DNA of 64,000 nucleotides, from contig CAWEXD010000010.1 in assembly GCA_963812945.1 (NCBI GenBank), positions 558,001 through 622,000 of the forward strand. The letters run 5' to 3'. How positions within the stretch are numbered: position 1 is the stretch's first letter; each line of letters begins with the position of its first letter. Both the position numbers and the translations under genes were made by a program. Below are positions 1 to 64,000 of this stretch, in pieces. The notes beneath the pieces are model-generated. The model did not search any database, was not told the origin of the DNA, and saw only the letters and a program-made list of their open reading frames with translations. The DNA is from DASRDR01 sp963812945 [NCBI: uncultured Candidatus Rokubacteria bacterium] (GTDB lineage Bacteria; Methylomirabilota; Methylomirabilia; Rokubacteriales).

Positions 1-151
1 CATCCGGGGACGCGGAGATTTCCGGGTCGCACGGCTGCACGACGGCGAAGTCGCAGAGCGCGGCGTTGAGGACGGTAGCCGTGTAGGGTGAGATCCGGGA
101 GAGGTTCCGACACCCTGTGCCTGAGGAGCGCCCATGGTCCCCTCGGCGGGC
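1..151. other. Left window edge, no gene assigned
   Basis: Short open stretches exist on both strands here but none has a start codon, ribosome binding site and recognisable family signature together. The stretch may belong to genes cut by the window edge. Nothing can be assigned. Confidence 0.3.
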
Positions 152-298
152 CTAGACTTCTCGCCTCAGCGTGACCAGCACGAGGCCGGGGGTCAGCGCA
201 AAGATCGTGTAGTAGGCGAGGGCGGCGCCCAGGCGCTGCGCCCGGTCCTCGTACCAGTCCCGGACGGTGGCGGCCAGCAGCGACCACATGTCCCGCAT
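152..298 (-). pseudogene. YihY/BrkB-family membrane protein, N-terminal fragment
   Basis: A 48-codon reading frame begins MRDMWSLLAATVRDWYEDRA and continues with an ALAYYTIFALTPGLVLV stretch. This matches the first membrane segment of YihY/virulence-factor-BrkB inner-membrane proteins, which are normally about 280-400 residues. The frame stops with TAG directly after this segment and no continuation is seen downstream, so it is a truncated remnant. The family assignment rests on the characteristic A-L-A-Y-Y-T segment only. It sits upstream of the AI-2E-type transporter, in a region rich in broken genes. Confidence 0.6.
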
Positions 299-505
299 GA
301 ACTCTACGCGCTGATGGCTACAGTCCACCGGTGCCGCGGAACCTGAATCTCGGAGCGGTCAGAGCGCACGACGCCCACCAGGAACCTCAGGTGTTGGAGT
401 AGTCACAACGCTGAAGAGGGGGTCCTGGTTCAGGTGTGCGGGTCAACACTACGCCGGACTACCCGCGGTCGTCCGCAGCAAGGCAGCCGGCGACGACGGC
501 GACTT

Positions 506-1657
506 CTATTCTCGTCGTTGCAGCAGGTCCGCCACCAGCCCTTCACTGCCGGTGTGCTCCAGCCAGTGGCGATACCCGACGGACAGGATCGCGAGGGTCG
601 GAATCGCCAGAAAGATTCCCGGCACGCCTGCCAGCGCCGCGCCGCACAGGATTGCCACGATCACGGCGAACGGATGGAGGGGCATACCGTGTCCGATGAT
701 TCGCGGGTAGACGACGTAGTCGTGAACGATGCGCACGATGCCCAGGAACAGGACGACTCCGAGGACTTGCTTCATCGAGTAGACACTGGCAATCAGCGTC
801 GCGATCAGCGCGACGACGAGCGGGCCGATCAGCGGAATGAATTCGAGGAGGCCCGAGACGATGCCCAGCACGAGTGCGTACCGCACGCCGATGAGGGAGA
901 AGCCGATCGTGGAGACCGTGCCGATCAACACGCAGGCGATCAGCTGCGCCCGGATGTACACGGCCAAGGTCGCGTTGATGTCCTGAAGGAGCTCGCGGCC
1001 TCGCCAGCGCCAACGCCCCTGCGGGAGCGTCTGCAGCGCGATCGCCCGAAAGCTGGCCGAGTCCTTCAGGAGAAAGAAGGCGAGAATCGGTATCAACATG
1101 AGCCACGGGAGAAACCCGAACAATTGGATGAGGACGCTACCAAGCCCTTCCGTCACATATGTCCCTGCGATCTCGACCGCGCGCGCCGCACTCTTGTTGA
1201 TGGCATCGCGGACGGTGGCTGGGAGCCGGTACTCTTCATAGGAGGCGGTCCACCCGAGCACGCGCGAGCGCGCACGATCGAGGTAGCTCGGCGCCTCCTG
1301 GGCGAGCTCGGTGATCTGAGTGCCAACTTGAGGAAGCAAGAGGGCCGCCGCGAGAGCAAGAACTCCAAGGATGAGGAGATACACCACTCCGATAGCAAGC
1401 GCCCGGGGCATCACGCGCACACGCCTTCGCACAGTGAACGGACGGCATGCGAACTCCACCAACGGCGCCAGCAGATAGGCGAAGAAGATCGCCAGCACGA
1501 CGAGTAGGATCACGTCTCTGAGCGCGTAGAGAAGCCATATTGTCGCCGCAACAACCAGTAACATGACGATCACACGCAAGAGGGCCCGCGCCTGTGACCA
1601 TGACGCACCCGCCACAGCCGCCGTGGCGGGGTCTCCGAGTTCTTTCGTATCGCTCAC
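506..1657 (-). CDS. AI-2E family transporter (PerM/YdiK-like permease)
   Basis: The 383-residue protein has about eight hydrophobic segments. The N-terminal pair (LLRVIVMLLVVAATIWLLYA then LLVVLAIFFAYLLAPLVEF) and the later segments around IPILAFFLLKD, GLLEFIPLIGPLVVALIAT and the C-terminal GVPGIFLAIPTLAILSVGYR are typical of the AI-2E/PerM export family, usually 350-400 residues. A longer frame opens at a TTG, but the GTG at 1657 is preceded by GGAGC at good spacing and was chosen. Members move small molecules such as the quorum signal AI-2 or act in ion export; the substrate here is unknown. It stands alone, with a small lipoprotein gene upstream. Confidence 0.88.
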   Translation of the reverse strand: MSDTKELGDPATAAVAGASWSQARALLRVIVMLLVVAATIWLLYALRDVILLVVLAIFFAYLLAPLVEFACRPFTVRRRVRVMPRALAIGVVYLLILGVLALAAALLLPQVGTQITELAQEAPSYLDRARSRVLGWTASYEEYRLPATVRDAINKSAARAVEIAGTYVTEGLGSVLIQLFGFLPWLMLIPILAFFLLKDSASFRAIALQTLPQGRWRWRGRELLQDINATLAVYIRAQLIACVLIGTVSTIGFSLIGVRYALVLGIVSGLLEFIPLIGPLVVALIATLIASVYSMKQVLGVVLFLGIVRIVHDYVVYPRIIGHGMPLHPFAVIVAILCGAALAGVPGIFLAIPTLAILSVGYRHWLEHTGSEGLVADLLQRRE

Positions 1658-1691
1658 TATTGCGCTCCGCAGCAAGCCGGCCCGAGCGCCT

Positions 1692-1886
1692 CTACTTCTT
1701 CTTGACTGTGTCGACGGCCTGGTCGATCCGCTCGCCAGCCTTCTCGAGCGGTCCCTTCCCGCTCAACTTGTCCAGCGCATTGTCGAGCTTCTCGCCCAGC
1801 TTCTCGGCCGGCCCTTGCTCGCACCCCACCAAGACACCACTTCCCAGCAACCCGAGGACGACCATGCCCACGACGAACCGGTTCAT
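1692..1886 (-). CDS. Small lipoprotein, charged helical
   Basis: This 64-residue protein has a lipoprotein signal (MNRFVVGMVVLGLLGSGVLV followed by GC, lipobox LVGC). A short charged segment follows with two copies of a G-E-(K/R)-x-(D)-x-A pattern (KLGEKLDNALDKL and KAGERIDQAVDTV), suggesting amphipathic helix formation. The start was moved inward from the longest frame because AGGAGA sits just upstream of the ATG at 1886. Similar small tethered proteins occur widely as uncharacterised envelope proteins. No specific function is assigned. Confidence 0.65.
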   Translation of the reverse strand: MNRFVVGMVVLGLLGSGVLVGCEQGPAEKLGEKLDNALDKLSGKGPLEKAGERIDQAVDTVKKK

Positions 1887-2007
1887 CACGTTCTCCTGTC
1901 TTTCACAAGGCAAGCGTGTTGAGAACCTCTCCGGGGCGTCACTTCTACGCGACGGGCAAACACCGGATGCATTGACAAACGGACGTCCCCCAGACAGGCT
2001 CCCGATC

Positions 2008-2079
2008 CTAACGGAACCCGAAGTAGCCCAGGATGGCGAGCACGACGACCACGACGCCGATGATGGCGAAGATGTTCAT
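2008..2079 (-). CDS. 23-residue single-pass membrane micropeptide
   Basis: A very short frame encodes MNIFAIIGVVVVVLAIL followed by GYFGFR, a single hydrophobic helix with a short aromatic-basic tail. Its ATG overlaps the stop codon of the upstream superoxide dismutase gene in an ATGA arrangement, which points to translational coupling and supports real expression. Peptides of this shape are common but rarely annotated. Function is unknown; a membrane role linked to oxidative stress is only a guess from position. Confidence 0.5.
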   Translation of the reverse strand: MNIFAIIGVVVVVLAILGYFGFR

Positions 2080-2729
2080 GTTCTTCGCTTGACATGGCTA
2101 CGCGTGGTACTCCCGGCCCGCACATCCTCGAGCCGCTGATCGACGGCGTCCCAGGCGACGACATTCCACCAGGCCACCAAGTAGTCCGCGCGCCGATTCT
2201 TGTACTTCAGGTAGTACGCGTGCTCCCAGACATCGCAGCAGAGAAGCGCCGCTTTGCCGTGCAACAGCACGCTGTCCTGGTTGGGCAGCGAGAGGATCTC
2301 GAGCGCCTCGGTCGCCGGGTTCACGACGAGAAACGCCCATCCCGAGCCGAGGTGCGTCGTGGCCGCGTCGGTGAAGAGGGACTGAAACCGGGCGAATGAG
2401 CCGAAGTGCTTCGTGATGGCGTCGGCGATCGCGCCCTTCGGCGCCGTGCCGGCTTTCGGTGCGAGGATCTCCCAGAAGAGCTCATGATTGACGTGGCCGC
2501 CGCCGTGGTTCCGCACGGCCGTCCGGATCTCCTCCGGCACTTGCTCGAGGCGACGCAGGAGATCCTCGGTCGTGAGATCGGCCAGCTGCGGATACGGCGC
2601 GATCGCCTTGTTCAGGTTGTCGACGTACGCCTGATGATGCTTGTCGTGATGGAGCTCCATCGTCTCGGCATCGATATACGGCTCCAGGGCATCGTAGGGG
2701 AATCGCAGCGGCTTCAGCTTGTGCGTCAT
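2076..2729 (-). CDS. sod: Superoxide dismutase, Fe/Mn family
   Basis: The 217-residue protein converts superoxide to oxygen and peroxide. Metal ligands are visible: His27 in ELHHDKHHQAYV, His82 in HVNHELFW, and Asp166 with His170 in DVWEHAYYLKYK. The Gln in NQDSVLL (about residue 151) sits where manganese-type enzymes carry the outer-sphere glutamine, so a Mn or cambialistic enzyme is more likely than strict Fe. Length fits the family. There is no signal peptide, so it is cytoplasmic. The stop overlaps the start of the following micropeptide gene. A DksA-like zinc-finger gene lies upstream on the same strand. Confidence 0.95.
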   Translation of the reverse strand: MTHKLKPLRFPYDALEPYIDAETMELHHDKHHQAYVDNLNKAIAPYPQLADLTTEDLLRRLEQVPEEIRTAVRNHGGGHVNHELFWEILAPKAGTAPKGAIADAITKHFGSFARFQSLFTDAATTHLGSGWAFLVVNPATEALEILSLPNQDSVLLHGKAALLCCDVWEHAYYLKYKNRRADYLVAWWNVVAWDAVDQRLEDVRAGSTTRSHVKRRT

Positions 2730-2750
2730 GTCGGAGCCTCCTAGAATCGC

Positions 2751-3185
2751 TCAGAAGCTGACCGCGGATCTCAGCGTGCCTGGAACCCGCACATTGCGGT
2801 CGTCTTCGCTCGGGCGGTACGGCACGTGAATGGACACCTGGTTCGCCGCGGCCATTGCCCCGGCGTCGCTGGTGCCGAACACGCCGTGTCGACTCCGATC
2901 CACGTGGCGAGCGACACGCTCGATGCCGTCCTGGCAGCGGACGCACGTTTGCACTTCGGGCGTGGCGCGGAGTCGCCCCGCCGAGATCGCGTCGCCACAC
3001 TCCACGCAGGTGCCGTACGCACCCTCGCTCATCCGGTCGAGCGCCGCCGACAGACGCTTCACGCGCTCCATCAGGAGCTCGCGCGTGGCCAAGCCGACCT
3101 CCCGACTCTCGTTGGCCTGAAGCCCGTCGACCTCGTCCGCGGAGGGGCCGCTGTCCCGGATCGTCCAGCTCAACGTGGGCCGCAT
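2751..3185 (-). CDS. TraR/DksA-family zinc-finger protein
   Basis: This 144-residue protein has a helical N-terminal half and a four-cysteine zinc finger (Cys60, Cys63, Cys81, Cys84 in CVECG...CVRCQ) followed by a basic tail. DksA/TraR proteins bind the RNA polymerase secondary channel and adjust transcription under stress. The coiled-coil arm is short and its tip does not show the classical acidic pair, so activity like DksA itself is uncertain. The ATG at 3185 overlaps the end of the upstream lipoprotein gene by 16 bases; a longer frame would overlap it much further and was rejected. Confidence 0.75.
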   Translation of the reverse strand: MRPTLSWTIRDSGPSADEVDGLQANESREVGLATRELLMERVKRLSAALDRMSEGAYGTCVECGDAISAGRLRATPEVQTCVRCQDGIERVARHVDRSRHGVFGTSDAGAMAAANQVSIHVPYRPSEDDRNVRVPGTLRSAVSF

Positions 3186-3631
3186 TGGAACGTCACGGTC
3201 TTGGTTCCGTCCGCGTTGCTCACGATGCGCGACGTCATCGGCTGGGAGCTGTATTGCGGGCAGTAGGCACTCGCGGTCTGCGACGCTTGCACCAACTCCT
3301 GATCCGTTCGATAGGTGTAGCTCTGACTGGGAGGGGTCGGTGCGGGCGTGGGAAGCGTGGTCCGCACGCATTCAAAGCGCACGGTTTTGCTACCGTCTGC
3401 ATTGGTGGTGAGGCCCGAGGTTCGTGGGACCGTTTGATACGGACTGCAGTACACCGTCGCGTTCTGGTTGGCCTGAAGCAGTTCCTGGTCAGTCCGGTAG
3501 TTGTAGGTCACACTCGGGTTGCTCGACTGCACCGGCTGTTGCGACGAGGGAAACTGGGCACAGGAGGCAAGAGTCCCGGCCGCCAACAACGCGACGGCCC
3601 AGACGCCCACCCGGCGAGAGATCGTCACCAT
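3170..3631 (-). CDS. Lipoprotein with two tandem cysteine-containing repeats
   Basis: The 153-residue protein starts at the ATG at 3631, seven bases after GGAGGG. It has a lipoprotein signal ending LASC. The mature part is two copies of a roughly 48-residue unit. Each begins Y-x-Y-R-T-D-Q-E-L-(L/V)-Q-A and ends in A-D-G-(S/T)-K-T-V-x-F-x-C, and each has one Cys after the first strand and one at the end, so one disulfide per repeat is likely. A proline-rich linker joins them. I do not recognise a named family. It is probably an outer-membrane-tethered envelope protein. Confidence 0.7.
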   Translation of the reverse strand: MVTISRRVGVWAVALLAAGTLASCAQFPSSQQPVQSSNPSVTYNYRTDQELLQANQNATVYCSPYQTVPRTSGLTTNADGSKTVRFECVRTTLPTPAPTPPSQSYTYRTDQELVQASQTASAYCPQYSSQPMTSRIVSNADGTKTVTFQCGPR

Positions 3632-3733
3632 ATTGAAGCCCTCCTTCACCCTTTTCTCGGTGTAGACACCCAACGTAGTGAACTCGATGTTGCCGAGCCT
3701 CTTCACCCGGACTGGCGACGCGCCAGTCTCTGA

Positions 3734-4003
3734 ATGTCGATACTGTATGAGTATACTAGTACAGTAGTACGTAGATGGTCAAGCGCCGAAACCGTGCGAG
3801 CTCGCGTGACTGCGGTGGCTCGGCGGCTGCTCGTGCGGGCTATGTACGATCGCCGAACACGTCTGCCCGACGTGTGGCGCGTGCTCAAGGAGGCGGACCT
3901 GAACAAGCTCCGCCGCGAAGCGGAGCGTCCGTTCCAGGTGCTGCTCGTGGCCGAGGATCCCAGCGCCAGATATGAGAATTCGTACGTTTGGCGGAGCTTC
4001 AAG
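3734..4003 (+). pseudogene. Truncated coding fragment ending at the tRNA-Arg repeat
   Basis: The frame reads through a segment containing DVWRVLKEADLNKLRREAER and then PFQVLLVAEDPSA. This looks like the start of a soluble nucleotide-binding protein and resembles the N-terminal lead-in of DUF697/YcjF-like GTPase-type proteins. It runs directly into the copied tRNA-Arg 3' half at 4004 and then into unrelated sequence, so any gene here was cut by an integration or deletion. The true start is unclear; the first codons overlap an AT-rich palindrome that looks regulatory. Confidence 0.3.
3741..3766. promoter_or_regulatory. AT-rich palindrome with TACTGT/ACAGTA arms
   Basis: TACTGT and ACAGTA are inverted around a 14-base centre that itself contains the palindrome AGTATACT, inside otherwise GC-rich DNA. 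The half-sites equal those of the classic LexA operator, but the spacing is 14 rather than 8, so a true LexA site is doubtful. TATACT could serve as a -10 element. It lies between the divergent lipoprotein gene and the truncated plus-strand frame. Confidence 0.35.
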
Positions 4004-4052
4004 ATTGGCGCGCCTGGAGGGAATCGAACCCCCGACCCACGGCTTAGAAGGC
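4004..4052. repeat. Copy of tRNA-Arg(TCT) 3' half (attachment-site-like)
   Basis: These 49 bases are identical to 18956-19004, which covers the CCA end, T arm, variable region and anticodon loop of the intact tRNA-Arg(TCT) gene. Orientation is the same. Identity ends abruptly just past the anticodon loop, where the sequence diverges completely. This is the pattern left by tyrosine-recombinase integration into the 3' half of a tRNA gene. Confidence 0.85.
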
Positions 4053-4181
4053 GTAGGGGTTGTCGAAGAAGGGCGCGGCGCAATCGCAACTTACACCGCG
4101 CCATTGTTGGCGTGTCGTCGCCTCACGCGGCGGCCGAGCGGTGGCCGAGTAGGGGCCGAAATATGGCCGTCTGGCGACGGC

Positions 4182-4203
4182 GTAAGCGACAGGTAAGCGA
4201 CAG
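4182..4203. repeat. Tandem 11-bp direct repeat beside the attachment copy
   Basis: GTAAGCGACAG occurs twice in immediate succession, about 130 bases from the tRNA-Arg 3'-half copy. Short direct repeats at this distance from an attachment core are typical of integrase arm-binding sites. The role is inferred from position only. Confidence 0.5.
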
Positions 4204-4403
4204 CTCGGGGCCAGGCGACGGCGCGAAGACGGATCGACTGCGCGGCCCGCGCGGGGCCGCCGCGCACGCCGGGACCTCGGGGGGAGCCGGGCGGACGTCG
4301 GCATCGGCGAGGCCGCAGCCCCGCGTCGCGACGACGGACCGCACTGGTCCGGAACTCGGGTACAATGCGGCGGGTTTGCTGAGTGCGCTCGCGATTCTCA
4401 AAG

Positions 4404-5159
4404 ATGAACCAGGCTTCCGAGAACTACACTCCGGGCTACACGCCGAACGCCCTCGACTTCATGTCGCGGCGCACGGTGGAATCGCACGCCGCTTTCTTTC
4501 TGCCCCGCTTGCAGGCGGGCATGAGATTGCTCGATTGCGGCTGCGGTCCGGGCGGAATCACAATTGGGTTGGCGCGACGCGTCAGCCCCGGCGAAGTCGT
4601 TGGCGTGGACGTAGGCGGAGAGCAACTCGAACGCGCGCGTGAGCGGGCCAGCGCGGCAAATGTTCGCGCGACCTTCCGCGAAGCGAGCGTGTATTCGCTG
4701 CCCTTTCCTGAAGCCCACTTCGATGCCGTCTTTTCTCATGCGCTCGTTGAACATCTGGCTGAACCGATCAAAGCCCTGGCGGAAGTCGGTCGCGTCCTGA
4801 AGCCGGGTGGTTGCGTCGGTCTGCGCAGTCCGGACTGGGCCGGATTTGTGCTGCATCCCTGGTCTGAAAAGCTCGCCCGCGCCCTGGCCGAGTACCAGGC
4901 AGTGCAACAAGCGAATGGCGGCGATGTTTTCGCCGGACGCAAGCTCGCTGCGTGGTTGCGACAGGCACAGTTTGCCCGCATCCAGTCCAGCGCCGCGTAC
5001 AAGATCTATCCGAGTGCCGCACTCATTGCCGATTATCTGGCGTTGCAACTCGATGCAAAGGGGCGCAGTGACGCGGCAGGCATTCTTCGCGCCTGGGCCA
5101 AAGAACCGGACGCGATGTTTGCTCAAGCGTGGTTTGAGGCCGTTGCCCACAAGAGTTGA
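4404..5159 (+). CDS. Class I SAM-dependent methyltransferase
   Basis: The 251-residue protein shows the class I motifs in order: motif I LLDCGCGPGGITIGLA (about residues 42-57), VVGVDVGGEQL, the acidic FPEAHFDAVFSHALVEHL, and LAEVGRVLKPGG (about residue 115-126). This is a UbiE/Methyltransf_11-type fold; the substrate cannot be read from sequence. The ATG at 4404 was preferred to an upstream GTG. The gene looks less GC-rich than its neighbours (note the ATT/AAT-rich codons around motif I), consistent with transfer, and it lies between two tRNA-Arg repeat copies. Confidence 0.85.
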   Translation: MNQASENYTPGYTPNALDFMSRRTVESHAAFFLPRLQAGMRLLDCGCGPGGITIGLARRVSPGEVVGVDVGGEQLERARERASAANVRATFREASVYSLPFPEAHFDAVFSHALVEHLAEPIKALAEVGRVLKPGGCVGLRSPDWAGFVLHPWSEKLARALAEYQAVQQANGGDVFAGRKLAAWLRQAQFARIQSSAAYKIYPSAALIADYLALQLDAKGRSDAAGILRAWAKEPDAMFAQAWFEAVAHKS

Positions 5160-5694
5160 AACGTTGAATTCTTCCCGGCGTGCAGAGACACAGGTGCGCG
5201 GCGTTCGTCATCAACGGAGGCCGCCCCCCTGGGGAAACAGCTGAGAACGAGCTTTATGTCGACTTCTATGAAGCGGTCCCCCGTGTCAACTGATACTTGC
5301 CTCTGCGGTGTCCCTGCTCCCTTCGTCCTTATGTTAGCGGTCCACGGCGAGTGGCCCCACGGCTCCCGCGAGGTTCGGTCATCCTTCTATTCGCGCTCGT
5401 CAGGGGCGAGCAGGGCTCGCCGGCGCATGAGGGGAGTCGAAGAGTGGGGGCGCCATCTACGCAGCGGCGCTCGAACAGCGGCCAAGTCGACATACGCGCT
5501 CACCCACCCGTCGAACCTGCGCGAGACCAGGGTGCCGCTCAACCCACCGCGGATTGTGCCTGCCTTCTCAGGGTTCGGAGCCTGACTCGGGTGAACCGCG
5601 ATCGCCCCGTGGGCCCAGGACGCGTCCGGTGACCCGGACGGCTATCTGGGTATTCCCGAACGCAGCCATTTCTCCGTTCTCGACGCGCCGCCCC
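5160..5694. other. Gene-poor stretch with possible gene tails
   Basis: No complete gene is seen. On the plus strand just after the methyltransferase, a frame reads RCAAFVINGGRPPGETAEN then ELYVDFYEAVPRVN before a stop near 5287. This looks like the C-terminal tail of an unknown protein. Near 5640-5690 a second frame reads DPDGYLGIPERSHFSVLDAP, possibly the end of a hydrolase interrupted by the IS110-type element. Both are too short to assign. Confidence 0.3.
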
Positions 5695-6738
5695 TCAGAC
5701 TGGAACGGCCGCCCTCGCCACGCGGTGCGGCACCGTTCGCGCAGCATACGTCGTGCCGTCGCGCAGCAGCGCGTAGAGGATGCCGGCCAAGCGGCGGGCC
5801 AGCGCGACGACGGCGATCTTCTTCCCGCGGCGCGCGGCGATGCCGGTCGCCCAGGTCCGCAGCGCGTCCGTCTGCGCATGGCGGCAGCGGAGGATCGACA
5901 CGGCCGCCTGGACGAGCAACCAGCGCATCCGCGTATTGCCGGCCTTGGTGATCCGGCCGCGCCGTTGGCTCTCCCCCGAGCTCAACTCCCGGGGGACGAG
6001 GCCGAGATACGCCTCCACCTCATGCGCCCGGTGAAAGCGCTGCGCGTCATCGATCGTGGCTACAAAGGCCGCTGCGGTTACTGGGCCCACGCTGGGGACC
6101 GTCCGCAGCCGCTGCACGCGCTCATCGGGGCGCGTGACCGCCTCGATCGCCCCGTCCGAGTACGCGAGCTGCTGGTTGATGGGCCGCATCACAGCCAGCA
6201 ACGGCGCGACCTCCGAGAGCAGGCGGCCCGGCAGCGGCAGCGCCACAACCCGCCGCATGAAGGTCTCTGCACTCCCGGTTGGCACGCGCCAGCCGTGCCG
6301 GCGCAGCAGGGCCCGGGTCAGGGCGATGTACCCGGTGCGCGTCCGCACCAAGGCGTCGCGCACCGCCAGCCGTCCTCGCACATGCCGCTGCGCGTCGGAC
6401 AGCCGATGCGCGGGGCGGTACGCGCCGAGCAGACAGGCCTCCTGCAGGGCCCGAGCGTCCCGCCGATCGGTCTTGACCTTCCGGGTCCGCGTGGCATACA
6501 TCGGCGCGAAGTTCGGGTCCGCCACCACGACCTCGTGGCCCAAGGCCTCAAGACACCGGGCCACCCATTCACTCTCCGTCGAGGCTTCGACGAGGATCCG
6601 GGCTCGCGGCCGTCCGCCCAACATCTCAGCGAACCGCTGGGGCTCGGTGCGGATGCGGCGTTCGATCACCTCACCCGTCTCCGTGAGCACGCAGATCTGG
6701 CTGTCCTTCTTGTGCAGATCGATGCCAACATATTCCAT
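5695..6738 (-). CDS. IS110-family transposase
   Basis: The 347-residue protein begins MEYVGIDLHKKDSQICVL, the DEDD catalytic start of IS110 transposases. It continues with an acidic ILVEAS, the KTDRRDARAL motif (about residues 100-110), and a C-terminal Transposase_20 region with VPSVGPVTAAAFVATI and GLVPRELSSGES leading to the conserved Ser. The start at 6738 is preceded by AAGGGGG; a longer frame upstream is spurious. IS110 elements lack clear terminal inverted repeats and I could not set the element ends. Its left side abuts a possible hydrolase fragment and its right side an alpha/beta-hydrolase remnant. Confidence 0.92.
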   Translation of the reverse strand: MEYVGIDLHKKDSQICVLTETGEVIERRIRTEPQRFAEMLGGRPRARILVEASTESEWVARCLEALGHEVVVADPNFAPMYATRTRKVKTDRRDARALQEACLLGAYRPAHRLSDAQRHVRGRLAVRDALVRTRTGYIALTRALLRRHGWRVPTGSAETFMRRVVALPLPGRLLSEVAPLLAVMRPINQQLAYSDGAIEAVTRPDERVQRLRTVPSVGPVTAAAFVATIDDAQRFHRAHEVEAYLGLVPRELSSGESQRRGRITKAGNTRMRWLLVQAAVSILRCRHAQTDALRTWATGIAARRGKKIAVVALARRLAGILYALLRDGTTYAARTVPHRVARAAVPV

Positions 6739-6789
6739 GGCTGGCCCCCTTCTCGTGCGCCTGTGAGCGCGTTCTCTCGGTGGGGCAGT

Positions 6790-6992
6790 GTATGCCACCA
6801 CGTTGAGCTGGGGGTCAGCCGCTTCATCCCGTCTACCCCCAAGTTCAGGAGTGCTTCGTTGAATGCCGCGGCGTGGTTGGTCGGCGCGACGTGCCCTCCT
6901 CCAGGAATAACAATGAGTCGCGACCCGGAAATGCAGCGATGGACCGTCTCCGCCGCAAGCGCCGAGATGCACAGGGACCGCCAGCTACGGTT
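6790..6992 (-). pseudogene. Alpha/beta-hydrolase C-terminal remnant
   Basis: A frame that opens after a stop at 6993-6995 reads RCISGSRLIVIPGGGHVAPT followed by NHAAAFNEALLNL. This is the closing segment of alpha/beta-hydrolases with the catalytic His (GGGH) and the usual last helix. No start codon, nucleophile elbow or remaining fold is present. The fragment lies between the second tRNA-Arg copy and the IS110 transposase, marking an older gene destroyed by rearrangement. Confidence 0.55.
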
Positions 6993-7049
6993 TCAGCCGC
7001 GGTCAGCCCGTCGTGACCAAAAGAGTGTTCGCTAACTATCCGAAAAAGG

Positions 7050-7094
7050 TGGCGCGCCTGGAGGGAATCGCACCCCCGACCCACGGCTTAGAAG
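7050..7094. repeat. Second copy of tRNA-Arg(TCT) 3' half, one mismatch
   Basis: Forty-five bases match the intact tRNA-Arg gene from the CCA end to the anticodon loop, in the same orientation, with one substitution at 7071 that changes the T-loop TTC. Divergence starts in the anticodon loop. The single mismatch suggests this copy is older than, or drifted from, the perfect copy at 4004. Confidence 0.82.
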
Positions 7095-7199
7095 CCCGTC
7101 AGCTTTCGCAGTGTTTTCCGCCAGTTGCAGGACCGGGAGTACGATCGAGGGTACGAATCGCTTCGCGGGTCAGCGCCACCGACAACGCCTGTCTCCTCC

Positions 7200-8534
7200 T
7201 GTCCCGGTTAGAAACCTCATCGGGGCCAGTGTCACGCTGGTTCCACGCTGGGTTTGATCGTCCAGGGCCGGAGGTGCCTCTTCGCTACGGAGATGTGAAG
7301 GGGGCCGGGGGAGGCCCAGGCGTGACCGTGCATCGCCACGCTGCCGGCGGGCGGCCTGCTGGACCGGAGGAAGGAGCGAAGGGTGAATGCGCGGTCGCGG
7401 TGATCAGGCGGCGCGCTGATAGCGGTGGTGGAGCCCGCCGACCTCAGGAATGGCGATGATCCGGCCACATGGTGGGGGTTCGCAAGCTCGGGGCTGGGGA
7501 CTGTTGCCGTCGAGCGATTGGTGTGGCCGCGTGGTGTTGTAGTAGGCGGCGTAGGCGTGCAGGAGTCGGCGGAGGTGGGCCTCGCTCAGAATGAGGAAGT
7601 GATCCAGGCACTCGCGGCGGATGGAGCCGATCACCCGCTCCACGAAGGGGTTCTGCCAGGGCGCGCGGGGGGCGGTGAGGACCTCACGGATCCCCATGCT
7701 CTGGACTCGCCGCGCGAACTCCTTGCCGTAGATCGCGTCTCGATCACGGAGCAGGAACCTGGGAGCCGAATCGTCCGGGAATGCCTCGATGATCTGCCGG
7801 GCGGTCCAGACGGCCGTGGGGTGGTCCGTGACGTTGACATGGAGGAGTTCGCGGCGGTCGTGGTGGAGCACGACGAAGACGGACAAGAGGCGGAAGGCCA
7901 AGGTCGGCACGAGGAAGAAGTCCACGGCGACGATCGCCCGGGCATGCGCGGCCAGAAAGACGCGCCAGGTCGGCGAGGGCCGAGGTGACGCTCGCTGCAT
8001 GTACTTGGTGACGGTCAGCTCGGCGACCTCGTAGCCGAGGAGGGCGAGCTCCGCCTGGATCCGCCGCCGGCCCCACGTCGGATTCTCGCGCGCCATGCGG
8101 TGGATCAGCTGGCGGATCTCAGCGCCAAGCCGCGGCCGCCCCACGCGGTTCGTTGTGGACCGCCAGCGCCAGTAAAGCCGGAAGCCTTGGCGGTGCCAGG
8201 CGAGGACGGTCGCGGGCTGGACAATGACGAGACTCGAGCGCCACCTCGTCCACAGGCGAGACAACCAGACCCAGAGGATCCGGTCCCAACGGGAGAGCCG
8301 GGGTCGGCGGACAGAGCGCTGAAGGACAGCCAGTTGATGGCGCAGCGCCACGTTTTCCAAGGCGATGGCCGCCGACCCGAGGGACAAGGCGCGGAGGAAC
8401 GTCCAGAGACCGATCACGAAGACCATCGGGGCCCCCCGGCATCAGACGTCTGAGCCGAGACTCTACCGGATCAGTGGTGGAGGAGGTAAGGGAAGTTCAA
8501 GCGGGACAAGCGGATGGACTTCTTGACCGGGACA
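7200..8534 (-). mobile_element. Insertion sequence with DDE transposase, about 1.3 kb
   Basis: The transposase gene is bracketed by imperfect inverted ends. The left end reads TGTCCCGGTTAGAA from 7200 and the right end, on the minus strand, reads TGTCCCGGTCAAGAA from 8534; about 16 of 22 bases match. No target duplication is evident. The right end abuts the 5'-truncated LysM gene, and a stop codon in the end sequence closes the frame upstream of that gene. Confidence 0.6.
7404..8426 (-). CDS. DDE (rve integrase-core) transposase
   Basis: The 340-residue protein has an N-terminal region of basic helices, then a helix-turn-helix-like GRPRLGAEIRQLIHRMAREN and NPTWGRRRIQAEL. The retroviral-type integrase core follows: Asp in AIVAVDFF, Asp in LLRDRDAIYG, and Glu in PFVERVIGSIRRECLDH, ending with the family-typical YNTTRPHQSLDG. 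The overall form is close to IS481/IS3-like integrases without a separate orfA. It is full-length and apparently intact, so the element may still be active. Confidence 0.88.
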   Translation of the reverse strand: MVFVIGLWTFLRALSLGSAAIALENVALRHQLAVLQRSVRRPRLSRWDRILWVWLSRLWTRWRSSLVIVQPATVLAWHRQGFRLYWRWRSTTNRVGRPRLGAEIRQLIHRMARENPTWGRRRIQAELALLGYEVAELTVTKYMQRASPRPSPTWRVFLAAHARAIVAVDFFLVPTLAFRLLSVFVVLHHDRRELLHVNVTDHPTAVWTARQIIEAFPDDSAPRFLLRDRDAIYGKEFARRVQSMGIREVLTAPRAPWQNPFVERVIGSIRRECLDHFLILSEAHLRRLLHAYAAYYNTTRPHQSLDGNSPQPRACEPPPCGRIIAIPEVGGLHHRYQRAA

Positions 8535-8538
8535 ACCG

Positions 8539-9285
8539 GTGTGGTGCCACGTGGTGCGGCCCGGGGAGTCCCTGGCCGCAGTCGCCCGCCGGACGGGCAC
8601 GTCGCAGGGGCGGCTGCGTCAGCTCAACGGCCTCGAGCGCGGCGCGCCGATCCGCCGCGGTGACGTACTCGTCCTTCCCGCCGTCGAGCGCCTCCGGAGC
8701 CAGCAGCTCGCATCGTTCGCCGCCATCATGCCGGCGTCACGGGGGAATCTCGTGCGCGAGAACGCCCGAGCCGACGCGGATGGGCTCTCCCGGCTGCGCA
8801 CCCGCGGGACCCTCGATCGATTCGTCCGCGGTCGCCTACTCGTCCCGGTGCCCGAGTCCGGCCGTGGCTTCTTCGTCATCGGCGTCCCCGGATGGCGGCG
8901 AGTGGCGCGCCCGTGGACGCGCCTGTTCGTGTACCAACTGGGCGAGGCCGTGCACACGCTGTTCCGGAGCCGCCTGCGCGTCACCGACCTGACTCGGACC
9001 GAGGCGGTCCAGGCCGCGCTGGGGAACTGGAACGGCAACGCCGCGCCGGCGCGGGGCCCTCTCGCGTCAGCGCACCTGACCGGCGCCGCGGTGGACCTGT
9101 CGAAGGTCGAGCACTCCGACGTCGAGATTGCGTGGCTGCGCGTCGTCCTCCGGCGGCTGACGGCCCGGGGCCTTGTCAACGCGATCGAGGAGTTCGCCCA
9201 GCCGCACTTCCACGTGATGGTCTTCCGCGCCTACGCTGGCCACGGCGCCCGGCTTCGGGATCCCGTAGCCATCGGCGGCTGCTAG
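8539..9285 (+). CDS. LysM and DUF5715-type protein, 5'-truncated
   Basis: The readable 248 residues begin inside a LysM peptidoglycan-binding domain (WCHVVRPGESLAAVARRTGT to RRGDVLVLPAV). A linker and a C-terminal DUF5715-like domain follow, with HLTGAAVDLS and AQPHFHVMVF, whose His/Asp/His pattern resembles M15-type peptidases. No signal peptide is present, although such proteins are normally exported. An in-frame stop at 8524 lies in the adjacent IS end, so insertion probably removed the original start and signal sequence. The GTG at 8539 is only the first possible start and the gene is likely non-functional. Confidence 0.65.
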   Translation: MWCHVVRPGESLAAVARRTGTSQGRLRQLNGLERGAPIRRGDVLVLPAVERLRSQQLASFAAIMPASRGNLVRENARADADGLSRLRTRGTLDRFVRGRLLVPVPESGRGFFVIGVPGWRRVARPWTRLFVYQLGEAVHTLFRSRLRVTDLTRTEAVQAALGNWNGNAAPARGPLASAHLTGAAVDLSKVEHSDVEIAWLRVVLRRLTARGLVNAIEEFAQPHFHVMVFRAYAGHGARLRDPVAIGGC

Positions 9286-9415
9286 AACCATGCCCCGGCC
9301 GAAGCGCGGGCCCGGCACTGGCGGCGAGTGCACCGGCATTCAGTCCCGCGTCGAGGGCGAATGGCGTCCCCGTGATCGGCGGATCATGCCCCGCACCTCC
9401 GTCAGGTCAGGCGCC

Positions 9416-9964
9416 CTATGGGAGCGGCGCCTCCGCGGCACGCCGCAACTGGAGAGCCCGGACCCACTCGCGTTGCTCATTCGTCGTCAGCCGCTCCTGT
9501 ACACGGAGCACCAGGTGGTGGAAGGCATCCAGGGCCTCATGGCAGCCTTCTGCGGCCCGGTCGACCCTCGCCGCCCGCCGCCATAGTCGCGTGATCTCGT
9601 CCGCATCCATCGGGATCCACTGATCGCCCTTGATGAGGCGCTGGTACTCCTCTCCGAACGACTCGTACTCGATCCGGGCGAGACGGCCGTCCCGGAACGT
9701 CGCGCGGAGGATCTCGGTGCCACGGTCGGTGTCCGACTGCCGCCAGAGCAACCAGGTCGTCACGGGTGGATTCGCCGTCAGCTTCGTCGCGTGCTCGGCG
9801 AGCGCATCCAGCGCCTGCACCGACATGCCCGGCTTCGCGCGCTGATACAGGCCGAAGACGTCGATCTGTGACCTTCGTGCTCGGGGCTCGGCACCCACCG
9901 TGACCGCACCGCACAGACAGAGGATCATCAGAACGCCGAGACACCATGGCATCGCTTTTCTCAT
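9416..9964 (-). CDS. Secreted hypothetical protein
   Basis: The 182-residue protein has a clear signal peptide (MRKAMPWCLGVLMILCLCGA then VTVGAEP) and a hydrophilic remainder with RGTEILRATFRDGRLARIEY and a Lys/Arg-rich C-terminal helix. The ATG at 9964 is preceded by AGAGGTGG; the longest frame begins 165 bases earlier without support. I do not recognise a family. It converges with the LysM gene and is likely periplasmic. Confidence 0.6.
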   Translation of the reverse strand: MRKAMPWCLGVLMILCLCGAVTVGAEPRARRSQIDVFGLYQRAKPGMSVQALDALAEHATKLTANPPVTTWLLWRQSDTDRGTEILRATFRDGRLARIEYESFGEEYQRLIKGDQWIPMDADEITRLWRRAARVDRAAEGCHEALDAFHHLVLRVQERLTTNEQREWVRALQLRRAAEAPLP

Positions 9965-10315
9965 GAGCCACCTCTGCGCGCGCCTTGTCGCGCCGTTTGG
10001 GCAAGGAACATTGCGCCGGACTATGACGAAGCCGGCCCGGTCATGGCCACGCCAAGCCTCGCCGTTCCGATATCCAAGCGTCAAGACCGCCTCGGCGGTT
10101 GTTGCGGCGATCGCCGCTGCCCTCCGCACGCCTCACCGCCGAGAGGAGTTCCCTCGAAGCCCAATCCTCGATCTGCGGTCGGCCAGGCGACCGCAGAAAT
10201 CGGGCAGAGGAGATGAAGCAGCGGGGAACACAGGACAAGTGAGAGAAAGAGCAAGAGGTCACTGCTTACCTCCCGTCGGGGGCCGGCTTCGAGGACCCCG
10301 GACTCGATCAGACGG
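9965..10315. other. Non-coding gap
   Basis: Between the secreted protein gene and the end of the antiporter gene no convincing coding frame, RNA or repeat is seen. It must hold the promoter of the secreted protein, but no strong promoter sequence is obvious. Confidence 0.4.
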
Positions 10316-11650
10316 TCAGGATCGGCTCGCCGGTTTCGTCCGCTGCAACGCCCAGCGAAGCCCCATCGGCGTGAGGAGCGTCGTGACGACCACCATCAGC
10401 ACGAGTGCCGAGAACGTCGCTTGCGGAAGCAGGGGATCACCGTCGAGTGTGAGGGCCGCCCCAACCCCCGCGAAGATGAGGCCCACCTCACCGCGCGGAA
10501 CCATCCCGATGCCAACCACGAGTCGATTGATCCCGGGCGTGACGACCCCCGCTGCGCAGGCCAGCTTGCCCGCGACCGCCACGAGCACCAGCACCATGCC
10601 GAACGCGACGCTCTCGCGCGTGACAAGGCTCCCCACGTCCACCTGGATGCCCATCAGGACGAAGAAGAGCGGCACGAACAGGCTCGACAGGGGGTGCAGG
10701 AGCTCCGAGAGCGTCGCCGTCTCCCCCGGGGTGCGGACGCCCTCCCCGTAGGGGTCCAACAACAATCCTGCGGCAAAGGCGCCGACGATGCCGGCCAGAC
10801 CGATCCGCTCCGCGATGAACGCCAGCGCGAAGCAGAGCGCCAACCCCAGCACCAACAGCATGTCGCGCTGGCCCGTACGCCCCGCCAGCCGGACGATGGG
10901 TCCCGAGAGGCGGTGCCCGAGCCCGATGGTGATGGCGAGGAACACGATGGCCTTCAGGACGATCCCCACGACCGCGAGCCCCGAGAGCTCGGGCGAGCCC
11001 GTCGCGGTCGCGGTCACCAGGCCGGTCATCACCGCGAGCACCACGAGTCCCAAGATATCGTCCAGGATCGCCGCGCCGAGGATCACCTGCCCTTCACGAC
11101 TCTGGAGAGCGCCCAAGTCCTTCAGGACCCGGGCGGAGATCCCGATGCTCGTGGCCGTCAGCGTCGCGCCGACGAACAGCTGGGCGAGCATCGGGACCTC
11201 GGGCAGCAGCCACCACGCGGTCCCCCACCCGAGCGCGAACGGGGTGGCCACGCCGATGGTGGCGACGAGCGCGGCCGAGGGGCCGACCCCGACGAGGGCC
11301 CGCAAGTCGGCGTCCAGGCCGACGCCGAACAACAGAACCAGCACCCCGATCTCGGCCAACACGTGGAGAGTGGGATCGCCGCGCACGAAGGCGATCCCGC
11401 GCTCGCCGAAGAGTGCGGGGAGGAGATTCCCCGCGCCGATCCCCACGAGCAGCTCGCCGAGGACCGAAGGCTGGCCCCATCGTTCCGCCAGGACGCCGCC
11501 GCCCTTCGCGGCCAGCACGAGGAGGGCCAGCGCGAACAGGACCGGGCCGGCCCGGGACGGGGGGTCGGCCGTCCCCGCCCACGCGGCGAGAGGGATCGCG
11601 ACGAGGAGAATCCCCCCGGCTACCCGCCAGAACCGACGGTCGTGCGGCAT
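10316..11650 (-). CDS. Cation:proton antiporter (CPA2 family)
   Basis: The 444-residue protein has about 12-13 transmembrane segments with Na+/H+-exchanger-family landmarks: GQPSVLGELLVGIGAGN near the start, LLFGVGLDADLRAL, TATSIGISARVLKDLG, and the ILGAAILDDILGLVVLAV helix with the paired Asp of the ion-binding site. A FFVLMGIQVDV segment follows. There is no C-terminal TrkA-N domain, so it is a short NapA/Kef-transport-like form. The start at 11650 avoids overlap with the upstream gene; the extended frame to 11878 is not supported. It is the last gene of a three-gene minus-strand set. Confidence 0.85.
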   Translation of the reverse strand: MPHDRRFWRVAGGILLVAIPLAAWAGTADPPSRAGPVLFALALLVLAAKGGGVLAERWGQPSVLGELLVGIGAGNLLPALFGERGIAFVRGDPTLHVLAEIGVLVLLFGVGLDADLRALVGVGPSAALVATIGVATPFALGWGTAWWLLPEVPMLAQLFVGATLTATSIGISARVLKDLGALQSREGQVILGAAILDDILGLVVLAVMTGLVTATATGSPELSGLAVVGIVLKAIVFLAITIGLGHRLSGPIVRLAGRTGQRDMLLVLGLALCFALAFIAERIGLAGIVGAFAAGLLLDPYGEGVRTPGETATLSELLHPLSSLFVPLFFVLMGIQVDVGSLVTRESVAFGMVLVLVAVAGKLACAAGVVTPGINRLVVGIGMVPRGEVGLIFAGVGAALTLDGDPLLPQATFSALVLMVVVTTLLTPMGLRWALQRTKPASRS

Positions 11651-11658
11651 GGCACGCG

Positions 11659-12021
11659 CTACGCGGCCGAGGGGGGTCCCGGAGAAACCAGACCCTCGCA
11701 TGCCGCTTTCACGTGACTCAGCGACCGGCATCGCTTGACATACTCGATCAGGGCCCCCAGGGCCGTTGCCCGAGCACTGCCCGGGGGCGCGCCCTCGACG
11801 AGGCGCGCCCACAGACGCCGACCCTCGGCGCTCTCCAAGTCGCATTCGAACACCGTCGCGCCGGTGACGAACCCCCACCAGCGCACCTCCTCGATTGTCA
11901 GCGAGCCGCCCGCACCCCTCCGCACGTCGTGACGAACCTTGATCCGCTCACCACTGTCCAGCGTGACCCGACAGTAGGAGGCGGCCGTCGGATCGCTCAC
12001 CACACGACCCACCTTGGCCAT
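11659..12021 (-). CDS. Hypothetical protein, 120 aa
   Basis: The protein begins MAKVGRVVSDPTAASYCRVT, with AGGAG eight bases upstream of the ATG at 12021. It has an N-terminal beta-rich part (ERIKVRHDVRRG, GSLTIEEVRWWGF) and a helical C-terminal part. No known family is recognised. It lies eight bases upstream of the antiporter and just downstream of a membrane micropeptide, suggesting a shared transcript and possibly a regulatory role for transport. Confidence 0.6.
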   Translation of the reverse strand: MAKVGRVVSDPTAASYCRVTLDSGERIKVRHDVRRGAGGSLTIEEVRWWGFVTGATVFECDLESAEGRRLWARLVEGAPPGSARATALGALIEYVKRCRSLSHVKAACEGLVSPGPPSAA

Positions 12022-12031
12022 GATCGCGCTC

Positions 12032-12130
12032 CTACCACCAGAGGAGCGTGGCCCCGACAATCACCATGATCGCGAACGCGACCATGATGAGACCCATCAC
12101 GATGCCGTCCCACCCCCCTGTCCCCCGCAT
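12032..12130 (-). CDS. 32-residue membrane micropeptide
   Basis: A short frame with a strong ribosome binding site (GGAGGAGA) encodes MRGTGGWDGIVMGLIMVAFA and then IMVIVGATLLWW, a single transmembrane helix with a tryptophan-rich end. It is followed after 10 bases by the 120-residue hypothetical gene and then by the antiporter, so it may be a small subunit or regulator of that transporter. This is an inference from operon position. Confidence 0.5.
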   Translation of the reverse strand: MRGTGGWDGIVMGLIMVAFAIMVIVGATLLWW

Positions 12131-12214
12131 GTCGCGTCTCCTCCGCCTGTGGTGGACGCCCACCCGCACCGTCTGATGGACGGCGGGCGTGACTGGCTGC
12201 GGCGCGAGTGCGGG

Positions 12215-12532
12215 CTAGTGGTCTTCGGACGGTGGGGACGAGGACGGATCGGACCCTGCCAGCGGCGCGTGCCGGACCGACGTCAGCCAGACCCGCGCGA
12301 TGGGAGCGCTGGGCATCGGGGGCGGCATGTCACGCGTCAGCCGCCCGACCTCGATACCCCCGGGAGAGGGTACGAGTGCCGAAGCGGACGGGACGTCTGC
12401 GAGCCGCGCGCGCTCGACGTGCACAGCCTGGACGGACCCATCCAGGAACGTCACCGCCCCAGGCATCAACGGGTTCGCGAAGTCCGCCGCGACGTACAGG
12501 ATCAGGAGGACGCTCCAGCCGCTGAGGGTCAT
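12215..12532 (-). CDS. Hypothetical membrane-anchored protein, 105 aa
   Basis: An N-terminal hydrophobic helix (MTLSGWSVLLILYVAADFAN) is followed by PLMPGAVTFLDGSVQAVHVE, then a proline- and serine-rich, probably disordered C-terminus. Codon use fits the neighbourhood and the start has CCGGAG close upstream. No characterised family is recognised. It is probably a small inner-membrane protein with a periplasmic tail. Confidence 0.55.
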   Translation of the reverse strand: MTLSGWSVLLILYVAADFANPLMPGAVTFLDGSVQAVHVERARLADVPSASALVPSPGGIEVGRLTRDMPPPMPSAPIARVWLTSVRHAPLAGSDPSSSPPSEDH

Positions 12533-12623
12533 CTCCGGCCCATGCTAGCACGCGTCTCGGCACGATGCGCCATGGCGACGACACCCGTGGGCCGTCCTGG
12601 CCTGCCGTGCTACTGTCCTGGCC

Positions 12624-13019
12624 GTGAGTCGCACATTGGCTCCAGCGCTCACCGAGTTCCTGTTCCGATTCTGCCCGTCGGTGCAGCCCCTGGAGGCGCT
12701 GCTGTACATGCACGCCCACCCGGACCGTCTCTGGACCGCCCATGAGCTCGCAGGCGGCGTCCCGCCGATCAGCGAGGAGGACGCGCGGGACCTGCTCGCC
12801 ACGTTCTACGGGCACGGCTTTCTGGCCGCCGTCTCGTCCGACGCCTTTCGCTACGAGCCGACCTCACCAGAGCTTGCCCGAGGAGTGGCCGCGCTTGCCA
12901 AGGCGTATGCTGAGCAGCGGATTGCCATCTTGGAGCACCTCGCGACCCTGTCGGGTCTGGATTCGGTTCGGAGCTTTGCCGACGCCTTTCTCATTCGGAA
13001 AGACCGGAAGCATGGCTGA
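12624..13019 (+). CDS. Hypothetical winged-helix-like protein, 131 aa
   Basis: The protein starts with GTG and has segments typical of a winged-helix sensor: LEALLYMHAHPDRLWTAHEL, SEEDARDLLATFYGHGFLAA, then a long helix. It is first in a three-gene set and its stop overlaps the start of the following DUF5985-like gene, so co-regulation is likely. No named family is certain; a transcription regulator without a clear DNA-contact signature is possible. Confidence 0.6.
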   Translation: MSRTLAPALTEFLFRFCPSVQPLEALLYMHAHPDRLWTAHELAGGVPPISEEDARDLLATFYGHGFLAAVSSDAFRYEPTSPELARGVAALAKAYAEQRIAILEHLATLSGLDSVRSFADAFLIRKDRKHG

Positions 13020-13269
13020 GACGATCTATGCCCTGTGCGCCCTGACGAGCCTCGCCTGTGCGTGGCTGCTGGCACGTGGTTACCGGCAGAGCCACGCGCG
13101 GCTCTTGGCCTGGAGCAGCGGCTGTTTCGGGCTCCTCGCCCTGAACAACAGCTTGCTCTTCTTAGACCTTGTGGTTGTGCCGAGCGTGGACCTATCCCTG
13201 CTTCGGCACACCGTGGCGCTGGGCGCCGTACTGCTCCTCCTCGTCGGGCTCATCTGGGACACACGCTGA
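13012..13269 (+). CDS. DUF5985-like small membrane protein (first of pair)
   Basis: The 85-residue protein has three hydrophobic segments (MAETIYALCALTSLACAWLL, a central SSGCFGLLALNNSLLFLDLV, and a third) and ends in charged residues. It matches the DUF5985 type, which commonly occurs as adjacent pairs of similar small membrane proteins. The ATG overlaps the upstream stop by eight bases. The function of the family is unknown. Confidence 0.68.
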   Translation: MAETIYALCALTSLACAWLLARGYRQSHARLLAWSSGCFGLLALNNSLLFLDLVVVPSVDLSLLRHTVALGAVLLLLVGLIWDTR

Positions 13270-13270
13270 C

Positions 13271-13537
13271 GTGGCGCCGCTGAACGCTTTTCTCCTGGGT
13301 GCCGTCACACTCGGCTGTGCGGTGGCGGCCCTGTTCTTCGTTCGTTTCTGGCGAAACACGGCGGACCAGCTCTTTGCCTGGTTCGCCGCGACGTTCGCCC
13401 TGCTCGCCCTCCATTGGACGCTCGTAGTCCTGACCGCTCCGACCAACGAGCATCGACCCTTCATCTACCTCGTCCGACTCGCGGCCTTCGTCGTCATCCT
13501 GACCGGCATCGCCCAGAAGAATCAACGCAGGTCGTAG
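13271..13537 (+). CDS. DUF5985-like small membrane protein (second of pair)
   Basis: The 88-residue protein starts with GTG one base after the stop of its paralogue. It has the same three-helix layout (NAFLLGAVTLGCAVAALFFV, WFAATFALLALHWTLVVLT, LAAFVVILTGIAQ) and a basic tail. The two partners plus the upstream winged-helix-like protein form a compact operon. Paired occurrence suggests a heteromeric membrane complex; the role is not known. Confidence 0.68.
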   Translation: MAPLNAFLLGAVTLGCAVAALFFVRFWRNTADQLFAWFAATFALLALHWTLVVLTAPTNEHRPFIYLVRLAAFVVILTGIAQKNQRRS

Positions 13538-13693
13538 TGTGACGGCGAGGGTTGGAGACATGCGTGCTTCCTGGCACCTCCTATCCAGCCTGTTCCCGGT
13601 AGAACAAACACACCGGAGCGTGGGCCATAAGAGTCACCCACGCGCCACATCCCCTCTGCAACCACCGCCTGCCCGAACGGAGCGGGTCGAACG

Positions 13694-14704
13694 ATGACGC
13701 GACCGCCCAGGGACTTCCAGCGAATCGGTCCGATCGAAGGCGAGCGTTTTCCGGACGTCCGACTCCCCGATCAGACGGGCGCGGTGATCGATCTCCACCA
13801 TGCCCGCGGCGGCCGCCCGGCCCTCGTCGTCTTCTACCGCAGCGCGGAATGGTGACCGTTCTGCAAGACGCAGCTCGTCGAGCTGCAGCGCGTGCTTCCC
13901 ACGCTCGCCACCCAGGGCGTGGGACTCTTCGCCATCAGCTACGATGCGGTCGCGATCCTTCGCGGTTTCGCGATGGAACACGGCATCTCGTTCCCCCTCC
14001 TGTCGGACGAGGGCAGCGAGGCGATCCGGCGCCTCGGCCTGCTCAACGAGCGGGTCCAGGAAGACCACGCCGCCTACGGGGTTCAGCCCAATCCCCGGCA
14101 CCTGGGGGTGCCGTACCCTGGCGTGTTCGTCCTCGACGAGCGAGGCATCGTCGTCCGGAAGCGATTCCACGAGAGCTACCGTGAACGGGACACGGGATCC
14201 GGGCTGATCGCGGACACCTTGGAAGGGCTCGGGGTCACCCCAGTGGGAGACGAGCTACACCCCACCCATCCGGTGCGGATTCGCGCCTGGCTCGACTCAC
14301 CGACCTTCGCCTGGTTTCAGCGCCTCCGGTTGACCATCGAGGTCGTTACCGCCCCGGGAGTCGGGGTGTACGGCCATCCCGCACCTCCCGGGGTCGTGCC
14401 CCTCACAGTCTCAGTCGCACCCATCGAGGGATTGGAAGTCGGTCCGACGACCTGGCCGCCGCCGCTGCATCGCGTGCCGGGAATGCCCGAGGAGGTCGCG
14501 GTGCATACGGGACCGATCCGAGGTTCGCTGCCGTTGACCTTCACGGCGCCTCCTGGCCAGGGAGACCAGATTGTACAGGTCAGCGTCGCCTACCAGGCAT
14601 GCCGTGACTCGAGCACCTTGCCTGCATCATCCATCTACTTCGATCTGCCAGTGCAGGAGCGTGCCCTCATCGGTCGGGTGTTGCCAGCCGAGAGGAAGAC
14701 CTGA
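13694..14704 (+). CDS. Redoxin with in-frame UGA at the active site (candidate selenoprotein)
   Basis: Read through one TGA at 13853-13855, this is a continuous 336-residue protein. Residues 1 to about 175 form an AhpC/TSA-type thioredoxin fold (GERFPDVRLPDQTGAVIDL, LVVFYRSAEW-U-PFCKTQLV, FPLLSDEGSEA, YPGVFVLDERGIVVRKRF). The UGA is residue 54, exactly where relatives have the first Cys of W-C-P-F-C, giving UxxC. Residues about 190-336 resemble a DsbD-alpha-like domain (VQVSVAYQACRDSSTLP). A perfect hairpin follows the UGA. The reading frame stays open on both sides with normal codon use, arguing for recoding over decay; a nonsense pseudogene is the alternative. Confidence 0.72.
13870..13886 (+). 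promoter_or_regulatory. Candidate bacterial SECIS hairpin of the redoxin gene
   Basis: GCAGCUC-GUC-GAGCUGC forms a perfect 7-bp stem with a three-base loop that starts with G. The loop begins 21 bases after the UGA, inside the 16-37 base window used in the known bacterial SECIS model. It lies in coding sequence, as bacterial elements do, and would position SelB for selenocysteine insertion. Confidence 0.6.
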
Positions 14705-14789
14705 CGACGCACCTGGCGCGTGGCGTCGCGATAGCAATCTACAAGGGTAGCGCACGGTCACCAGAGTCGCCGCCACACTCGATCAACGG

Positions 14790-15095
14790 CTATCGAGTAT
14801 CGTGAGCTGCACCACTTTCCTGTTCTTTCGGGTAGTCGGGCTGCTTGTAGCCGCGACCCGCGACCGCCTGGCACACTCCGGCATTGACGGCTCCGGCGAT
14901 CGTCACGACCGCGTCCAGGGTCTCCTGCGACACCCCCGCCTGCCTCGCCCCCGCGAGGCGTGAGTAGCTTCAGGGCTCGCAGGTGCGCGTCAGCGTGACG
15001 GCCAGCCCGATGAACATTTTCTCGCGCGGCGTCAAAAGTTCGGTGGCGTGAATGGCTTGGTAGTACTCCTGGAACTGCTGCCTGGCGTTGGTCAT
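14790..15095 (-). CDS. AhpD-like protein with in-frame UGA in CxxU (candidate selenoprotein)
   Basis: With one TGA read at 14970-14972 this is a 101-residue carboxymuconolactone-decarboxylase/AhpD-like protein. LLTPREKMFIGLAVTL leads to RTCEP-U-SYSRLAGARQAG and the helix SQETLDAVVTIAGAVNAGV. Cys39 and UGA42 form CxxU where AhpD-like proteins carry CxxC; AhpD-like CxxU proteins are an established selenoprotein type in metagenomes. The ATG has GGAGGG at five bases. Codon use is normal after the UGA and the family helix pattern is intact. It converges with the UGA-containing redoxin, 85 bases apart. Confidence 0.75.
14942..14959 (-). promoter_or_regulatory. Candidate bacterial SECIS hairpin of the AhpD-like gene
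   Basis: On the coding strand GCCUCGC-GGGG-GCGAGGC gives a perfect 7-bp stem with a GGGG loop. The loop starts 17 bases after the UGA, within the accepted spacing for bacterial SECIS elements, and has G in the first loop positions. Confidence 0.62.
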
Positions 15096-15647
15096 AGTAG
15101 CCCTCCGCGAAACACGCTACGCTGCCGGCCGGCCTGGTTCAATCCCGGGGTGCGGGCGCCTAAGCGGGACCACCGAGGCGGCAACCTGCGACTCAGTCGA
15201 ATAGCCAGCAGCAAGTATCCCGCACGTCAACCGCGTGAGAACAGCATCCGTCTTCGGCTTTGTAGCGTGCGCGGCGGCGCATTAAACCGCCTGCGTCGAC
15301 GTGCTTGAACTCCCGCGCTGGTCAGGATGTAAGCGTCGATCTCCGGCCTTCGCCCATGACCTCGGCGCCCACGACGGCCGTGCCAAGGGAGAGGCCAATC
15401 CAGGTATCAGGACGCTGAAGGGAGCATGGCGTCGACGCACGTTCATGCTCGGGCACGATGCGACCGTGCGGCCGTCACGTGGGTCCCGAAAAGGCGCACG
15501 ACCCCGGCCGCCGACTTTGACACCCGCGAGTATACTGAGGGGCTACTGATCCCGGCGACTCGAACGCACAACTCTTGATATGAGCTATAGACGGAAGCTC
15601 CCGGATCTCGAATCCAGCGACGCGCTGGATCGTCGAAGGGGTATCAA
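15096..15647. other. Non-coding gap upstream of the NfeD operon
   Basis: About 550 bases with no convincing gene on either strand. It must contain the promoter of the AhpD-like gene on the left and of the NfeD/FloA operon on the right. No tRNA-Sec or selenium gene was found here. Confidence 0.45.
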
Positions 15648-17054
15648 GTGATCATGCACGGAGTCGCCGCAACCAGCCAGCGGCGCCGCCGAGACCATGC
15701 CGCATACTCGGGCGCGCTCATAGTCGGCCTCCTGACCATGCTCGCGCTCTGGCCCACTCACGTGGCGCCGGCAACCCGCCCGGTCGTGTACGTGGCGCCG
15801 ATTGAGGGGATGATCGACCTTGGGTTGGCCCCCTTCGTCCGGCGCGTCCTGGACGAGGCCGCCGCGGTCGGGGCCGCTGCCGTAATCCTGGAGGTCAACA
15901 CGTTCGGGGGACGTGTGGACGCGGCAGTCCTGATCCGTGACGCGCTGCTCGGCAGCCGCATCCGGACGGTGGCCTTCGTGAACAAGCGCGCCATCTCGGC
16001 CGGGGCCCTGATCAGCCTCGCGGCCGAGCGGATCATCATGGCCGACGGCGGGACGATCGGGGCAGCGACCCCCGTGGAGCTCGGCGCGCCGGGCGCGCCG
16101 GCGCAACCCGTGGCGGAGAAGACCGTGTCCTACATGCGCAAGGAGTTCCGCGCGACCGCCGAGAGCCGGAAGCGGCCGCCCTTGCTCGCCGAGGCCATGG
16201 TGGACGCCGATGTGGCGATTCTGGGCGTCATCGCCAAGGGGAAGCTTCTGACCCTCACGACCCAGGAGGCCCTGAAGCACGGCCTCGCGGACGCCCGCGC
16301 GGACACCCTCGACGCGGTTCTGGCGTCCCTCGACCTCGCCGGCGCCGAGGTGCGCCGCGCGACGCAGACGTGGGCCGAGACGCTCGTGCGCTTCCTGACC
16401 CACCCGGTCGTCAGCTCGCTCCTGATGACGATCGGCATCCTCGGGATCATCGTGGAGATCCGGACGCCCGGCTTCGGGGTGCCCGGCTCGCTCGGCGTCA
16501 CCAGCCTCGCCCTCTTCTTCTGGGGTCATTGGCTGGTGCGGTTGGCGGGGTGGGAGGAATTGCTACTTGTCGGCGTCGGCCTCATCCTCCTGGTTATTGA
16601 GGTCTTCGTCACGCCCGGCTTCGGGGTCACCGGGGTTCTCGGGCTTGCCTCCCTGATCGGTGGCCTGGGACTGAGCCTCGTCGGCGCGGGGGCGACGTGG
16701 GCCGTGGTGGTCACCGCTGTCGCGCAGGTGGCGGCGTCGCTCCTGCTGGCCATCGCGGTGTCTCTGGCCTTGTTGCGCGTGCTCCCGCGCCTCCCGTTCG
16801 GCCGCCGGCTGGTTCTGGAGACCGAGTTGACGGCAAACGAGGGCTTCGCGTCCGCGCCGGAGACGGATCGCGCCTGGCTCGGCAAGCGCGGGACGGCGGC
16901 GTCGATGTTGCGGCCGGCCGGGATTGCCGACATCGAGGGTGAGCGGGTCGATGTCGTCTCCGAAGGAGAGTTCATCGACGCGGGCGAGCAGCTCACCGTC
17001 GTCCGGGTGGACGGCAACCGGATCGTCGTGCGCCGCCTTCGCGGAAAGGACTGA
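15648..17054 (+). CDS. NfeD-family membrane serine protease (ClpP-class, long form)
   Basis: The 468-residue protein has an N-terminal signal anchor, then a ClpP/crotonase-fold protease domain (about 45-220). This includes ILEVNTFGGRVDAAVLIRDA, the catalytic-serine segment NKRAISAGALISLAAERIIM, and DGGTIGAATPVELG. Several transmembrane helices follow (about 245-400), and then a C-terminal OB-fold NfeD domain (GKRGTAASMLRPAGIADIEG). These proteases partner with flotillin/stomatin-type proteins, exactly the next gene. GTG at 15648 was chosen because GAAGGGG lies seven bases upstream; ATG at 15654 is possible. Confidence 0.93.
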   Translation: MIMHGVAATSQRRRRDHAAYSGALIVGLLTMLALWPTHVAPATRPVVYVAPIEGMIDLGLAPFVRRVLDEAAAVGAAAVILEVNTFGGRVDAAVLIRDALLGSRIRTVAFVNKRAISAGALISLAAERIIMADGGTIGAATPVELGAPGAPAQPVAEKTVSYMRKEFRATAESRKRPPLLAEAMVDADVAILGVIAKGKLLTLTTQEALKHGLADARADTLDAVLASLDLAGAEVRRATQTWAETLVRFLTHPVVSSLLMTIGILGIIVEIRTPGFGVPGSLGVTSLALFFWGHWLVRLAGWEELLLVGVGLILLVIEVFVTPGFGVTGVLGLASLIGGLGLSLVGAGATWAVVVTAVAQVAASLLLAIAVSLALLRVLPRLPFGRRLVLETELTANEGFASAPETDRAWLGKRGTAASMLRPAGIADIEGERVDVVSEGEFIDAGEQLTVVRVDGNRIVVRRLRGKD

Positions 17055-17057
17055 GCC

Positions 17058-18044
17058 ATGATCGGCATTGAGACCGGAGCCTTCGGAGTCGTCGCGCTCC
17101 TCATTCTGGTCGTGGCGGCGCTCGTCGTCCTTCTCTACCTGATTCCCGTTGGGCTCTGGGTCGCCGCGTTCGCCTCGGGGGCGTATGTCGGCCTCTTCAC
17201 GCTCGTCGGGATGCGCTTGCGACGCGTGCCCCCCGGCACGATCGTCACCGCCCGCATCAGCGCGGTGAAGGCGGGGCTCGACATCTCCGTCAACGATCTG
17301 GAGGCCCACTACCTGGCCGGCGGCAACGTCGTCAACGTCGTGAACGCCATGATCTCGGCGGACAAGGCCAACATCCCGATGCCCTTCAAGCGGGCCGCGG
17401 CCATCGATCTGGCCGGGCGGGACGTGTTGGCGGCGGTGAAGATGTCGGTGATCCCCAAGGTGATCGAGACGCCCCGCATCGCGGCCGTGGCGAAGGATGG
17501 GATCCAGCTCATCGCCGTCTCGCGGGTGACCGTCCGGACCAACATCGACCGACTGGTGGGAGGCGCCGGAGAGGAGACGGTCATCGCACGGGTTGGCGAG
17601 GGCATGGTCAGCACGATTGGCTCGGCCGCATCCCACAAGGACGTGCTCGAGAACCCCGATCACATCTCGAAGCACGTCCTCTCCAAGGGGCTCGACGCCG
17701 GGACGGCCTACGAGATCCTGTCGATCGACATCGCGGATGTGGACGTGGGCGAGAACATCGGCGCGAAGCTCCAGATCGACCAGGCCAACGCGGACAAGCA
17801 GATCGCGCAGGCGAAGGCGGAAGAGCGGCGCGCGATGGCGGTGGCGGAAGAGCAGGAGAACCGGGCGAAGGTTGTCGCCGCGGAGGCCGAGGTACCGCGG
17901 GCCATGGCCGAGGCCTTCCGCCAGGGCAACCTGGGCATCATGGACTACTACCGCATGAAGAACGTCCAGGCGGACACGACCATGCGGGAGGCGATCGCGG
18001 CGCCCGGAGAGGCATCGTCGCCACCCCCCCGCGAGAAGAAGTAG
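17058..18044 (+). CDS. floA: Flotillin-like protein FloA (SPFH domain)
   Basis: The 328-residue protein has an N-terminal membrane hairpin ([20 protein letters not shown] and a second segment). An SPFH/Band-7 region follows ([20 protein letters not shown] to [20 protein letters not shown]), then a long helical segment rich in Ala, Glu, Lys and Gln ([20 protein letters not shown]). This is the FloA/YqfA layout, about 330 residues. Flotillins organise membrane microdomains and act with NfeD proteases. It lies three bases after the NfeD gene, so the two are co-transcribed. Confidence 0.93.
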
Positions 18045-18060
18045 CCGGCGGAGGGCACCG

Positions 18061-18477
18061 ATGCGGACGTGGTCGCCGGGACAGCTTCTTCTGTTGGCGG
18101 TGTTCCTGCTCGTGCCCCTGCTCACTTTCCTACTCACGCTCTGGCGGCGTCGGCGGAGGGAAAGGACCCGGACGGGCCATTTCGAGCCCGTCGCGCCGCA
18201 GACCCCCGCTCAAGAAACCCGACCACGCGCCGTCCAGGCCGCCCAGGTCAACATGAGCGGCGATCGCTCGCGCCGAGAGACTCGCCGGGTTCTCGCCGAG
18301 GCTCCGCCGCGCGCCGCGCGCCTCAAGGTCTCGGCGCGCCTGGGTCCACACGACGCGCGGCGCGGCGTCGTCCTGATGGCGATCCTCGGGCCGTGCCGCG
18401 CGCTTGAGCCGGGGCAAGCCCCGGACATCGACGCCCGCGATCCCGCGGCACCTTCCTCCCCTGCCCGTGGCCGATAA
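18061..18477 (+). CDS. Hypothetical membrane-anchored protein downstream of floA
   Basis: The 138-residue protein begins with a single transmembrane segment (GQLLLLAVFLLVPLLTFLLT) and a basic stop-transfer stretch (LWRRRRRERTRT). The remainder is Arg- and Pro-rich, and may be partly out of register with a true shorter gene. It is the third gene in the NfeD/FloA set. No family is recognised; the N-terminal helix is the only secure part. Confidence 0.45.
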   Translation: MRTWSPGQLLLLAVFLLVPLLTFLLTLWRRRRRERTRTGHFEPVAPQTPAQETRPRAVQAAQVNMSGDRSRRETRRVLAEAPPRAARLKVSARLGPHDARRGVVLMAILGPCRALEPGQAPDIDARDPAAPSSPARGR

Positions 18478-18955
18478 CGGGCCGGGGCGACTACTCGTGG
18501 GGCATCCGGGCATCGACGGGCCAAAGCCCGTCCGCGGGCCGATCGTCCAGGCGATCCTGCACGGTGCCCAGGCATTGGGACGTGACTAGGCGCTCCTGAG
18601 CCTCAGGCTGGCGATCCGGGCGCCGCCGGCGATCTGCCGCCCCGCGCACAGTCCGTGCTAGTCGGACAGACGGCGCCTGGCCGAGTGTGGATGCCGGCTC
18701 CACCCGGTGAGCCCACTGGGTCCCCGTTTGGGGCCCCGAGTCCGGAAGTTCGCGCCAAGACAGGCGAATGCACGGGACTGAAAATCCCGGTGTCCGCACC
18801 CACGCAACGCGACGCTTAGAGTTGGGCTCGCCATGCCCGCTTCGCTTCGTGCGTGGGGCCCCCGTACGCGCCGAGGCGAGCGTCGAGCAACGGCCCATCC
18901 AGAAGCCGCACCGCCCGCCACAAGAGGTTGACTAAGAGACTATAAACATTGGGGT
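18478..18955. other. Gap between floA operon and tRNA-Arg
   Basis: No convincing gene is present. A small inverted repeat around 18773-18790 (CGGGACTGAAAATCCCGG) resembles a tRNA-Phe anticodon arm but no other tRNA arms surround it. As the end of the presumed island, this stretch would be expected to hold integrase-binding DNA; no integrase gene is visible. Confidence 0.4.
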
Positions 18956-19034
<79 letters not shown>

Positions 19035-19115
19035 GTGCGCCTTACCGTAGCATGCGGCGCTCCCGGGAACCGCGCGCGGGGCTCAGCCGGGAGGTGAACC
19101 GGACGGGCGCGGAAG

Positions 19116-19192
19116 TGGTCGGGGCGAGCCGATTTGAACGGCCGACCTCCTGCTCCCAAGGCAGGCGCGCTACCATGCTGCGCCACGCCCCG
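19116..19192 (-). tRNA. tRNA-Pro (TGG)
   Basis: A complete cloverleaf is present on the minus strand with acceptor stem CGGGGCG/CGCCCCG, D arm GGCGCAGCATGGTAGCGC, anticodon loop CTTGGGA (anticodon TGG), T loop GTTCAAATC and encoded CCA. It lies 81 bases upstream of tRNA-Arg on the same strand and may be co-transcribed. Confidence 0.95.
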
Positions 19193-19383
19193 ACGGGAAA
19201 CGATCGTATCATCGGGGGGACCCGGCCGCCGGGCCGATTTCGCGCCACGGCGGCCGGCCGGCGACGCGCCCGCGAAGCGGCCGCGCGGGCTCGGCTAGCG
19301 AGTCGCGCCGCCGCGAAGGCGGCAGGGGAGGGGCTGGACCGCAGATGCCGGCACCGGGGGACCGTCAGGGGGGGCCGGCCTCC

Positions 19384-20217
19384 ATGACCGCGGCGGTGAC
19401 CGGATCCGACGACCTCGCCCCCGCGCTGCACCCCCGCGTACGCCTGCTCCTGGTGCTCTGCCTCCTCATGCTCGTCGTCATGGTCTTCCTGCCTCGCATC
19501 GCCCAGGATCCCGCGTACCACGCCTTCGCCGACGGGCGCCCGTTCCTCGGGGTGCCCAACTTCCTCAACGTGGCGTCGAACTTCCCCTTCCTCGTGGTCG
19601 GCGTGCTGGGACTCGCGTTCCTGGCGCGGGATCGCCGTTCCGGCCGGAGCGAGGCGTTCGCCACCCCGGACGACCGGCGGCCCTACTGGCCGTTCTTCGT
19701 GGGCATCGGCCTCACCGCGTTCGGCTCGGCCTACTACCACTGGCGCCCCAGCAACGCGACGCTCTTCTGGGATCGCCTGCCCATGACGATCGGTTTCATG
19801 GCGCTCCTGGCGAGCGTGATCGGCGAGCGCGTCAGCCGCCGCGCCGGCGCGCGGCTGCTCTGGCCCCTGATCGTCGCGGGCGCGGCGAGCGCCCTCTACT
19901 GGCACCTCACCGAGCAGCAGGGCGCGGGGGACCTCCGGCCCTACGGGCTCGTCCAGTTCGGCAGCCTGGTGCTGGTTCCGCTGATCCTGGTCCTCTTCCC
20001 GGCCCGCTACACGCAGACCAGCCTGCTCGTGACGGCGACCGGCTGGTACGTCCTCGCGAAGGCGTTCGAGTACTTCGACCACGGCTTCCTCGGGCTCGTC
20101 GGGGTGAGCGGCCACACGTGGAAGCACCTCGCGTCGGCGGCGGGAGCCTACTGGATCCTCCTGATGCTCGAGCGGCGGCGGCCGCTGGCCCCGCCGGGAC
20201 GCGCCGCGGGCGGCTAG
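19384..20217 (+). CDS. Ceramidase-like (CREST superfamily) membrane protein
   Basis: The 277-residue protein has seven or so transmembrane helices. The CREST hydrolase motifs are visible: a Ser/His segment FGSAYYHWRPSNATLFWDRL with the conserved Asp, and a late KAFEYFDHGFLG plus SGHTWKHLASAAGAYW with His residues that could bind zinc. This places it with alkaline ceramidase/PAQR-type integral-membrane hydrolases; its natural substrate in this bacterium is unknown. ATG at 19384 was preferred to one 39 bases earlier. It stands alone and diverges from the tRNA pair. Confidence 0.75.
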   Translation: MTAAVTGSDDLAPALHPRVRLLLVLCLLMLVVMVFLPRIAQDPAYHAFADGRPFLGVPNFLNVASNFPFLVVGVLGLAFLARDRRSGRSEAFATPDDRRPYWPFFVGIGLTAFGSAYYHWRPSNATLFWDRLPMTIGFMALLASVIGERVSRRAGARLLWPLIVAGAASALYWHLTEQQGAGDLRPYGLVQFGSLVLVPLILVLFPARYTQTSLLVTATGWYVLAKAFEYFDHGFLGLVGVSGHTWKHLASAAGAYWILLMLERRRPLAPPGRAAGG

Positions 20218-20269
20218 GCCCGCGCGGGCCCGCCGACGCGCCGAGCGGGCTCGACGCGCGCGGGCGCCC

Positions 20270-20881
20270 TCACGCCGGCCGCGCGAGCCGGTCCGCCCAG
20301 CGGGCCAGGATCGGCCGCGCGGCGGCGACCGCCCGCGCCCGGTGGCTGAGCCCGTCCTTCTCCGCGTCCGACAGCTCGCCGAACGTCCGCCCGAGCGCCG
20401 GCACGAGGAAGATGGGGTCGTACCCGAACCCGTGGACCCCGCGCGGCGCCTCGGTGAGGACGCCCTCCACGACTCCCTCGACCAGGGCTTCCTCGCCCCA
20501 CGGCGCCACCAGCGCGAGGGCGCAGCGGAAGCGGGCCGTCGGCGCCGTGAGCGGCCCGAGCTCCGCGAGGAGCCGCGTCACGCGCTGGGCGTCGGTGAGC
20601 CCCGGCCCCCCGTACCGCGCCGAGGCAATGCCCGGCCGGCCGCCGAGCGCGTCCACCTCGAGCCCCGAATCGTCCCCGAGCGCGGCCGCGCCCAGGGCGG
20701 CGGCGACGGGGCGGGCCTTCCCGAGGGCGTTCTCCGCGTAGCTCACCTCCCCCTCGGGCGGGAGCGCGACCCCGGGGGTGTCGGCGAGCGACACGATCGT
20801 GTAGCCGAGGCCGGCGAGGAGACGGGTGAACTCGCGGACCTTGCCCGCGTTCGCCGTGGCCAGGACCACCCGGGGCGTCAC
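20270..20881 (-). CDS. rdgB: Non-canonical purine NTP pyrophosphatase (RdgB/HAM1)
   Basis: The 203-residue protein removes dITP, ITP and XTP from the nucleotide pool, yielding the monophosphate and pyrophosphate. Family signatures are LATANAGKVREF at the N-terminus, SYAENALGKA, the DDSGLEVDALGGRPGIASAR active-site loop, and GFGYDPIFLVP with LSDAEKDGLSHRARA. The GTG at 20881 gives the usual length; the longer frame opens at a TTG. The gene is the expected partner of rph but is separated from it by an OmpA-like gene on the other strand. Confidence 0.94.
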   Translation of the reverse strand: MTPRVVLATANAGKVREFTRLLAGLGYTIVSLADTPGVALPPEGEVSYAENALGKARPVAAALGAAALGDDSGLEVDALGGRPGIASARYGGPGLTDAQRVTRLLAELGPLTAPTARFRCALALVAPWGEEALVEGVVEGVLTEAPRGVHGFGYDPIFLVPALGRTFGELSDAEKDGLSHRARAVAAARPILARWADRLARPA

Positions 20882-21027
20882 GGGGCCGCTCCGCGCGGGC
20901 CCGGACGGTGACAAAAGTTGCGCCCCGGCCGCCCCCCGCCGCCTATCATCGGGCCAGCGTCGGCCCGGACGGCGCAGCGAGCCGCGTCCGCGGACGGAAC
21001 TGGGCCGCGCGAGGAGGGCTGGAACAC

Positions 21028-21597
21028 ATGAGACAGATCGGCTGGATCGTGGTGGTCGTCATCCTCCTGGGCGCGGGCTGCACCAAGCAGGCGACGGGGC
21101 CCGCGGGCGCGGGCGCGCCGGCGGCCAGGCCCTTCACGAACGCGGAGCTCGCCGAGGAGCTCCGCCAGCAGGGCGTCACCCGCGGGGCCGGCGTCGGCGT
21201 CGACGGCCCCGAGATCACGGAGACCGCGCGCGGCCTCGTCATCACCATGCCGAACACGTTCTTCGCCTTCGACCGGGCCGATCTCGACGCGCCGGCGCAG
21301 CAGGTGCTCGATCGGATGGCCAAGGTCCTGAACCAGCCCCGCGCCGCGAGTCGCAAGATCAGGCTCGAGGGCTACACCGACAACGTCGGCGCGGCGGCGT
21401 ACAACCTCACGCTGTCGAAGAACCGGGCGGACGCGGTCGGCAAGGAGCTCGCCAAGCACGGGATACGGCCCGATCGGATCTCGGCCGAAGGGCTCGGCGA
21501 GACGCGGCCCGTCGTGCCGAACCGGAAGCCAGACGGGACGGACGACCCGGCCGGCCGGGCGAAGAACCGGCGGGTCGAGGCGATCATCTCGAACTAG
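21028..21597 (+). CDS. OmpA-family peptidoglycan-associated lipoprotein
   Basis: The 189-residue protein starts at an ATG with GGAGGG upstream and a lipoprotein signal (IVVVVILLGAGC). After a short linker comes an OmpA C-terminal domain (about 75-189): FFAFDRADLDAPAQQVLDRM, IRLEGYTDNVGAAAYNLTLS, KNRADAVGKELAKHGI, GLGETRPVV and KNRRVEAII. The conserved Asp and Arg for diaminopimelate binding are present. It anchors the outer membrane to peptidoglycan. It is inserted, on the opposite strand, between rph and rdgB. Confidence 0.92.
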   Translation: MRQIGWIVVVVILLGAGCTKQATGPAGAGAPAARPFTNAELAEELRQQGVTRGAGVGVDGPEITETARGLVITMPNTFFAFDRADLDAPAQQVLDRMAKVLNQPRAASRKIRLEGYTDNVGAAAYNLTLSKNRADAVGKELAKHGIRPDRISAEGLGETRPVVPNRKPDGTDDPAGRAKNRRVEAIISN

Positions 21598-21642
21598 CCC
21601 GCGCGCGGCCCCCGCGCCCCCGGGCCACGGCGCGCGGCGCCG

Positions 21643-22383
21643 TCACGGCAGCGTGAAGACGGCCGTCGTCCGGTCGGCGAGCACTTGCCGCTGGAAGGCG
21701 AGGAGGCGCGCCACGCCCTGACGGGCGAGCCCGAGCAAGGCGTCGAGCTGCGCCTGGTCGAAGGCCGTGCGCTCCGCGGTCCCCTGGACCTCCACGAAGC
21801 GCTCGGCCCCGGTCATCACGACGTTCATGTCCACCTCGGCGGTCGAGTCCTCGTGGTAGTCGAGATCGACCACCGGGGTGCCCAGGACCATCCCGACGCT
21901 GGTCGCGGCGACGAGGTCCCGCAAGGGGTCCGCCAGGAGCCGTCCGCCCTCGCGGAGCCGCTGGATCGCGTCGGCGAGGGCGACGTAGCCGCCCGTGATC
22001 GCGGCGGTCCGCGTACCGCCGTCGGCCTGAATCACGTCGCAGTCGACGGTGACCGTGCGCTCGCCGAGCTGCGTGAGCTGCATGACCGCCCGCAGGGAGC
22101 GCCCGACGAGCCGCTGGATCTCGTGCGTCCGGCCGCCGGTCCGCCCCGCCTCGCGCCCCGTCCGGGTGGACGTGGCGCGCGGGAGCATGCCGTACTCCGC
22201 CGTGACCCAGCCCTGGCCGCTCCCCCGCAGGAACGGCGGCACGCGCTCCTCGACCGACGCCGTGCAGATGACCCGGGTGTCGCCGACCTCCACCAGGACG
22301 GCCCCCTCGGCGTGCATGGTGTAGCGGCGCGTGAGCCGGACCGGCCGGAGGTCCCCGGGCGCCCGGCCGTCGTGCCGCGTCAT
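21643..22383 (-). CDS. rph: Ribonuclease PH
   Basis: The 246-residue phosphorolytic 3'-5' exoribonuclease trims tRNA 3' ends. Family features include [51 protein letters not shown], the catalytic-site [20 protein letters not shown], and [20 protein letters not shown]. Length is typical. Its start overlaps the amidase stop in an ATGA, so it is translated together with that gene. Confidence 0.96.
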
Positions 22384-24086
22384 TTGCGCGCCGACCCCGC
22401 GACCCGCTGGTCGTAGCCCCGCTTGTAGGCAGCGACCCCGGCCACGAGGGCCCGGGCGATCCGGTCACGGTAACCGTCGTCCCGGAGCCGCTGCTCCTCC
22501 TCGGCGTTCGAGATGAACCCGATCTCGACGAGGACGGCCGGCATCGCGGCGCCGCCGAGGACGTAGAAGGGGGCCTGCTTGACGCCCCGGCTCGGGCGCC
22601 GGAGGGCGCGGTCGAGATGGTTCTGCAGCGCCTCGGCCACGCGGCTCGACTCCTGCTGGAAGTCCGACTGCGCGAGATCCCACAGGATCGAGCGCACCAC
22701 CTCGGGGGCGCCGCTCTTCGGCCCCGTGTCCGTGGCGATCAGGCGGTTCTCGTACTCCGCGGCGCGGCGCGCGGCGCCGTCCGTCGCCTCGTTGGAGAGG
22801 AAGTAGGTCTCGGTCCCGGTGGCGGAGGCCGCCGGCGAGGCGTTCACGTGGACCGAGAGGAACAGGTCCGCGCGCTCCCGGTTGGCCAAGGTCGTCCGCT
22901 CCCGGAGCCCGATGAACTGATCCCGCGCGCGCGTGAGCACGACGCGGACCCCGAGCTCCTCCTGGAGGAGCGCCGCGACGCGACGGGCGATGTCGAGGGC
23001 GAGCTCCTTCTCCTGCAGCCCGCTCGGCCCCATGGCGCCGACATCGTGCCCTCCGTGGCCCGGGTCGACGACGATCGTGCGGAGGAGCTCCGGCCCTGGC
23101 GCGGGCTCGCCGGGCGGCAGCGCCGCGGGGACGCGCGGCGCCTGGCGGTGGAAGTCGAGGACCACCCGCGGGGGCTCCTCCAGCCGGAAGACCTTGCGCG
23201 CGGCGGGCGGGCGCTCGAACGTCACCAGGAGGGCGGCGGCGCCGCGGGCCTCGCCGAGCTCGGCGGTCGCCACGAGCCCGTCCCGCACCGTCTTGCTCCC
23301 CGTCCAGCCGCGTGGGCTCACGTCGGGGAACGCGACGGTGAGGCCTCCGTCGGTCTCGACGAGCCGCGGCTCGATCGGCGCGTCCGCCTCGAGGACCAGC
23401 CGCGTGTAGGTCGGGTACGAGCGGACCCGGAGCTCGACCCGGGGCGCCGGCCGAGGCGCCGGCCGCGCGGGCATCCGGGGCGGCTCGGGCTCGACGCGCG
23501 CGGGCTCGCCGGACTCCGGCGGGGGAGTCGGCGCCACGGGCACGGGGAGACGCGCGGGCGCGTCCAGCCGCGGCGGCGCCACGGCGGGGACGGCCACCGG
23601 GCGCGGTGGACTGGAGACGGCGGGACGCGCGACCGGCTTGGCGCTGCTCGGCGTGACGATCCGGGGCGCGCCGACCTCGCCGGGCGTCACCCGGACCCCG
23701 GTGCCGAGGAGACCGGGGAGCGCCCGCACCAGGAGATCGCCGGGGACGCGCCAGGTGCCCCGGCGCACGCGCACCGGCGCCGCCAGCGCGATCGGCCGTC
23801 CGCCCACGGTGACGCGGCGGGCGTCCCGGGTGAGCTGCATCACGCCGTGGCGCGTGACCAGGCTGATGCGGTCCCCGGCCGGGCCGGGGCGCGTGCGGGC
23901 GTTCGCGAGGCGGGCGACGTCCGCCAGGAGGAAGTAGGTCGTGCTCCCCTGAGGCTCGCCGACGAGCCGGCCCAGGCGCTGACCGGAGACGGTGCTGAGG
24001 TCGACGGCGACGGGCCCGGCGACCGCGCTCGCCGGGAGGGCCAGCGAGAGCCCCAGTACCCAGAGCGGGGCGAGCCACCTGCGCAT
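22380..24086 (-). CDS. N-acetylmuramoyl-L-alanine amidase with AMIN domain
   Basis: The 568-residue protein has a signal peptide ([20 protein letters not shown]), a copper-amine-oxidase-like N-terminal segment, a long Pro/Arg linker, and an AMIN domain ([20 protein letters not shown]). It ends in a zinc Amidase_3 domain from about residue 335: [20 protein letters not shown] with the first His, [11 protein letters not shown] with the second, and the late catalytic Glu in [15 protein letters not shown]. It cleaves peptide stems from peptidoglycan during cell separation. It is co-translated with rph. Confidence 0.93.
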
Positions 24087-24252
24087 AGGAAGGTTCTCAT
24101 CTTAGCGCCGGGGGGAGGGGGCGCCGAAGTTTTCCCGCTCGGCGGCGCCACAGGCCGCCAGAGGCCGAAAGCCGTCGGCCACAGCCCAGCGAAGGGTGAC
24201 AGGCCGGCCCCTCGGCGGTGTTCACGCAGCGCGCGGGGGCGTCTATGCCTCC

Positions 24253-24411
24253 CTACCTCCGGTCCCGGGCGAGCATGACCCATTGACGAGTCTTGTCATC
24301 GAAGCGCCACACGTCGCCTCTCTCATCCAGCGCGTAGAGCAAAACCTCGCCACCGTGAACCGACGTGGTGATCTGAACGAACTTCGGATCGCTCATCTTC
24401 CTGTCGGTCAT
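24253..24411 (-). CDS. Small hypothetical protein, 52 aa
   Basis: The short protein begins MTDRKMSDPKFVQITTSVHG and ends with ALDERGDVWRFDDKTRQWVM and a basic tail. The DVWRFDD...WVML pattern resembles a single beta-sheet repeat. The ATG at 24411 has GGGGGGAG upstream; a longer frame to 24468 is less supported. It has no named family. Confidence 0.55.
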   Translation of the reverse strand: MTDRKMSDPKFVQITTSVHGGEVLLYALDERGDVWRFDDKTRQWVMLARDRR

Positions 24412-24603
24412 CTTCGCCGCTCCCCCCATTGCGATGTCATTGCGGACCCCGCTCTCGATCGTGGCCACGCAGGCTGGAGCCTTCCTCGCGAGGTCCCGCG
24501 GGCTGAGGCCCTGCTTCCAGCTCGGCGTGCTTGATCGGCAGGACTACCATGGACGAGGCCTCCGTCGGTGCGACCTGCTGGATGACCGCCGGATCAATGC
24601 ACC

Positions 24604-24635
24604 AAGGGCCTCGGAGATTCGCTCCGAGGCCCCTT
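24604..24635 (-). terminator. Hairpin downstream of tmRNA
   Basis: On the minus strand AAGGGGCCTCGGA and TCCGAGGCCCTT form a 12-bp stem with one bulge around a short loop, 30 bases after the tmRNA 3' end. There is only a weak T-run, so it may be a weak intrinsic terminator or a processing barrier. Confidence 0.5.
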
Positions 24636-24665
24636 GTCTGGCGCGGGGTTGGGTCCCCGCGAGAA

Positions 24666-25023
24666 TGGTGGAGGCGGTGGGAATTGAACCCACGTCCGAA
24701 GACCGTCAGCCCGAGGCCGCTACACCCATAGTCCGCGATTTGATTCTCGTCCGACCTACGCTCCCACGGACCGGATCGTCGTCGGACCAGCCTGTTCTTT
24801 CTCACGCCGTGCTGCCCAGGCACGCTCACGGCGCCAGCCGGCAGAATTATGACATCCGGCCCCCTCCCCTGCTGGCGCGAGAAGGGCGGACGTCGCCGCT
24901 AGTTAGGCGGCGAGTGCTAGCTCTTTGTCGGCAGCTATAGCCGACCCACCATTTGACGAGGGGATGGGTGCCCTCGAGGTGCTGCCTCGGACGTCGTGAT
25001 CCCCGTCGAAACCGGTCGCCCCC
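24666..25023 (-). ncRNA. ssrA: Transfer-messenger RNA (tmRNA)
   Basis: The 5' end GGGGGCG pairs with the 3' CGCCTCC to give the tRNA-like acceptor stem with encoded CCA. The T arm carries GGTTCAATTCC and the 5' region contains GACCGGTTTCGACGGGG, both diagnostic. The internal frame encodes the tag ADKELALAA (possibly preceded by another Ala), ending in LAA as needed for ClpXP recognition, followed by TAA. It is a one-piece form. It lies 13 bases downstream of smpB, its protein partner, on the same strand. Confidence 0.95.
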
Positions 25024-25036
25024 GTGCCCTCCTTGT

Positions 25037-25507
25037 TCAGCGAGTCCGCTCGCGCATGGCCCGCTCGACCTCGCGGCGCTCCTCGCGGTCACGGATCGCC
25101 TGACGCTTGTCCAGCGTCTTCCGGCCGCGTGCCAGGCCGATCTCGACCTTCACGCGCCCGTGCTTGAAGTATAGGCGCAAGGGGACGATGGTCAACCCTT
25201 TCTCCATGACGCGGCCGAGGAGCCGGTTCAATTCGCCCCGATGCAGCAAGAGCTTGCGCGGACGGAGCGGCTCGTGGTTCGCCCGGTTCCCCTGGGCGTA
25301 CGGGCTGATGTGGCACCCGAGGAGCCAGGCCTCCTCGCCCTCGATCCTGGCGTAGGCCTCCTTCAGGTCCGCGCGCCCGTCCCGGAGGGACTTGACCTCC
25401 GTCCCCTGGAGGACGAGGCCGGCCTCGTGGGTCTCGAGGATCTCGAAGTTGTGGTGGGCCCGGCGGTTGGACGCGATGAGCTTCTCGCCCGGCCCTGGCT
25501 TGCTCAC
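25037..25507 (-). CDS. smpB: SsrA-binding protein SmpB
   Basis: The 156-residue OB-fold protein binds tmRNA and brings it to stalled ribosomes. Typical segments are NRRAHHNFEILETHEAGLVL, QGTEVKSLRDGRADLKEAYA, the HISPYAQGN region, RPRKLLLHRGELNRL, LYFKHGRVKVEIGLARG and a basic C-terminal tail DKRQAIRDREERREVERAMR. Position beside ssrA supports the call. Confidence 0.97.
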   Translation of the reverse strand: MSKPGPGEKLIASNRRAHHNFEILETHEAGLVLQGTEVKSLRDGRADLKEAYARIEGEEAWLLGCHISPYAQGNRANHEPLRPRKLLLHRGELNRLLGRVMEKGLTIVPLRLYFKHGRVKVEIGLARGRKTLDKRQAIRDREERREVERAMRERTR

Positions 25508-25568
25508 GTTCGGGGTTCCTCGGCTTGACGGGTTCTGGACCGGATGGTAGCGTTAGCGCCTGCTCGGC

Positions 25569-25655
25569 GCCGAAGTGGCGGAATTGGCAGACGCGCTAGA
25601 TTCAGGGTCTAGTGCCCGCAAGGGTGTGGGGGTTCGAGTCCCCCCTTCGGCACCA
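25569..25655 (+). tRNA. tRNA-Leu (CAG)
   Basis: An 87-base class II tRNA with a long variable arm is present on the plus strand. The acceptor GCCGAAG pairs with CTTCGGC, the D arm begins GTGGCGGAATTGGCAGACGC, the anticodon arm is CTAGATTCAGGGTCTAG (anticodon CAG), the T loop is GTTCGAGTC and CCA is encoded. Confidence 0.96.
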
Positions 25656-25848
25656 CCGGATTCTCGCACGGGCAGCCCGCCTTAGCCACAGCCGCTTGCT
25701 CACCGCCGCGTGGACGACGCGCGCTTCGAACACGAGCGCCATCCCGTGGTGCCTGCACACACGGTCGGCAAGGCGATCGCCCACCCGGGGGGGCCGGGCG
25801 GACTGCCTCGGCCCGGGCCGCGGTGCGCAGGACCTCGCGCAGGAAGCC

Positions 25849-25923
25849 ATGCCCATCGAGGCCCACTCTCACGGGGTCGTCGTGGTGCGGCTGATCGGCC
25901 GCGACCTCGCGCCAAGTCGGTAG
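25849..25923 (+). pseudogene. Possible STAS-domain N-terminal fragment
   Basis: A 24-codon frame with AGGAAG upstream begins MPIEAHSHGVVVVRLIGRDL and stops at once. The opening resembles the first strand of STAS/anti-sigma-factor-antagonist domains. It is too short to function and may be a remnant or a chance frame. Confidence 0.25.
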
Positions 25924-25934
25924 GAGACACCGAG

Positions 25935-27044
25935 ATGCCTTCCGTTCGGGAGGCGGTGCATCGCCTGCGACGAGCGCTCCGCCAGGCTCGGTGGCCAGTG
26001 CTTCGGAAGACCTGGAGGGACCGCGGCTACGGGGAGTACGCGGTGATCAGCCGGGATCCGCCCATCATTCGGCTCGTCCATGGCTGGGACTTTCGCCCAC
26101 TGTACGCGCTGCTTCGCGGTCGACCTGCGTGGTTTCTCGTCAAGGTCCCGGGCGGCCTCGCCGATGCAGACCGCGTGCGGGCGCTCCGAGACGAGACGCA
26201 GGCCCATCGCCGCCGCCGCCCGGGCCACCGGTTCGTCGTCCTCGGGAACACTCCCGACGAAGTGGTGCGGCTCCAGGCGGTGGGGCTCGACGCAGTGTTC
26301 GTCAACAGCAACGCCTTCGTCGACGAGCGGCTCTTCAACATCGATCGGACCGCTCCGAAGCTCTACGACGCGATCCATGACGCCCAACTGGGCGCCGTCA
26401 AGCGGCATGAGCTCACGGTCGAGATTCGCTCGCTGGCCATCATCACGTATCTCTACTACCCGGGCCTTCGTGAGGCGTACCCGCTCGCCATGGTCGAGCG
26501 CCTCCGGCACGCGACCTGGCTCAACCCGCCGTACGCACCGTCCTACCGGCGGCTCACGCCGACGGAGGTCTGCCACCATCTGAACCGGAGCCGGGTGGGG
26601 CTGAGCCTCTCCGCCGTCGAGGGCGCGATGTTCGCAAGCATCCAGTACCTCTTGTGCGGACTCCCCGTCGTGACCACGCCGAGCCAGGGTGGCCGGGACG
26701 TCTTCTTCGACGAGGGCTACGTCGCGACGGTCGCTCCGGACGCGACTGCTGTCCGTCGCGGTGTGGAGGAGATGATCGAGCGCGCTCCGGATCCCGCGCT
26801 CATCCGGGCCCGCACCCTCGAGCGGATGCAGGAGCACCGGGCGCACTTCATCGGGCTGGTCGATCGGATCTACGCCGAGTCCGGCGTGAGCCGAAGCTTT
26901 CGGGACGAGTGGCCGGCTGTCTTCTTCCACAAGCTGCAACGGCGAGGCCGCCTCGCCGGGGTGCGCGGCGAACTCATGCGCTCCCACGACGCCGGGCCGT
27001 CGTCCGGACGCACCAACCGCCGGGGACCCGATCGGGATCCCTGA
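25935..27044 (+). CDS. Glycosyltransferase (GT-B, group 1-like)
   Basis: The 369-residue protein starts at an ATG preceded by GGAGA. The first half has VLGNTPDEVVRLQAVGLDAV and FVNSNAFVDERLFN. The second half has the donor-binding Rossmann signature VGLSLSAVEGAMFASIQYLL then CGLPVVTTPSQGG, with an E-G-A-x-x-A-S pattern like the E-x7-E region of GT4 enzymes, though degenerate. The sugar donor is unknown. It is the first member of the glycosyltransferase/PqqD cluster and is separated from the next gene by a 190-base gap. Confidence 0.75.
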   Translation: MPSVREAVHRLRRALRQARWPVLRKTWRDRGYGEYAVISRDPPIIRLVHGWDFRPLYALLRGRPAWFLVKVPGGLADADRVRALRDETQAHRRRRPGHRFVVLGNTPDEVVRLQAVGLDAVFVNSNAFVDERLFNIDRTAPKLYDAIHDAQLGAVKRHELTVEIRSLAIITYLYYPGLREAYPLAMVERLRHATWLNPPYAPSYRRLTPTEVCHHLNRSRVGLSLSAVEGAMFASIQYLLCGLPVVTTPSQGGRDVFFDEGYVATVAPDATAVRRGVEEMIERAPDPALIRARTLERMQEHRAHFIGLVDRIYAESGVSRSFRDEWPAVFFHKLQRRGRLAGVRGELMRSHDAGPSSGRTNRRGPDRDP

Positions 27045-27234
27045 TCCCCGCGAGCCCCAGGGCCTCACGCGGGCCGGCCGCGGACCCGTCCGGCGGATAC
27101 CCGCCATCCGCCACCGGCGCTCACGCTGGCCGCCGGGGCGACTGGCCGGATCGTCGCCCCGGTCGGGGCGAGATTGAGGGGGCCCGATGGACCTTGACGG
27201 TCGCCGGCGCCGGTGCTTACCTACTCGCGGCGTG

Positions 27235-28395
27235 ATGACGGAAACACTCGCCGGTGAGAGTGTGATCGACTCCGCGCGGCGCTGGGCCGGTTTCGCCTAC
27301 CAGGCCCTGGGCGACCAGGACGCTGCGCCTCCCGACACGCCACTCCCGGCCCCGCTCCTCTCACGCCTCGGCGTGGGCCCGCTCCTCTACCGGGCCCTGT
27401 CCAGCCGGGAGGATGACCGCGCCCGGCCGTTCCTGGTCGAGTTCCGCCACGCGACCACCGCCAATCTCCTCCGCATGGCGCATGCCCGGCGCCTGCGCGA
27501 CCGCCTCGAGGCGGAGGGCGTCCGGGCCGTGCTGCTGAAGGGAGCCGCCACCCTCGTACGCTTCGGGGACGATCCGGGTCTCCGCCCGATGGCGGACGTG
27601 GACCTGCTCGTGGCCCGTGCGGACGTCCCCCTCGCGTCGCGCCTCCTGCGCGCCGCCGGCCTCACACCGCGCGATCGATACCCGCACACGACGCGTCGCA
27701 AGCACTCGGTGTCGTTCGCCGGGGCGGCCGGCCCGTTCGATCTGGATGTCGACCTCCATCACGGCCTCGTGCCGTGGCCCCTCGCCACGGCCTTGCCCCG
27801 TCTGATTCTCAGCCACCACGACGAGCTTGACGGCTGGCGGGTCCCCACCCCCGGGGATGCCATCTGCGCGACGGCAGTGCACCGGGCGTACGACGGGTTC
27901 AAGGGTGGATGTCTCGATCTTGTGGACCTTCTGCGCCTGTCGAGTCTGCTCGACGGAGACGGATGGGCCGGTCTGGTCGAGACGAGCGCGCGAACCGGAG
28001 TCGTGGGCGCGGTCTACGCGAGCCTCCGCCAGGCCGAATGGTGGCTGGCCGGGAGCTCGTCGAAGACGGTCGATGGCCTCGCGACACTCGGCCGGTGCCT
28101 CGGCTCCGCGCGCCGGGCCTTCCTCGACCGGCTCGTTCCCGGAGACTTGCCGGTCCGCCGCCGACCCCTCCTGACGGGGCCCCTCGGGCGGAACCTCGTG
28201 GTGGTGCCATGCGCCACCCGGGGCCTGCGTGGACTCGTGGCTGCGGCTCGGATCGCGCCGTTCCGGCTCACGGACGAGTGGCAGCGCCAGTGGCCTGCCG
28301 CGGGCGGCCGGGGGCGCGGGATCGGCCAGGTCCTGGCCCGGCTGCTCTACGGCGCACCGCCCCCGGCGCCGCCGGACGCCCGGAGGCCGGCATGA
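27235..28395 (+). CDS. Nucleotidyltransferase-family protein (NTP_transf_5-like)
   Basis: The 386-residue protein carries the minimal nucleotidyltransferase signature: LLKGAATLVRFG followed by LRPMADVDLLVARADVPLAS with the D-x-D metal pair, and a later FDLDVDLHHGLVPWPLATAL. This family occurs in peptide-modification clusters beside PqqD and HPr-kinase-like genes, as here, where it may transfer a nucleotide to a peptide or sugar. The start was set at the ATG at 27235. The stop overlaps the next start in an ATGA. Confidence 0.85.
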   Translation: MTETLAGESVIDSARRWAGFAYQALGDQDAAPPDTPLPAPLLSRLGVGPLLYRALSSREDDRARPFLVEFRHATTANLLRMAHARRLRDRLEAEGVRAVLLKGAATLVRFGDDPGLRPMADVDLLVARADVPLASRLLRAAGLTPRDRYPHTTRRKHSVSFAGAAGPFDLDVDLHHGLVPWPLATALPRLILSHHDELDGWRVPTPGDAICATAVHRAYDGFKGGCLDLVDLLRLSSLLDGDGWAGLVETSARTGVVGAVYASLRQAEWWLAGSSSKTVDGLATLGRCLGSARRAFLDRLVPGDLPVRRRPLLTGPLGRNLVVVPCATRGLRGLVAAARIAPFRLTDEWQRQWPAAGGRGRGIGQVLARLLYGAPPPAPPDARRPA

Positions 28396-28658
28396 ATTAC
28401 TGGATCGACCCGACCCGCGTCCAGTGGCGCGTGGTGGACGGCGAAGCGGTGGTCGTGGACGTGGCCAGCACCTACTACTACGGGCTCAACCGGACCGGGA
28501 CCGTCGTCTGGCGCCTCCTGACGGAGCGCGCCATGAGCCGCGAGGACCTCGTCGCCTGCCTCGCCTCCGAATATGGCCGGCCGCCGGCCGAGGTCGACGC
28601 CGACGTGGGCGCCCTGCTCGAGGACTTGGTCCGGGAGCGTCTGGTCGAGGAGCGCTGA
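28392..28658 (+). CDS. PqqD-family peptide chaperone (first copy)
   Basis: The 88-residue protein is a winged-helix PqqD/RiPP recognition element: VDGEAVVVDVASTYYYGLN, RTGTVVWRLLTERAMSREDL and the closing VDADVGALLEDLVRERLVEE. Such domains bind leader peptides and present them to modifying enzymes. The ATG overlaps the nucleotidyltransferase stop, and a 40-residue YxxPxL peptide gene begins four bases after its own stop, making that peptide the obvious client. Confidence 0.92.
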   Translation: MNYWIDPTRVQWRVVDGEAVVVDVASTYYYGLNRTGTVVWRLLTERAMSREDLVACLASEYGRPPAEVDADVGALLEDLVRERLVEER

Positions 28659-28662
28659 CGAC

Positions 28663-28785
28663 ATGGCGAAAAGGACACCGAAGCCAACGCGATCGACGCC
28701 GGGGAAGCCGCCGCGGCCGGTCTACGAGCCGCCGCGCCTCACGAAGTTCGAGCGGCTCGAGAAGCTCATCCTGAGCGGCGAGTAG
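28663..28785 (+). CDS. Candidate RiPP precursor peptide, lasso-type leader
   Basis: The 40-residue peptide has a Lys/Pro-rich start and then VYEPPRLTKFERLEKLILSG followed by a final Glu. Tyr21, Pro24 and Leu26 make the YxxPxL motif that lasso-peptide leaders use to dock on PqqD-like RRE proteins. The remaining core would be very short (about 14 residues) with a Ser at position 38. It sits directly between the PqqD gene and the S24/S26-like gene in an operon with an HPr-kinase-like gene. The final product and cleavage site are unknown. Confidence 0.7.
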   Translation: MAKRTPKPTRSTPGKPPRPVYEPPRLTKFERLEKLILSGE

Positions 28786-28802
28786 GCCGCGGGACGGCCC
28801 GG

Positions 28803-29801
28803 GTGGACGGCACGACAGCCCGCCTGGTGGCGCAAGAGCTCCAGTTGACGGAGTCTGGCCCCCGGGGGCGGGTCGCGTTTCACGGCACGAGCATGCACCC
28901 GCTCCTCCGCGAGGCGGACGAGGTGCTCGTGGCGCCGGTCGGGTGGACGGACATTCGGCCGGGCGATGTCGTGACGTTTCGGCTCGACGATCGCTTCCCG
29001 ACATACCGCGTGGTGCGGCGTGACTCCAGGCGGCTCGTGCTCCGCGGCGACAACTGGCCGGGCCGGGAGTTCCACGTCTGGCCGGAGGACGTCCTCGGCC
29101 GCGCGATCGCGCGGCAGCGCGACGGGGTGTGGCTGTCCCACGACGAGCCGGCGTGGCGCGGGCTCCGCTTCCTCGCCCTCGCCCGCTACCGGGCCGGCCT
29201 CGTCCGGCAGCGGCTCCGGGCCTGGGCGCGGGCCCCCTACGCTGCGCTCCGCGGGCTGGCGGGCAGCTCCCAGCCATGGGTCCGGGTCGACGTGGACGAG
29301 GTCGACTCGGGTGGCGTCCTCGCGGCGGTCCGCGAGGCGCGCGTGGCCGCGCCGACCGCGTGGCTCGACGTTCGCCTGCGATCCGGCGCCCTCACGCCGG
29401 CGGTCGCCGCCGAGCTGATCGGCCTCCGGGTGGCGCGAGTCGTCGTGACGGCCGCTCCCGCGGATGCGGGCCTCCGGGCTCTCGAGGGGGCCGCGACGAT
29501 GACCGCGCTCCGGCGCGAGCGCGGGGCTCGCGCGCCGGTGGTACGGATCGAGCTCCCGCTCGACCTCTCCTCCTATGACGCGCTCGTCCCGGTCGTGCGG
29601 GCGGCGGCCGCGGCCGGGGCCGACGAGCTCGCCCTGAGCGGCCTCGGGTTCGACGAGGTCGTCGCCAGCGACGACGGCGCCCGGCTGAAGCGGGCCGTGA
29701 AGCTTGCCGAGGCGTTTCAGATCGGCCTCGGTCGCCCGACGTCCGCCCGGGCCGACGAGCCTCGCTCGGGACTCGACCGGGTCGCCGAGATCCTTTCCTG
29801 A
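28803..29801 (+). CDS. S24/S26-like domain fused to a cluster-less radical-SAM-like barrel
   Basis: The 332-residue protein starts with GTG. Residues about 20-110 look like a signal-peptidase/S24 fold: RVAFHGTSMHPLLREADEVL with Ser30, IRPGDVVTFR, FPTYRVVRRD and LVLRGDNW. The usual catalytic His or Lys in the RVV strand is replaced (TYRVV), so peptidase activity is doubtful. Residues about 155-310 resemble the middle of a radical-SAM barrel (RLRSGALTPAVAAELIGLRV, ARVVVTAAPADAG, VVRIELPLDL, ADELALSGLGF), but no CxxxCxxC cluster site exists. It may be a scaffold or leader-processing protein for the adjacent peptide. Confidence 0.6.
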   Translation: MDGTTARLVAQELQLTESGPRGRVAFHGTSMHPLLREADEVLVAPVGWTDIRPGDVVTFRLDDRFPTYRVVRRDSRRLVLRGDNWPGREFHVWPEDVLGRAIARQRDGVWLSHDEPAWRGLRFLALARYRAGLVRQRLRAWARAPYAALRGLAGSSQPWVRVDVDEVDSGGVLAAVREARVAAPTAWLDVRLRSGALTPAVAAELIGLRVARVVVTAAPADAGLRALEGAATMTALRRERGARAPVVRIELPLDLSSYDALVPVVRAAAAAGADELALSGLGFDEVVASDDGARLKRAVKLAEAFQIGLGRPTSARADEPRSGLDRVAEILS

Positions 29802-29818
29802 CGCTCGCACGGTCCGCT

Positions 29819-30781
29819 GTGCGGCGAGAGCGCTTCCTCTCCATCGGGAGCCTGACCCTGGGTGTCCGCGCGCGCCCGGTCAGCTTCGGGGACCTCCTCG
29901 CGGGGTTCTTCAAGCAGACGCTCCGCCCCCGTCCGGTGCGAGGCCGTGGCCTCGACGCCACCCTCGTGATCACGCGTGTCCGCGGTCGCCGGCTCGCGCG
30001 GGTGCGGGCCGGGATTCCAGAGGACGGACTCGTGGTCTCGCGTCGTGCGGACGGCAGCTTCCGGCTCGCCACCGAGGTGCTGGATGCCGTGTGGGATCCG
30101 TCCCATCGGCCCGGCGCCTGGCGCATCGTGGTCCGAGATGGCGCCCACCCCGCGGAGGCGCAGCGCATGCATCTGTCGATCGCCACGCACCGCTGCCTCC
30201 TGGCGACGGGGCGAGTTCACGTGCACGCCGCCGCGGTCCTTCTGGGCGGGCGCGTCTCGCTATTCGTCGGTGATCGAGGCGCGGGCAAGTCCACCATCAG
30301 CCTCTGGCTGGCGTCTCGCGGTGGTAAGATCCTCTCCGACGACCACGTCGTCCTGCGTCGATCCGGCCGGCGGTTCTGGGTCAGCGGGTGCGAGGAGACC
30401 TCGCGCGTGACGCCGAAGACGGAGGCGTTCGTCTTCTCGCGGCCGCTGGCGATCGAGGCCCAGGACTTCTCGGGGTCGTGGAAGAAGGAGTTCCGCGTCG
30501 CGGACTTCTTCCCGAGCGTTCCCTTCCGCGACTACCCGGTCCATCGGATGTTCTTCTCCCGGGTCGGCGCGCAATTCAGGGTGACGCCGATATCCCCCCA
30601 GCAAGCCACGCTCGAGCTCATCGAGAAGACCCGTCGAGCGTTCCGGTTCGCGGACGCGATGGACTATCGCGAGTTCCTCGACTACTGGACGACGCTCGCC
30701 GAGACGGTCCCGGCCTTCGAGCTGGAGCTGAGCCCCGACCTGCGTGAGCTGGACCGGCTGGTCCGGTTCCTCCGGACGTGA
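29819..30781 (+). CDS. HPr-kinase-related protein
   Basis: The 320-residue protein contains the HPrK-type P-loop GDRGAGKSTIS (about 151-161), preceded by the conserved VHVHAAAVLLGG and followed by KILSDDHVVLR with two Asp. The rest differs from true HPr kinase/phosphorylase and no HPr target is nearby. Kinases of this class accompany PqqD proteins and short peptides, and in some lasso pathways phosphorylate a Ser; Ser38 of the neighbouring peptide is a candidate. GTG start; the stop overlaps the next gene. Confidence 0.82.
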   Translation: MRRERFLSIGSLTLGVRARPVSFGDLLAGFFKQTLRPRPVRGRGLDATLVITRVRGRRLARVRAGIPEDGLVVSRRADGSFRLATEVLDAVWDPSHRPGAWRIVVRDGAHPAEAQRMHLSIATHRCLLATGRVHVHAAAVLLGGRVSLFVGDRGAGKSTISLWLASRGGKILSDDHVVLRRSGRRFWVSGCEETSRVTPKTEAFVFSRPLAIEAQDFSGSWKKEFRVADFFPSVPFRDYPVHRMFFSRVGAQFRVTPISPQQATLELIEKTRRAFRFADAMDYREFLDYWTTLAETVPAFELELSPDLRELDRLVRFLRT

Positions 30782-32892
30782 GCCTCCCGACGCTCCTCTA
30801 CCATGGCGCCTTCGAGCGCCTGTCCAGTTTCACGCTCGTGAACCGGCAGCTCGCCGCGGGCCTTCGCCGGAAAGGATGGGCCGTGAGCGTGATGCCGACC
30901 GACCGACCGGCGCCGGCCACCCGCCGGCTCCCCCGGCCGGACCTCTACTTCTTCAACGGCCACCCGTACGACCTGATCGACGCGCCGGGCCGCGTCAACG
31001 TGTTCAACCTGCCGTACGACTATTCCCGATTCGTCCCGGGCGATCGTCTCCTCGCGCCCACCCTGAACGCGCGCTTCGACCGGCTCGTCGTCCCGAGCCG
31101 GTTCACGAAGGCCAGCTGCGAGCGCAGCGGGGTGCGGATCCCCATCGACGTCTGTCCGCACGGCGTCGAGCCCCGTGAGATCCACCCGGCAGCGCCCCCG
31201 ATCGCCTGGCCCTCGCGCCGGCGGTTCCGATTCCTCTACTTGGGGGGAGCGTACGAGCGGAAGGGAACGGATCTGCTCCTCCGAGCCTACCTGCGGGAGT
31301 TCTCGGCGCGCGACGACGTGTGCCTCCTCATCAAGGCCTTCTCGTATGCCCACCTCCAACCCTGGCTGAAGGCGCGGATGACCGCGCTCGGGGTCGGCCG
31401 CCCGGGCGCTCCAGAGATCGTGTACGAGTACGGCAACACGCCGTCGGTCGCCGGCTACTACACCGCCGCTCACGTGGGCGTCTTCCCCTTCCGGGGCGAG
31501 GGGTTCGGCATCTCCATCCTGGAGTGCCTGGCGAGCGGGCGACCCGCCATCGTCACCCGGGGGTGCGGCCCTCTCGACTTCTGCCGGGAGCCCTTCGTCC
31601 GCTTCCTCGACGCGCGACCTGCCCGGCGCGCCGGGCGTGAGGAGCTCGAGCCGGACCTGGCATCGCTGCGGAGACTTCTGCGCGACGCCTACCGCCGAGG
31701 CCCCATCGCGCCCGCGGAGCAGCTGGGGATCCATGTCAGCGTCGCCGCCTTCACGTGGGCGAACGCTGTGGAGCGCCTCGACACCGTGCTGCGTGACGCC
31801 TGGGCCCGGCGGGGCCGCCGGGGCGCCGGCCGCCGGCCCACGCCGCGTCCGCGGGGCGCGGCGAGCCGCTCGTCGCGCCGCGTGGCCTACGCCTTCCGGG
31901 AAACCGGGCAGACGAGCTGGCGGAAGGTGAGCCTGCGGATCCGGACGGCGCTTCGCCGGCGCTTTCCCCGTTTCGTTGCCCTGGCACTCCCGGGGCCGGC
32001 CGATCCCGGGAGCGCCGACGTGGTCGTGGGCCAGTCCGGCTTCTGCCTCGAGGCCTTTCACGCGGCGCGGGACCGGAATCCCGACAGTCGTCTGATCCTG
32101 CACACCGGGAGCGCGCCGCTCGAGGTCAGCCTCCGCCTCACCAACGCGGAGCGCGCCCGGTGCGGGGTGGCCCCGCTGGCGGCCCCGCCCATCCAGCTCT
32201 GGCGCCACCGCCACGAGTCGGACCTGGCCGACACGATCGTGGTGGAGAGCAGCGTGTCCCGGAACTTCTTTGTACGGGCGGGTTACCCGGCGGGCAAGCT
32301 TCGCGTCTTGCCCCCCGGGATCGACGTCCCGGCTCGTCGGCCGCCCCGCCGGGGCCGCCGCGAGCGGCTCCGGTTCCTCTTCGTCGGCACCGAGCCCTTC
32401 CGGAAGGGCGTGCGGCTTCTGTTCCAGGCCTGGGCGCGGGCGCGTCCGCGCCACGCCGAGCTGATCTGCCGCGCCAATCCGGAGATCCTGACGTCCCGCC
32501 CGCTCCTGCGCGTCATGGTCGCTCGGCCGGACATCGTGGTGACGCCGGCGTTCTTGCGACACCGGGAGTTCCTGGCGCTCTACGAGCAGGTCGACTGCCT
32601 CGTGCTGCCATCCCTGGAGGACGGGTTTGCCTTTGCGGTGTCCGAGGGCATGGGCCGGGGCATTCCGGCCATCGTGTCCACCGCCACGGGGGTCCGCGAC
32701 CTCATCGTCCACGGCGAGAACGGCTACGTCGTCGAGAGCGGCTCGGTCAGCGACCTGGCCGGGGTGCTCGCCCGGGTATCGGACGAGCGCGACCGCCTCC
32801 CGGCGCTGGGCGAGGCCGCCCTCGAGACGGCGCGCCGGTATCCCTGGCGCCGCTTCGAGGCGGGACTCGCCGAGTGCGTGGCCGGCCGATGA
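30778..32892 (+). CDS. Tandem two-domain glycosyltransferase
   Basis: The 704-residue protein holds two GT-B modules. Module 1 (about 1-345) has TLLYHGAFERLSSFTLVNRQ, FRFLYLGGAYERKGTDLLLR and the donor-site FPFRGEGFGISILECLASGR. Module 2 (about 400-700) has FLFVGTEPFRKGVRLLFQAW, LPSLEDGFAFAVSEGMGRGI and PAIVSTATGVRDLI. Both carry the E-x7-E-like motif of GT4. An Arg-rich linker joins them. Two successive sugar additions are likely. The gene overlaps both neighbours by four bases. Confidence 0.88.
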   Translation: MSLPTLLYHGAFERLSSFTLVNRQLAAGLRRKGWAVSVMPTDRPAPATRRLPRPDLYFFNGHPYDLIDAPGRVNVFNLPYDYSRFVPGDRLLAPTLNARFDRLVVPSRFTKASCERSGVRIPIDVCPHGVEPREIHPAAPPIAWPSRRRFRFLYLGGAYERKGTDLLLRAYLREFSARDDVCLLIKAFSYAHLQPWLKARMTALGVGRPGAPEIVYEYGNTPSVAGYYTAAHVGVFPFRGEGFGISILECLASGRPAIVTRGCGPLDFCREPFVRFLDARPARRAGREELEPDLASLRRLLRDAYRRGPIAPAEQLGIHVSVAAFTWANAVERLDTVLRDAWARRGRRGAGRRPTPRPRGAASRSSRRVAYAFRETGQTSWRKVSLRIRTALRRRFPRFVALALPGPADPGSADVVVGQSGFCLEAFHAARDRNPDSRLILHTGSAPLEVSLRLTNAERARCGVAPLAAPPIQLWRHRHESDLADTIVVESSVSRNFFVRAGYPAGKLRVLPPGIDVPARRPPRRGRRERLRFLFVGTEPFRKGVRLLFQAWARARPRHAELICRANPEILTSRPLLRVMVARPDIVVTPAFLRHREFLALYEQVDCLVLPSLEDGFAFAVSEGMGRGIPAIVSTATGVRDLIVHGENGYVVESGSVSDLAGVLARVSDERDRLPALGEAALETARRYPWRRFEAGLAECVAGR

Positions 32893-33959
32893 TCCCGGTG
32901 CCGGTCGCGCTTCGGGGGCGACGATTCCTGGTGCTCGCCCCGAGCTTCCAGCCGTGGGACCTCGGGACCTACCTCCTCCGCCTGCTCCGCGCCGCCCGCC
33001 TCCCCGGCACCCACTTCCCGTACCGCGCCTATCCGACCCGGGCCGCGGCCGGGCAGGCCCTCTTGGACGCGGCGCGGGCGGAACGCCCCGACGTCGTCAT
33101 CGGGCTGGGTCTGGACGGCGTCGAGCCCGCGACCCTGGGCGAGCTTCGACGACAAGGGGCACGCCTGGTCCACTGGTACGTCGACTGCTACCGGCCGCGC
33201 GTGCCGGCGTGGCTCCCGCCCCGGCTCGAGGAAGTGGACCTGTTTCTGACGAGCGCCAAGGGCATGGTGCCCGCGTATCGAGCGGCCACGACGGCGCCGG
33301 TCGAGTGGCTCCAGGAAGGCGTCTACCTGCCGGTGTACCCGGCCGTGACCGTGTCTCCGGCCGGCCGCCGCCTGTACGGATCGGACGTGGCCTTCGTCGG
33401 TAGCGTTCTTCACCCACCGATCCAGGACCGGCGCCTGGCCGGCCGCCGCCGCCGGCTCCTGGCCCGGCTGAGCCGGCACCATCGAGTGACGGTGTGGGGT
33501 CCGCAGCGGCGCCCCGGCGGCCCGCGGGCGCTCGGCATCCCGCGCTGCCGCGTGATCCGGTGGCCCGCGTACCACGAGGAGCTCGTCAGAATCTGCCGGG
33601 CCGCCGGTGTCGTGCTCGGGATCAATACCGTCAACTCGGTCGAGCTCTACTTCTCGAACCGGACGTACCACACCCTGGCCGCCGGGGGATTCCATCTCAC
33701 CCACTATGTCCCAGGCCTCGAGACGCTCTTCGAGAACCACGAGCACCTGGTGTGGTTCGAATCCGACGACGAGTGCCTGGACCTCTGCCGCCACTACCTC
33801 GCCCGTCCCGCGGCCCGACGCCGGATCGCCGTCGCAGGGCGGACGTGGGTCCGGCGGCGGTTCGGGATGGCCCGGCAGTTCGCCAGGCTGCTCGAGCTCA
33901 CCGCGCGGCATGCCGCGCCGGCGCGTTCCCGCGTCGCGGGGGATCGGCGGGGCGCATGA
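32889..33959 (+). CDS. CgeB-like glycosyltransferase
   Basis: The 356-residue protein begins MIPVPVALRGRRFLVLAPSF at an ATG that overlaps the previous stop. It has an N-terminal fold with DVVIGLGLDGVEPATLGELR and RLVHWYVDCYRPRVP. A C-terminal segment follows that is typical of Glyco_trans_1_2/CgeB proteins: VVLGINTVNSVELYFSNRTY, HTLAAGGFHLTHYVPGLETL and HLVWFESDDE. These features support sugar transfer, target unknown. It is followed at once by the second PqqD gene. Confidence 0.82.
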   Translation: MIPVPVALRGRRFLVLAPSFQPWDLGTYLLRLLRAARLPGTHFPYRAYPTRAAAGQALLDAARAERPDVVIGLGLDGVEPATLGELRRQGARLVHWYVDCYRPRVPAWLPPRLEEVDLFLTSAKGMVPAYRAATTAPVEWLQEGVYLPVYPAVTVSPAGRRLYGSDVAFVGSVLHPPIQDRRLAGRRRRLLARLSRHHRVTVWGPQRRPGGPRALGIPRCRVIRWPAYHEELVRICRAAGVVLGINTVNSVELYFSNRTYHTLAAGGFHLTHYVPGLETLFENHEHLVWFESDDECLDLCRHYLARPAARRRIAVAGRTWVRRRFGMARQFARLLELTARHAAPARSRVAGDRRGA

Positions 33960-34276
33960 GCGGACGACGCCCCTCCGGTCGCCGGGGGGCCACCCACCGG
34001 CCCGGCCCGCCCGCCGAACGCTACCGGATCGCGCCGGGGATCGCCCACCGGGAGGTGGCGAGGCAGACGCTCCTGCTCGGTCCGGGTCCGGGGACGCTCT
34101 TCACCCTGAACGACGCGGGCCAGCTCGTGTGGCGGCGTCTGCAGCGGCGCCGGACGGTCAGCGAGATCGCGAGGGCCATGGCGCGGGAGTTCGGCGTCCC
34201 GCCGGCGCGCGCGGCCCGGGACGTCCGCGCCTTCCTCGCGGCGCTGGAGGCGCGGGGCTTCGTGGTCCGTGCGTAG
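33956..34276 (+). CDS. PqqD-family peptide chaperone (second copy)
   Basis: The 106-residue protein has a basic, Pro-rich 20-residue N-terminal extension. A PqqD winged helix follows: GIAHREVARQTLLLGPGPGT, LFTLNDAGQLVWRRLQRRRT and the closing ARDVRAFLAALEARGFVVRA. It overlaps both flanking glycosyltransferase genes. A second RRE in one cluster may serve a second, unseen peptide or recruit the glycosyltransferases to the first. Confidence 0.85.
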   Translation: MSGRRPSGRRGATHRPGPPAERYRIAPGIAHREVARQTLLLGPGPGTLFTLNDAGQLVWRRLQRRRTVSEIARAMAREFGVPPARAARDVRAFLAALEARGFVVRA

Positions 34277-36521
34277 GCGGATCGTCGTCCTCGGCGTCGT
34301 CAGCCACCCGTTCCCCGTCCTCGGTGGCGCCCACCTCAGCCACCTGACGCTGCTCCGCCGGCTCCGCGACGAGTTCGGCCATGCCGTGCACTCGCTGGGG
34401 AGCGCGCCGTATCGAGCCGCCTCCACCGTGCGGGGCCTGCCGGTCCGGTCGTACCGGGATACGGAGGAGCTGCGGCAGCTGATCCTGGCGCTGCGGCCGG
34501 ACGTCATGCTGTCGGCGCTGGACGCCTCCTTGGCTTGCGCGCGGGTGGCCCGTCGCTACGGCGTCCCCCACCTGGTCTCGGCCCATAGCTTCGAGCAGTG
34601 CCCGCCGACTCCGGTCGAACGGCGCCGCTGGGGGCTCCCCGAGGACGCGGCGTACCCGAGCCACGCCGCGGGGCGGGAGGTCGTTCGGGGCGCGGATCTC
34701 GTCCTGGCGAACTCCCGTTTCCTACGCGATCGCCTGAGATCCCGACACGGGGTCCGGCCGCAGGTCCTCTATCCGGAGTTTCTCCCGGACGACTTCCTGC
34801 TCTCCGAGCGACCGATGCCGGGGCCGTTCATCGCCTCCGTGTGCGGGCGCCCGTTCAAGGGCGCGTCCATCTTCCTCGAGCTGGCGCGCCGCTTCCCGTG
34901 CGAGCGCTTCCTGCTCGTCGGCCCGGTGGCGCCCGCGCTCCGGCCCCGCGTCGAGGCCACCCCGAACGTCACGGTGCTCCCGTTCGGTCCTCCGCGACGG
35001 TTCCTCCGGCTGAGCCGCATCGTCCTCGTCCCGTCGCTCTGGCCGGAGCCGTTCGGCCGGGTCGCGGTCGAGGCGATGGCCAACGGCATCCCGGTCCTCG
35101 CCAGCGCGACCGGAGGACTGCGCGAGATCGTCGGCGGCTCCCGCCTGGCGGTCCGGGAGTTCCGTCAGCCCGACGTTTGGGAGTCCCGGCTGGCGGCCCT
35201 GCTCGGCTCCCCCGATGCCTGCGCGGCCAATGCGCGCGAGGGCCGCCGCCGGGCCGCCCGATTCCTCCGCGGCGTCTCCACGCAGCGGCTCGACCGGCTG
35301 ATTCGCGAGCTCGTGCGCGAGCGGCGGCGGCCCAACTTTGGCGGCCCGCGCGTCGTTGCGCTCCGGGGGCCCGCGAAGCTTCCGACCGCCTTCTCGATGG
35401 TCAACCGCCAGTGGCTCGCCGGGCTCCCCGGCGAGCGTCGTTTCGCCGTCGCCTCCCAGGATTCGGACACGCCGGCGGCGCCGCTGGCCGACGTCACGAT
35501 CGACCACGACGTCCTGAGGGACTTCAAGACCCTCCAATGCCCCGAGACGGGCCGGCTGGTGGCGGTGCGGTTCTGGGACTTCGGGCCCTACCCGCCGGCG
35601 TGGACTCGGCTCATCGTCGAGCGATGCGACCGGCTCTGGGTCCACAGCCGCTGGATCGCGCGTCAGGCCATCGAGTCCGGCGTGCCACGCTCGCGGGTGG
35701 CCGTGGTCCCGCACGGGATCGATCCCGCCGTCTTCCGGCCCGACGGGCGCCGCCTGTCGCTCCGCACCACGAAGCCCTTCCGCTTCCTCTTCGTCGGCGC
35801 CCCGGTGCTCCGCAAGGGCATTGACGTGCTCCTCGCCGCCTTCCGCCTCGCGTTCACGCGCGCCGATCCGGTGTGCCTGGTCATCAAGTCGAATCCAACG
35901 GATCCCGCCTACCCGCACGTGGAGCACGCGGCCCAGGTACAGGCCATGGCCGCGGACCCGACCGGCCCTGAGGTCGTCCTGGTGGACCGGTTCCTGACGC
36001 CCGCGGACCTGGCGGCCCTCTACCGGGCGTGCGACGTCGGCGTGTTCCCGTACCGGGCCGAGGGCTTCTGCATGCCGATCCTCGAGGCCATGGCCTGCGG
36101 CGTCCCGTCGATCGCGCCCCGCTTCGGCGCGTGCCTGGACTTCTGCTCCGGCCGAACGTCGTACCTCATGCCCGTGCGGCGCGTGCGGGCGCCCCTCGAG
36201 CGTACCGTCGCGATCAACTCGCGTGGGGTCCGGGAAGAGGTCGCGACGGTCGACTTCTGCGAGGTGGAGATACCCACCTTGGTCGCCCACCTCCGCCAGG
36301 CGGCCACGAGCCCGCCCGGGGAGAGGCAGGCGCGGGGCCGGCGCGGCGCTCGGCTTGCCCGCGCGAGGTTCACGTGGGCAGATACGGTGCGTGCGGTCGT
36401 CCGCGAGCTGGACAGGCTCGACGAGAACAGCGTGCCGGTTCACCTGCGGCGCCGGCGCGCGGAGCTCGAGCGGCGGCGGCGCGGCCTGGCCGCGGCGTGG
36501 GCGATGTTTCAGGGGCGCTGA
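34269..36521 (+). CDS. Tandem two-domain glycosyltransferase (GT4-like)
   Basis: The 750-residue protein has two GT-B modules. Module 1 (about 1-345) shows IVVLGVVSHPFPVLGGAHLS, FIASVCGRPFKGASIFLELA and LVPSLWPEPFGRVAVEAMAN then GIPVLASATGGLREIVGG. Module 2 (about 360-680) shows FRFLFVGAPVLRKGIDVLLA and VFPYRAEGFCMPILEAMACG then VPSIAPRFGACLDF. Its second half resembles the first module of the 704-residue enzyme. It begins at a GTG inside the end of PqqD copy 2. Confidence 0.9.
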   Translation: MRRRIVVLGVVSHPFPVLGGAHLSHLTLLRRLRDEFGHAVHSLGSAPYRAASTVRGLPVRSYRDTEELRQLILALRPDVMLSALDASLACARVARRYGVPHLVSAHSFEQCPPTPVERRRWGLPEDAAYPSHAAGREVVRGADLVLANSRFLRDRLRSRHGVRPQVLYPEFLPDDFLLSERPMPGPFIASVCGRPFKGASIFLELARRFPCERFLLVGPVAPALRPRVEATPNVTVLPFGPPRRFLRLSRIVLVPSLWPEPFGRVAVEAMANGIPVLASATGGLREIVGGSRLAVREFRQPDVWESRLAALLGSPDACAANAREGRRRAARFLRGVSTQRLDRLIRELVRERRRPNFGGPRVVALRGPAKLPTAFSMVNRQWLAGLPGERRFAVASQDSDTPAAPLADVTIDHDVLRDFKTLQCPETGRLVAVRFWDFGPYPPAWTRLIVERCDRLWVHSRWIARQAIESGVPRSRVAVVPHGIDPAVFRPDGRRLSLRTTKPFRFLFVGAPVLRKGIDVLLAAFRLAFTRADPVCLVIKSNPTDPAYPHVEHAAQVQAMAADPTGPEVVLVDRFLTPADLAALYRACDVGVFPYRAEGFCMPILEAMACGVPSIAPRFGACLDFCSGRTSYLMPVRRVRAPLERTVAINSRGVREEVATVDFCEVEIPTLVAHLRQAATSPPGERQARGRRGARLARARFTWADTVRAVVRELDRLDENSVPVHLRRRRAELERRRRGLAAAWAMFQGR

Positions 36522-36524
36522 GGC

Positions 36525-37253
36525 TCAGCGCCAGGCGTGGAACACCTGCATCGTCGGCTCGATGCGACGGAGCCGCCGGAGCCACTGGCGGGGACTGAGG
36601 TACTGGCGTCCCACGAGCCGCCGTGGCACCGCCGCCTGCCGCGCCACCCGCTCGACGCGACGGAAGCCCACCCAGCGCAGCATCGCCTCGACCGCGTCGG
36701 GGTTCGGCCCCCAGAAGCTCGTGGGGTCCAGTTCCCCCCTGGGGTAGAAGCGCATCGCCGGGTACGCGCAGTCGAGCAGGTCGACGTGGGTTTCCAGGAT
36801 CAGGCGGTCGCCGGTCACGCTGAACACGCTCTGCAGGGCGCGGAGGGGGTCGGTCAGATGATAGAGCACCCCGAGAAAGAGCACCAAGTCGAAGACGCCG
36901 ACGGTCTCGGGTGACAGATCGACGACCTCGATCTCCCGCTCCTCGACCCGCGAGCCGCGGACCTGTCGCGCCAAGTCGAATCCGGCCTTGGTCCCCCAGC
37001 CCGGCCCGTTCCAGCAGAACGAATCCACCGCCAGGACGCGCCGCGCGCCCCGCCGCTCCGCCTCGAAGGAGAACAGGCCGTCCCACGCGCCGATGTCGAG
37101 GACACTCAGCCCCGTCAGGTCCTCGGGCAGACCGATGTACTGGAGCTTGTTGGGCAGGTTCGTCCGGCCGGGCGTGACGATCCCATGGCCGAGGTCGATC
37201 GAGTGCCACCACCGGACCTTCGCGACCTCCGCCCGCAGCTGATCCGGGGTCAC
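36525..37253 (-). CDS. CmoB-like class I methyltransferase
   Basis: The 242-residue protein starts with GTG. It has the segment VRWWHSIDLGHGIVTPGRTN and then SAM motif I SVLDIGAWDGLFSFEAERRG, VLAVDSFCWNGPGW, and LVLFLGVLYHLTDPLRALQS, a layout seen in Methyltransf_9/CmoB-related enzymes that act on sugars or tRNA wobble bases. Standing convergent to the glycosyltransferases and four bases after an epimerase-like gene, a sugar O-methyltransferase is plausible. Confidence 0.82.
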   Translation of the reverse strand: MTPDQLRAEVAKVRWWHSIDLGHGIVTPGRTNLPNKLQYIGLPEDLTGLSVLDIGAWDGLFSFEAERRGARRVLAVDSFCWNGPGWGTKAGFDLARQVRGSRVEEREIEVVDLSPETVGVFDLVLFLGVLYHLTDPLRALQSVFSVTGDRLILETHVDLLDCAYPAMRFYPRGELDPTSFWGPNPDAVEAMLRWVGFRRVERVARQAAVPRRLVGRQYLSPRQWLRRLRRIEPTMQVFHAWR

Positions 37254-37257
37254 GGCG

Positions 37258-38502
37258 TCAGCGGGCCACGGCTGATAGGAGCGCCCCGAGACCGCGCGAG
37301 ACCTCCATCAGCGCGCGCGCGCCGTGGTACGGATCCTTCCACTCGTGACCCTTCACGAGGCTCAGGGGGCGACCGTCCCGCCACGCGGTCACCTCGAACC
37401 AGTCGCCGCCCTCGTGGTCGATCTGGTGGGCCCATACCCAGTCGAACTGCCGGCCGAACGCGGCGAGGTATCGGGGCTCGCGGGTCCACCGGTAGGCGAC
37501 GAGGGTGGCCACGAGCAGCTCCGCCTGGTCCCACCAGCGCTTGTCCCGCCACGCGGAGGGTAGGTACCAGGCCAGCCTGGCGCTGCCCACCGGGGGTCCC
37601 CCGATGGGCACCCCTCCCCGCCGACGGTCGAAGCCATAGGTGAGGGCGTGGTCCACGAGCCCGAGCGCGCACTCGTGGACGTGCTCCGGGGGATCCCCGA
37701 GCACCTCGACGGCGCGCCCGGCGAGCCAGGCGAGCTCGGCCTCGTGACCGTAGTTGACGGCGACAACCCAGCGCCAGCGGCTGAGTCGATGCCATTCACG
37801 GTCGAAGCTGTCGTCGATCGTGCAGTGGCGGCGAGCGTCCACGCCCCGGGTGAGGACCAGGTCCAGGACGGAGCGGAGTCGCGCGGCGTGGCGCGGGTCC
37901 CGGGTGGCCTCGAGGAGCGTCGTGAATGCCTCCATGAGGTGGAGGTGCACGTTCAAGGACTTCGCGTTCCCCCCGGCCGGGAGGGGCGTCCAGCCGGCAT
38001 CGAACCGCTCGCGGAAGCCCAGGTCGCCATCGCCGGCCCGATCGACGAGGACGTCCAGTGCCCGCACCGCCCAGTCGCGCGCCCACTGGCTGTTCGCCGC
38101 GAGCCCGTACTCCGAGAGGGCGTATATGGCGAAGGCCTGACCGTAGGTGCGCTTGGCCGTGACGAGGGGCCGCCCGTCTCGTCGGACCGCCCAGACGAAG
38201 CCGCCCGAGTCCGGGTCCCACATGCGGTCGACGAGGAACCGGGCACCCTGGCCGGCCAGTTCGAGGTAGCCCTTGTCGACGAGCCCGTGCCGGTGGGCGG
38301 CGGAGAGGGTCCAGATCAGGCGTGTCTGGGGCACGAGGTACTTGTCGGTTGGACCGAGGTGCCGGCCGATCCGGTCCAGGTGAGTGATGAAGCCGCCTTC
38401 GACCTCGTCCCACGCGTGGGAGGCCCAGAACGGCAGGATGTTCTCGGCCAGCGCGGCGTCGGCCTGACGACGGATCCCGGCGAGTCGCGTGACGTCGGGC
38501 AC
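37258..38502 (-). CDS. N-acylglucosamine 2-epimerase/cellobiose epimerase-like protein
   Basis: The roughly 414-residue protein has the (alpha/alpha)6-barrel signatures of AGE-family enzymes: ILPFWASHAWDEVEGGFITH, QTRLIWTLSAAHRHG, TYGQAFAIYALSEYGLA, SLNVHLHLMEAFTTLLEATR with His, VVAVNYGHEAELAWLAG and WWDQAELLVATLVAYRW. It would isomerise a sugar at C2. The start is uncertain; GTG at 38502 gives family length, while the open frame extends to 38718. It forms an operon with the methyltransferase. Confidence 0.82.
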   Translation of the reverse strand: MPDVTRLAGIRRQADAALAENILPFWASHAWDEVEGGFITHLDRIGRHLGPTDKYLVPQTRLIWTLSAAHRHGLVDKGYLELAGQGARFLVDRMWDPDSGGFVWAVRRDGRPLVTAKRTYGQAFAIYALSEYGLAANSQWARDWAVRALDVLVDRAGDGDLGFRERFDAGWTPLPAGGNAKSLNVHLHLMEAFTTLLEATRDPRHAARLRSVLDLVLTRGVDARRHCTIDDSFDREWHRLSRWRWVVAVNYGHEAELAWLAGRAVEVLGDPPEHVHECALGLVDHALTYGFDRRRGGVPIGGPPVGSARLAWYLPSAWRDKRWWDQAELLVATLVAYRWTREPRYLAAFGRQFDWVWAHQIDHEGGDWFEVTAWRDGRPLSLVKGHEWKDPYHGARALMEVSRGLGALLSAVAR

Positions 38503-38668
38503 GGCCTCGTCCCGGGCGGCCCCGCGGCCGGCGGTCGCGCGCCACGCCCGGCTGACCGTCCCGTGAGCCTCCTCGGCCGCGCGCCGAGCCAGCACGACCG
38601 CGGCCCTCGGGAGCCGACTCGCGCGACTCACCCCCGGAGCACTCGCCTGGCCGCGGGCGGAGACGACG

Positions 38669-38788
38669 TCACCGCACCCGGGACCGAGGCGGGCACTCCT
38701 CCACGAACGCCCGGGCACCTTCCCGCGCGTCTTCCGTGAGAAAGCACGTGACGGAACCTAGGCGATCCCAGCCACGTTCCTCGCTCCC
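38669..38788 (-). pseudogene. Enoyl-CoA hydratase C-terminal fragment
   Basis: The minus strand reads WDRLGSVTCFLTEDAREGAR then AFVEECPPRSRVR before TGA, which is the typical tail of enoyl-CoA hydratase/isomerase proteins (…EDAREGARAFVEKR-like). No start or crotonase core is upstream; the next gene ends within about 20 bases. This is a leftover of a deleted fatty-acid or aromatic catabolism gene next to a FAH-family gene. Confidence 0.55.
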
Positions 38789-38806
38789 GCTCCCCGGGGC
38801 CCCCCC

Positions 38807-39724
38807 TCAGTCGAGGCGCCGCACCGGGTTCCGCAGGGTGCCGATGCCGTCGATCGTGATGCTCACGACGTCGCCCGGCGCGAGCGCCCGGTCGTCCGGC
38901 ACCAGGATGCCGGTGCCCGTCGAGAGGACGGTGCCCGCCGGGATCGGGTTGTAGCGCCCGAGCCAGTCCACCAGCTCCTCGCACCGCCGCTTCAGGTCGC
39001 CGGTCGAGGTCTGCCCCTCGAAGAGCGCGCGGCCGCCCCGCTCGATCACGCACCGGATGGTGAGCGCGTGGGCGTCGGGGACCGAGGCCGGCGTGGCGAT
39101 CACCGGGCCGAACGCGAAGCTCCCCTGGAAGATCTTCGACTGCGGAAGGAAGAGCGGGTTCTCCCGCTCGATGTCCCACGCCGAGAGGTCGTTCCCGACC
39201 GTGTAGCCGACGATCGCGCCGCCGGCCCCGATGACGACGGCCAGCTCGGCTTCCACCGCCGTCAGCTTCGAGTCGCCGCGGAGCCCGACCGCGGCGTGGC
39301 ACCCCACCGAGCGCGCCGCCGAGCCCTTGTAGAAGAGCTCCGGGCGCTCGGCCTCGTAGACGTAGTCGTAGATGCCCTTGCCCCGGTGCGCCTGGCCCGT
39401 GTCGTGCTCCGAGTAGTACTCGCGGCTCCGGCGGTACGTGATGCCCGCCCCCCACACCTCCGGCGGGTCGATCGGGGTCAAGAGGCCCGCGCCCTTGCCC
39501 TTCGGGGCCCGGTCCAGCGCGGCCCAGGCGTGACGCGGCCGGCGGGGGGCGCGGGCGAGCCGCCGGGCGAGCCGCTCGATCCCGGCGGGGGTGCGGCCGA
39601 CCGTGACGAGGTCCAGGACGGACGCCACGCCGGCGCGGGGCGCGGTGATGTCGATGACCGTGTCGCCCTCGACGACGCCCACGCGACGGCCGCCGCCGGC
39701 GATCTGGAACTGGCAGAGCTTCAT
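38807..39724 (-). CDS. Fumarylacetoacetate hydrolase-family protein
   Basis: The 305-residue protein has an N-terminal domain beginning MKLCQFQIAGGGRRVGVVEG and the FAH catalytic core: VWGAGITYRRSREYY, ELFYKG, AVEAELAVVIGAGGAIVGYT and VGNDLSAWDIE with the metal-binding Glu and Asp residues, then the late LSTGTGILVPDDRALAPGDV. The family cleaves or hydrates acylpyruvate-type compounds in aromatic catabolism; the exact substrate is unclear. The neighbouring enoyl-CoA hydratase remnant fits a catabolic setting. Confidence 0.9.
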   Translation of the reverse strand: MKLCQFQIAGGGRRVGVVEGDTVIDITAPRAGVASVLDLVTVGRTPAGIERLARRLARAPRRPRHAWAALDRAPKGKGAGLLTPIDPPEVWGAGITYRRSREYYSEHDTGQAHRGKGIYDYVYEAERPELFYKGSAARSVGCHAAVGLRGDSKLTAVEAELAVVIGAGGAIVGYTVGNDLSAWDIERENPLFLPQSKIFQGSFAFGPVIATPASVPDAHALTIRCVIERGGRALFEGQTSTGDLKRRCEELVDWLGRYNPIPAGTVLSTGTGILVPDDRALAPGDVVSITIDGIGTLRNPVRRLD

Positions 39725-39791
39725 GCGAGTCTCCTCGGAGGTCGTGAGGGGGAGCTGGAGGCGGGCGGGCCGCCCGCGGCGCCTTCCGGCG

Positions 39792-40073
39792 TCACGCGAG
39801 ACGGAACCGGCGCCGGAAGACCTCGTCCCGGGTCTTCTGGTAGAGGATCTCCCACTCCACGCTGCCTTCCGGCGCGGGGCGGGCGTAGCTCGAGAGGATC
39901 TTCCGGACCTCGGCGTCGATCGACTCCTCCACGCGCGTCTCGTCCGACAGCGTGCGGAGGATCTCGGTCCGGACGTCGTCGGGGGTCTTGAGGGCCACCA
40001 CGCCCTCCTGCGCGAGCACCTCGTCGGCGAGGCGCGCCGACAGGTGAAACAGGCGCTCGCGGCTCCACTTCAT
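39792..40073 (-). CDS. DUF507 family protein (first)
   Basis: The 93-residue, strongly charged protein runs MKWSRERLFHLSARLADEVL, TPDDVRTEILRTLSDETRVE and ESIDAEVRKILSSYARPAPE, with ILYQKTRDEVFRRR at the end, matching DUF507. The ATG overlaps the previous gene's TGA in TGATG, so the two DUF507 genes are co-translated. Function unknown; the DEE-rich helices suggest a protein- or nucleic-acid-binding role. Confidence 0.88.
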   Translation of the reverse strand: MKWSRERLFHLSARLADEVLAQEGVVALKTPDDVRTEILRTLSDETRVEESIDAEVRKILSSYARPAPEGSVEWEILYQKTRDEVFRRRFRLA

Positions 40074-40351
40074 CACAGGACGAACCCCCGGTCACGGGCG
40101 AGCTTCTCCCGGGCCTTCGCGAAGAGCTGCCGGTAGTCGAGGCCCTTGTCCCGGATGTCCCGCGCGTGCTCCTGCAGGAGCCGGCGCGCCTCGACGTCGA
40201 GCTGCTCCTCGGCCTCGAGGTTCTCCACGATCACGCGCGCGATCGCCCGCCGCACCCGCATCTCGTCCTTGGCCTCGATGAAGCGACGCACCACCAGGCG
40301 CTTGACGATGACGTCCCCGATGCGGCTCGCGATCTCGTCCCGGCCCCGCAC
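40073..40351 (-). CDS. DUF507 family protein (second)
   Basis: The 92-residue partner begins with GTG and has DVIVKRLVVRRFIEAKDEMR, RVIVENLEAEEQLDVEARRL and GLDYRQLFAKAREKLARDRG. Same family and size as the next gene. Paired DUF507 genes are a recurring arrangement. It begins one base after the preceding hypothetical gene. Confidence 0.88.
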   Translation of the reverse strand: MRGRDEIASRIGDVIVKRLVVRRFIEAKDEMRVRRAIARVIVENLEAEEQLDVEARRLLQEHARDIRDKGLDYRQLFAKAREKLARDRGFVL

Positions 40352-40352
40352 G

Positions 40353-40847
40353 CTAGTCCCCTCCGATGAAGAGATGCTCGAACGGCTCCGGCCCGTCGTC
40401 GTTCCACTCGGCCTGGGGCGCCCGGTCCGGCGGCGTGCCCTCGATGAGCCAGGATTCGGGAACCCGGTACGTCACGCGCCGCCGCGTGAACGTCTCGCCG
40501 TCGTGGTAGTAGAGCCAGCCGGCGCGGCGCCAGCCGATGTCCCGCGTCTCGACCCGCACCCGGCGCGCGTCGAGATCGAACACGGCGACCCCGTGCCCGG
40601 CCGGCGTCTCCGTGTACCGGCGATCGACGCGCGCCCGCTTGAGGGCGCCCAGGAGCCCGTCGTAGCTCGGGCTCGCGAACGGCTGCCCGTGGAAGAAGCG
40701 CTGGGCGGCGACGAGGAGCTCGGGGATGGTCTCGGGGTCGGTCTCGAGGGCGCCGATCAGCGCCGGAACCCGCCACGGGCGCGCGAGCCCGCTCACTCGG
40801 CGCTGCTTGTCGCGGAGGCTGACCCGCACGAGTCCAGGCTGTCCCAT
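40353..40847 (-). CDS. Hypothetical protein upstream of the DUF507 pair
   Basis: The 164-residue protein starts MGQPGLVRVSLRDKQRRVSG. It has a helical part (PWRVPALIGALETDPETIPE, LLVAAQRFFHGQPFA) and a beta-rich part (GHGVAVFDLDARRVRVETRD, WLYYHDGETFTRRRVTYRVP). No family is recognised. It shares a transcript with the DUF507 genes, so a common process is likely. Confidence 0.65.
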   Translation of the reverse strand: MGQPGLVRVSLRDKQRRVSGLARPWRVPALIGALETDPETIPELLVAAQRFFHGQPFASPSYDGLLGALKRARVDRRYTETPAGHGVAVFDLDARRVRVETRDIGWRRAGWLYYHDGETFTRRRVTYRVPESWLIEGTPPDRAPQAEWNDDGPEPFEHLFIGGD

Positions 40848-40937
40848 GTCGGCGCCCGCAACCCCCGTTCGAGCCTACCCACCGGCCCCGGGGGTGTCAA
40901 GGCGCGCGGGGCTCCCTCGCGTGGCGAGCGGCGCCGG

Positions 40938-41049
40938 GCTCACCACGGGACCCTCGAGCCGCGGGAGTTCATCGGACGGCCTGCGGCCTGTCGGCTCACT
41001 ACGGTGCTCTCGGTCCGCGGGAGCTGATCGGACGGCCTTCGGCCTGTGG
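40938..41049. repeat. Two imperfect 56-bp tandem repeats
   Basis: Units at 40938 and 40994 share GCTCAC.ACGG, CGCGGGAG.T.ATCGGACGGC and CTGCGGCC/CTTCGGCC ends, with a third GCTCAC at 41060. Each contains a short GGCC-loop-GGCC hairpin. They lie between the atpC end and the promoter side of the 164-residue protein gene. They may act as terminators or be a small intergenic repeat family. Confidence 0.55.
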
Positions 41050-41061
41050 CGGCCGGTGGGC

Positions 41062-41481
41062 TCACGCGTCGCCTGGCCGCCGGCCGGCGGTCTGGAGCCG
41101 GGCCCGCGCCCGGGTGAGCGCGGAGATGGCCCGATCCACGTCGGTTTCCTCGACGGACGGGGCCCGGAGCCGCTGCTCGGCCCGCTCGGCGGCGGCCCGG
41201 GCCCGCGCCGGGTCGATCTCCTCCGGGCGCTCCGCGCTCTCGGCCAGGATGGTGACGTGGTCCGGGCCGACCTCGGCGAACCCGCCGCTCACCAGGAGGT
41301 AGTGCTCCTCGCGCCCGGTCCGGTACATCACCTCGCCGGTCCCGACGAGGCTCAGGAACGGGGCGTGCCCGGGCAGGACCCCGAAGGCGCCTTCCGTCCC
41401 CGGGACCACGACCTCGTCGGCCTCGCCCGAGACGACGAGCCGCGTGGGAGTCGCCAGCTCCAGCTTGAGTCGATCCGCCAT
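41062..41481 (-). CDS. atpC: ATP synthase F1 subunit epsilon
   Basis: The 139-residue protein has the epsilon beta-sandwich: LKLELATPTRLVVSGEADEV, VPGTEGAFGVLPGHAPFLSL, GGFAEVGPDHVTILAESAER. A two-helix C-terminal domain follows (ARARAAAERAEQRLR, AISALTRARARLQ). It is the final gene of the atp set and regulates rotation and ATP hydrolysis. Confidence 0.96.
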   Translation of the reverse strand: MADRLKLELATPTRLVVSGEADEVVVPGTEGAFGVLPGHAPFLSLVGTGEVMYRTGREEHYLLVSGGFAEVGPDHVTILAESAERPEEIDPARARAAAERAEQRLRAPSVEETDVDRAISALTRARARLQTAGRRPGDA

Positions 41482-41499
41482 CGCCGCCGGCCGCTTCCG

Positions 41500-43819
<2,320 letters not shown>

Positions 43820-43840
43820 CGGGTCGGGCCGTGTCCGTCC

Positions 43841-45366
<1,526 letters not shown>

Positions 45367-45370
<4 letters not shown>

Positions 45371-45927
45371 GCCGCTCCCTCCGCTCCCTTGATGATGCGC
45401 TCTCTGAGGGCCGCCAGCTGGCCCGCGATGCTCAAGTCCAGGACCCGGCTGCCCACCTCCGCGACGAAGCCGCCGAGGAGCGCCGGGTCGACCTCCGTAT
45501 CCAGAAGAACCGTCTTGCCGAGGCGCCGCCCGAGGCGCTCGCGGAGCGCCGCCCGCTCGGCGTCGGACAGGGGCGCTGCGCTGCGGACACGCGCGCGGAT
45601 GCGCCCGCCCGCCTCGTCCACGCGCGCCCGGTAGGCGAGCAGGATCTCTCCCAGCACGTCGAGCCGCCGGCGCTGCGCGACGAGGGCCAGGAAGTTCCGC
45701 GTGAGGGGCGACACCCCCAGACGGCTCGCCACTTCCAGCACGATCGCGCGCTTGGTCGAGGCCTTCACCCAGGGTCGCAGGAGCGCGGCCCGGAGCTCCT
45801 TGTCGGCGCTGAGCAGCTGCTCGAACCCCGCCAGCTCCTCGGCCACCGGCTCGGCGCGCCGCGCCTCGCTCGCGAGCGCGTGGAGCGCCCGCGCGTAGCG
45901 GCGCGCGACGGCCGCGTCGCGCTTCAC
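45367..45927 (-). CDS. atpH: ATP synthase F1 subunit delta
   Basis: The 186-residue stator protein has an N-terminal helical domain ([40 protein letters not shown]). Its C-terminal part ends [20 protein letters not shown] then [16 protein letters not shown], as is usual for OSCP/delta. It overlaps atpF and atpA by four bases each. Confidence 0.95.
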
Positions 45928-46538
45928 GCGGGCTCGATCCGGGTCAGCGCCTCACGGACCAGACGCTGGTGGTCCTCGCCGGTGAGGCTCTTCCGGACCA
46001 GCCGCTCGGCGATCTGCGTGGCGAGCGCGCCCACCTCGGCGCGGAGCTCGGCGCGCGCGCGCCGGACGTCCTGGGCCACCTGCGCCTGGGCCGACTCCAC
46101 CAGGCGGGCCGCCTCCTGGCGCGCCTCGGCGCTCAGTCGCTCGCGCAGCTCCGCCGCCTCGCGCAGCGCCCGCTCCCGGAGGGTCTGGGCCTCCGCGTGC
46201 GCCGCCCGGATCCGCTCCTCCATCGCGACGCGCTCTCGCTGCGCGTCGTCGCGGGCTGCCTGCGCCTCCGCGAGCTGCTGCTGGATGGCGGCGGTCCGCC
46301 CCTCGAGCGCGCCCAGGAGCGGCTTGTACGTGAGCTTGTAGAGGACGATCAGGAGGAGGAGGAAGCTGATCAGCTGGACGCCCAGGGTCCAGTTGACCTC
46401 GATGAGACTCCCGCCGCCGCCCTCGGCCGCGGCCGCGGGCGCGGGCAGCGCCAGGAGGGCGACGCCGAGGGCGAGGGCCCCCGCGACCGGGATGAGGCCA
46501 CGAACGGGCAGACCCACGACCAACCGGCTCCGTGTCAT
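45924..46538 (-). CDS. atpF: ATP synthase F0 subunit b
   Basis: The 204-residue protein has an N-terminal signal-like segment ([20 protein letters not shown]) and then the membrane helix [21 protein letters not shown] long charged coiled coil follows ([20 protein letters not shown] and onward) that forms the peripheral stalk. ATG at 46538 was chosen over a start 63 bases earlier. An added N-terminal hydrophobic segment before the standard one is a little unusual. Subunits a and c are not adjacent. Confidence 0.93.
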
Positions 46539-46617
46539 GTCAGCCTCGCGGGCGGGAGACGTTGTGAAAAAAGGGGCAAGCAGCCCCCTAGGGGATACCA
46601 CGCCCTTCCAAAGAGTG

Positions 46618-47700
46618 TCAAGCGGCGCGGGCGATCACGCCGCCTCCGACGACGACCTCGCCCCGGTAGAGCACGACGGACTGGCCCGGCGTGATCGCGT
46701 ACTGCGGCGCGTGGAGGCGCACCTCGATCCGGCCCCCCTCGAGCGGGACCACCCGGGCCGGCACGCGCGGCGCCCGGTGTCGGACCCGCGCCTCCACCTC
46801 GAGAGGCGCCTCGAGGGTGTCATGCGCGATCAGGTTCACCTGCTCGGCCACGAGGCGCGTCGCCCGCAGCGCCTCGCGCGGGCCCACCACGACGGCGTTC
46901 CGCGCCGGGTCCAGCTCGACCACGAACGCCGGGGCCGGCCCGAGGCGCCCCAGGCCGCGGCGCTGGCCGACCGTGTAGCCGCCCAGTCCCGCGTGTTCCC
47001 CGACGGTCCGTCCGGTCTCGTCGAGGATCGGGCCCGGACGGAACGCCTCGGGTGCCCGCGCGCGCAGGAACTCCCGGTAGTCGCCGCTCACGAAGCAGAG
47101 CTCCTGGCTCTCGGGCGCGGCCGCGGTCGCGAGCCCGAGCGCGCGGGCGCGGGCCCGGACCTCGGGCTTCTCAAGCCCGCCGAGGGGAAACCGCGCCCGG
47201 GCAAGCTGCGCCTGGCTGAGCGGCCACAGAAAGTAGCTCTGGTCCTTCGCCGCATCGCGCGCGGTGAGCAGGAGCACGCGCCCGGTCCGCGGGTCCGGGG
47301 CCACGCGCGCGTAGTGGCCCGTCGCGACGGCGCCCGCCTCCCATGCGAGGGCGCGCTGGAGCAGCGTCCCGAACTTCACCTCGCGATTGCAGACGACGCA
47401 CGGGCTCGGCGTGCGCCCCGCTCCGTACTCGCGCGTGAAGTCGGCCACGACGCGCTCGGCGAACTCGCGCTCGTGATTCAAGAGGTAGTAGGGGATGTCG
47501 AGCCGCCGCGCGACCTGGCGCGCCGCGGCCGCGGTCCCGGCCGAGCAGCAGGCGCCGAACCGCTGCGTCGCCTCGGTGGGCTCCGCCCAGGGCGCGGTCC
47601 GGAGCGTGACCCCGACCACCTCGTGCCCGGCGGCGCGGAGGAGAGCGGCCGCGACGGAGCTGTCCACCCCGCCGCTCATGCCGACTACAATGGCAGACAT
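46618..47700 (-). CDS. mnmA: tRNA-specific 2-thiouridylase
   Basis: The 360-residue enzyme thiolates wobble U34 of tRNA Lys, Glu and Gln. It has the PP-loop SGGVDSSVAAALL at the N-terminus, catalytic cysteines in SPCVVCNREVKFG and ELCFVSGDYREFLR, GHYARVAPD, and KDQSYFLWPLSQAQL. A C-terminal beta-barrel follows. It is located between parB and atpF, 20 bases after parB. Confidence 0.96.
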   Translation of the reverse strand: MSAIVVGMSGGVDSSVAAALLRAAGHEVVGVTLRTAPWAEPTEATQRFGACCSAGTAAAARQVARRLDIPYYLLNHEREFAERVVADFTREYGAGRTPSPCVVCNREVKFGTLLQRALAWEAGAVATGHYARVAPDPRTGRVLLLTARDAAKDQSYFLWPLSQAQLARARFPLGGLEKPEVRARARALGLATAAAPESQELCFVSGDYREFLRARAPEAFRPGPILDETGRTVGEHAGLGGYTVGQRRGLGRLGPAPAFVVELDPARNAVVVGPREALRATRLVAEQVNLIAHDTLEAPLEVEARVRHRAPRVPARVVPLEGGRIEVRLHAPQYAITPGQSVVLYRGEVVVGGGVIARAA

Positions 47701-47720
47701 TAGTAATTGCTCACTTTAGA

Positions 47721-48623
47721 TCACGGTAGCTGCGATGCCTGTGGGCCGCCGGTGAGGCGGGCGTGGATCCGCTCGAGCTCGGCCGCCGTCGGGCCGCCCG
47801 TCAAGCGGGCGTGGATCCGCTCGAGCTCCGCGCCCGAGGTGTAGGGCAGCTCGATCCGGCCCCGCAGCATCGTCCCGACCAGCCGGACTCGCGTCCCCAG
47901 CGCCTGGCGAAGCTCCTCCTCGAGCGCTTCGAGATCGGGTGCCCGCCGGCGCGCCTTGGGCCGACCGGACCGGCGGGCCTGGACACCGGCCTCCGTCGCC
48001 CGGACGGACCAGTCCTGCGTCAGGATCCGCTGGCGGAGGCGGAGCTGCGCCGCGGGTGAGGGGAGACCCAGGAGGGCCCGCGCGTGGCCCATCGTGAGGC
48101 GGCCTGCGCGGAGGTCCTCCTGGATCAGCGGGGGCAGCCGGAGCAGGCGGAGCGCGTTGGCGACGGACGACCGGTCCTTCCCCAACCGACGCGCCAGCTC
48201 CTCCTGGGTCCAGCCGAACTCCGCCAGGAGGCGCTGATAGGCATCCGCCGCCTCCAGCGGGTTGAGGTCTTCCCGGAGCAGGTTCTCGACGAGCGCCAGC
48301 TCCAGGGCCTCGGCGTCACTGGCCTCTCGCACGATCGCCGGGACCCGCGCCAGTCCCGCCTGCTGGGCGGCGCGCCAGCGTCGCTCCCCGACGAGGATCT
48401 CGTACTGCGTGCCGCGCGGCCGTACGACGAGCGGCTGGAGGATCCCGGAGGCCCGGATCGAGGCTGCCAGCTCCTCGATGGCCTGCGGGTCGAAATGACG
48501 CCGGGGCTGCTGCGGGTTCGGAACGAGGCTCTCGGTCGGCAGCTCCCGAAGCCGGCCGGTCTCCTCGCCCTCAGCGGGTGGGAGCAGGGCGTTCAGGCCC
48601 CGTCCGAGTGCGCGCTTCATCAC
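47721..48623 (-). CDS. parB: Chromosome-partitioning protein ParB
   Basis: The 300-residue CTP-dependent DNA clamp binds parS. It has the N-terminal ParA-contact KRALGRGLNALLP, the CTPase/ParB core (PNPQQPRRHFDPQAIEELAA, LVVRPRGTQYEILVGERRWR, ALVENLLREDLNPLEAADAY), the helix-turn-helix WTQEELARRLGKDRSSVANA, LRLLRLPPLIQEDLR and GHARALLGL. The C-terminal tail carries a 16-residue duplication (ELERIHARLTGGP twice). Its start overlaps the parA end by 53 bases. Confidence 0.96.
   Translation of the reverse strand: MMKRALGRGLNALLPPAEGEETGRLRELPTESLVPNPQQPRRHFDPQAIEELAASIRASGILQPLVVRPRGTQYEILVGERRWRAAQQAGLARVPAIVREASDAEALELALVENLLREDLNPLEAADAYQRLLAEFGWTQEELARRLGKDRSSVANALRLLRLPPLIQEDLRAGRLTMGHARALLGLPSPAAQLRLRQRILTQDWSVRATEAGVQARRSGRPKARRRAPDLEALEEELRQALGTRVRLVGTMLRGRIELPYTSGAELERIHARLTGGPTAAELERIHARLTGGPQASQLP
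47743..47838 (-). repeat. 48-bp tandem duplication in the parB 3' end
   Basis: Two 48-base units, at 47743 and 47791, both contain GCGTGGATCCGCTCGAGCTC and encode the repeated ELERIHARLTGGP tail of ParB. The frame is preserved, so it extends the dimerisation tail by 16 residues. Confidence 0.7.
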
Positions 48624-49401
48624 GTGCTACCACCTCCTTGGCCAGCTCCAGGTAGGCGAGGGCTCCGGGGGACCGGAGGTCGTACTCCAGGATGGACCGC
48701 CCGTGGCTGGGCGCCTCCGAGAGCCGGACGTTACGAGGGATCACCGTCGTGAACAGCCGACCCTTGAAGTGCCGCTCGACCTCGGCCCGGACCTGCGCCG
48801 TCAGCATCGTCCGGGCGTCGAAAAGCGTGAACACGATGCCCTCGATCTCGAGGGCGGCGTTGGCCCGGGTCCGGACCGTCTCGAGCGTCCGCACGAGCTG
48901 CGCCAGGCCCTCCAGGGCGTAGTACTCGCACTGGAGGGGGATGAGCGCGCCCTCCGCCGCGACGAGCGCGTTCAGGGTGAGGAGTCCGAGGGACGGAGGG
49001 CAGTCGATCACCAGGTAGCGAAACCGCCCGCGAAGCGGCGCCAGGGCCGCCCGGAGCCGGCCCTCGCGCCCGGGCGCGGTGACGAGCTCCACCTCGGCCC
49101 CGACCAGGTCCGGGCTTCCGGGCAGGAGGCTGAGCCCCGGAATCCCCGTGGCGCGAAGGCTTTCGCCGGCGGGGCGCCCCTCGACCAGCACGTCGTAGAT
49201 CGTCGGCCCCTCCGGGGACATCCCCCCCTCGGCGGACACCCCGGCCGTCGCGTTGGCCTGGGGATCCAGGTCGACCAGGAGCGTGGGCCGGCCGGCGACC
49301 GCCAGGGCGCTCGCCAGGTTAACGGCCGTCGTGGTCTTGCCGACGCCGCCCTTCTGGTTCACGACCGCGATGATGCGTCCCGGCTGTCCGTCGTGTTCCA
49401 C
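48571..49401 (-). CDS. parA: Chromosome-partitioning ATPase ParA (Soj)
   Basis: The 276-residue MinD/ParA ATPase has the deviant Walker A VVNQKGGVGKTTTAVNLASA at residues about 13-32, PTLLVDLDPQANATAGV, YLVIDCPPSLGLLTLNALVA, and FDARTMLTAQVRAEVERHFK. The frame opens with GTG at 49401, inside a parS-like palindrome. The P-loop coding region lies in the last 83 bases of rsmG, read in another frame. Confidence 0.95.
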   Translation of the reverse strand: MEHDGQPGRIIAVVNQKGGVGKTTTAVNLASALAVAGRPTLLVDLDPQANATAGVSAEGGMSPEGPTIYDVLVEGRPAGESLRATGIPGLSLLPGSPDLVGAEVELVTAPGREGRLRAALAPLRGRFRYLVIDCPPSLGLLTLNALVAAEGALIPLQCEYYALEGLAQLVRTLETVRTRANAALEIEGIVFTLFDARTMLTAQVRAEVERHFKGRLFTTVIPRNVRLSEAPSHGRSILEYDLRSPGALAYLELAKEVVARDEARTRTGPERPAPTR

Positions 49402-50047
49402 GTGGAACGTTCGCCTCCAGCTCCGCTCGCCGGATTATAAGAAACCGCCGCCGCCAGGGCAATTCCCCCGGGCCGGCGAGGGCGACCTCCCGCACCGTCC
49501 CGCGCGCCGGGGCCGCGGCGTGGCCCAGCGCCTGGACCAGGACGCCGTCGGGCCCGAGGAACGGTGCCGCCAGGGCTTCGGCCTCGCTACCGCCGGCGAC
49601 CGCGCGCATCGTCACGGTCTGGAACCGGCCGGCCAGGGGCCCGTCGCCCAGCGCCTCCGCCCGGCCCTCCTCCACGGTCACCCCGGTCAGGCCGAGCCGG
49701 CGGCTGACGTCCCGCAGGAAGTTCACGCGTCGGCGCGTCGCCTCGAGCAGAACCACCTCCCAGGCGGGCCGGGCGAGCTTCACGACCAGGCCCGGGACGC
49801 CGGCGCCACTGCCGATGTCGAGCAGCGGAGGGCCCGGGGGCGGTACCACCCGGAGCAGCATGAGGGACTCGACCAGGAGGTGACGCACCCGCAGGGCCGG
49901 GCTCGCATACCCCGTCAGGCGGCCGATCCGCTCCCAGCGGGCGAGGGCGGCCAGATAGGCGCGGGTCTGCGCCTCGAAATCGGGCGGGAGCCCGAGATCA
50001 AGCGCCGCCGTCGCTGCCCGTAGCTCGGCCCAGGGATCGCCAGCCAC
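49319..50047 (-). CDS. rsmG: 16S rRNA (guanine527-N7)-methyltransferase RsmG
   Basis: The 242-residue SAM enzyme shows YLAALARWERIGRLTGY, the RHLLVESLMLLRVV segment, motif I LLDIGSGAGVPGLVVKLARP, EVVLLEATRRRVNFLRDVSR, and the later VTMRAVAG. The last about 27 codons run across the parA start in another frame, giving an Arg-rich C-terminal extension beyond the family norm. The N-terminal end overlaps yidC by 50 bases. Confidence 0.9.
   Translation of the reverse strand: MAGDPWAELRAATAALDLGLPPDFEAQTRAYLAALARWERIGRLTGYASPALRVRHLLVESLMLLRVVPPPGPPLLDIGSGAGVPGLVVKLARPAWEVVLLEATRRRVNFLRDVSRRLGLTGVTVEEGRAEALGDGPLAGRFQTVTMRAVAGGSEAEALAAPFLGPDGVLVQALGHAAAPARGTVREVALAGPGELPWRRRFLIIRRAELEANVPRGTRRTAGTHHRGREPEGRRRQDHDGR
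49394..49409. promoter_or_regulatory. parS-like ParB-binding site
   Basis: TGTTCCACGTGGAACG contains the perfect palindrome GTTCCACGTGGAAC, a recognised variant of the bacterial parS consensus (TGTTTCACGTGAAACA). It overlaps the GTG start codon of parA, so ParB binding could also repress parA-parB. Confidence 0.8.
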
Positions 50048-51794
50048 GCCGGGCCTTCCTGGGCCCCGCCTCGCCCTTGGGTGCGGGGGTGCCCGTCCGC
50101 CCGCTGTCCCCCGACCGCGCCCAGTTCCGGTCGATCAGATACTGCTGCCCGATCGTGAGCACGTTGTTGACGAACCAGTAGAGCACGAGACCGGTCGGGA
50201 ACTCCAGGAACATAAAGGTAAAAACGACCGGCATGATCATCATGATCTGGGCCTGGCGGGGATCCCCCACCGTGGGCGTCATCTTCTGCTGCACGAGCAT
50301 CGAGACGCCCATCAGGATCGGCAGGACGTAGTAGGGGTCCTTCTTCGACAGGTCCGTGATCCAGAGCATGAAGGGGGCGCCCTGGAGCTCCACCGAGTAC
50401 TGGAGCGTGAGGTACAGGGCGTAGAAGATGGGGATCTGCACCACCATCGGGAGGCAGCCGCCCATCGGGTTCACGCCCTGCTTCTTGAAAATGTCCATCT
50501 GCTCGCGCTGGAATCGCTGGGGGTCGGAGCGGTACTTCGAGCGGAGCGCGTTCAGCTGCGGCTGGAGCGCCTGCATCTGCTTCATCGAGCGCATGCTCTT
50601 GAGCGACAGCGGATAGAAGACCACCTTCACGAGCACCGTGAGCAGGATGATCGCCACGCCGTAGTTCTGCCCCGGGAGCCACGTCCCGAAGAGGTTCATC
50701 AGCCAGAGGAGCGGCACGCAGAACCACCACATGGGGAACAGCACCCACGCGAATCGCCCGTAGTTCCGCGCCTGCGCTGCCTCCAGCCCCACGCCCTGGC
50801 CCCGCAGCTGATCCCACCGCTTGGGCCCCACGAAGAGATCGCCGCCGCCCTCCCACGTCTGACCGGCGGCCGGCTGGATGCCGCGGAACACGAAGCCCAC
50901 CTGAGCCACGTCCTTGGCTCGCCCGCGCCCCAGCGCGCTGCCCGCGCGGCGCATCAGGGCGGCGATGAAGAAGTCGTCCTCCAGCGCCGCCCACCGGTGC
51001 TCGTCGCCCACGATCGCGTCCGGCACGAGCATCGGGTCCTTCAGGGCCGGCCCGCCGGGCGAGTCCTTCGCGTCCTGCAGCGCCGGCGCGGGCGCCTCGT
51101 AGGCCGTGGGATCGCCCGCGGCCTCGTCCACCAGGATCCGCCCCAGGAGGTGCTGGCCGTCCTTCGCCTCGCCGAACGTATGCCACGGCTGGTCGGCGGT
51201 GGCCCCGGGCTGGGCGACCGGCGTGGTCCAGTACATCACCAGGTCGAGCGGGCCCGCGGCACGGGCCGATCCCTCGACGTGAAGCGTCGCCCCCACCCGG
51301 AAGGTGTCGGCCTGGAACTCGAGGGTCCGCCGGATGCGAAGCCCGTCCGCCGTGGTCCCGCGAAACGTCAGCCGCCCGGTCGGGACCGCCCCGCCGATCT
51401 CGACCCGCGACGCGTCGGGAGCGAGGGCCACGATCTCGGGCGCCTGTCCGGGCCGCTGCACGGCCACGGCCAGGGGCCGCAGTGCCCCGCTGATCATGAG
51501 TCGCCGCGGCGTCCAGTGCTCGATGGTCCACGCGGTCACGCTGCCGTCCCCGGCGAAGCTCACCCGATAGAGGGGCGTGATCACCTCGGCCACCGGAGGC
51601 GCGGCGACGGTCGCGCGCGGCACCGGGACCGGCTGCGGCGCGGCAGCCCCGCCGCCGGGGCCCGCCGGGCCGGTGGCCTCCGGCTTCACGGGGGACTGGC
51701 GGACGGGCGGCGCCGCGGGCCCGCCAAGAAAGAACTGCCAGCCGAGGAGGACCGCGATCGACAGGGCGATCGCTATAAGTGCGCGTTTTTCCAT
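49998..51794 (-). CDS. yidC: Membrane protein insertase YidC
   Basis: The 598-residue protein has the N-terminal anchor RALIAIALSIAVLLGWQFFL, a large periplasmic beta domain, and the conserved C-terminal five-helix insertase core: NYGVAIILLTVLVKVVFYPL, SLKSMRSMKQMQALQPQLNA, then KQGVNPMGGCLPMVVQIPIF and the final hydrophobic segments with VLTIGQQYLIDRNWA. This is the Gram-negative long form. It inserts membrane proteins such as ATP synthase c. It sits between rnpA and rsmG. Confidence 0.96.
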   Translation of the reverse strand: MEKRALIAIALSIAVLLGWQFFLGGPAAPPVRQSPVKPEATGPAGPGGGAAAPQPVPVPRATVAAPPVAEVITPLYRVSFAGDGSVTAWTIEHWTPRRLMISGALRPLAVAVQRPGQAPEIVALAPDASRVEIGGAVPTGRLTFRGTTADGLRIRRTLEFQADTFRVGATLHVEGSARAAGPLDLVMYWTTPVAQPGATADQPWHTFGEAKDGQHLLGRILVDEAAGDPTAYEAPAPALQDAKDSPGGPALKDPMLVPDAIVGDEHRWAALEDDFFIAALMRRAGSALGRGRAKDVAQVGFVFRGIQPAAGQTWEGGGDLFVGPKRWDQLRGQGVGLEAAQARNYGRFAWVLFPMWWFCVPLLWLMNLFGTWLPGQNYGVAIILLTVLVKVVFYPLSLKSMRSMKQMQALQPQLNALRSKYRSDPQRFQREQMDIFKKQGVNPMGGCLPMVVQIPIFYALYLTLQYSVELQGAPFMLWITDLSKKDPYYVLPILMGVSMLVQQKMTPTVGDPRQAQIMMIMPVVFTFMFLEFPTGLVLYWFVNNVLTIGQQYLIDRNWARSGDSGRTGTPAPKGEAGPRKARRGWRSLGRATGSDGGA

Positions 51795-51805
51795 TCTTTT
51801 ATGCT

Positions 51806-52174
51806 CTATTGACTCCGCCGCACCGCCGCGGCCAGGGCGCCGCTCATTGCGGCCACCAGCCCTTCAAACGGAACCGTCAGCGCTCCTCGGCGGGCGATGA
51901 AGCAGAGGCGGAGGCCCTCCGGCGGGAGCTGGGCACATTGCCGCCGGTACGCCTCCCGGAGGCGTCGCCGCGCCCGGTTCCTCACCACGCTCCCCCCGAG
52001 CCGGCGACCCGCGACGAAGCCCGCGGCGCGGGCTCCGGGCTCTCGCATCCACAGGAGGACGAAGGCAGGGCCCTCGACGCGCGCCCCGCGGTGAAACAGC
52101 CGGTCGAACTCGGCCCGAGACCGGAGCCGCTCCGCCCGCGGCAGCCCCGCGCGCGCGGGCGGCGCCGCGGGCAC
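51806..52174 (-). CDS. rnpA: Ribonuclease P protein component
   Basis: The 122-residue basic protein supports RNase P RNA in processing tRNA 5' ends. It has the LRSRAEFDRLFHRGARVEGP start, VAGRRLGGSVVRNRARRRLR (RNR motif) and EAYRRQCAQLPPEGLRLCFI. No yidD gene is seen between it and yidC; the gap is only 11 bases. GTG start. Confidence 0.93.
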   Translation of the reverse strand: MPAAPPARAGLPRAERLRSRAEFDRLFHRGARVEGPAFVLLWMREPGARAAGFVAGRRLGGSVVRNRARRRLREAYRRQCAQLPPEGLRLCFIARRGALTVPFEGLVAAMSGALAAAVRRSQ

Positions 52175-52178
52175 GCGG

Positions 52179-52313
52179 CTAGCCTGTCAGCCGGCGCCGA
52201 CCCTTGGCGCGCCGGCGCTTCAGCACCTTCCGGCCGCCCTTCGTGGCCATGCGCTGGCGGAACCCGTGCGTCTTGGCCCGCCGGCGCCGGTTCGGTTGAA
52301 ACGTCCGCTTCAC
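52179..52313 (-). CDS. rpmH: 50S ribosomal protein L34
   Basis: The 44-residue protein reads [20 protein letters not shown] then [20 protein letters not shown], the canonical L34 sequence. It begins with GTG after GAGGAGG. It is four bases before rnpA, the standard pair, and divergent from dnaA. Confidence 0.97.
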
Positions 52314-52616
52314 CGCGTCCTCCTCGTGGATGCAATGCGCACAGCCCGCCCATCCTACAGACCGCGCCTAGAGCGCGTCAAGCGCCGGGCCGCGCGGCGC
52401 GGACGCCTGACCCCGTTGCTGCCCCGAAGATCACCGTGCTATGGTGGGCCGCTCGGTCCGGACCCAAGACGCGCGCGCGCTCGTCGCCGCCCGCGTCGCG
52501 GCGCCACGGGCCGCGCAGGCGATCGAGTGTGTCACGCGACGACGGCAGGCTCCCCGGAGTTATCCACCGCGGTGGATAAGTGTGTGTGTAACTCACGCCC
52601 GTAGGAAGGCCCGGTC
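52314..52616. promoter_or_regulatory. rpmH-dnaA intergenic region with an inverted DnaA-box pair
   Basis: TTATCCACC at 52560-52568 and GGTGGATAA at 52571-52579 form an inverted pair of near-consensus DnaA boxes (TTATCCACA), directly before a GT-rich run and the dnaA start. This suggests autoregulation of dnaA and/or part of oriC. The rpmH and dnaA promoters must diverge here. Confidence 0.7.
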
Positions 52617-53921
<1,305 letters not shown>

Positions 53922-54111
53922 GCCGCGTCGTCCACGACGCTCCCCAACCGGTCCCGCGCCTGTCCACTGCCATCCCCCGACTTGTCCCCACGTCGCCGCG
54001 TGACGCACGGCCGCGCGGGGCGCACGCGCGCGCCTCGTCGGGCTCTTATCCCCAGCCCCTACTACTACTACGACGACGGTTTTGTCTTTCTCAGGAGGGA
54101 TACTAAGATCT
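53922..54111 (+). promoter_or_regulatory. Putative oriC unwinding element between dnaA and dnaN
   Basis: A DnaA-box-like TTATCCCCA (54046-54054) is followed by GCCCC, then TACTACTACTAC (54060-54071) whose lower strand reads 3'-GAT repeats, the DnaA-trio pattern. A T-rich run TTTTGTCTTTCTC (54080-54092) comes next. A further TTGTCCCCA lies at 53982. This is the order of the known basal unwinding system. The dnaN ribosome binding site AGGAGGG follows at once. Confidence 0.65.
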
Positions 54112-55221
54112 ATGAACTTCCAGGTTGCCCGCGAGCCGCTCCTGCGCGCACTCCAGCTCCTGCAGAACATCGTCGAGCCCCGCCAGACGCTCCCGATTCT
54201 GGCCAACGTCCTGATCGAGGCCCGGGAGACCGGGCTGCGCCTCGCGGCCACCGATCTCGAGGTCGGCGCCCGGGTCGCCGTCCCCGGCACCGTGACCGAG
54301 AGCGGCGCCATCACGCTGGCCGCGCGCAAACTGGTGGAGCTCGTCCGTGAGCTGCCGGCGCAGCCCGTGACCTTCACGCTCCTCGACAACGGGTGGGTGA
54401 AGCTCACCTGCGGCGGCGCGCGCTTCAGCCTGGTCGGGCTGCCGGCCGACGAGTATCCGCCGCTCGACGTGGACGGGGTCGCGGGCAGTCTGGGTGTGGA
54501 GGCCGGGCTCCTCAGGGGCATGGTCGCCCGGACCAGCTACGCCATGTCGCAGGACGAGAGCCGGCCCTTCCTCAACGGGCTCTACGTCGTGGCGCGGAAG
54601 CAGGAGCTCCGGCTGGTGGCGACCGACGGCCACCGGCTGGCGCTCGCGCGGAGCCCCGTGGATGCCGACGTGGAGATGGCGGGCATCGTGCCCCGCAAGG
54701 CCGTCCAGGAGCTGACCCGCGTGCTGGGCGGGGCGGAGCGGGTGGATCTGGCCATCGGGGAGAGCAAGTTCTTCGTGCGCACGGAGGGCTTCGAGCTCGT
54801 GTCCAAGCTGGTCGAGGGGCAATTCCCGAACTACGAGCAGGTCATCCCGAAGTCGTCGCCCCTCAAGGTGGTCGTCGAGCGGGAGCCCCTCTTGGCGGCG
54901 ATCCGGCGGGTCGCGGTCGTCGCCGACGACCGGACGCGGCCCGTGCGCCTGACCGCGACCGAGGGGCAGGTGCGGCTCTCGGCCCAGAGCCAGGAGCTCG
55001 GCGAGGCCGAGGAGACCCTTCCCGCCGAGTACCAGGGCGACGAGCTGACGATCGGATTCAACGCGCGGTACGTGCTCGACGCGCTGGGCCCGATGGATCG
55101 CCCGTGGACGGTCATGGGGCTCAAGGATGGGCTCAGTCCGGGCGTGCTGCTGGGCGCTACGGAGCGAGACAGCGCGCCGGACGACACGTATCGCTGTGTT
55201 ATAATGCCGATGCGCATGTGA
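54112..55221 (+). CDS. dnaN: DNA polymerase III beta sliding clamp
   Basis: The 369-residue clamp starts MNFQVAREPLLRALQLLQNI and has PRQTLPILANVLIEARETGL, LAATDLEVGARVAVPG, the PFLNGLYVVARKQELRLVAT then DGHRLALAR segment, and the C-terminal VIMPMRM. Three clamp domains are covered. ATG at 54112 follows AGGAGGG; a frame from 54082 is spurious. Confidence 0.98.
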   Translation: MNFQVAREPLLRALQLLQNIVEPRQTLPILANVLIEARETGLRLAATDLEVGARVAVPGTVTESGAITLAARKLVELVRELPAQPVTFTLLDNGWVKLTCGGARFSLVGLPADEYPPLDVDGVAGSLGVEAGLLRGMVARTSYAMSQDESRPFLNGLYVVARKQELRLVATDGHRLALARSPVDADVEMAGIVPRKAVQELTRVLGGAERVDLAIGESKFFVRTEGFELVSKLVEGQFPNYEQVIPKSSPLKVVVEREPLLAAIRRVAVVADDRTRPVRLTATEGQVRLSAQSQELGEAEETLPAEYQGDELTIGFNARYVLDALGPMDRPWTVMGLKDGLSPGVLLGATERDSAPDDTYRCVIMPMRM

Positions 55222-55238
55222 GGGGAGGCCCGCCCGGG

Positions 55239-58750
<3,512 letters not shown>

Positions 58751-58789
58751 TGCCCCGGACACGCCCGGTCCGGTCCGCGGGAGCGCCTG

Positions 58790-62501
<3,712 letters not shown>

Positions 62502-62605
62502 GCGGGGCCCACCACCTCGCTCGCACGCATGCCGGCGCCCGGCGTCGGCGCGCCCGCTGCGGCGCCTTGGGAGGGCGGAGTCCCGGGTGTGCGATCATGG
62601 GCCCA

Positions 62606-62644
62606 GGAGGGGTGGCCGAGCGGTTGAAGGCGCCGGTCTTGAAA
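62606..62644 (+). pseudogene. tRNA-Ser (TGA), 5' half only
   Basis: GGAGGGGTGGCCGAGCGG then TTGAAGGCGCCGGTCTTGAAA matches the acceptor 5' strand, D arm and anticodon loop (anticodon TGA) of tRNA-Ser. The sequence diverges immediately after the loop (GTGGACC instead of ACCGG). No variable arm, T arm or CCCCTCC acceptor complement occurs in the following 1.3 kb, so the gene is cut, probably by integration in the anticodon loop. Confidence 0.8.
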
Positions 62645-62772
62645 GTGGACCCGGCACCTCCGGACACTCCGGCACTTCCGCCCGCTCCCATATCTGATCC
62701 GCTCTTACGCGACGGACAGGAATCTCCTCCGTCTCCCTGAGGGCCCCTGTTCCCCCTCGTTTGAGGCGCCGA

Positions 62773-62794
62773 GGGCACATGAAAGGGCACATGA
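62773..62794. repeat. Two direct GGGCACATGA repeats
   Basis: GGGCACATGA occurs at 62773 and 62785, a 12-base period, about 130 bases past the cut tRNA-Ser. Position and form suggest integrase arm-binding sites like those beside the tRNA-Arg copy at 4004. Confidence 0.5.
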
Positions 62795-62942
62795 TTCTGG
62801 GCGCCGCCCCGCGTCGTTGCCCAAGGCGCCCCGTGGTCTCGATCCAGAGTGGCGCCCGGACAGGATCGGAGTGGCGGGGTCTCTGGTCGAACAGTTCTCC
62901 AATACCCACGCGAGCAGGCGACCGGAGTTCACGGAGACGGCC

Positions 62943-63716
62943 GTGAATGTCCGTGGTGAGGTGCACGCCTATCTCCCGCCTGAGCACCATAGGCGGCTCA
63001 AGCTCGAGGCGGCGGCCCGCCGCGTCTCCCTCTCACAGTGCGTCGGCGAGTGCCTGGGCGAGTACTTCGCGCTGCGCGAGGAGATGGCGACGGCGCTCGA
63101 GACTCCGGATCAGACCGGTGATCTCAGCCGGTGCGTGATCCACGTGTTGCTGGCGGAGACCGAGCAGCGCCTGGTGGCCACGTTCGAGCGCTACGTAGAC
63201 GACCTTGCGGCGGTCCGCGGGGGCGTGGATGCCCTCCTGGCCGTGTCCGACCGCGCGGAGTTCCTCGCCCTGTGCCAGACACCGGAGGTGCCCCCGGCGG
63301 CCCAGGACCGGGCGCTGGCGAGCGGCCAGCGGCGGTTCGCGCACTGGCGCCAGGGCGTGGCTCGCATGCTCCTCGCCTCGGGGCGGCCTGTGCCGTGGCC
63401 CCTGGCGGAACCAGAGCCAGCCGGCAATCTCGTGCCGAAGGGGGCGCAGACCCACGCGGGCGTCGATGATCCCGGGACGGCCTCCCTGCCACGCCCGATG
63501 AGACCTGACGGCCGGCCCGACGAACAGGGCGACCCTCGGCCTTTGAGGTCTGCCGCGCCGCTCGACCGGCCCGCGCATGAGGGATCCCGGCGCGCCCCGG
63601 GCGGGCCTGACCGAGCGCCTGATCAGGCAGCCGTCGGTACCGGCCTGCGCGTGCGCCTCGCGCGCCTCGTGGGGTGGCGCCGGGAGCCGGCGGCCGAGTC
63701 CTCGCCCCGCCCTTGA
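62943..63716 (+). CDS. Hypothetical protein with CopG/ribbon-helix-helix-like N-terminus
   Basis: The 257-residue protein begins at GTG with VNVRGEVHAYLPPEHHRRLK then LEAAARRVSLSQCVGECLGE, a pattern like ribbon-helix-helix DNA-binding domains. A helical middle (ETEQRLVATFERYVDDLAAV) and an Arg/Pro-rich disordered tail follow. I do not recognise a family. Lying just beyond the broken tRNA-Ser, it may be an accessory gene of an integrated element. Confidence 0.5.
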   Translation: MNVRGEVHAYLPPEHHRRLKLEAAARRVSLSQCVGECLGEYFALREEMATALETPDQTGDLSRCVIHVLLAETEQRLVATFERYVDDLAAVRGGVDALLAVSDRAEFLALCQTPEVPPAAQDRALASGQRRFAHWRQGVARMLLASGRPVPWPLAEPEPAGNLVPKGAQTHAGVDDPGTASLPRPMRPDGRPDEQGDPRPLRSAAPLDRPAHEGSRRAPGGPDRAPDQAAVGTGLRVRLARLVGWRREPAAESSPRP

Positions 63717-63771
63717 CTCACACCGGTCCCCGGCTGCTCTCGCTGGAGGGCGGTCGTCACTCTCAAATGAC

Positions 63772-63792
63772 ACGGCCCTCGCCGAGGGCCGT
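63772..63792 (+). terminator. Hairpin after the RHH-like gene
   Basis: ACGGCCCTC-GCC-GAGGGCCGT forms a perfect 9-bp stem, 56 bases after the gene stop. There is no T-run, so termination efficiency is uncertain. Confidence 0.45.
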
Positions 63793-63968
63793 CCCGGGCC
63801 ACGCGCCCGTGTTCCGGTCCTGAGAAATGACCAGCCTCGATCCGGGGTTGGCCGACACGCGGCGTACCGCTTTATCTTGCCGTGCACTTTCCTTCCTCCC
63901 ATCCTCTCGCACAGTATTTCTGGAGCCGCCATCGCATCGTTGACCCGGTCAGGCGCATATGCAAGGAT

Positions 63969-64000
63969 ATGGGCGTGTACGAGATCCGCTTCGCCGCAGG
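63969..64000 (+). CDS. Partial gene cut by the right window edge
   Basis: An ATG preceded by AAGGA opens a frame MGVYEIRFAA that runs off the end. The opening resembles ParE/RelE-type toxin starts (YEIRF-A), but ten residues cannot prove it. If real, it would suit an element-borne toxin-antitoxin pair, though the upstream gene is not a clear antitoxin. Confidence 0.3.
   Translation, partial: MGVYEIRFAA

Follow-up and report, generated by a model that had tools for sequence, protein, structure and literature searches.

A minus-strand gene in the window, by which we mean the whole stretch of 64,000 nucleotides analysed here, encodes a protein of the CMD/AhpD family whose in-frame UGA at codon 42 is, with high probability, decoded as selenocysteine (Sec), giving a Cys39-Sec42 pair with a likely redox role. 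The selenoprotein reading was put forward from the letters of the DNA, and it gains support from a Pfam CMD match that runs across the UGA, from 18 other loci in which the equivalent codon is likewise TGA, from a covarying hairpin and from Sec genes in the phylum. A gene likely to be dropped by ordinary annotation is thus supported by comparison, beyond the motif alone. Its features are as follows.

14790..15095, minus strand: coding sequence of the putative CMD/AhpD-like selenoprotein, 101 residues with TGA translated as U (Pfam PF02627)
15102..15106, minus strand: GGAGG resembling a Shine-Dalgarno sequence, 6 nt ahead of the ATG
14979..14981, minus strand: codon of Cys39, first position of the CxxU motif, invariant in 5/5 rows of alignment A1
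14970..14972, minus strand: predicted Sec codon (TGA at codon 42), which supplies the U of the CxxU motif, with TGA at the aligned codon of 18 other loci
14942..14959, minus strand: bacterial SECIS-like hairpin with a 7-bp stem (GCCTCGC/GCGAGGC) and a GGGG loop, recognized by its placement and covariation across 19 loci

The coordinates given in the original prediction are right, and the strand is minus: the frame opens with an ATG at 15095, closes with a TAG ending at 14790 and contains a single internal TGA in its 101 codons. Translation places Cys39-Glu-Pro-UGA42 at the redox site, where it aligns with the CxxC of Cys homologues as had been proposed, and the ribosome binding site described as good is the GGAGG listed above. 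No minus-strand ORF of at least 60 amino acids under the ordinary code overlaps 14790-15095. The CMD gene might therefore readily be overlooked by an ordinary caller, in agreement with what had been anticipated.

Comparison with family profiles places the protein in the CMD family. Read with Cys at the UGA, it matches Pfam CMD (PF02627) at 37.7 bits (cut-off 23) over residues 6-75, a span that includes the UGA, and the CxxU pair lies at the family position, with neither Cys39 nor codon 42 varying among the five sequences of A1 and both aligned with the CxxC of Cys homologues. The name AhpD-like, used in the original prediction, holds for the superfamily and fails for AhpD proper, since the match to TIGR00777 (14.3 bits) lies far below its cut-off of 191.95. 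With AhpD as known from Mycobacterium and Corynebacterium, the window protein has the superfamily in common by sequence. The redox pair there is CxxC; the window protein would carry Sec for the second Cys, and Arg46 stands where we take the His of the AhpD CxxCxxxH signature to be. The best NCBIfam matches to the CxxU domain are MduS (NF045649, 49.3 bits, residues 1-85) and NF041537 (37.3 bits, residues 3-76), both reached through the C-terminal AhpD parts of selenoprotein models, MduS and ArsM_AhpD_UU, and both far short of the whole-family cut-offs of 380 and 510 bits, respectively. Unlike MduS and the ArsM/AhpD selenoprotein, the window protein has only 101 residues and no fused methyltransferase. 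Among PDB sequences, chain 3bey_A comes closest (E 4.4e-06), with CDAC at the motif. A single-sequence AlphaFold2 model, of low confidence (mean pLDDT 58.0), has helices at residues 4-17, 23-37, 48-52 and 57-79.

The UGA is conserved well beyond the window. TGA occupies the codon equivalent to codon 42 in 18 further loci, drawn from two whole-genome groups, and the loci read at that codon in these two groups comprise 18 TGA, 30 CxxC (14 + 16) and 1 TAA. In the window's own phylum, a query with the single protein matched 18 of 95 genomes, and the profile A1, built from five TGA members and applied at a threshold of 1e-9, gave 19 matches in 16 of the 95: 4 TGA (G010, G007 and two in G011, hence three genomes), 1 TAA (G005) and 14 CxxC. 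A second phylum-level group, reached through locus L002, sampled at 395 genomes and searched at 1e-12, matched in 79 genomes; 30 of these matches, with loci read at the codon, comprised 14 TGA and 16 CxxC. Six genomes of other groups, reached through FloA loci, yielded two matches, both CxxC. A further TGA, in G072, was set aside: it falls outside the domain, past its end, in a gene whose motif reads CxxC. Scanning genome contigs with the protein as a pattern matched 55 stretches, none of which was confirmed, and a plasmid search by protein returned six records, all below 40% identity.

The TGA forms nearest to the window protein are those of G011 (copy G011a, 48% identity over 75 residues) and G300 (53% over 55 residues), the nearest Cys form is that of G304 (45% over 73 residues), and most other relatives in the TGA set have about 26-32% identity; the genomes searched contained none that exceeds 50% identity along the full length of the protein. 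In the tree, the window protein clusters with G011a, G300 and the Cys form of G304 (support 95/93), a placement that carries a long-branch warning. In the same tree, the CxxC forms of L148 (G492) and L156 (G456) adjoin TGA forms, which suggests that Sec and Cys may have been exchanged repeatedly.

One locus departs from both states. At L118 (G005:C87, approximately 224-508), in a gene closely related to that of G007, the Sec codon is TAA instead of TGA, and a second TAA lies near the C-terminal end of the match, where the G007 gene also ends in TAA. A dead copy or a fault in the assembly would be the likely explanation; use of TAA as an alternative Sec codon was rejected as the simplest reading, because the anticodon of the G005 tRNA-Sec is TCA.

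The hairpin downstream of the UGA was found as originally described, with a perfect 7-bp stem and 17 nt between the UGA and its GGGG loop, and it has a folding energy of -13.8 kcal/mol for the hairpin alone. As a general rule, the bacterial SECIS (bSECIS) is a short hairpin with a G in its apical loop; the rules as formulated in PMC13188914 call for a loop of 3-9 nt, a stem of 4-16 bp, a distance of 16-37 nt from the UGA, an energy of -7.5 kcal/mol or lower and a G in the first two loop positions. The window hairpin satisfies them (loop 4, stem 7, GGGG, 17 nt, -13.8), as do 17% of the 1242 window TGA triplets tested, among which it ranks in the best 2.7%. Agreement with these rules was therefore rejected as proof by itself in so GC-rich a window.

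Placement is more telling. In 19 of 19 TGA members, 17-18 nt separate the UGA from the loop of the lowest-energy uninterrupted hairpin in the 14-37 nt searched. A tight criterion (stem of at least 6 bp, loop of 3-4 nt with G in the first two positions and starting at 17-18 nt) is satisfied by 28 of 2774 background TGAs and by 51 of 4978 coding codons, about 1% in each case; looser loops of 3-9 nt at 17-18 nt bring the figure to 2.8-2.9%. Among synonymous recodings of the window's downstream peptide, the tight-criterion hairpin appears in 0.17%. Exceptions to the published energy limit occur: considered singly, seven of the 19 hairpins, at -6.4 to -7.4, fail narrowly to reach -7.5. The G428 hairpin has either a 5-nt loop or one mispair with a 3-nt loop.

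Pairing is also maintained across the 19 loci, from which the TAA locus of G005 was omitted. At seven pairs per locus, standard pairs fill 128 of the 133 cells, compared with a mean of 107.4 after shuffling the 3' letters among sequences, and none of 5000 shuffles reached 128. The loci contain 15 distinct stems, with pair 3 taking the forms CG, GC, TG, TA and AT. Pairs were counted in the better of two registers per sequence (loop at 17 nt with 4 nt, or at 18 nt with 3 nt), a choice that favours pairing, and the DNA alignment A2 was left aside because the two registers do not line up in it. The shuffle kept the chosen registers without repeating the choice, and its result is not a probability, since related sequences can outdo it without any structure and the register was chosen in favour of pairing. 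More weight falls on the fixed placement, for which the background is about 1%, and on the 0.17% seen in synonymous recodings, than on the shuffle count.

The machinery for Sec insertion is widespread in the phylum of the window, Methylomirabilota, within which its closest affinity is to Rokubacteria. FloA, encoded at 17058-18044, is 92% identical to that of Candidatus Rokubacteria CSP1-6, and the window's GyrB, compared with 95 phylum genomes (87 matched), is closest to G096 (82%) and then G004 (75%). Both of these genomes carry SelB and tRNA-Sec, as do G007, G010, G011 and G005. SelB (TIGR00475) scores above its cut-off in 84 of the 95 phylum genomes and in 2 of 14 control genomes; tRNA-Sec (RF01852) does so in 79 of 95 and in 5 of 14, the latter count indicating that its cut-off may admit some other tRNAs. 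ARAGORN assigned a tRNA-Sec with a TCA anticodon to all four loci given to it. The 14 TGA genomes of the second group include 12 with SelB (not G300 or G112), 12 with tRNA-Sec (not G300 or G457) and 11 with both. Neither passes its cut-off in the available assembly of G300, whose TGA form is one of the two nearest to the window protein; 24 bases separate the CMD match there from the end of its contig, and incompleteness of the assembly is a possible cause.

Presence of SelB does not separate TGA genomes from Cys genomes, and its use as a discriminator was rejected: 12 of 14 TGA genomes have it, compared with 18 of the 19 genomes in which only CxxC forms were read. The observation singled out in advance as adverse to the prediction was a Cys codon in close relatives whose genomes lack selB and selC. 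It was not encountered among the relatives found: the genome of G304, the nearest Cys relative, has SelB over the cut-off.

Two other readings of the UGA deserve consideration. In the less probable of them, which we regard as very improbable, it would be a true stop or be read through without Sec, and the similarity downstream would be a remnant or a separate short ORF. Stop codons are rare in this high-GC window and open frames after a TGA are common, so the open frame that follows is weak evidence of coding; at the window's stop frequency, the chance of meeting no stop in 59 codons is about 0.45. Termination at codon 42 would, against this, give a 41-residue product that ends within the conserved domain, short of the second redox residue. 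The match to the family profile also continues beyond the UGA, and TCA-anticodon tRNA-Sec was recovered at every locus submitted to ARAGORN. Codon usage was scored in six frames against ten genes of the window, and the coding frame is the best of six both in residues 1-41 (score 0.289, GC3 0.88) and in residues 43-77 (score 0.045, GC3 0.886). For 35-codon pieces of the reference genes, the 95% point of shifted frames is -0.92 and the 5% point of in-frame pieces is 0.248, so that residues 43-77 fall below the latter. The tail, residues 78-101, is atypical (score -0.749, GC3 0.54). The conserved domain looks coding on either side of the UGA, with a usage somewhat unlike that of ordinary window genes, as might be found in a horizontally acquired gene.

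The same depressed usage after the UGA would suit a decaying CMD gene, in which a Cys codon had mutated to TGA, or been misread as TGA through a sequencing error, while the frame stayed recognizable. The window provides the one copy of its subclade available from its close lineage, and the TAA at the equivalent codon in G005 indicates that dead copies may occur. Decay is nevertheless hard to reconcile with a TGA that recurs at 18 other loci with a covarying hairpin at the equivalent place in each, or with a hairpin seen so rarely in synonymous recodings of the window's own sequence. The start codon, the Shine-Dalgarno sequence and the conserved domain on both sides of the UGA are all intact; the original prediction had argued on similar lines, from a good ribosome binding site and intact family helices. 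We consider decay only slightly more probable than a true stop, and very improbable in its own right.

Under the favoured selenocysteine reading, tRNA-Sec and SelB would decode the UGA at codon 42 during translation, and the hairpin beginning 10 nt after it would direct this decoding. Selenocysteine would then take the position of the second Cys in the family CxxC motif, and the Cys39-Sec42 pair would most likely make the protein a selenol/thiol-disulfide oxidoreductase: a selenenylsulfide would form and be resolved as electrons move on to peroxidases or other disulfide substrates. We infer from the comparisons above that Sec is inserted in this genome and that the protein has a redox role, and the same holds for any substrate or partner.

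A candidate partner lies next to the CMD gene. Two further features were recorded there.

13694..14704, plus strand: AhpC/TSA-family (Prx-like) gene, a second selenoprotein candidate, Pfam AhpC-TSA 86.7 bits (cut-off 26)
13870..13886, plus strand: SECIS-like hairpin of the Prx-like gene (GCAGCTC-GTC-GAGCTGC), with its loop 21 nt after the UGA and the same stem as in G059 and G057

The Prx-like gene has a UGA at codon 54 (13853-13855) within the motif Trp-UGA-Pro-Phe-Cys (WUPFC, a UxxC arrangement) and ends in a TGA stop; its C-terminal part gives a weak, sub-threshold match to DsbD_N (18 bits, cut-off 25). It is presumably the other selenoprotein candidate to which the original prediction alluded. 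Homologues occur in 2 of 95 genomes: in G059, where identity is 62% over 332 residues, and at the end of a contig in G057, where 89 residues show 76% identity. Both have TGA at the equivalent codon, an identical hairpin stem and a loop at 21 nt. SelB passes its cut-off in both genomes, and tRNA-Sec over cut-off was found in neither.

The Prx-like gene lies downstream of the CMD gene, 85 bases away and convergent with it, so the two do not form one operon. AhpD-type proteins have been described as reductases of AhpC-type peroxidases that act through CxxC (PMC8945050, PMC10460364), which makes the neighbour a reasonable, and testable, candidate partner of the CMD protein by analogy. A conserved partnership of the two genes finds no support among relatives: profile A1 at 1e-9 finds no CMD match in G059 or G057, and no AhpC-like protein was seen by eye near the CMD genes of G011a and G300 among ORFs of at least 100 and at least 120 amino acids under the ordinary code, a listing in which a UGA-split gene could be missed. 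It is conceivable, and on balance rather doubtful, that the two would form an all-selenium AhpC/AhpD-like relay, in which the UxxC Prx-like protein, with its weakly DsbD_N-like C-terminal part, would act on a peroxide or disulfide as reductant and would itself be re-reduced through selenol chemistry by the CMD protein with its CxxU, in a subclade distinct from the arsM-linked ones.

The family itself is already known, and the description of AhpD-like CxxU selenoproteins as an established class is borne out by the literature: CMD-like PF02627 CxxU proteins are tabulated among prokaryotic selenoprotein families (PMC13188914, PMC9312934), an 'AhpD-like 2' selenoprotein appears in the GOS set (PMC2398784) and a 'CMD domain-containing' selenoprotein in the Sargasso Sea set (PMC1088965). 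The window protein has the Pfam family and the CxxU motif in common with these, and its likeness to the published CMD-like and AhpD-like 2 proteins is one of family and motif rather than of sequence alignment. A Prx-like/AhpD-like selenoprotein pair is likewise in print (PMC2398784, PMC13188914), and PMC13188914 also refers to a Methylomirabilota MAG in which 63 selenoproteins are predicted. No description of this particular gene was found in the available portions of the selenoprotein literature on Rokubacteria/Methylomirabilota, AhpD-like proteins, MduS and CMD. Judged from its sequence, the window gene very probably adds a Rokubacteria-related member to the known CxxU CMD family, and the 19-locus hairpin set offers a compact example of a covarying SECIS that could seed a family-specific model.

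The neighbourhoods of other relatives differ from that of the window gene. In L113, L114, L115 and L118 (G007, G010, a second G011 copy designated G011b, and G005), an unfused CMD-like gene is followed by a frame that looks ArsM-like by eye. The CMD genes of G007, G010 and G011b are homologous to the window protein (28-31% identity), with TGA at the equivalent codon and a loop at 18 nt, and they lie directly upstream of the ArsM-like frame, whereas the window gene does not. These four ArsM-adjoining loci (three TGA, one TAA) resemble the NCBIfam ArsM_AhpD selenoprotein. Near the G300 CMD gene, a minus-strand frame of locus L171 (G300:C44, 2673-3089) appears by eye to be CMD/peroxidase-related, without CxxC. 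Within the window, two long minus-strand ORFs at 5695-6972 and 7404-8426 appear transposase-like by eye (IS110-like and IS3/integrase-like).
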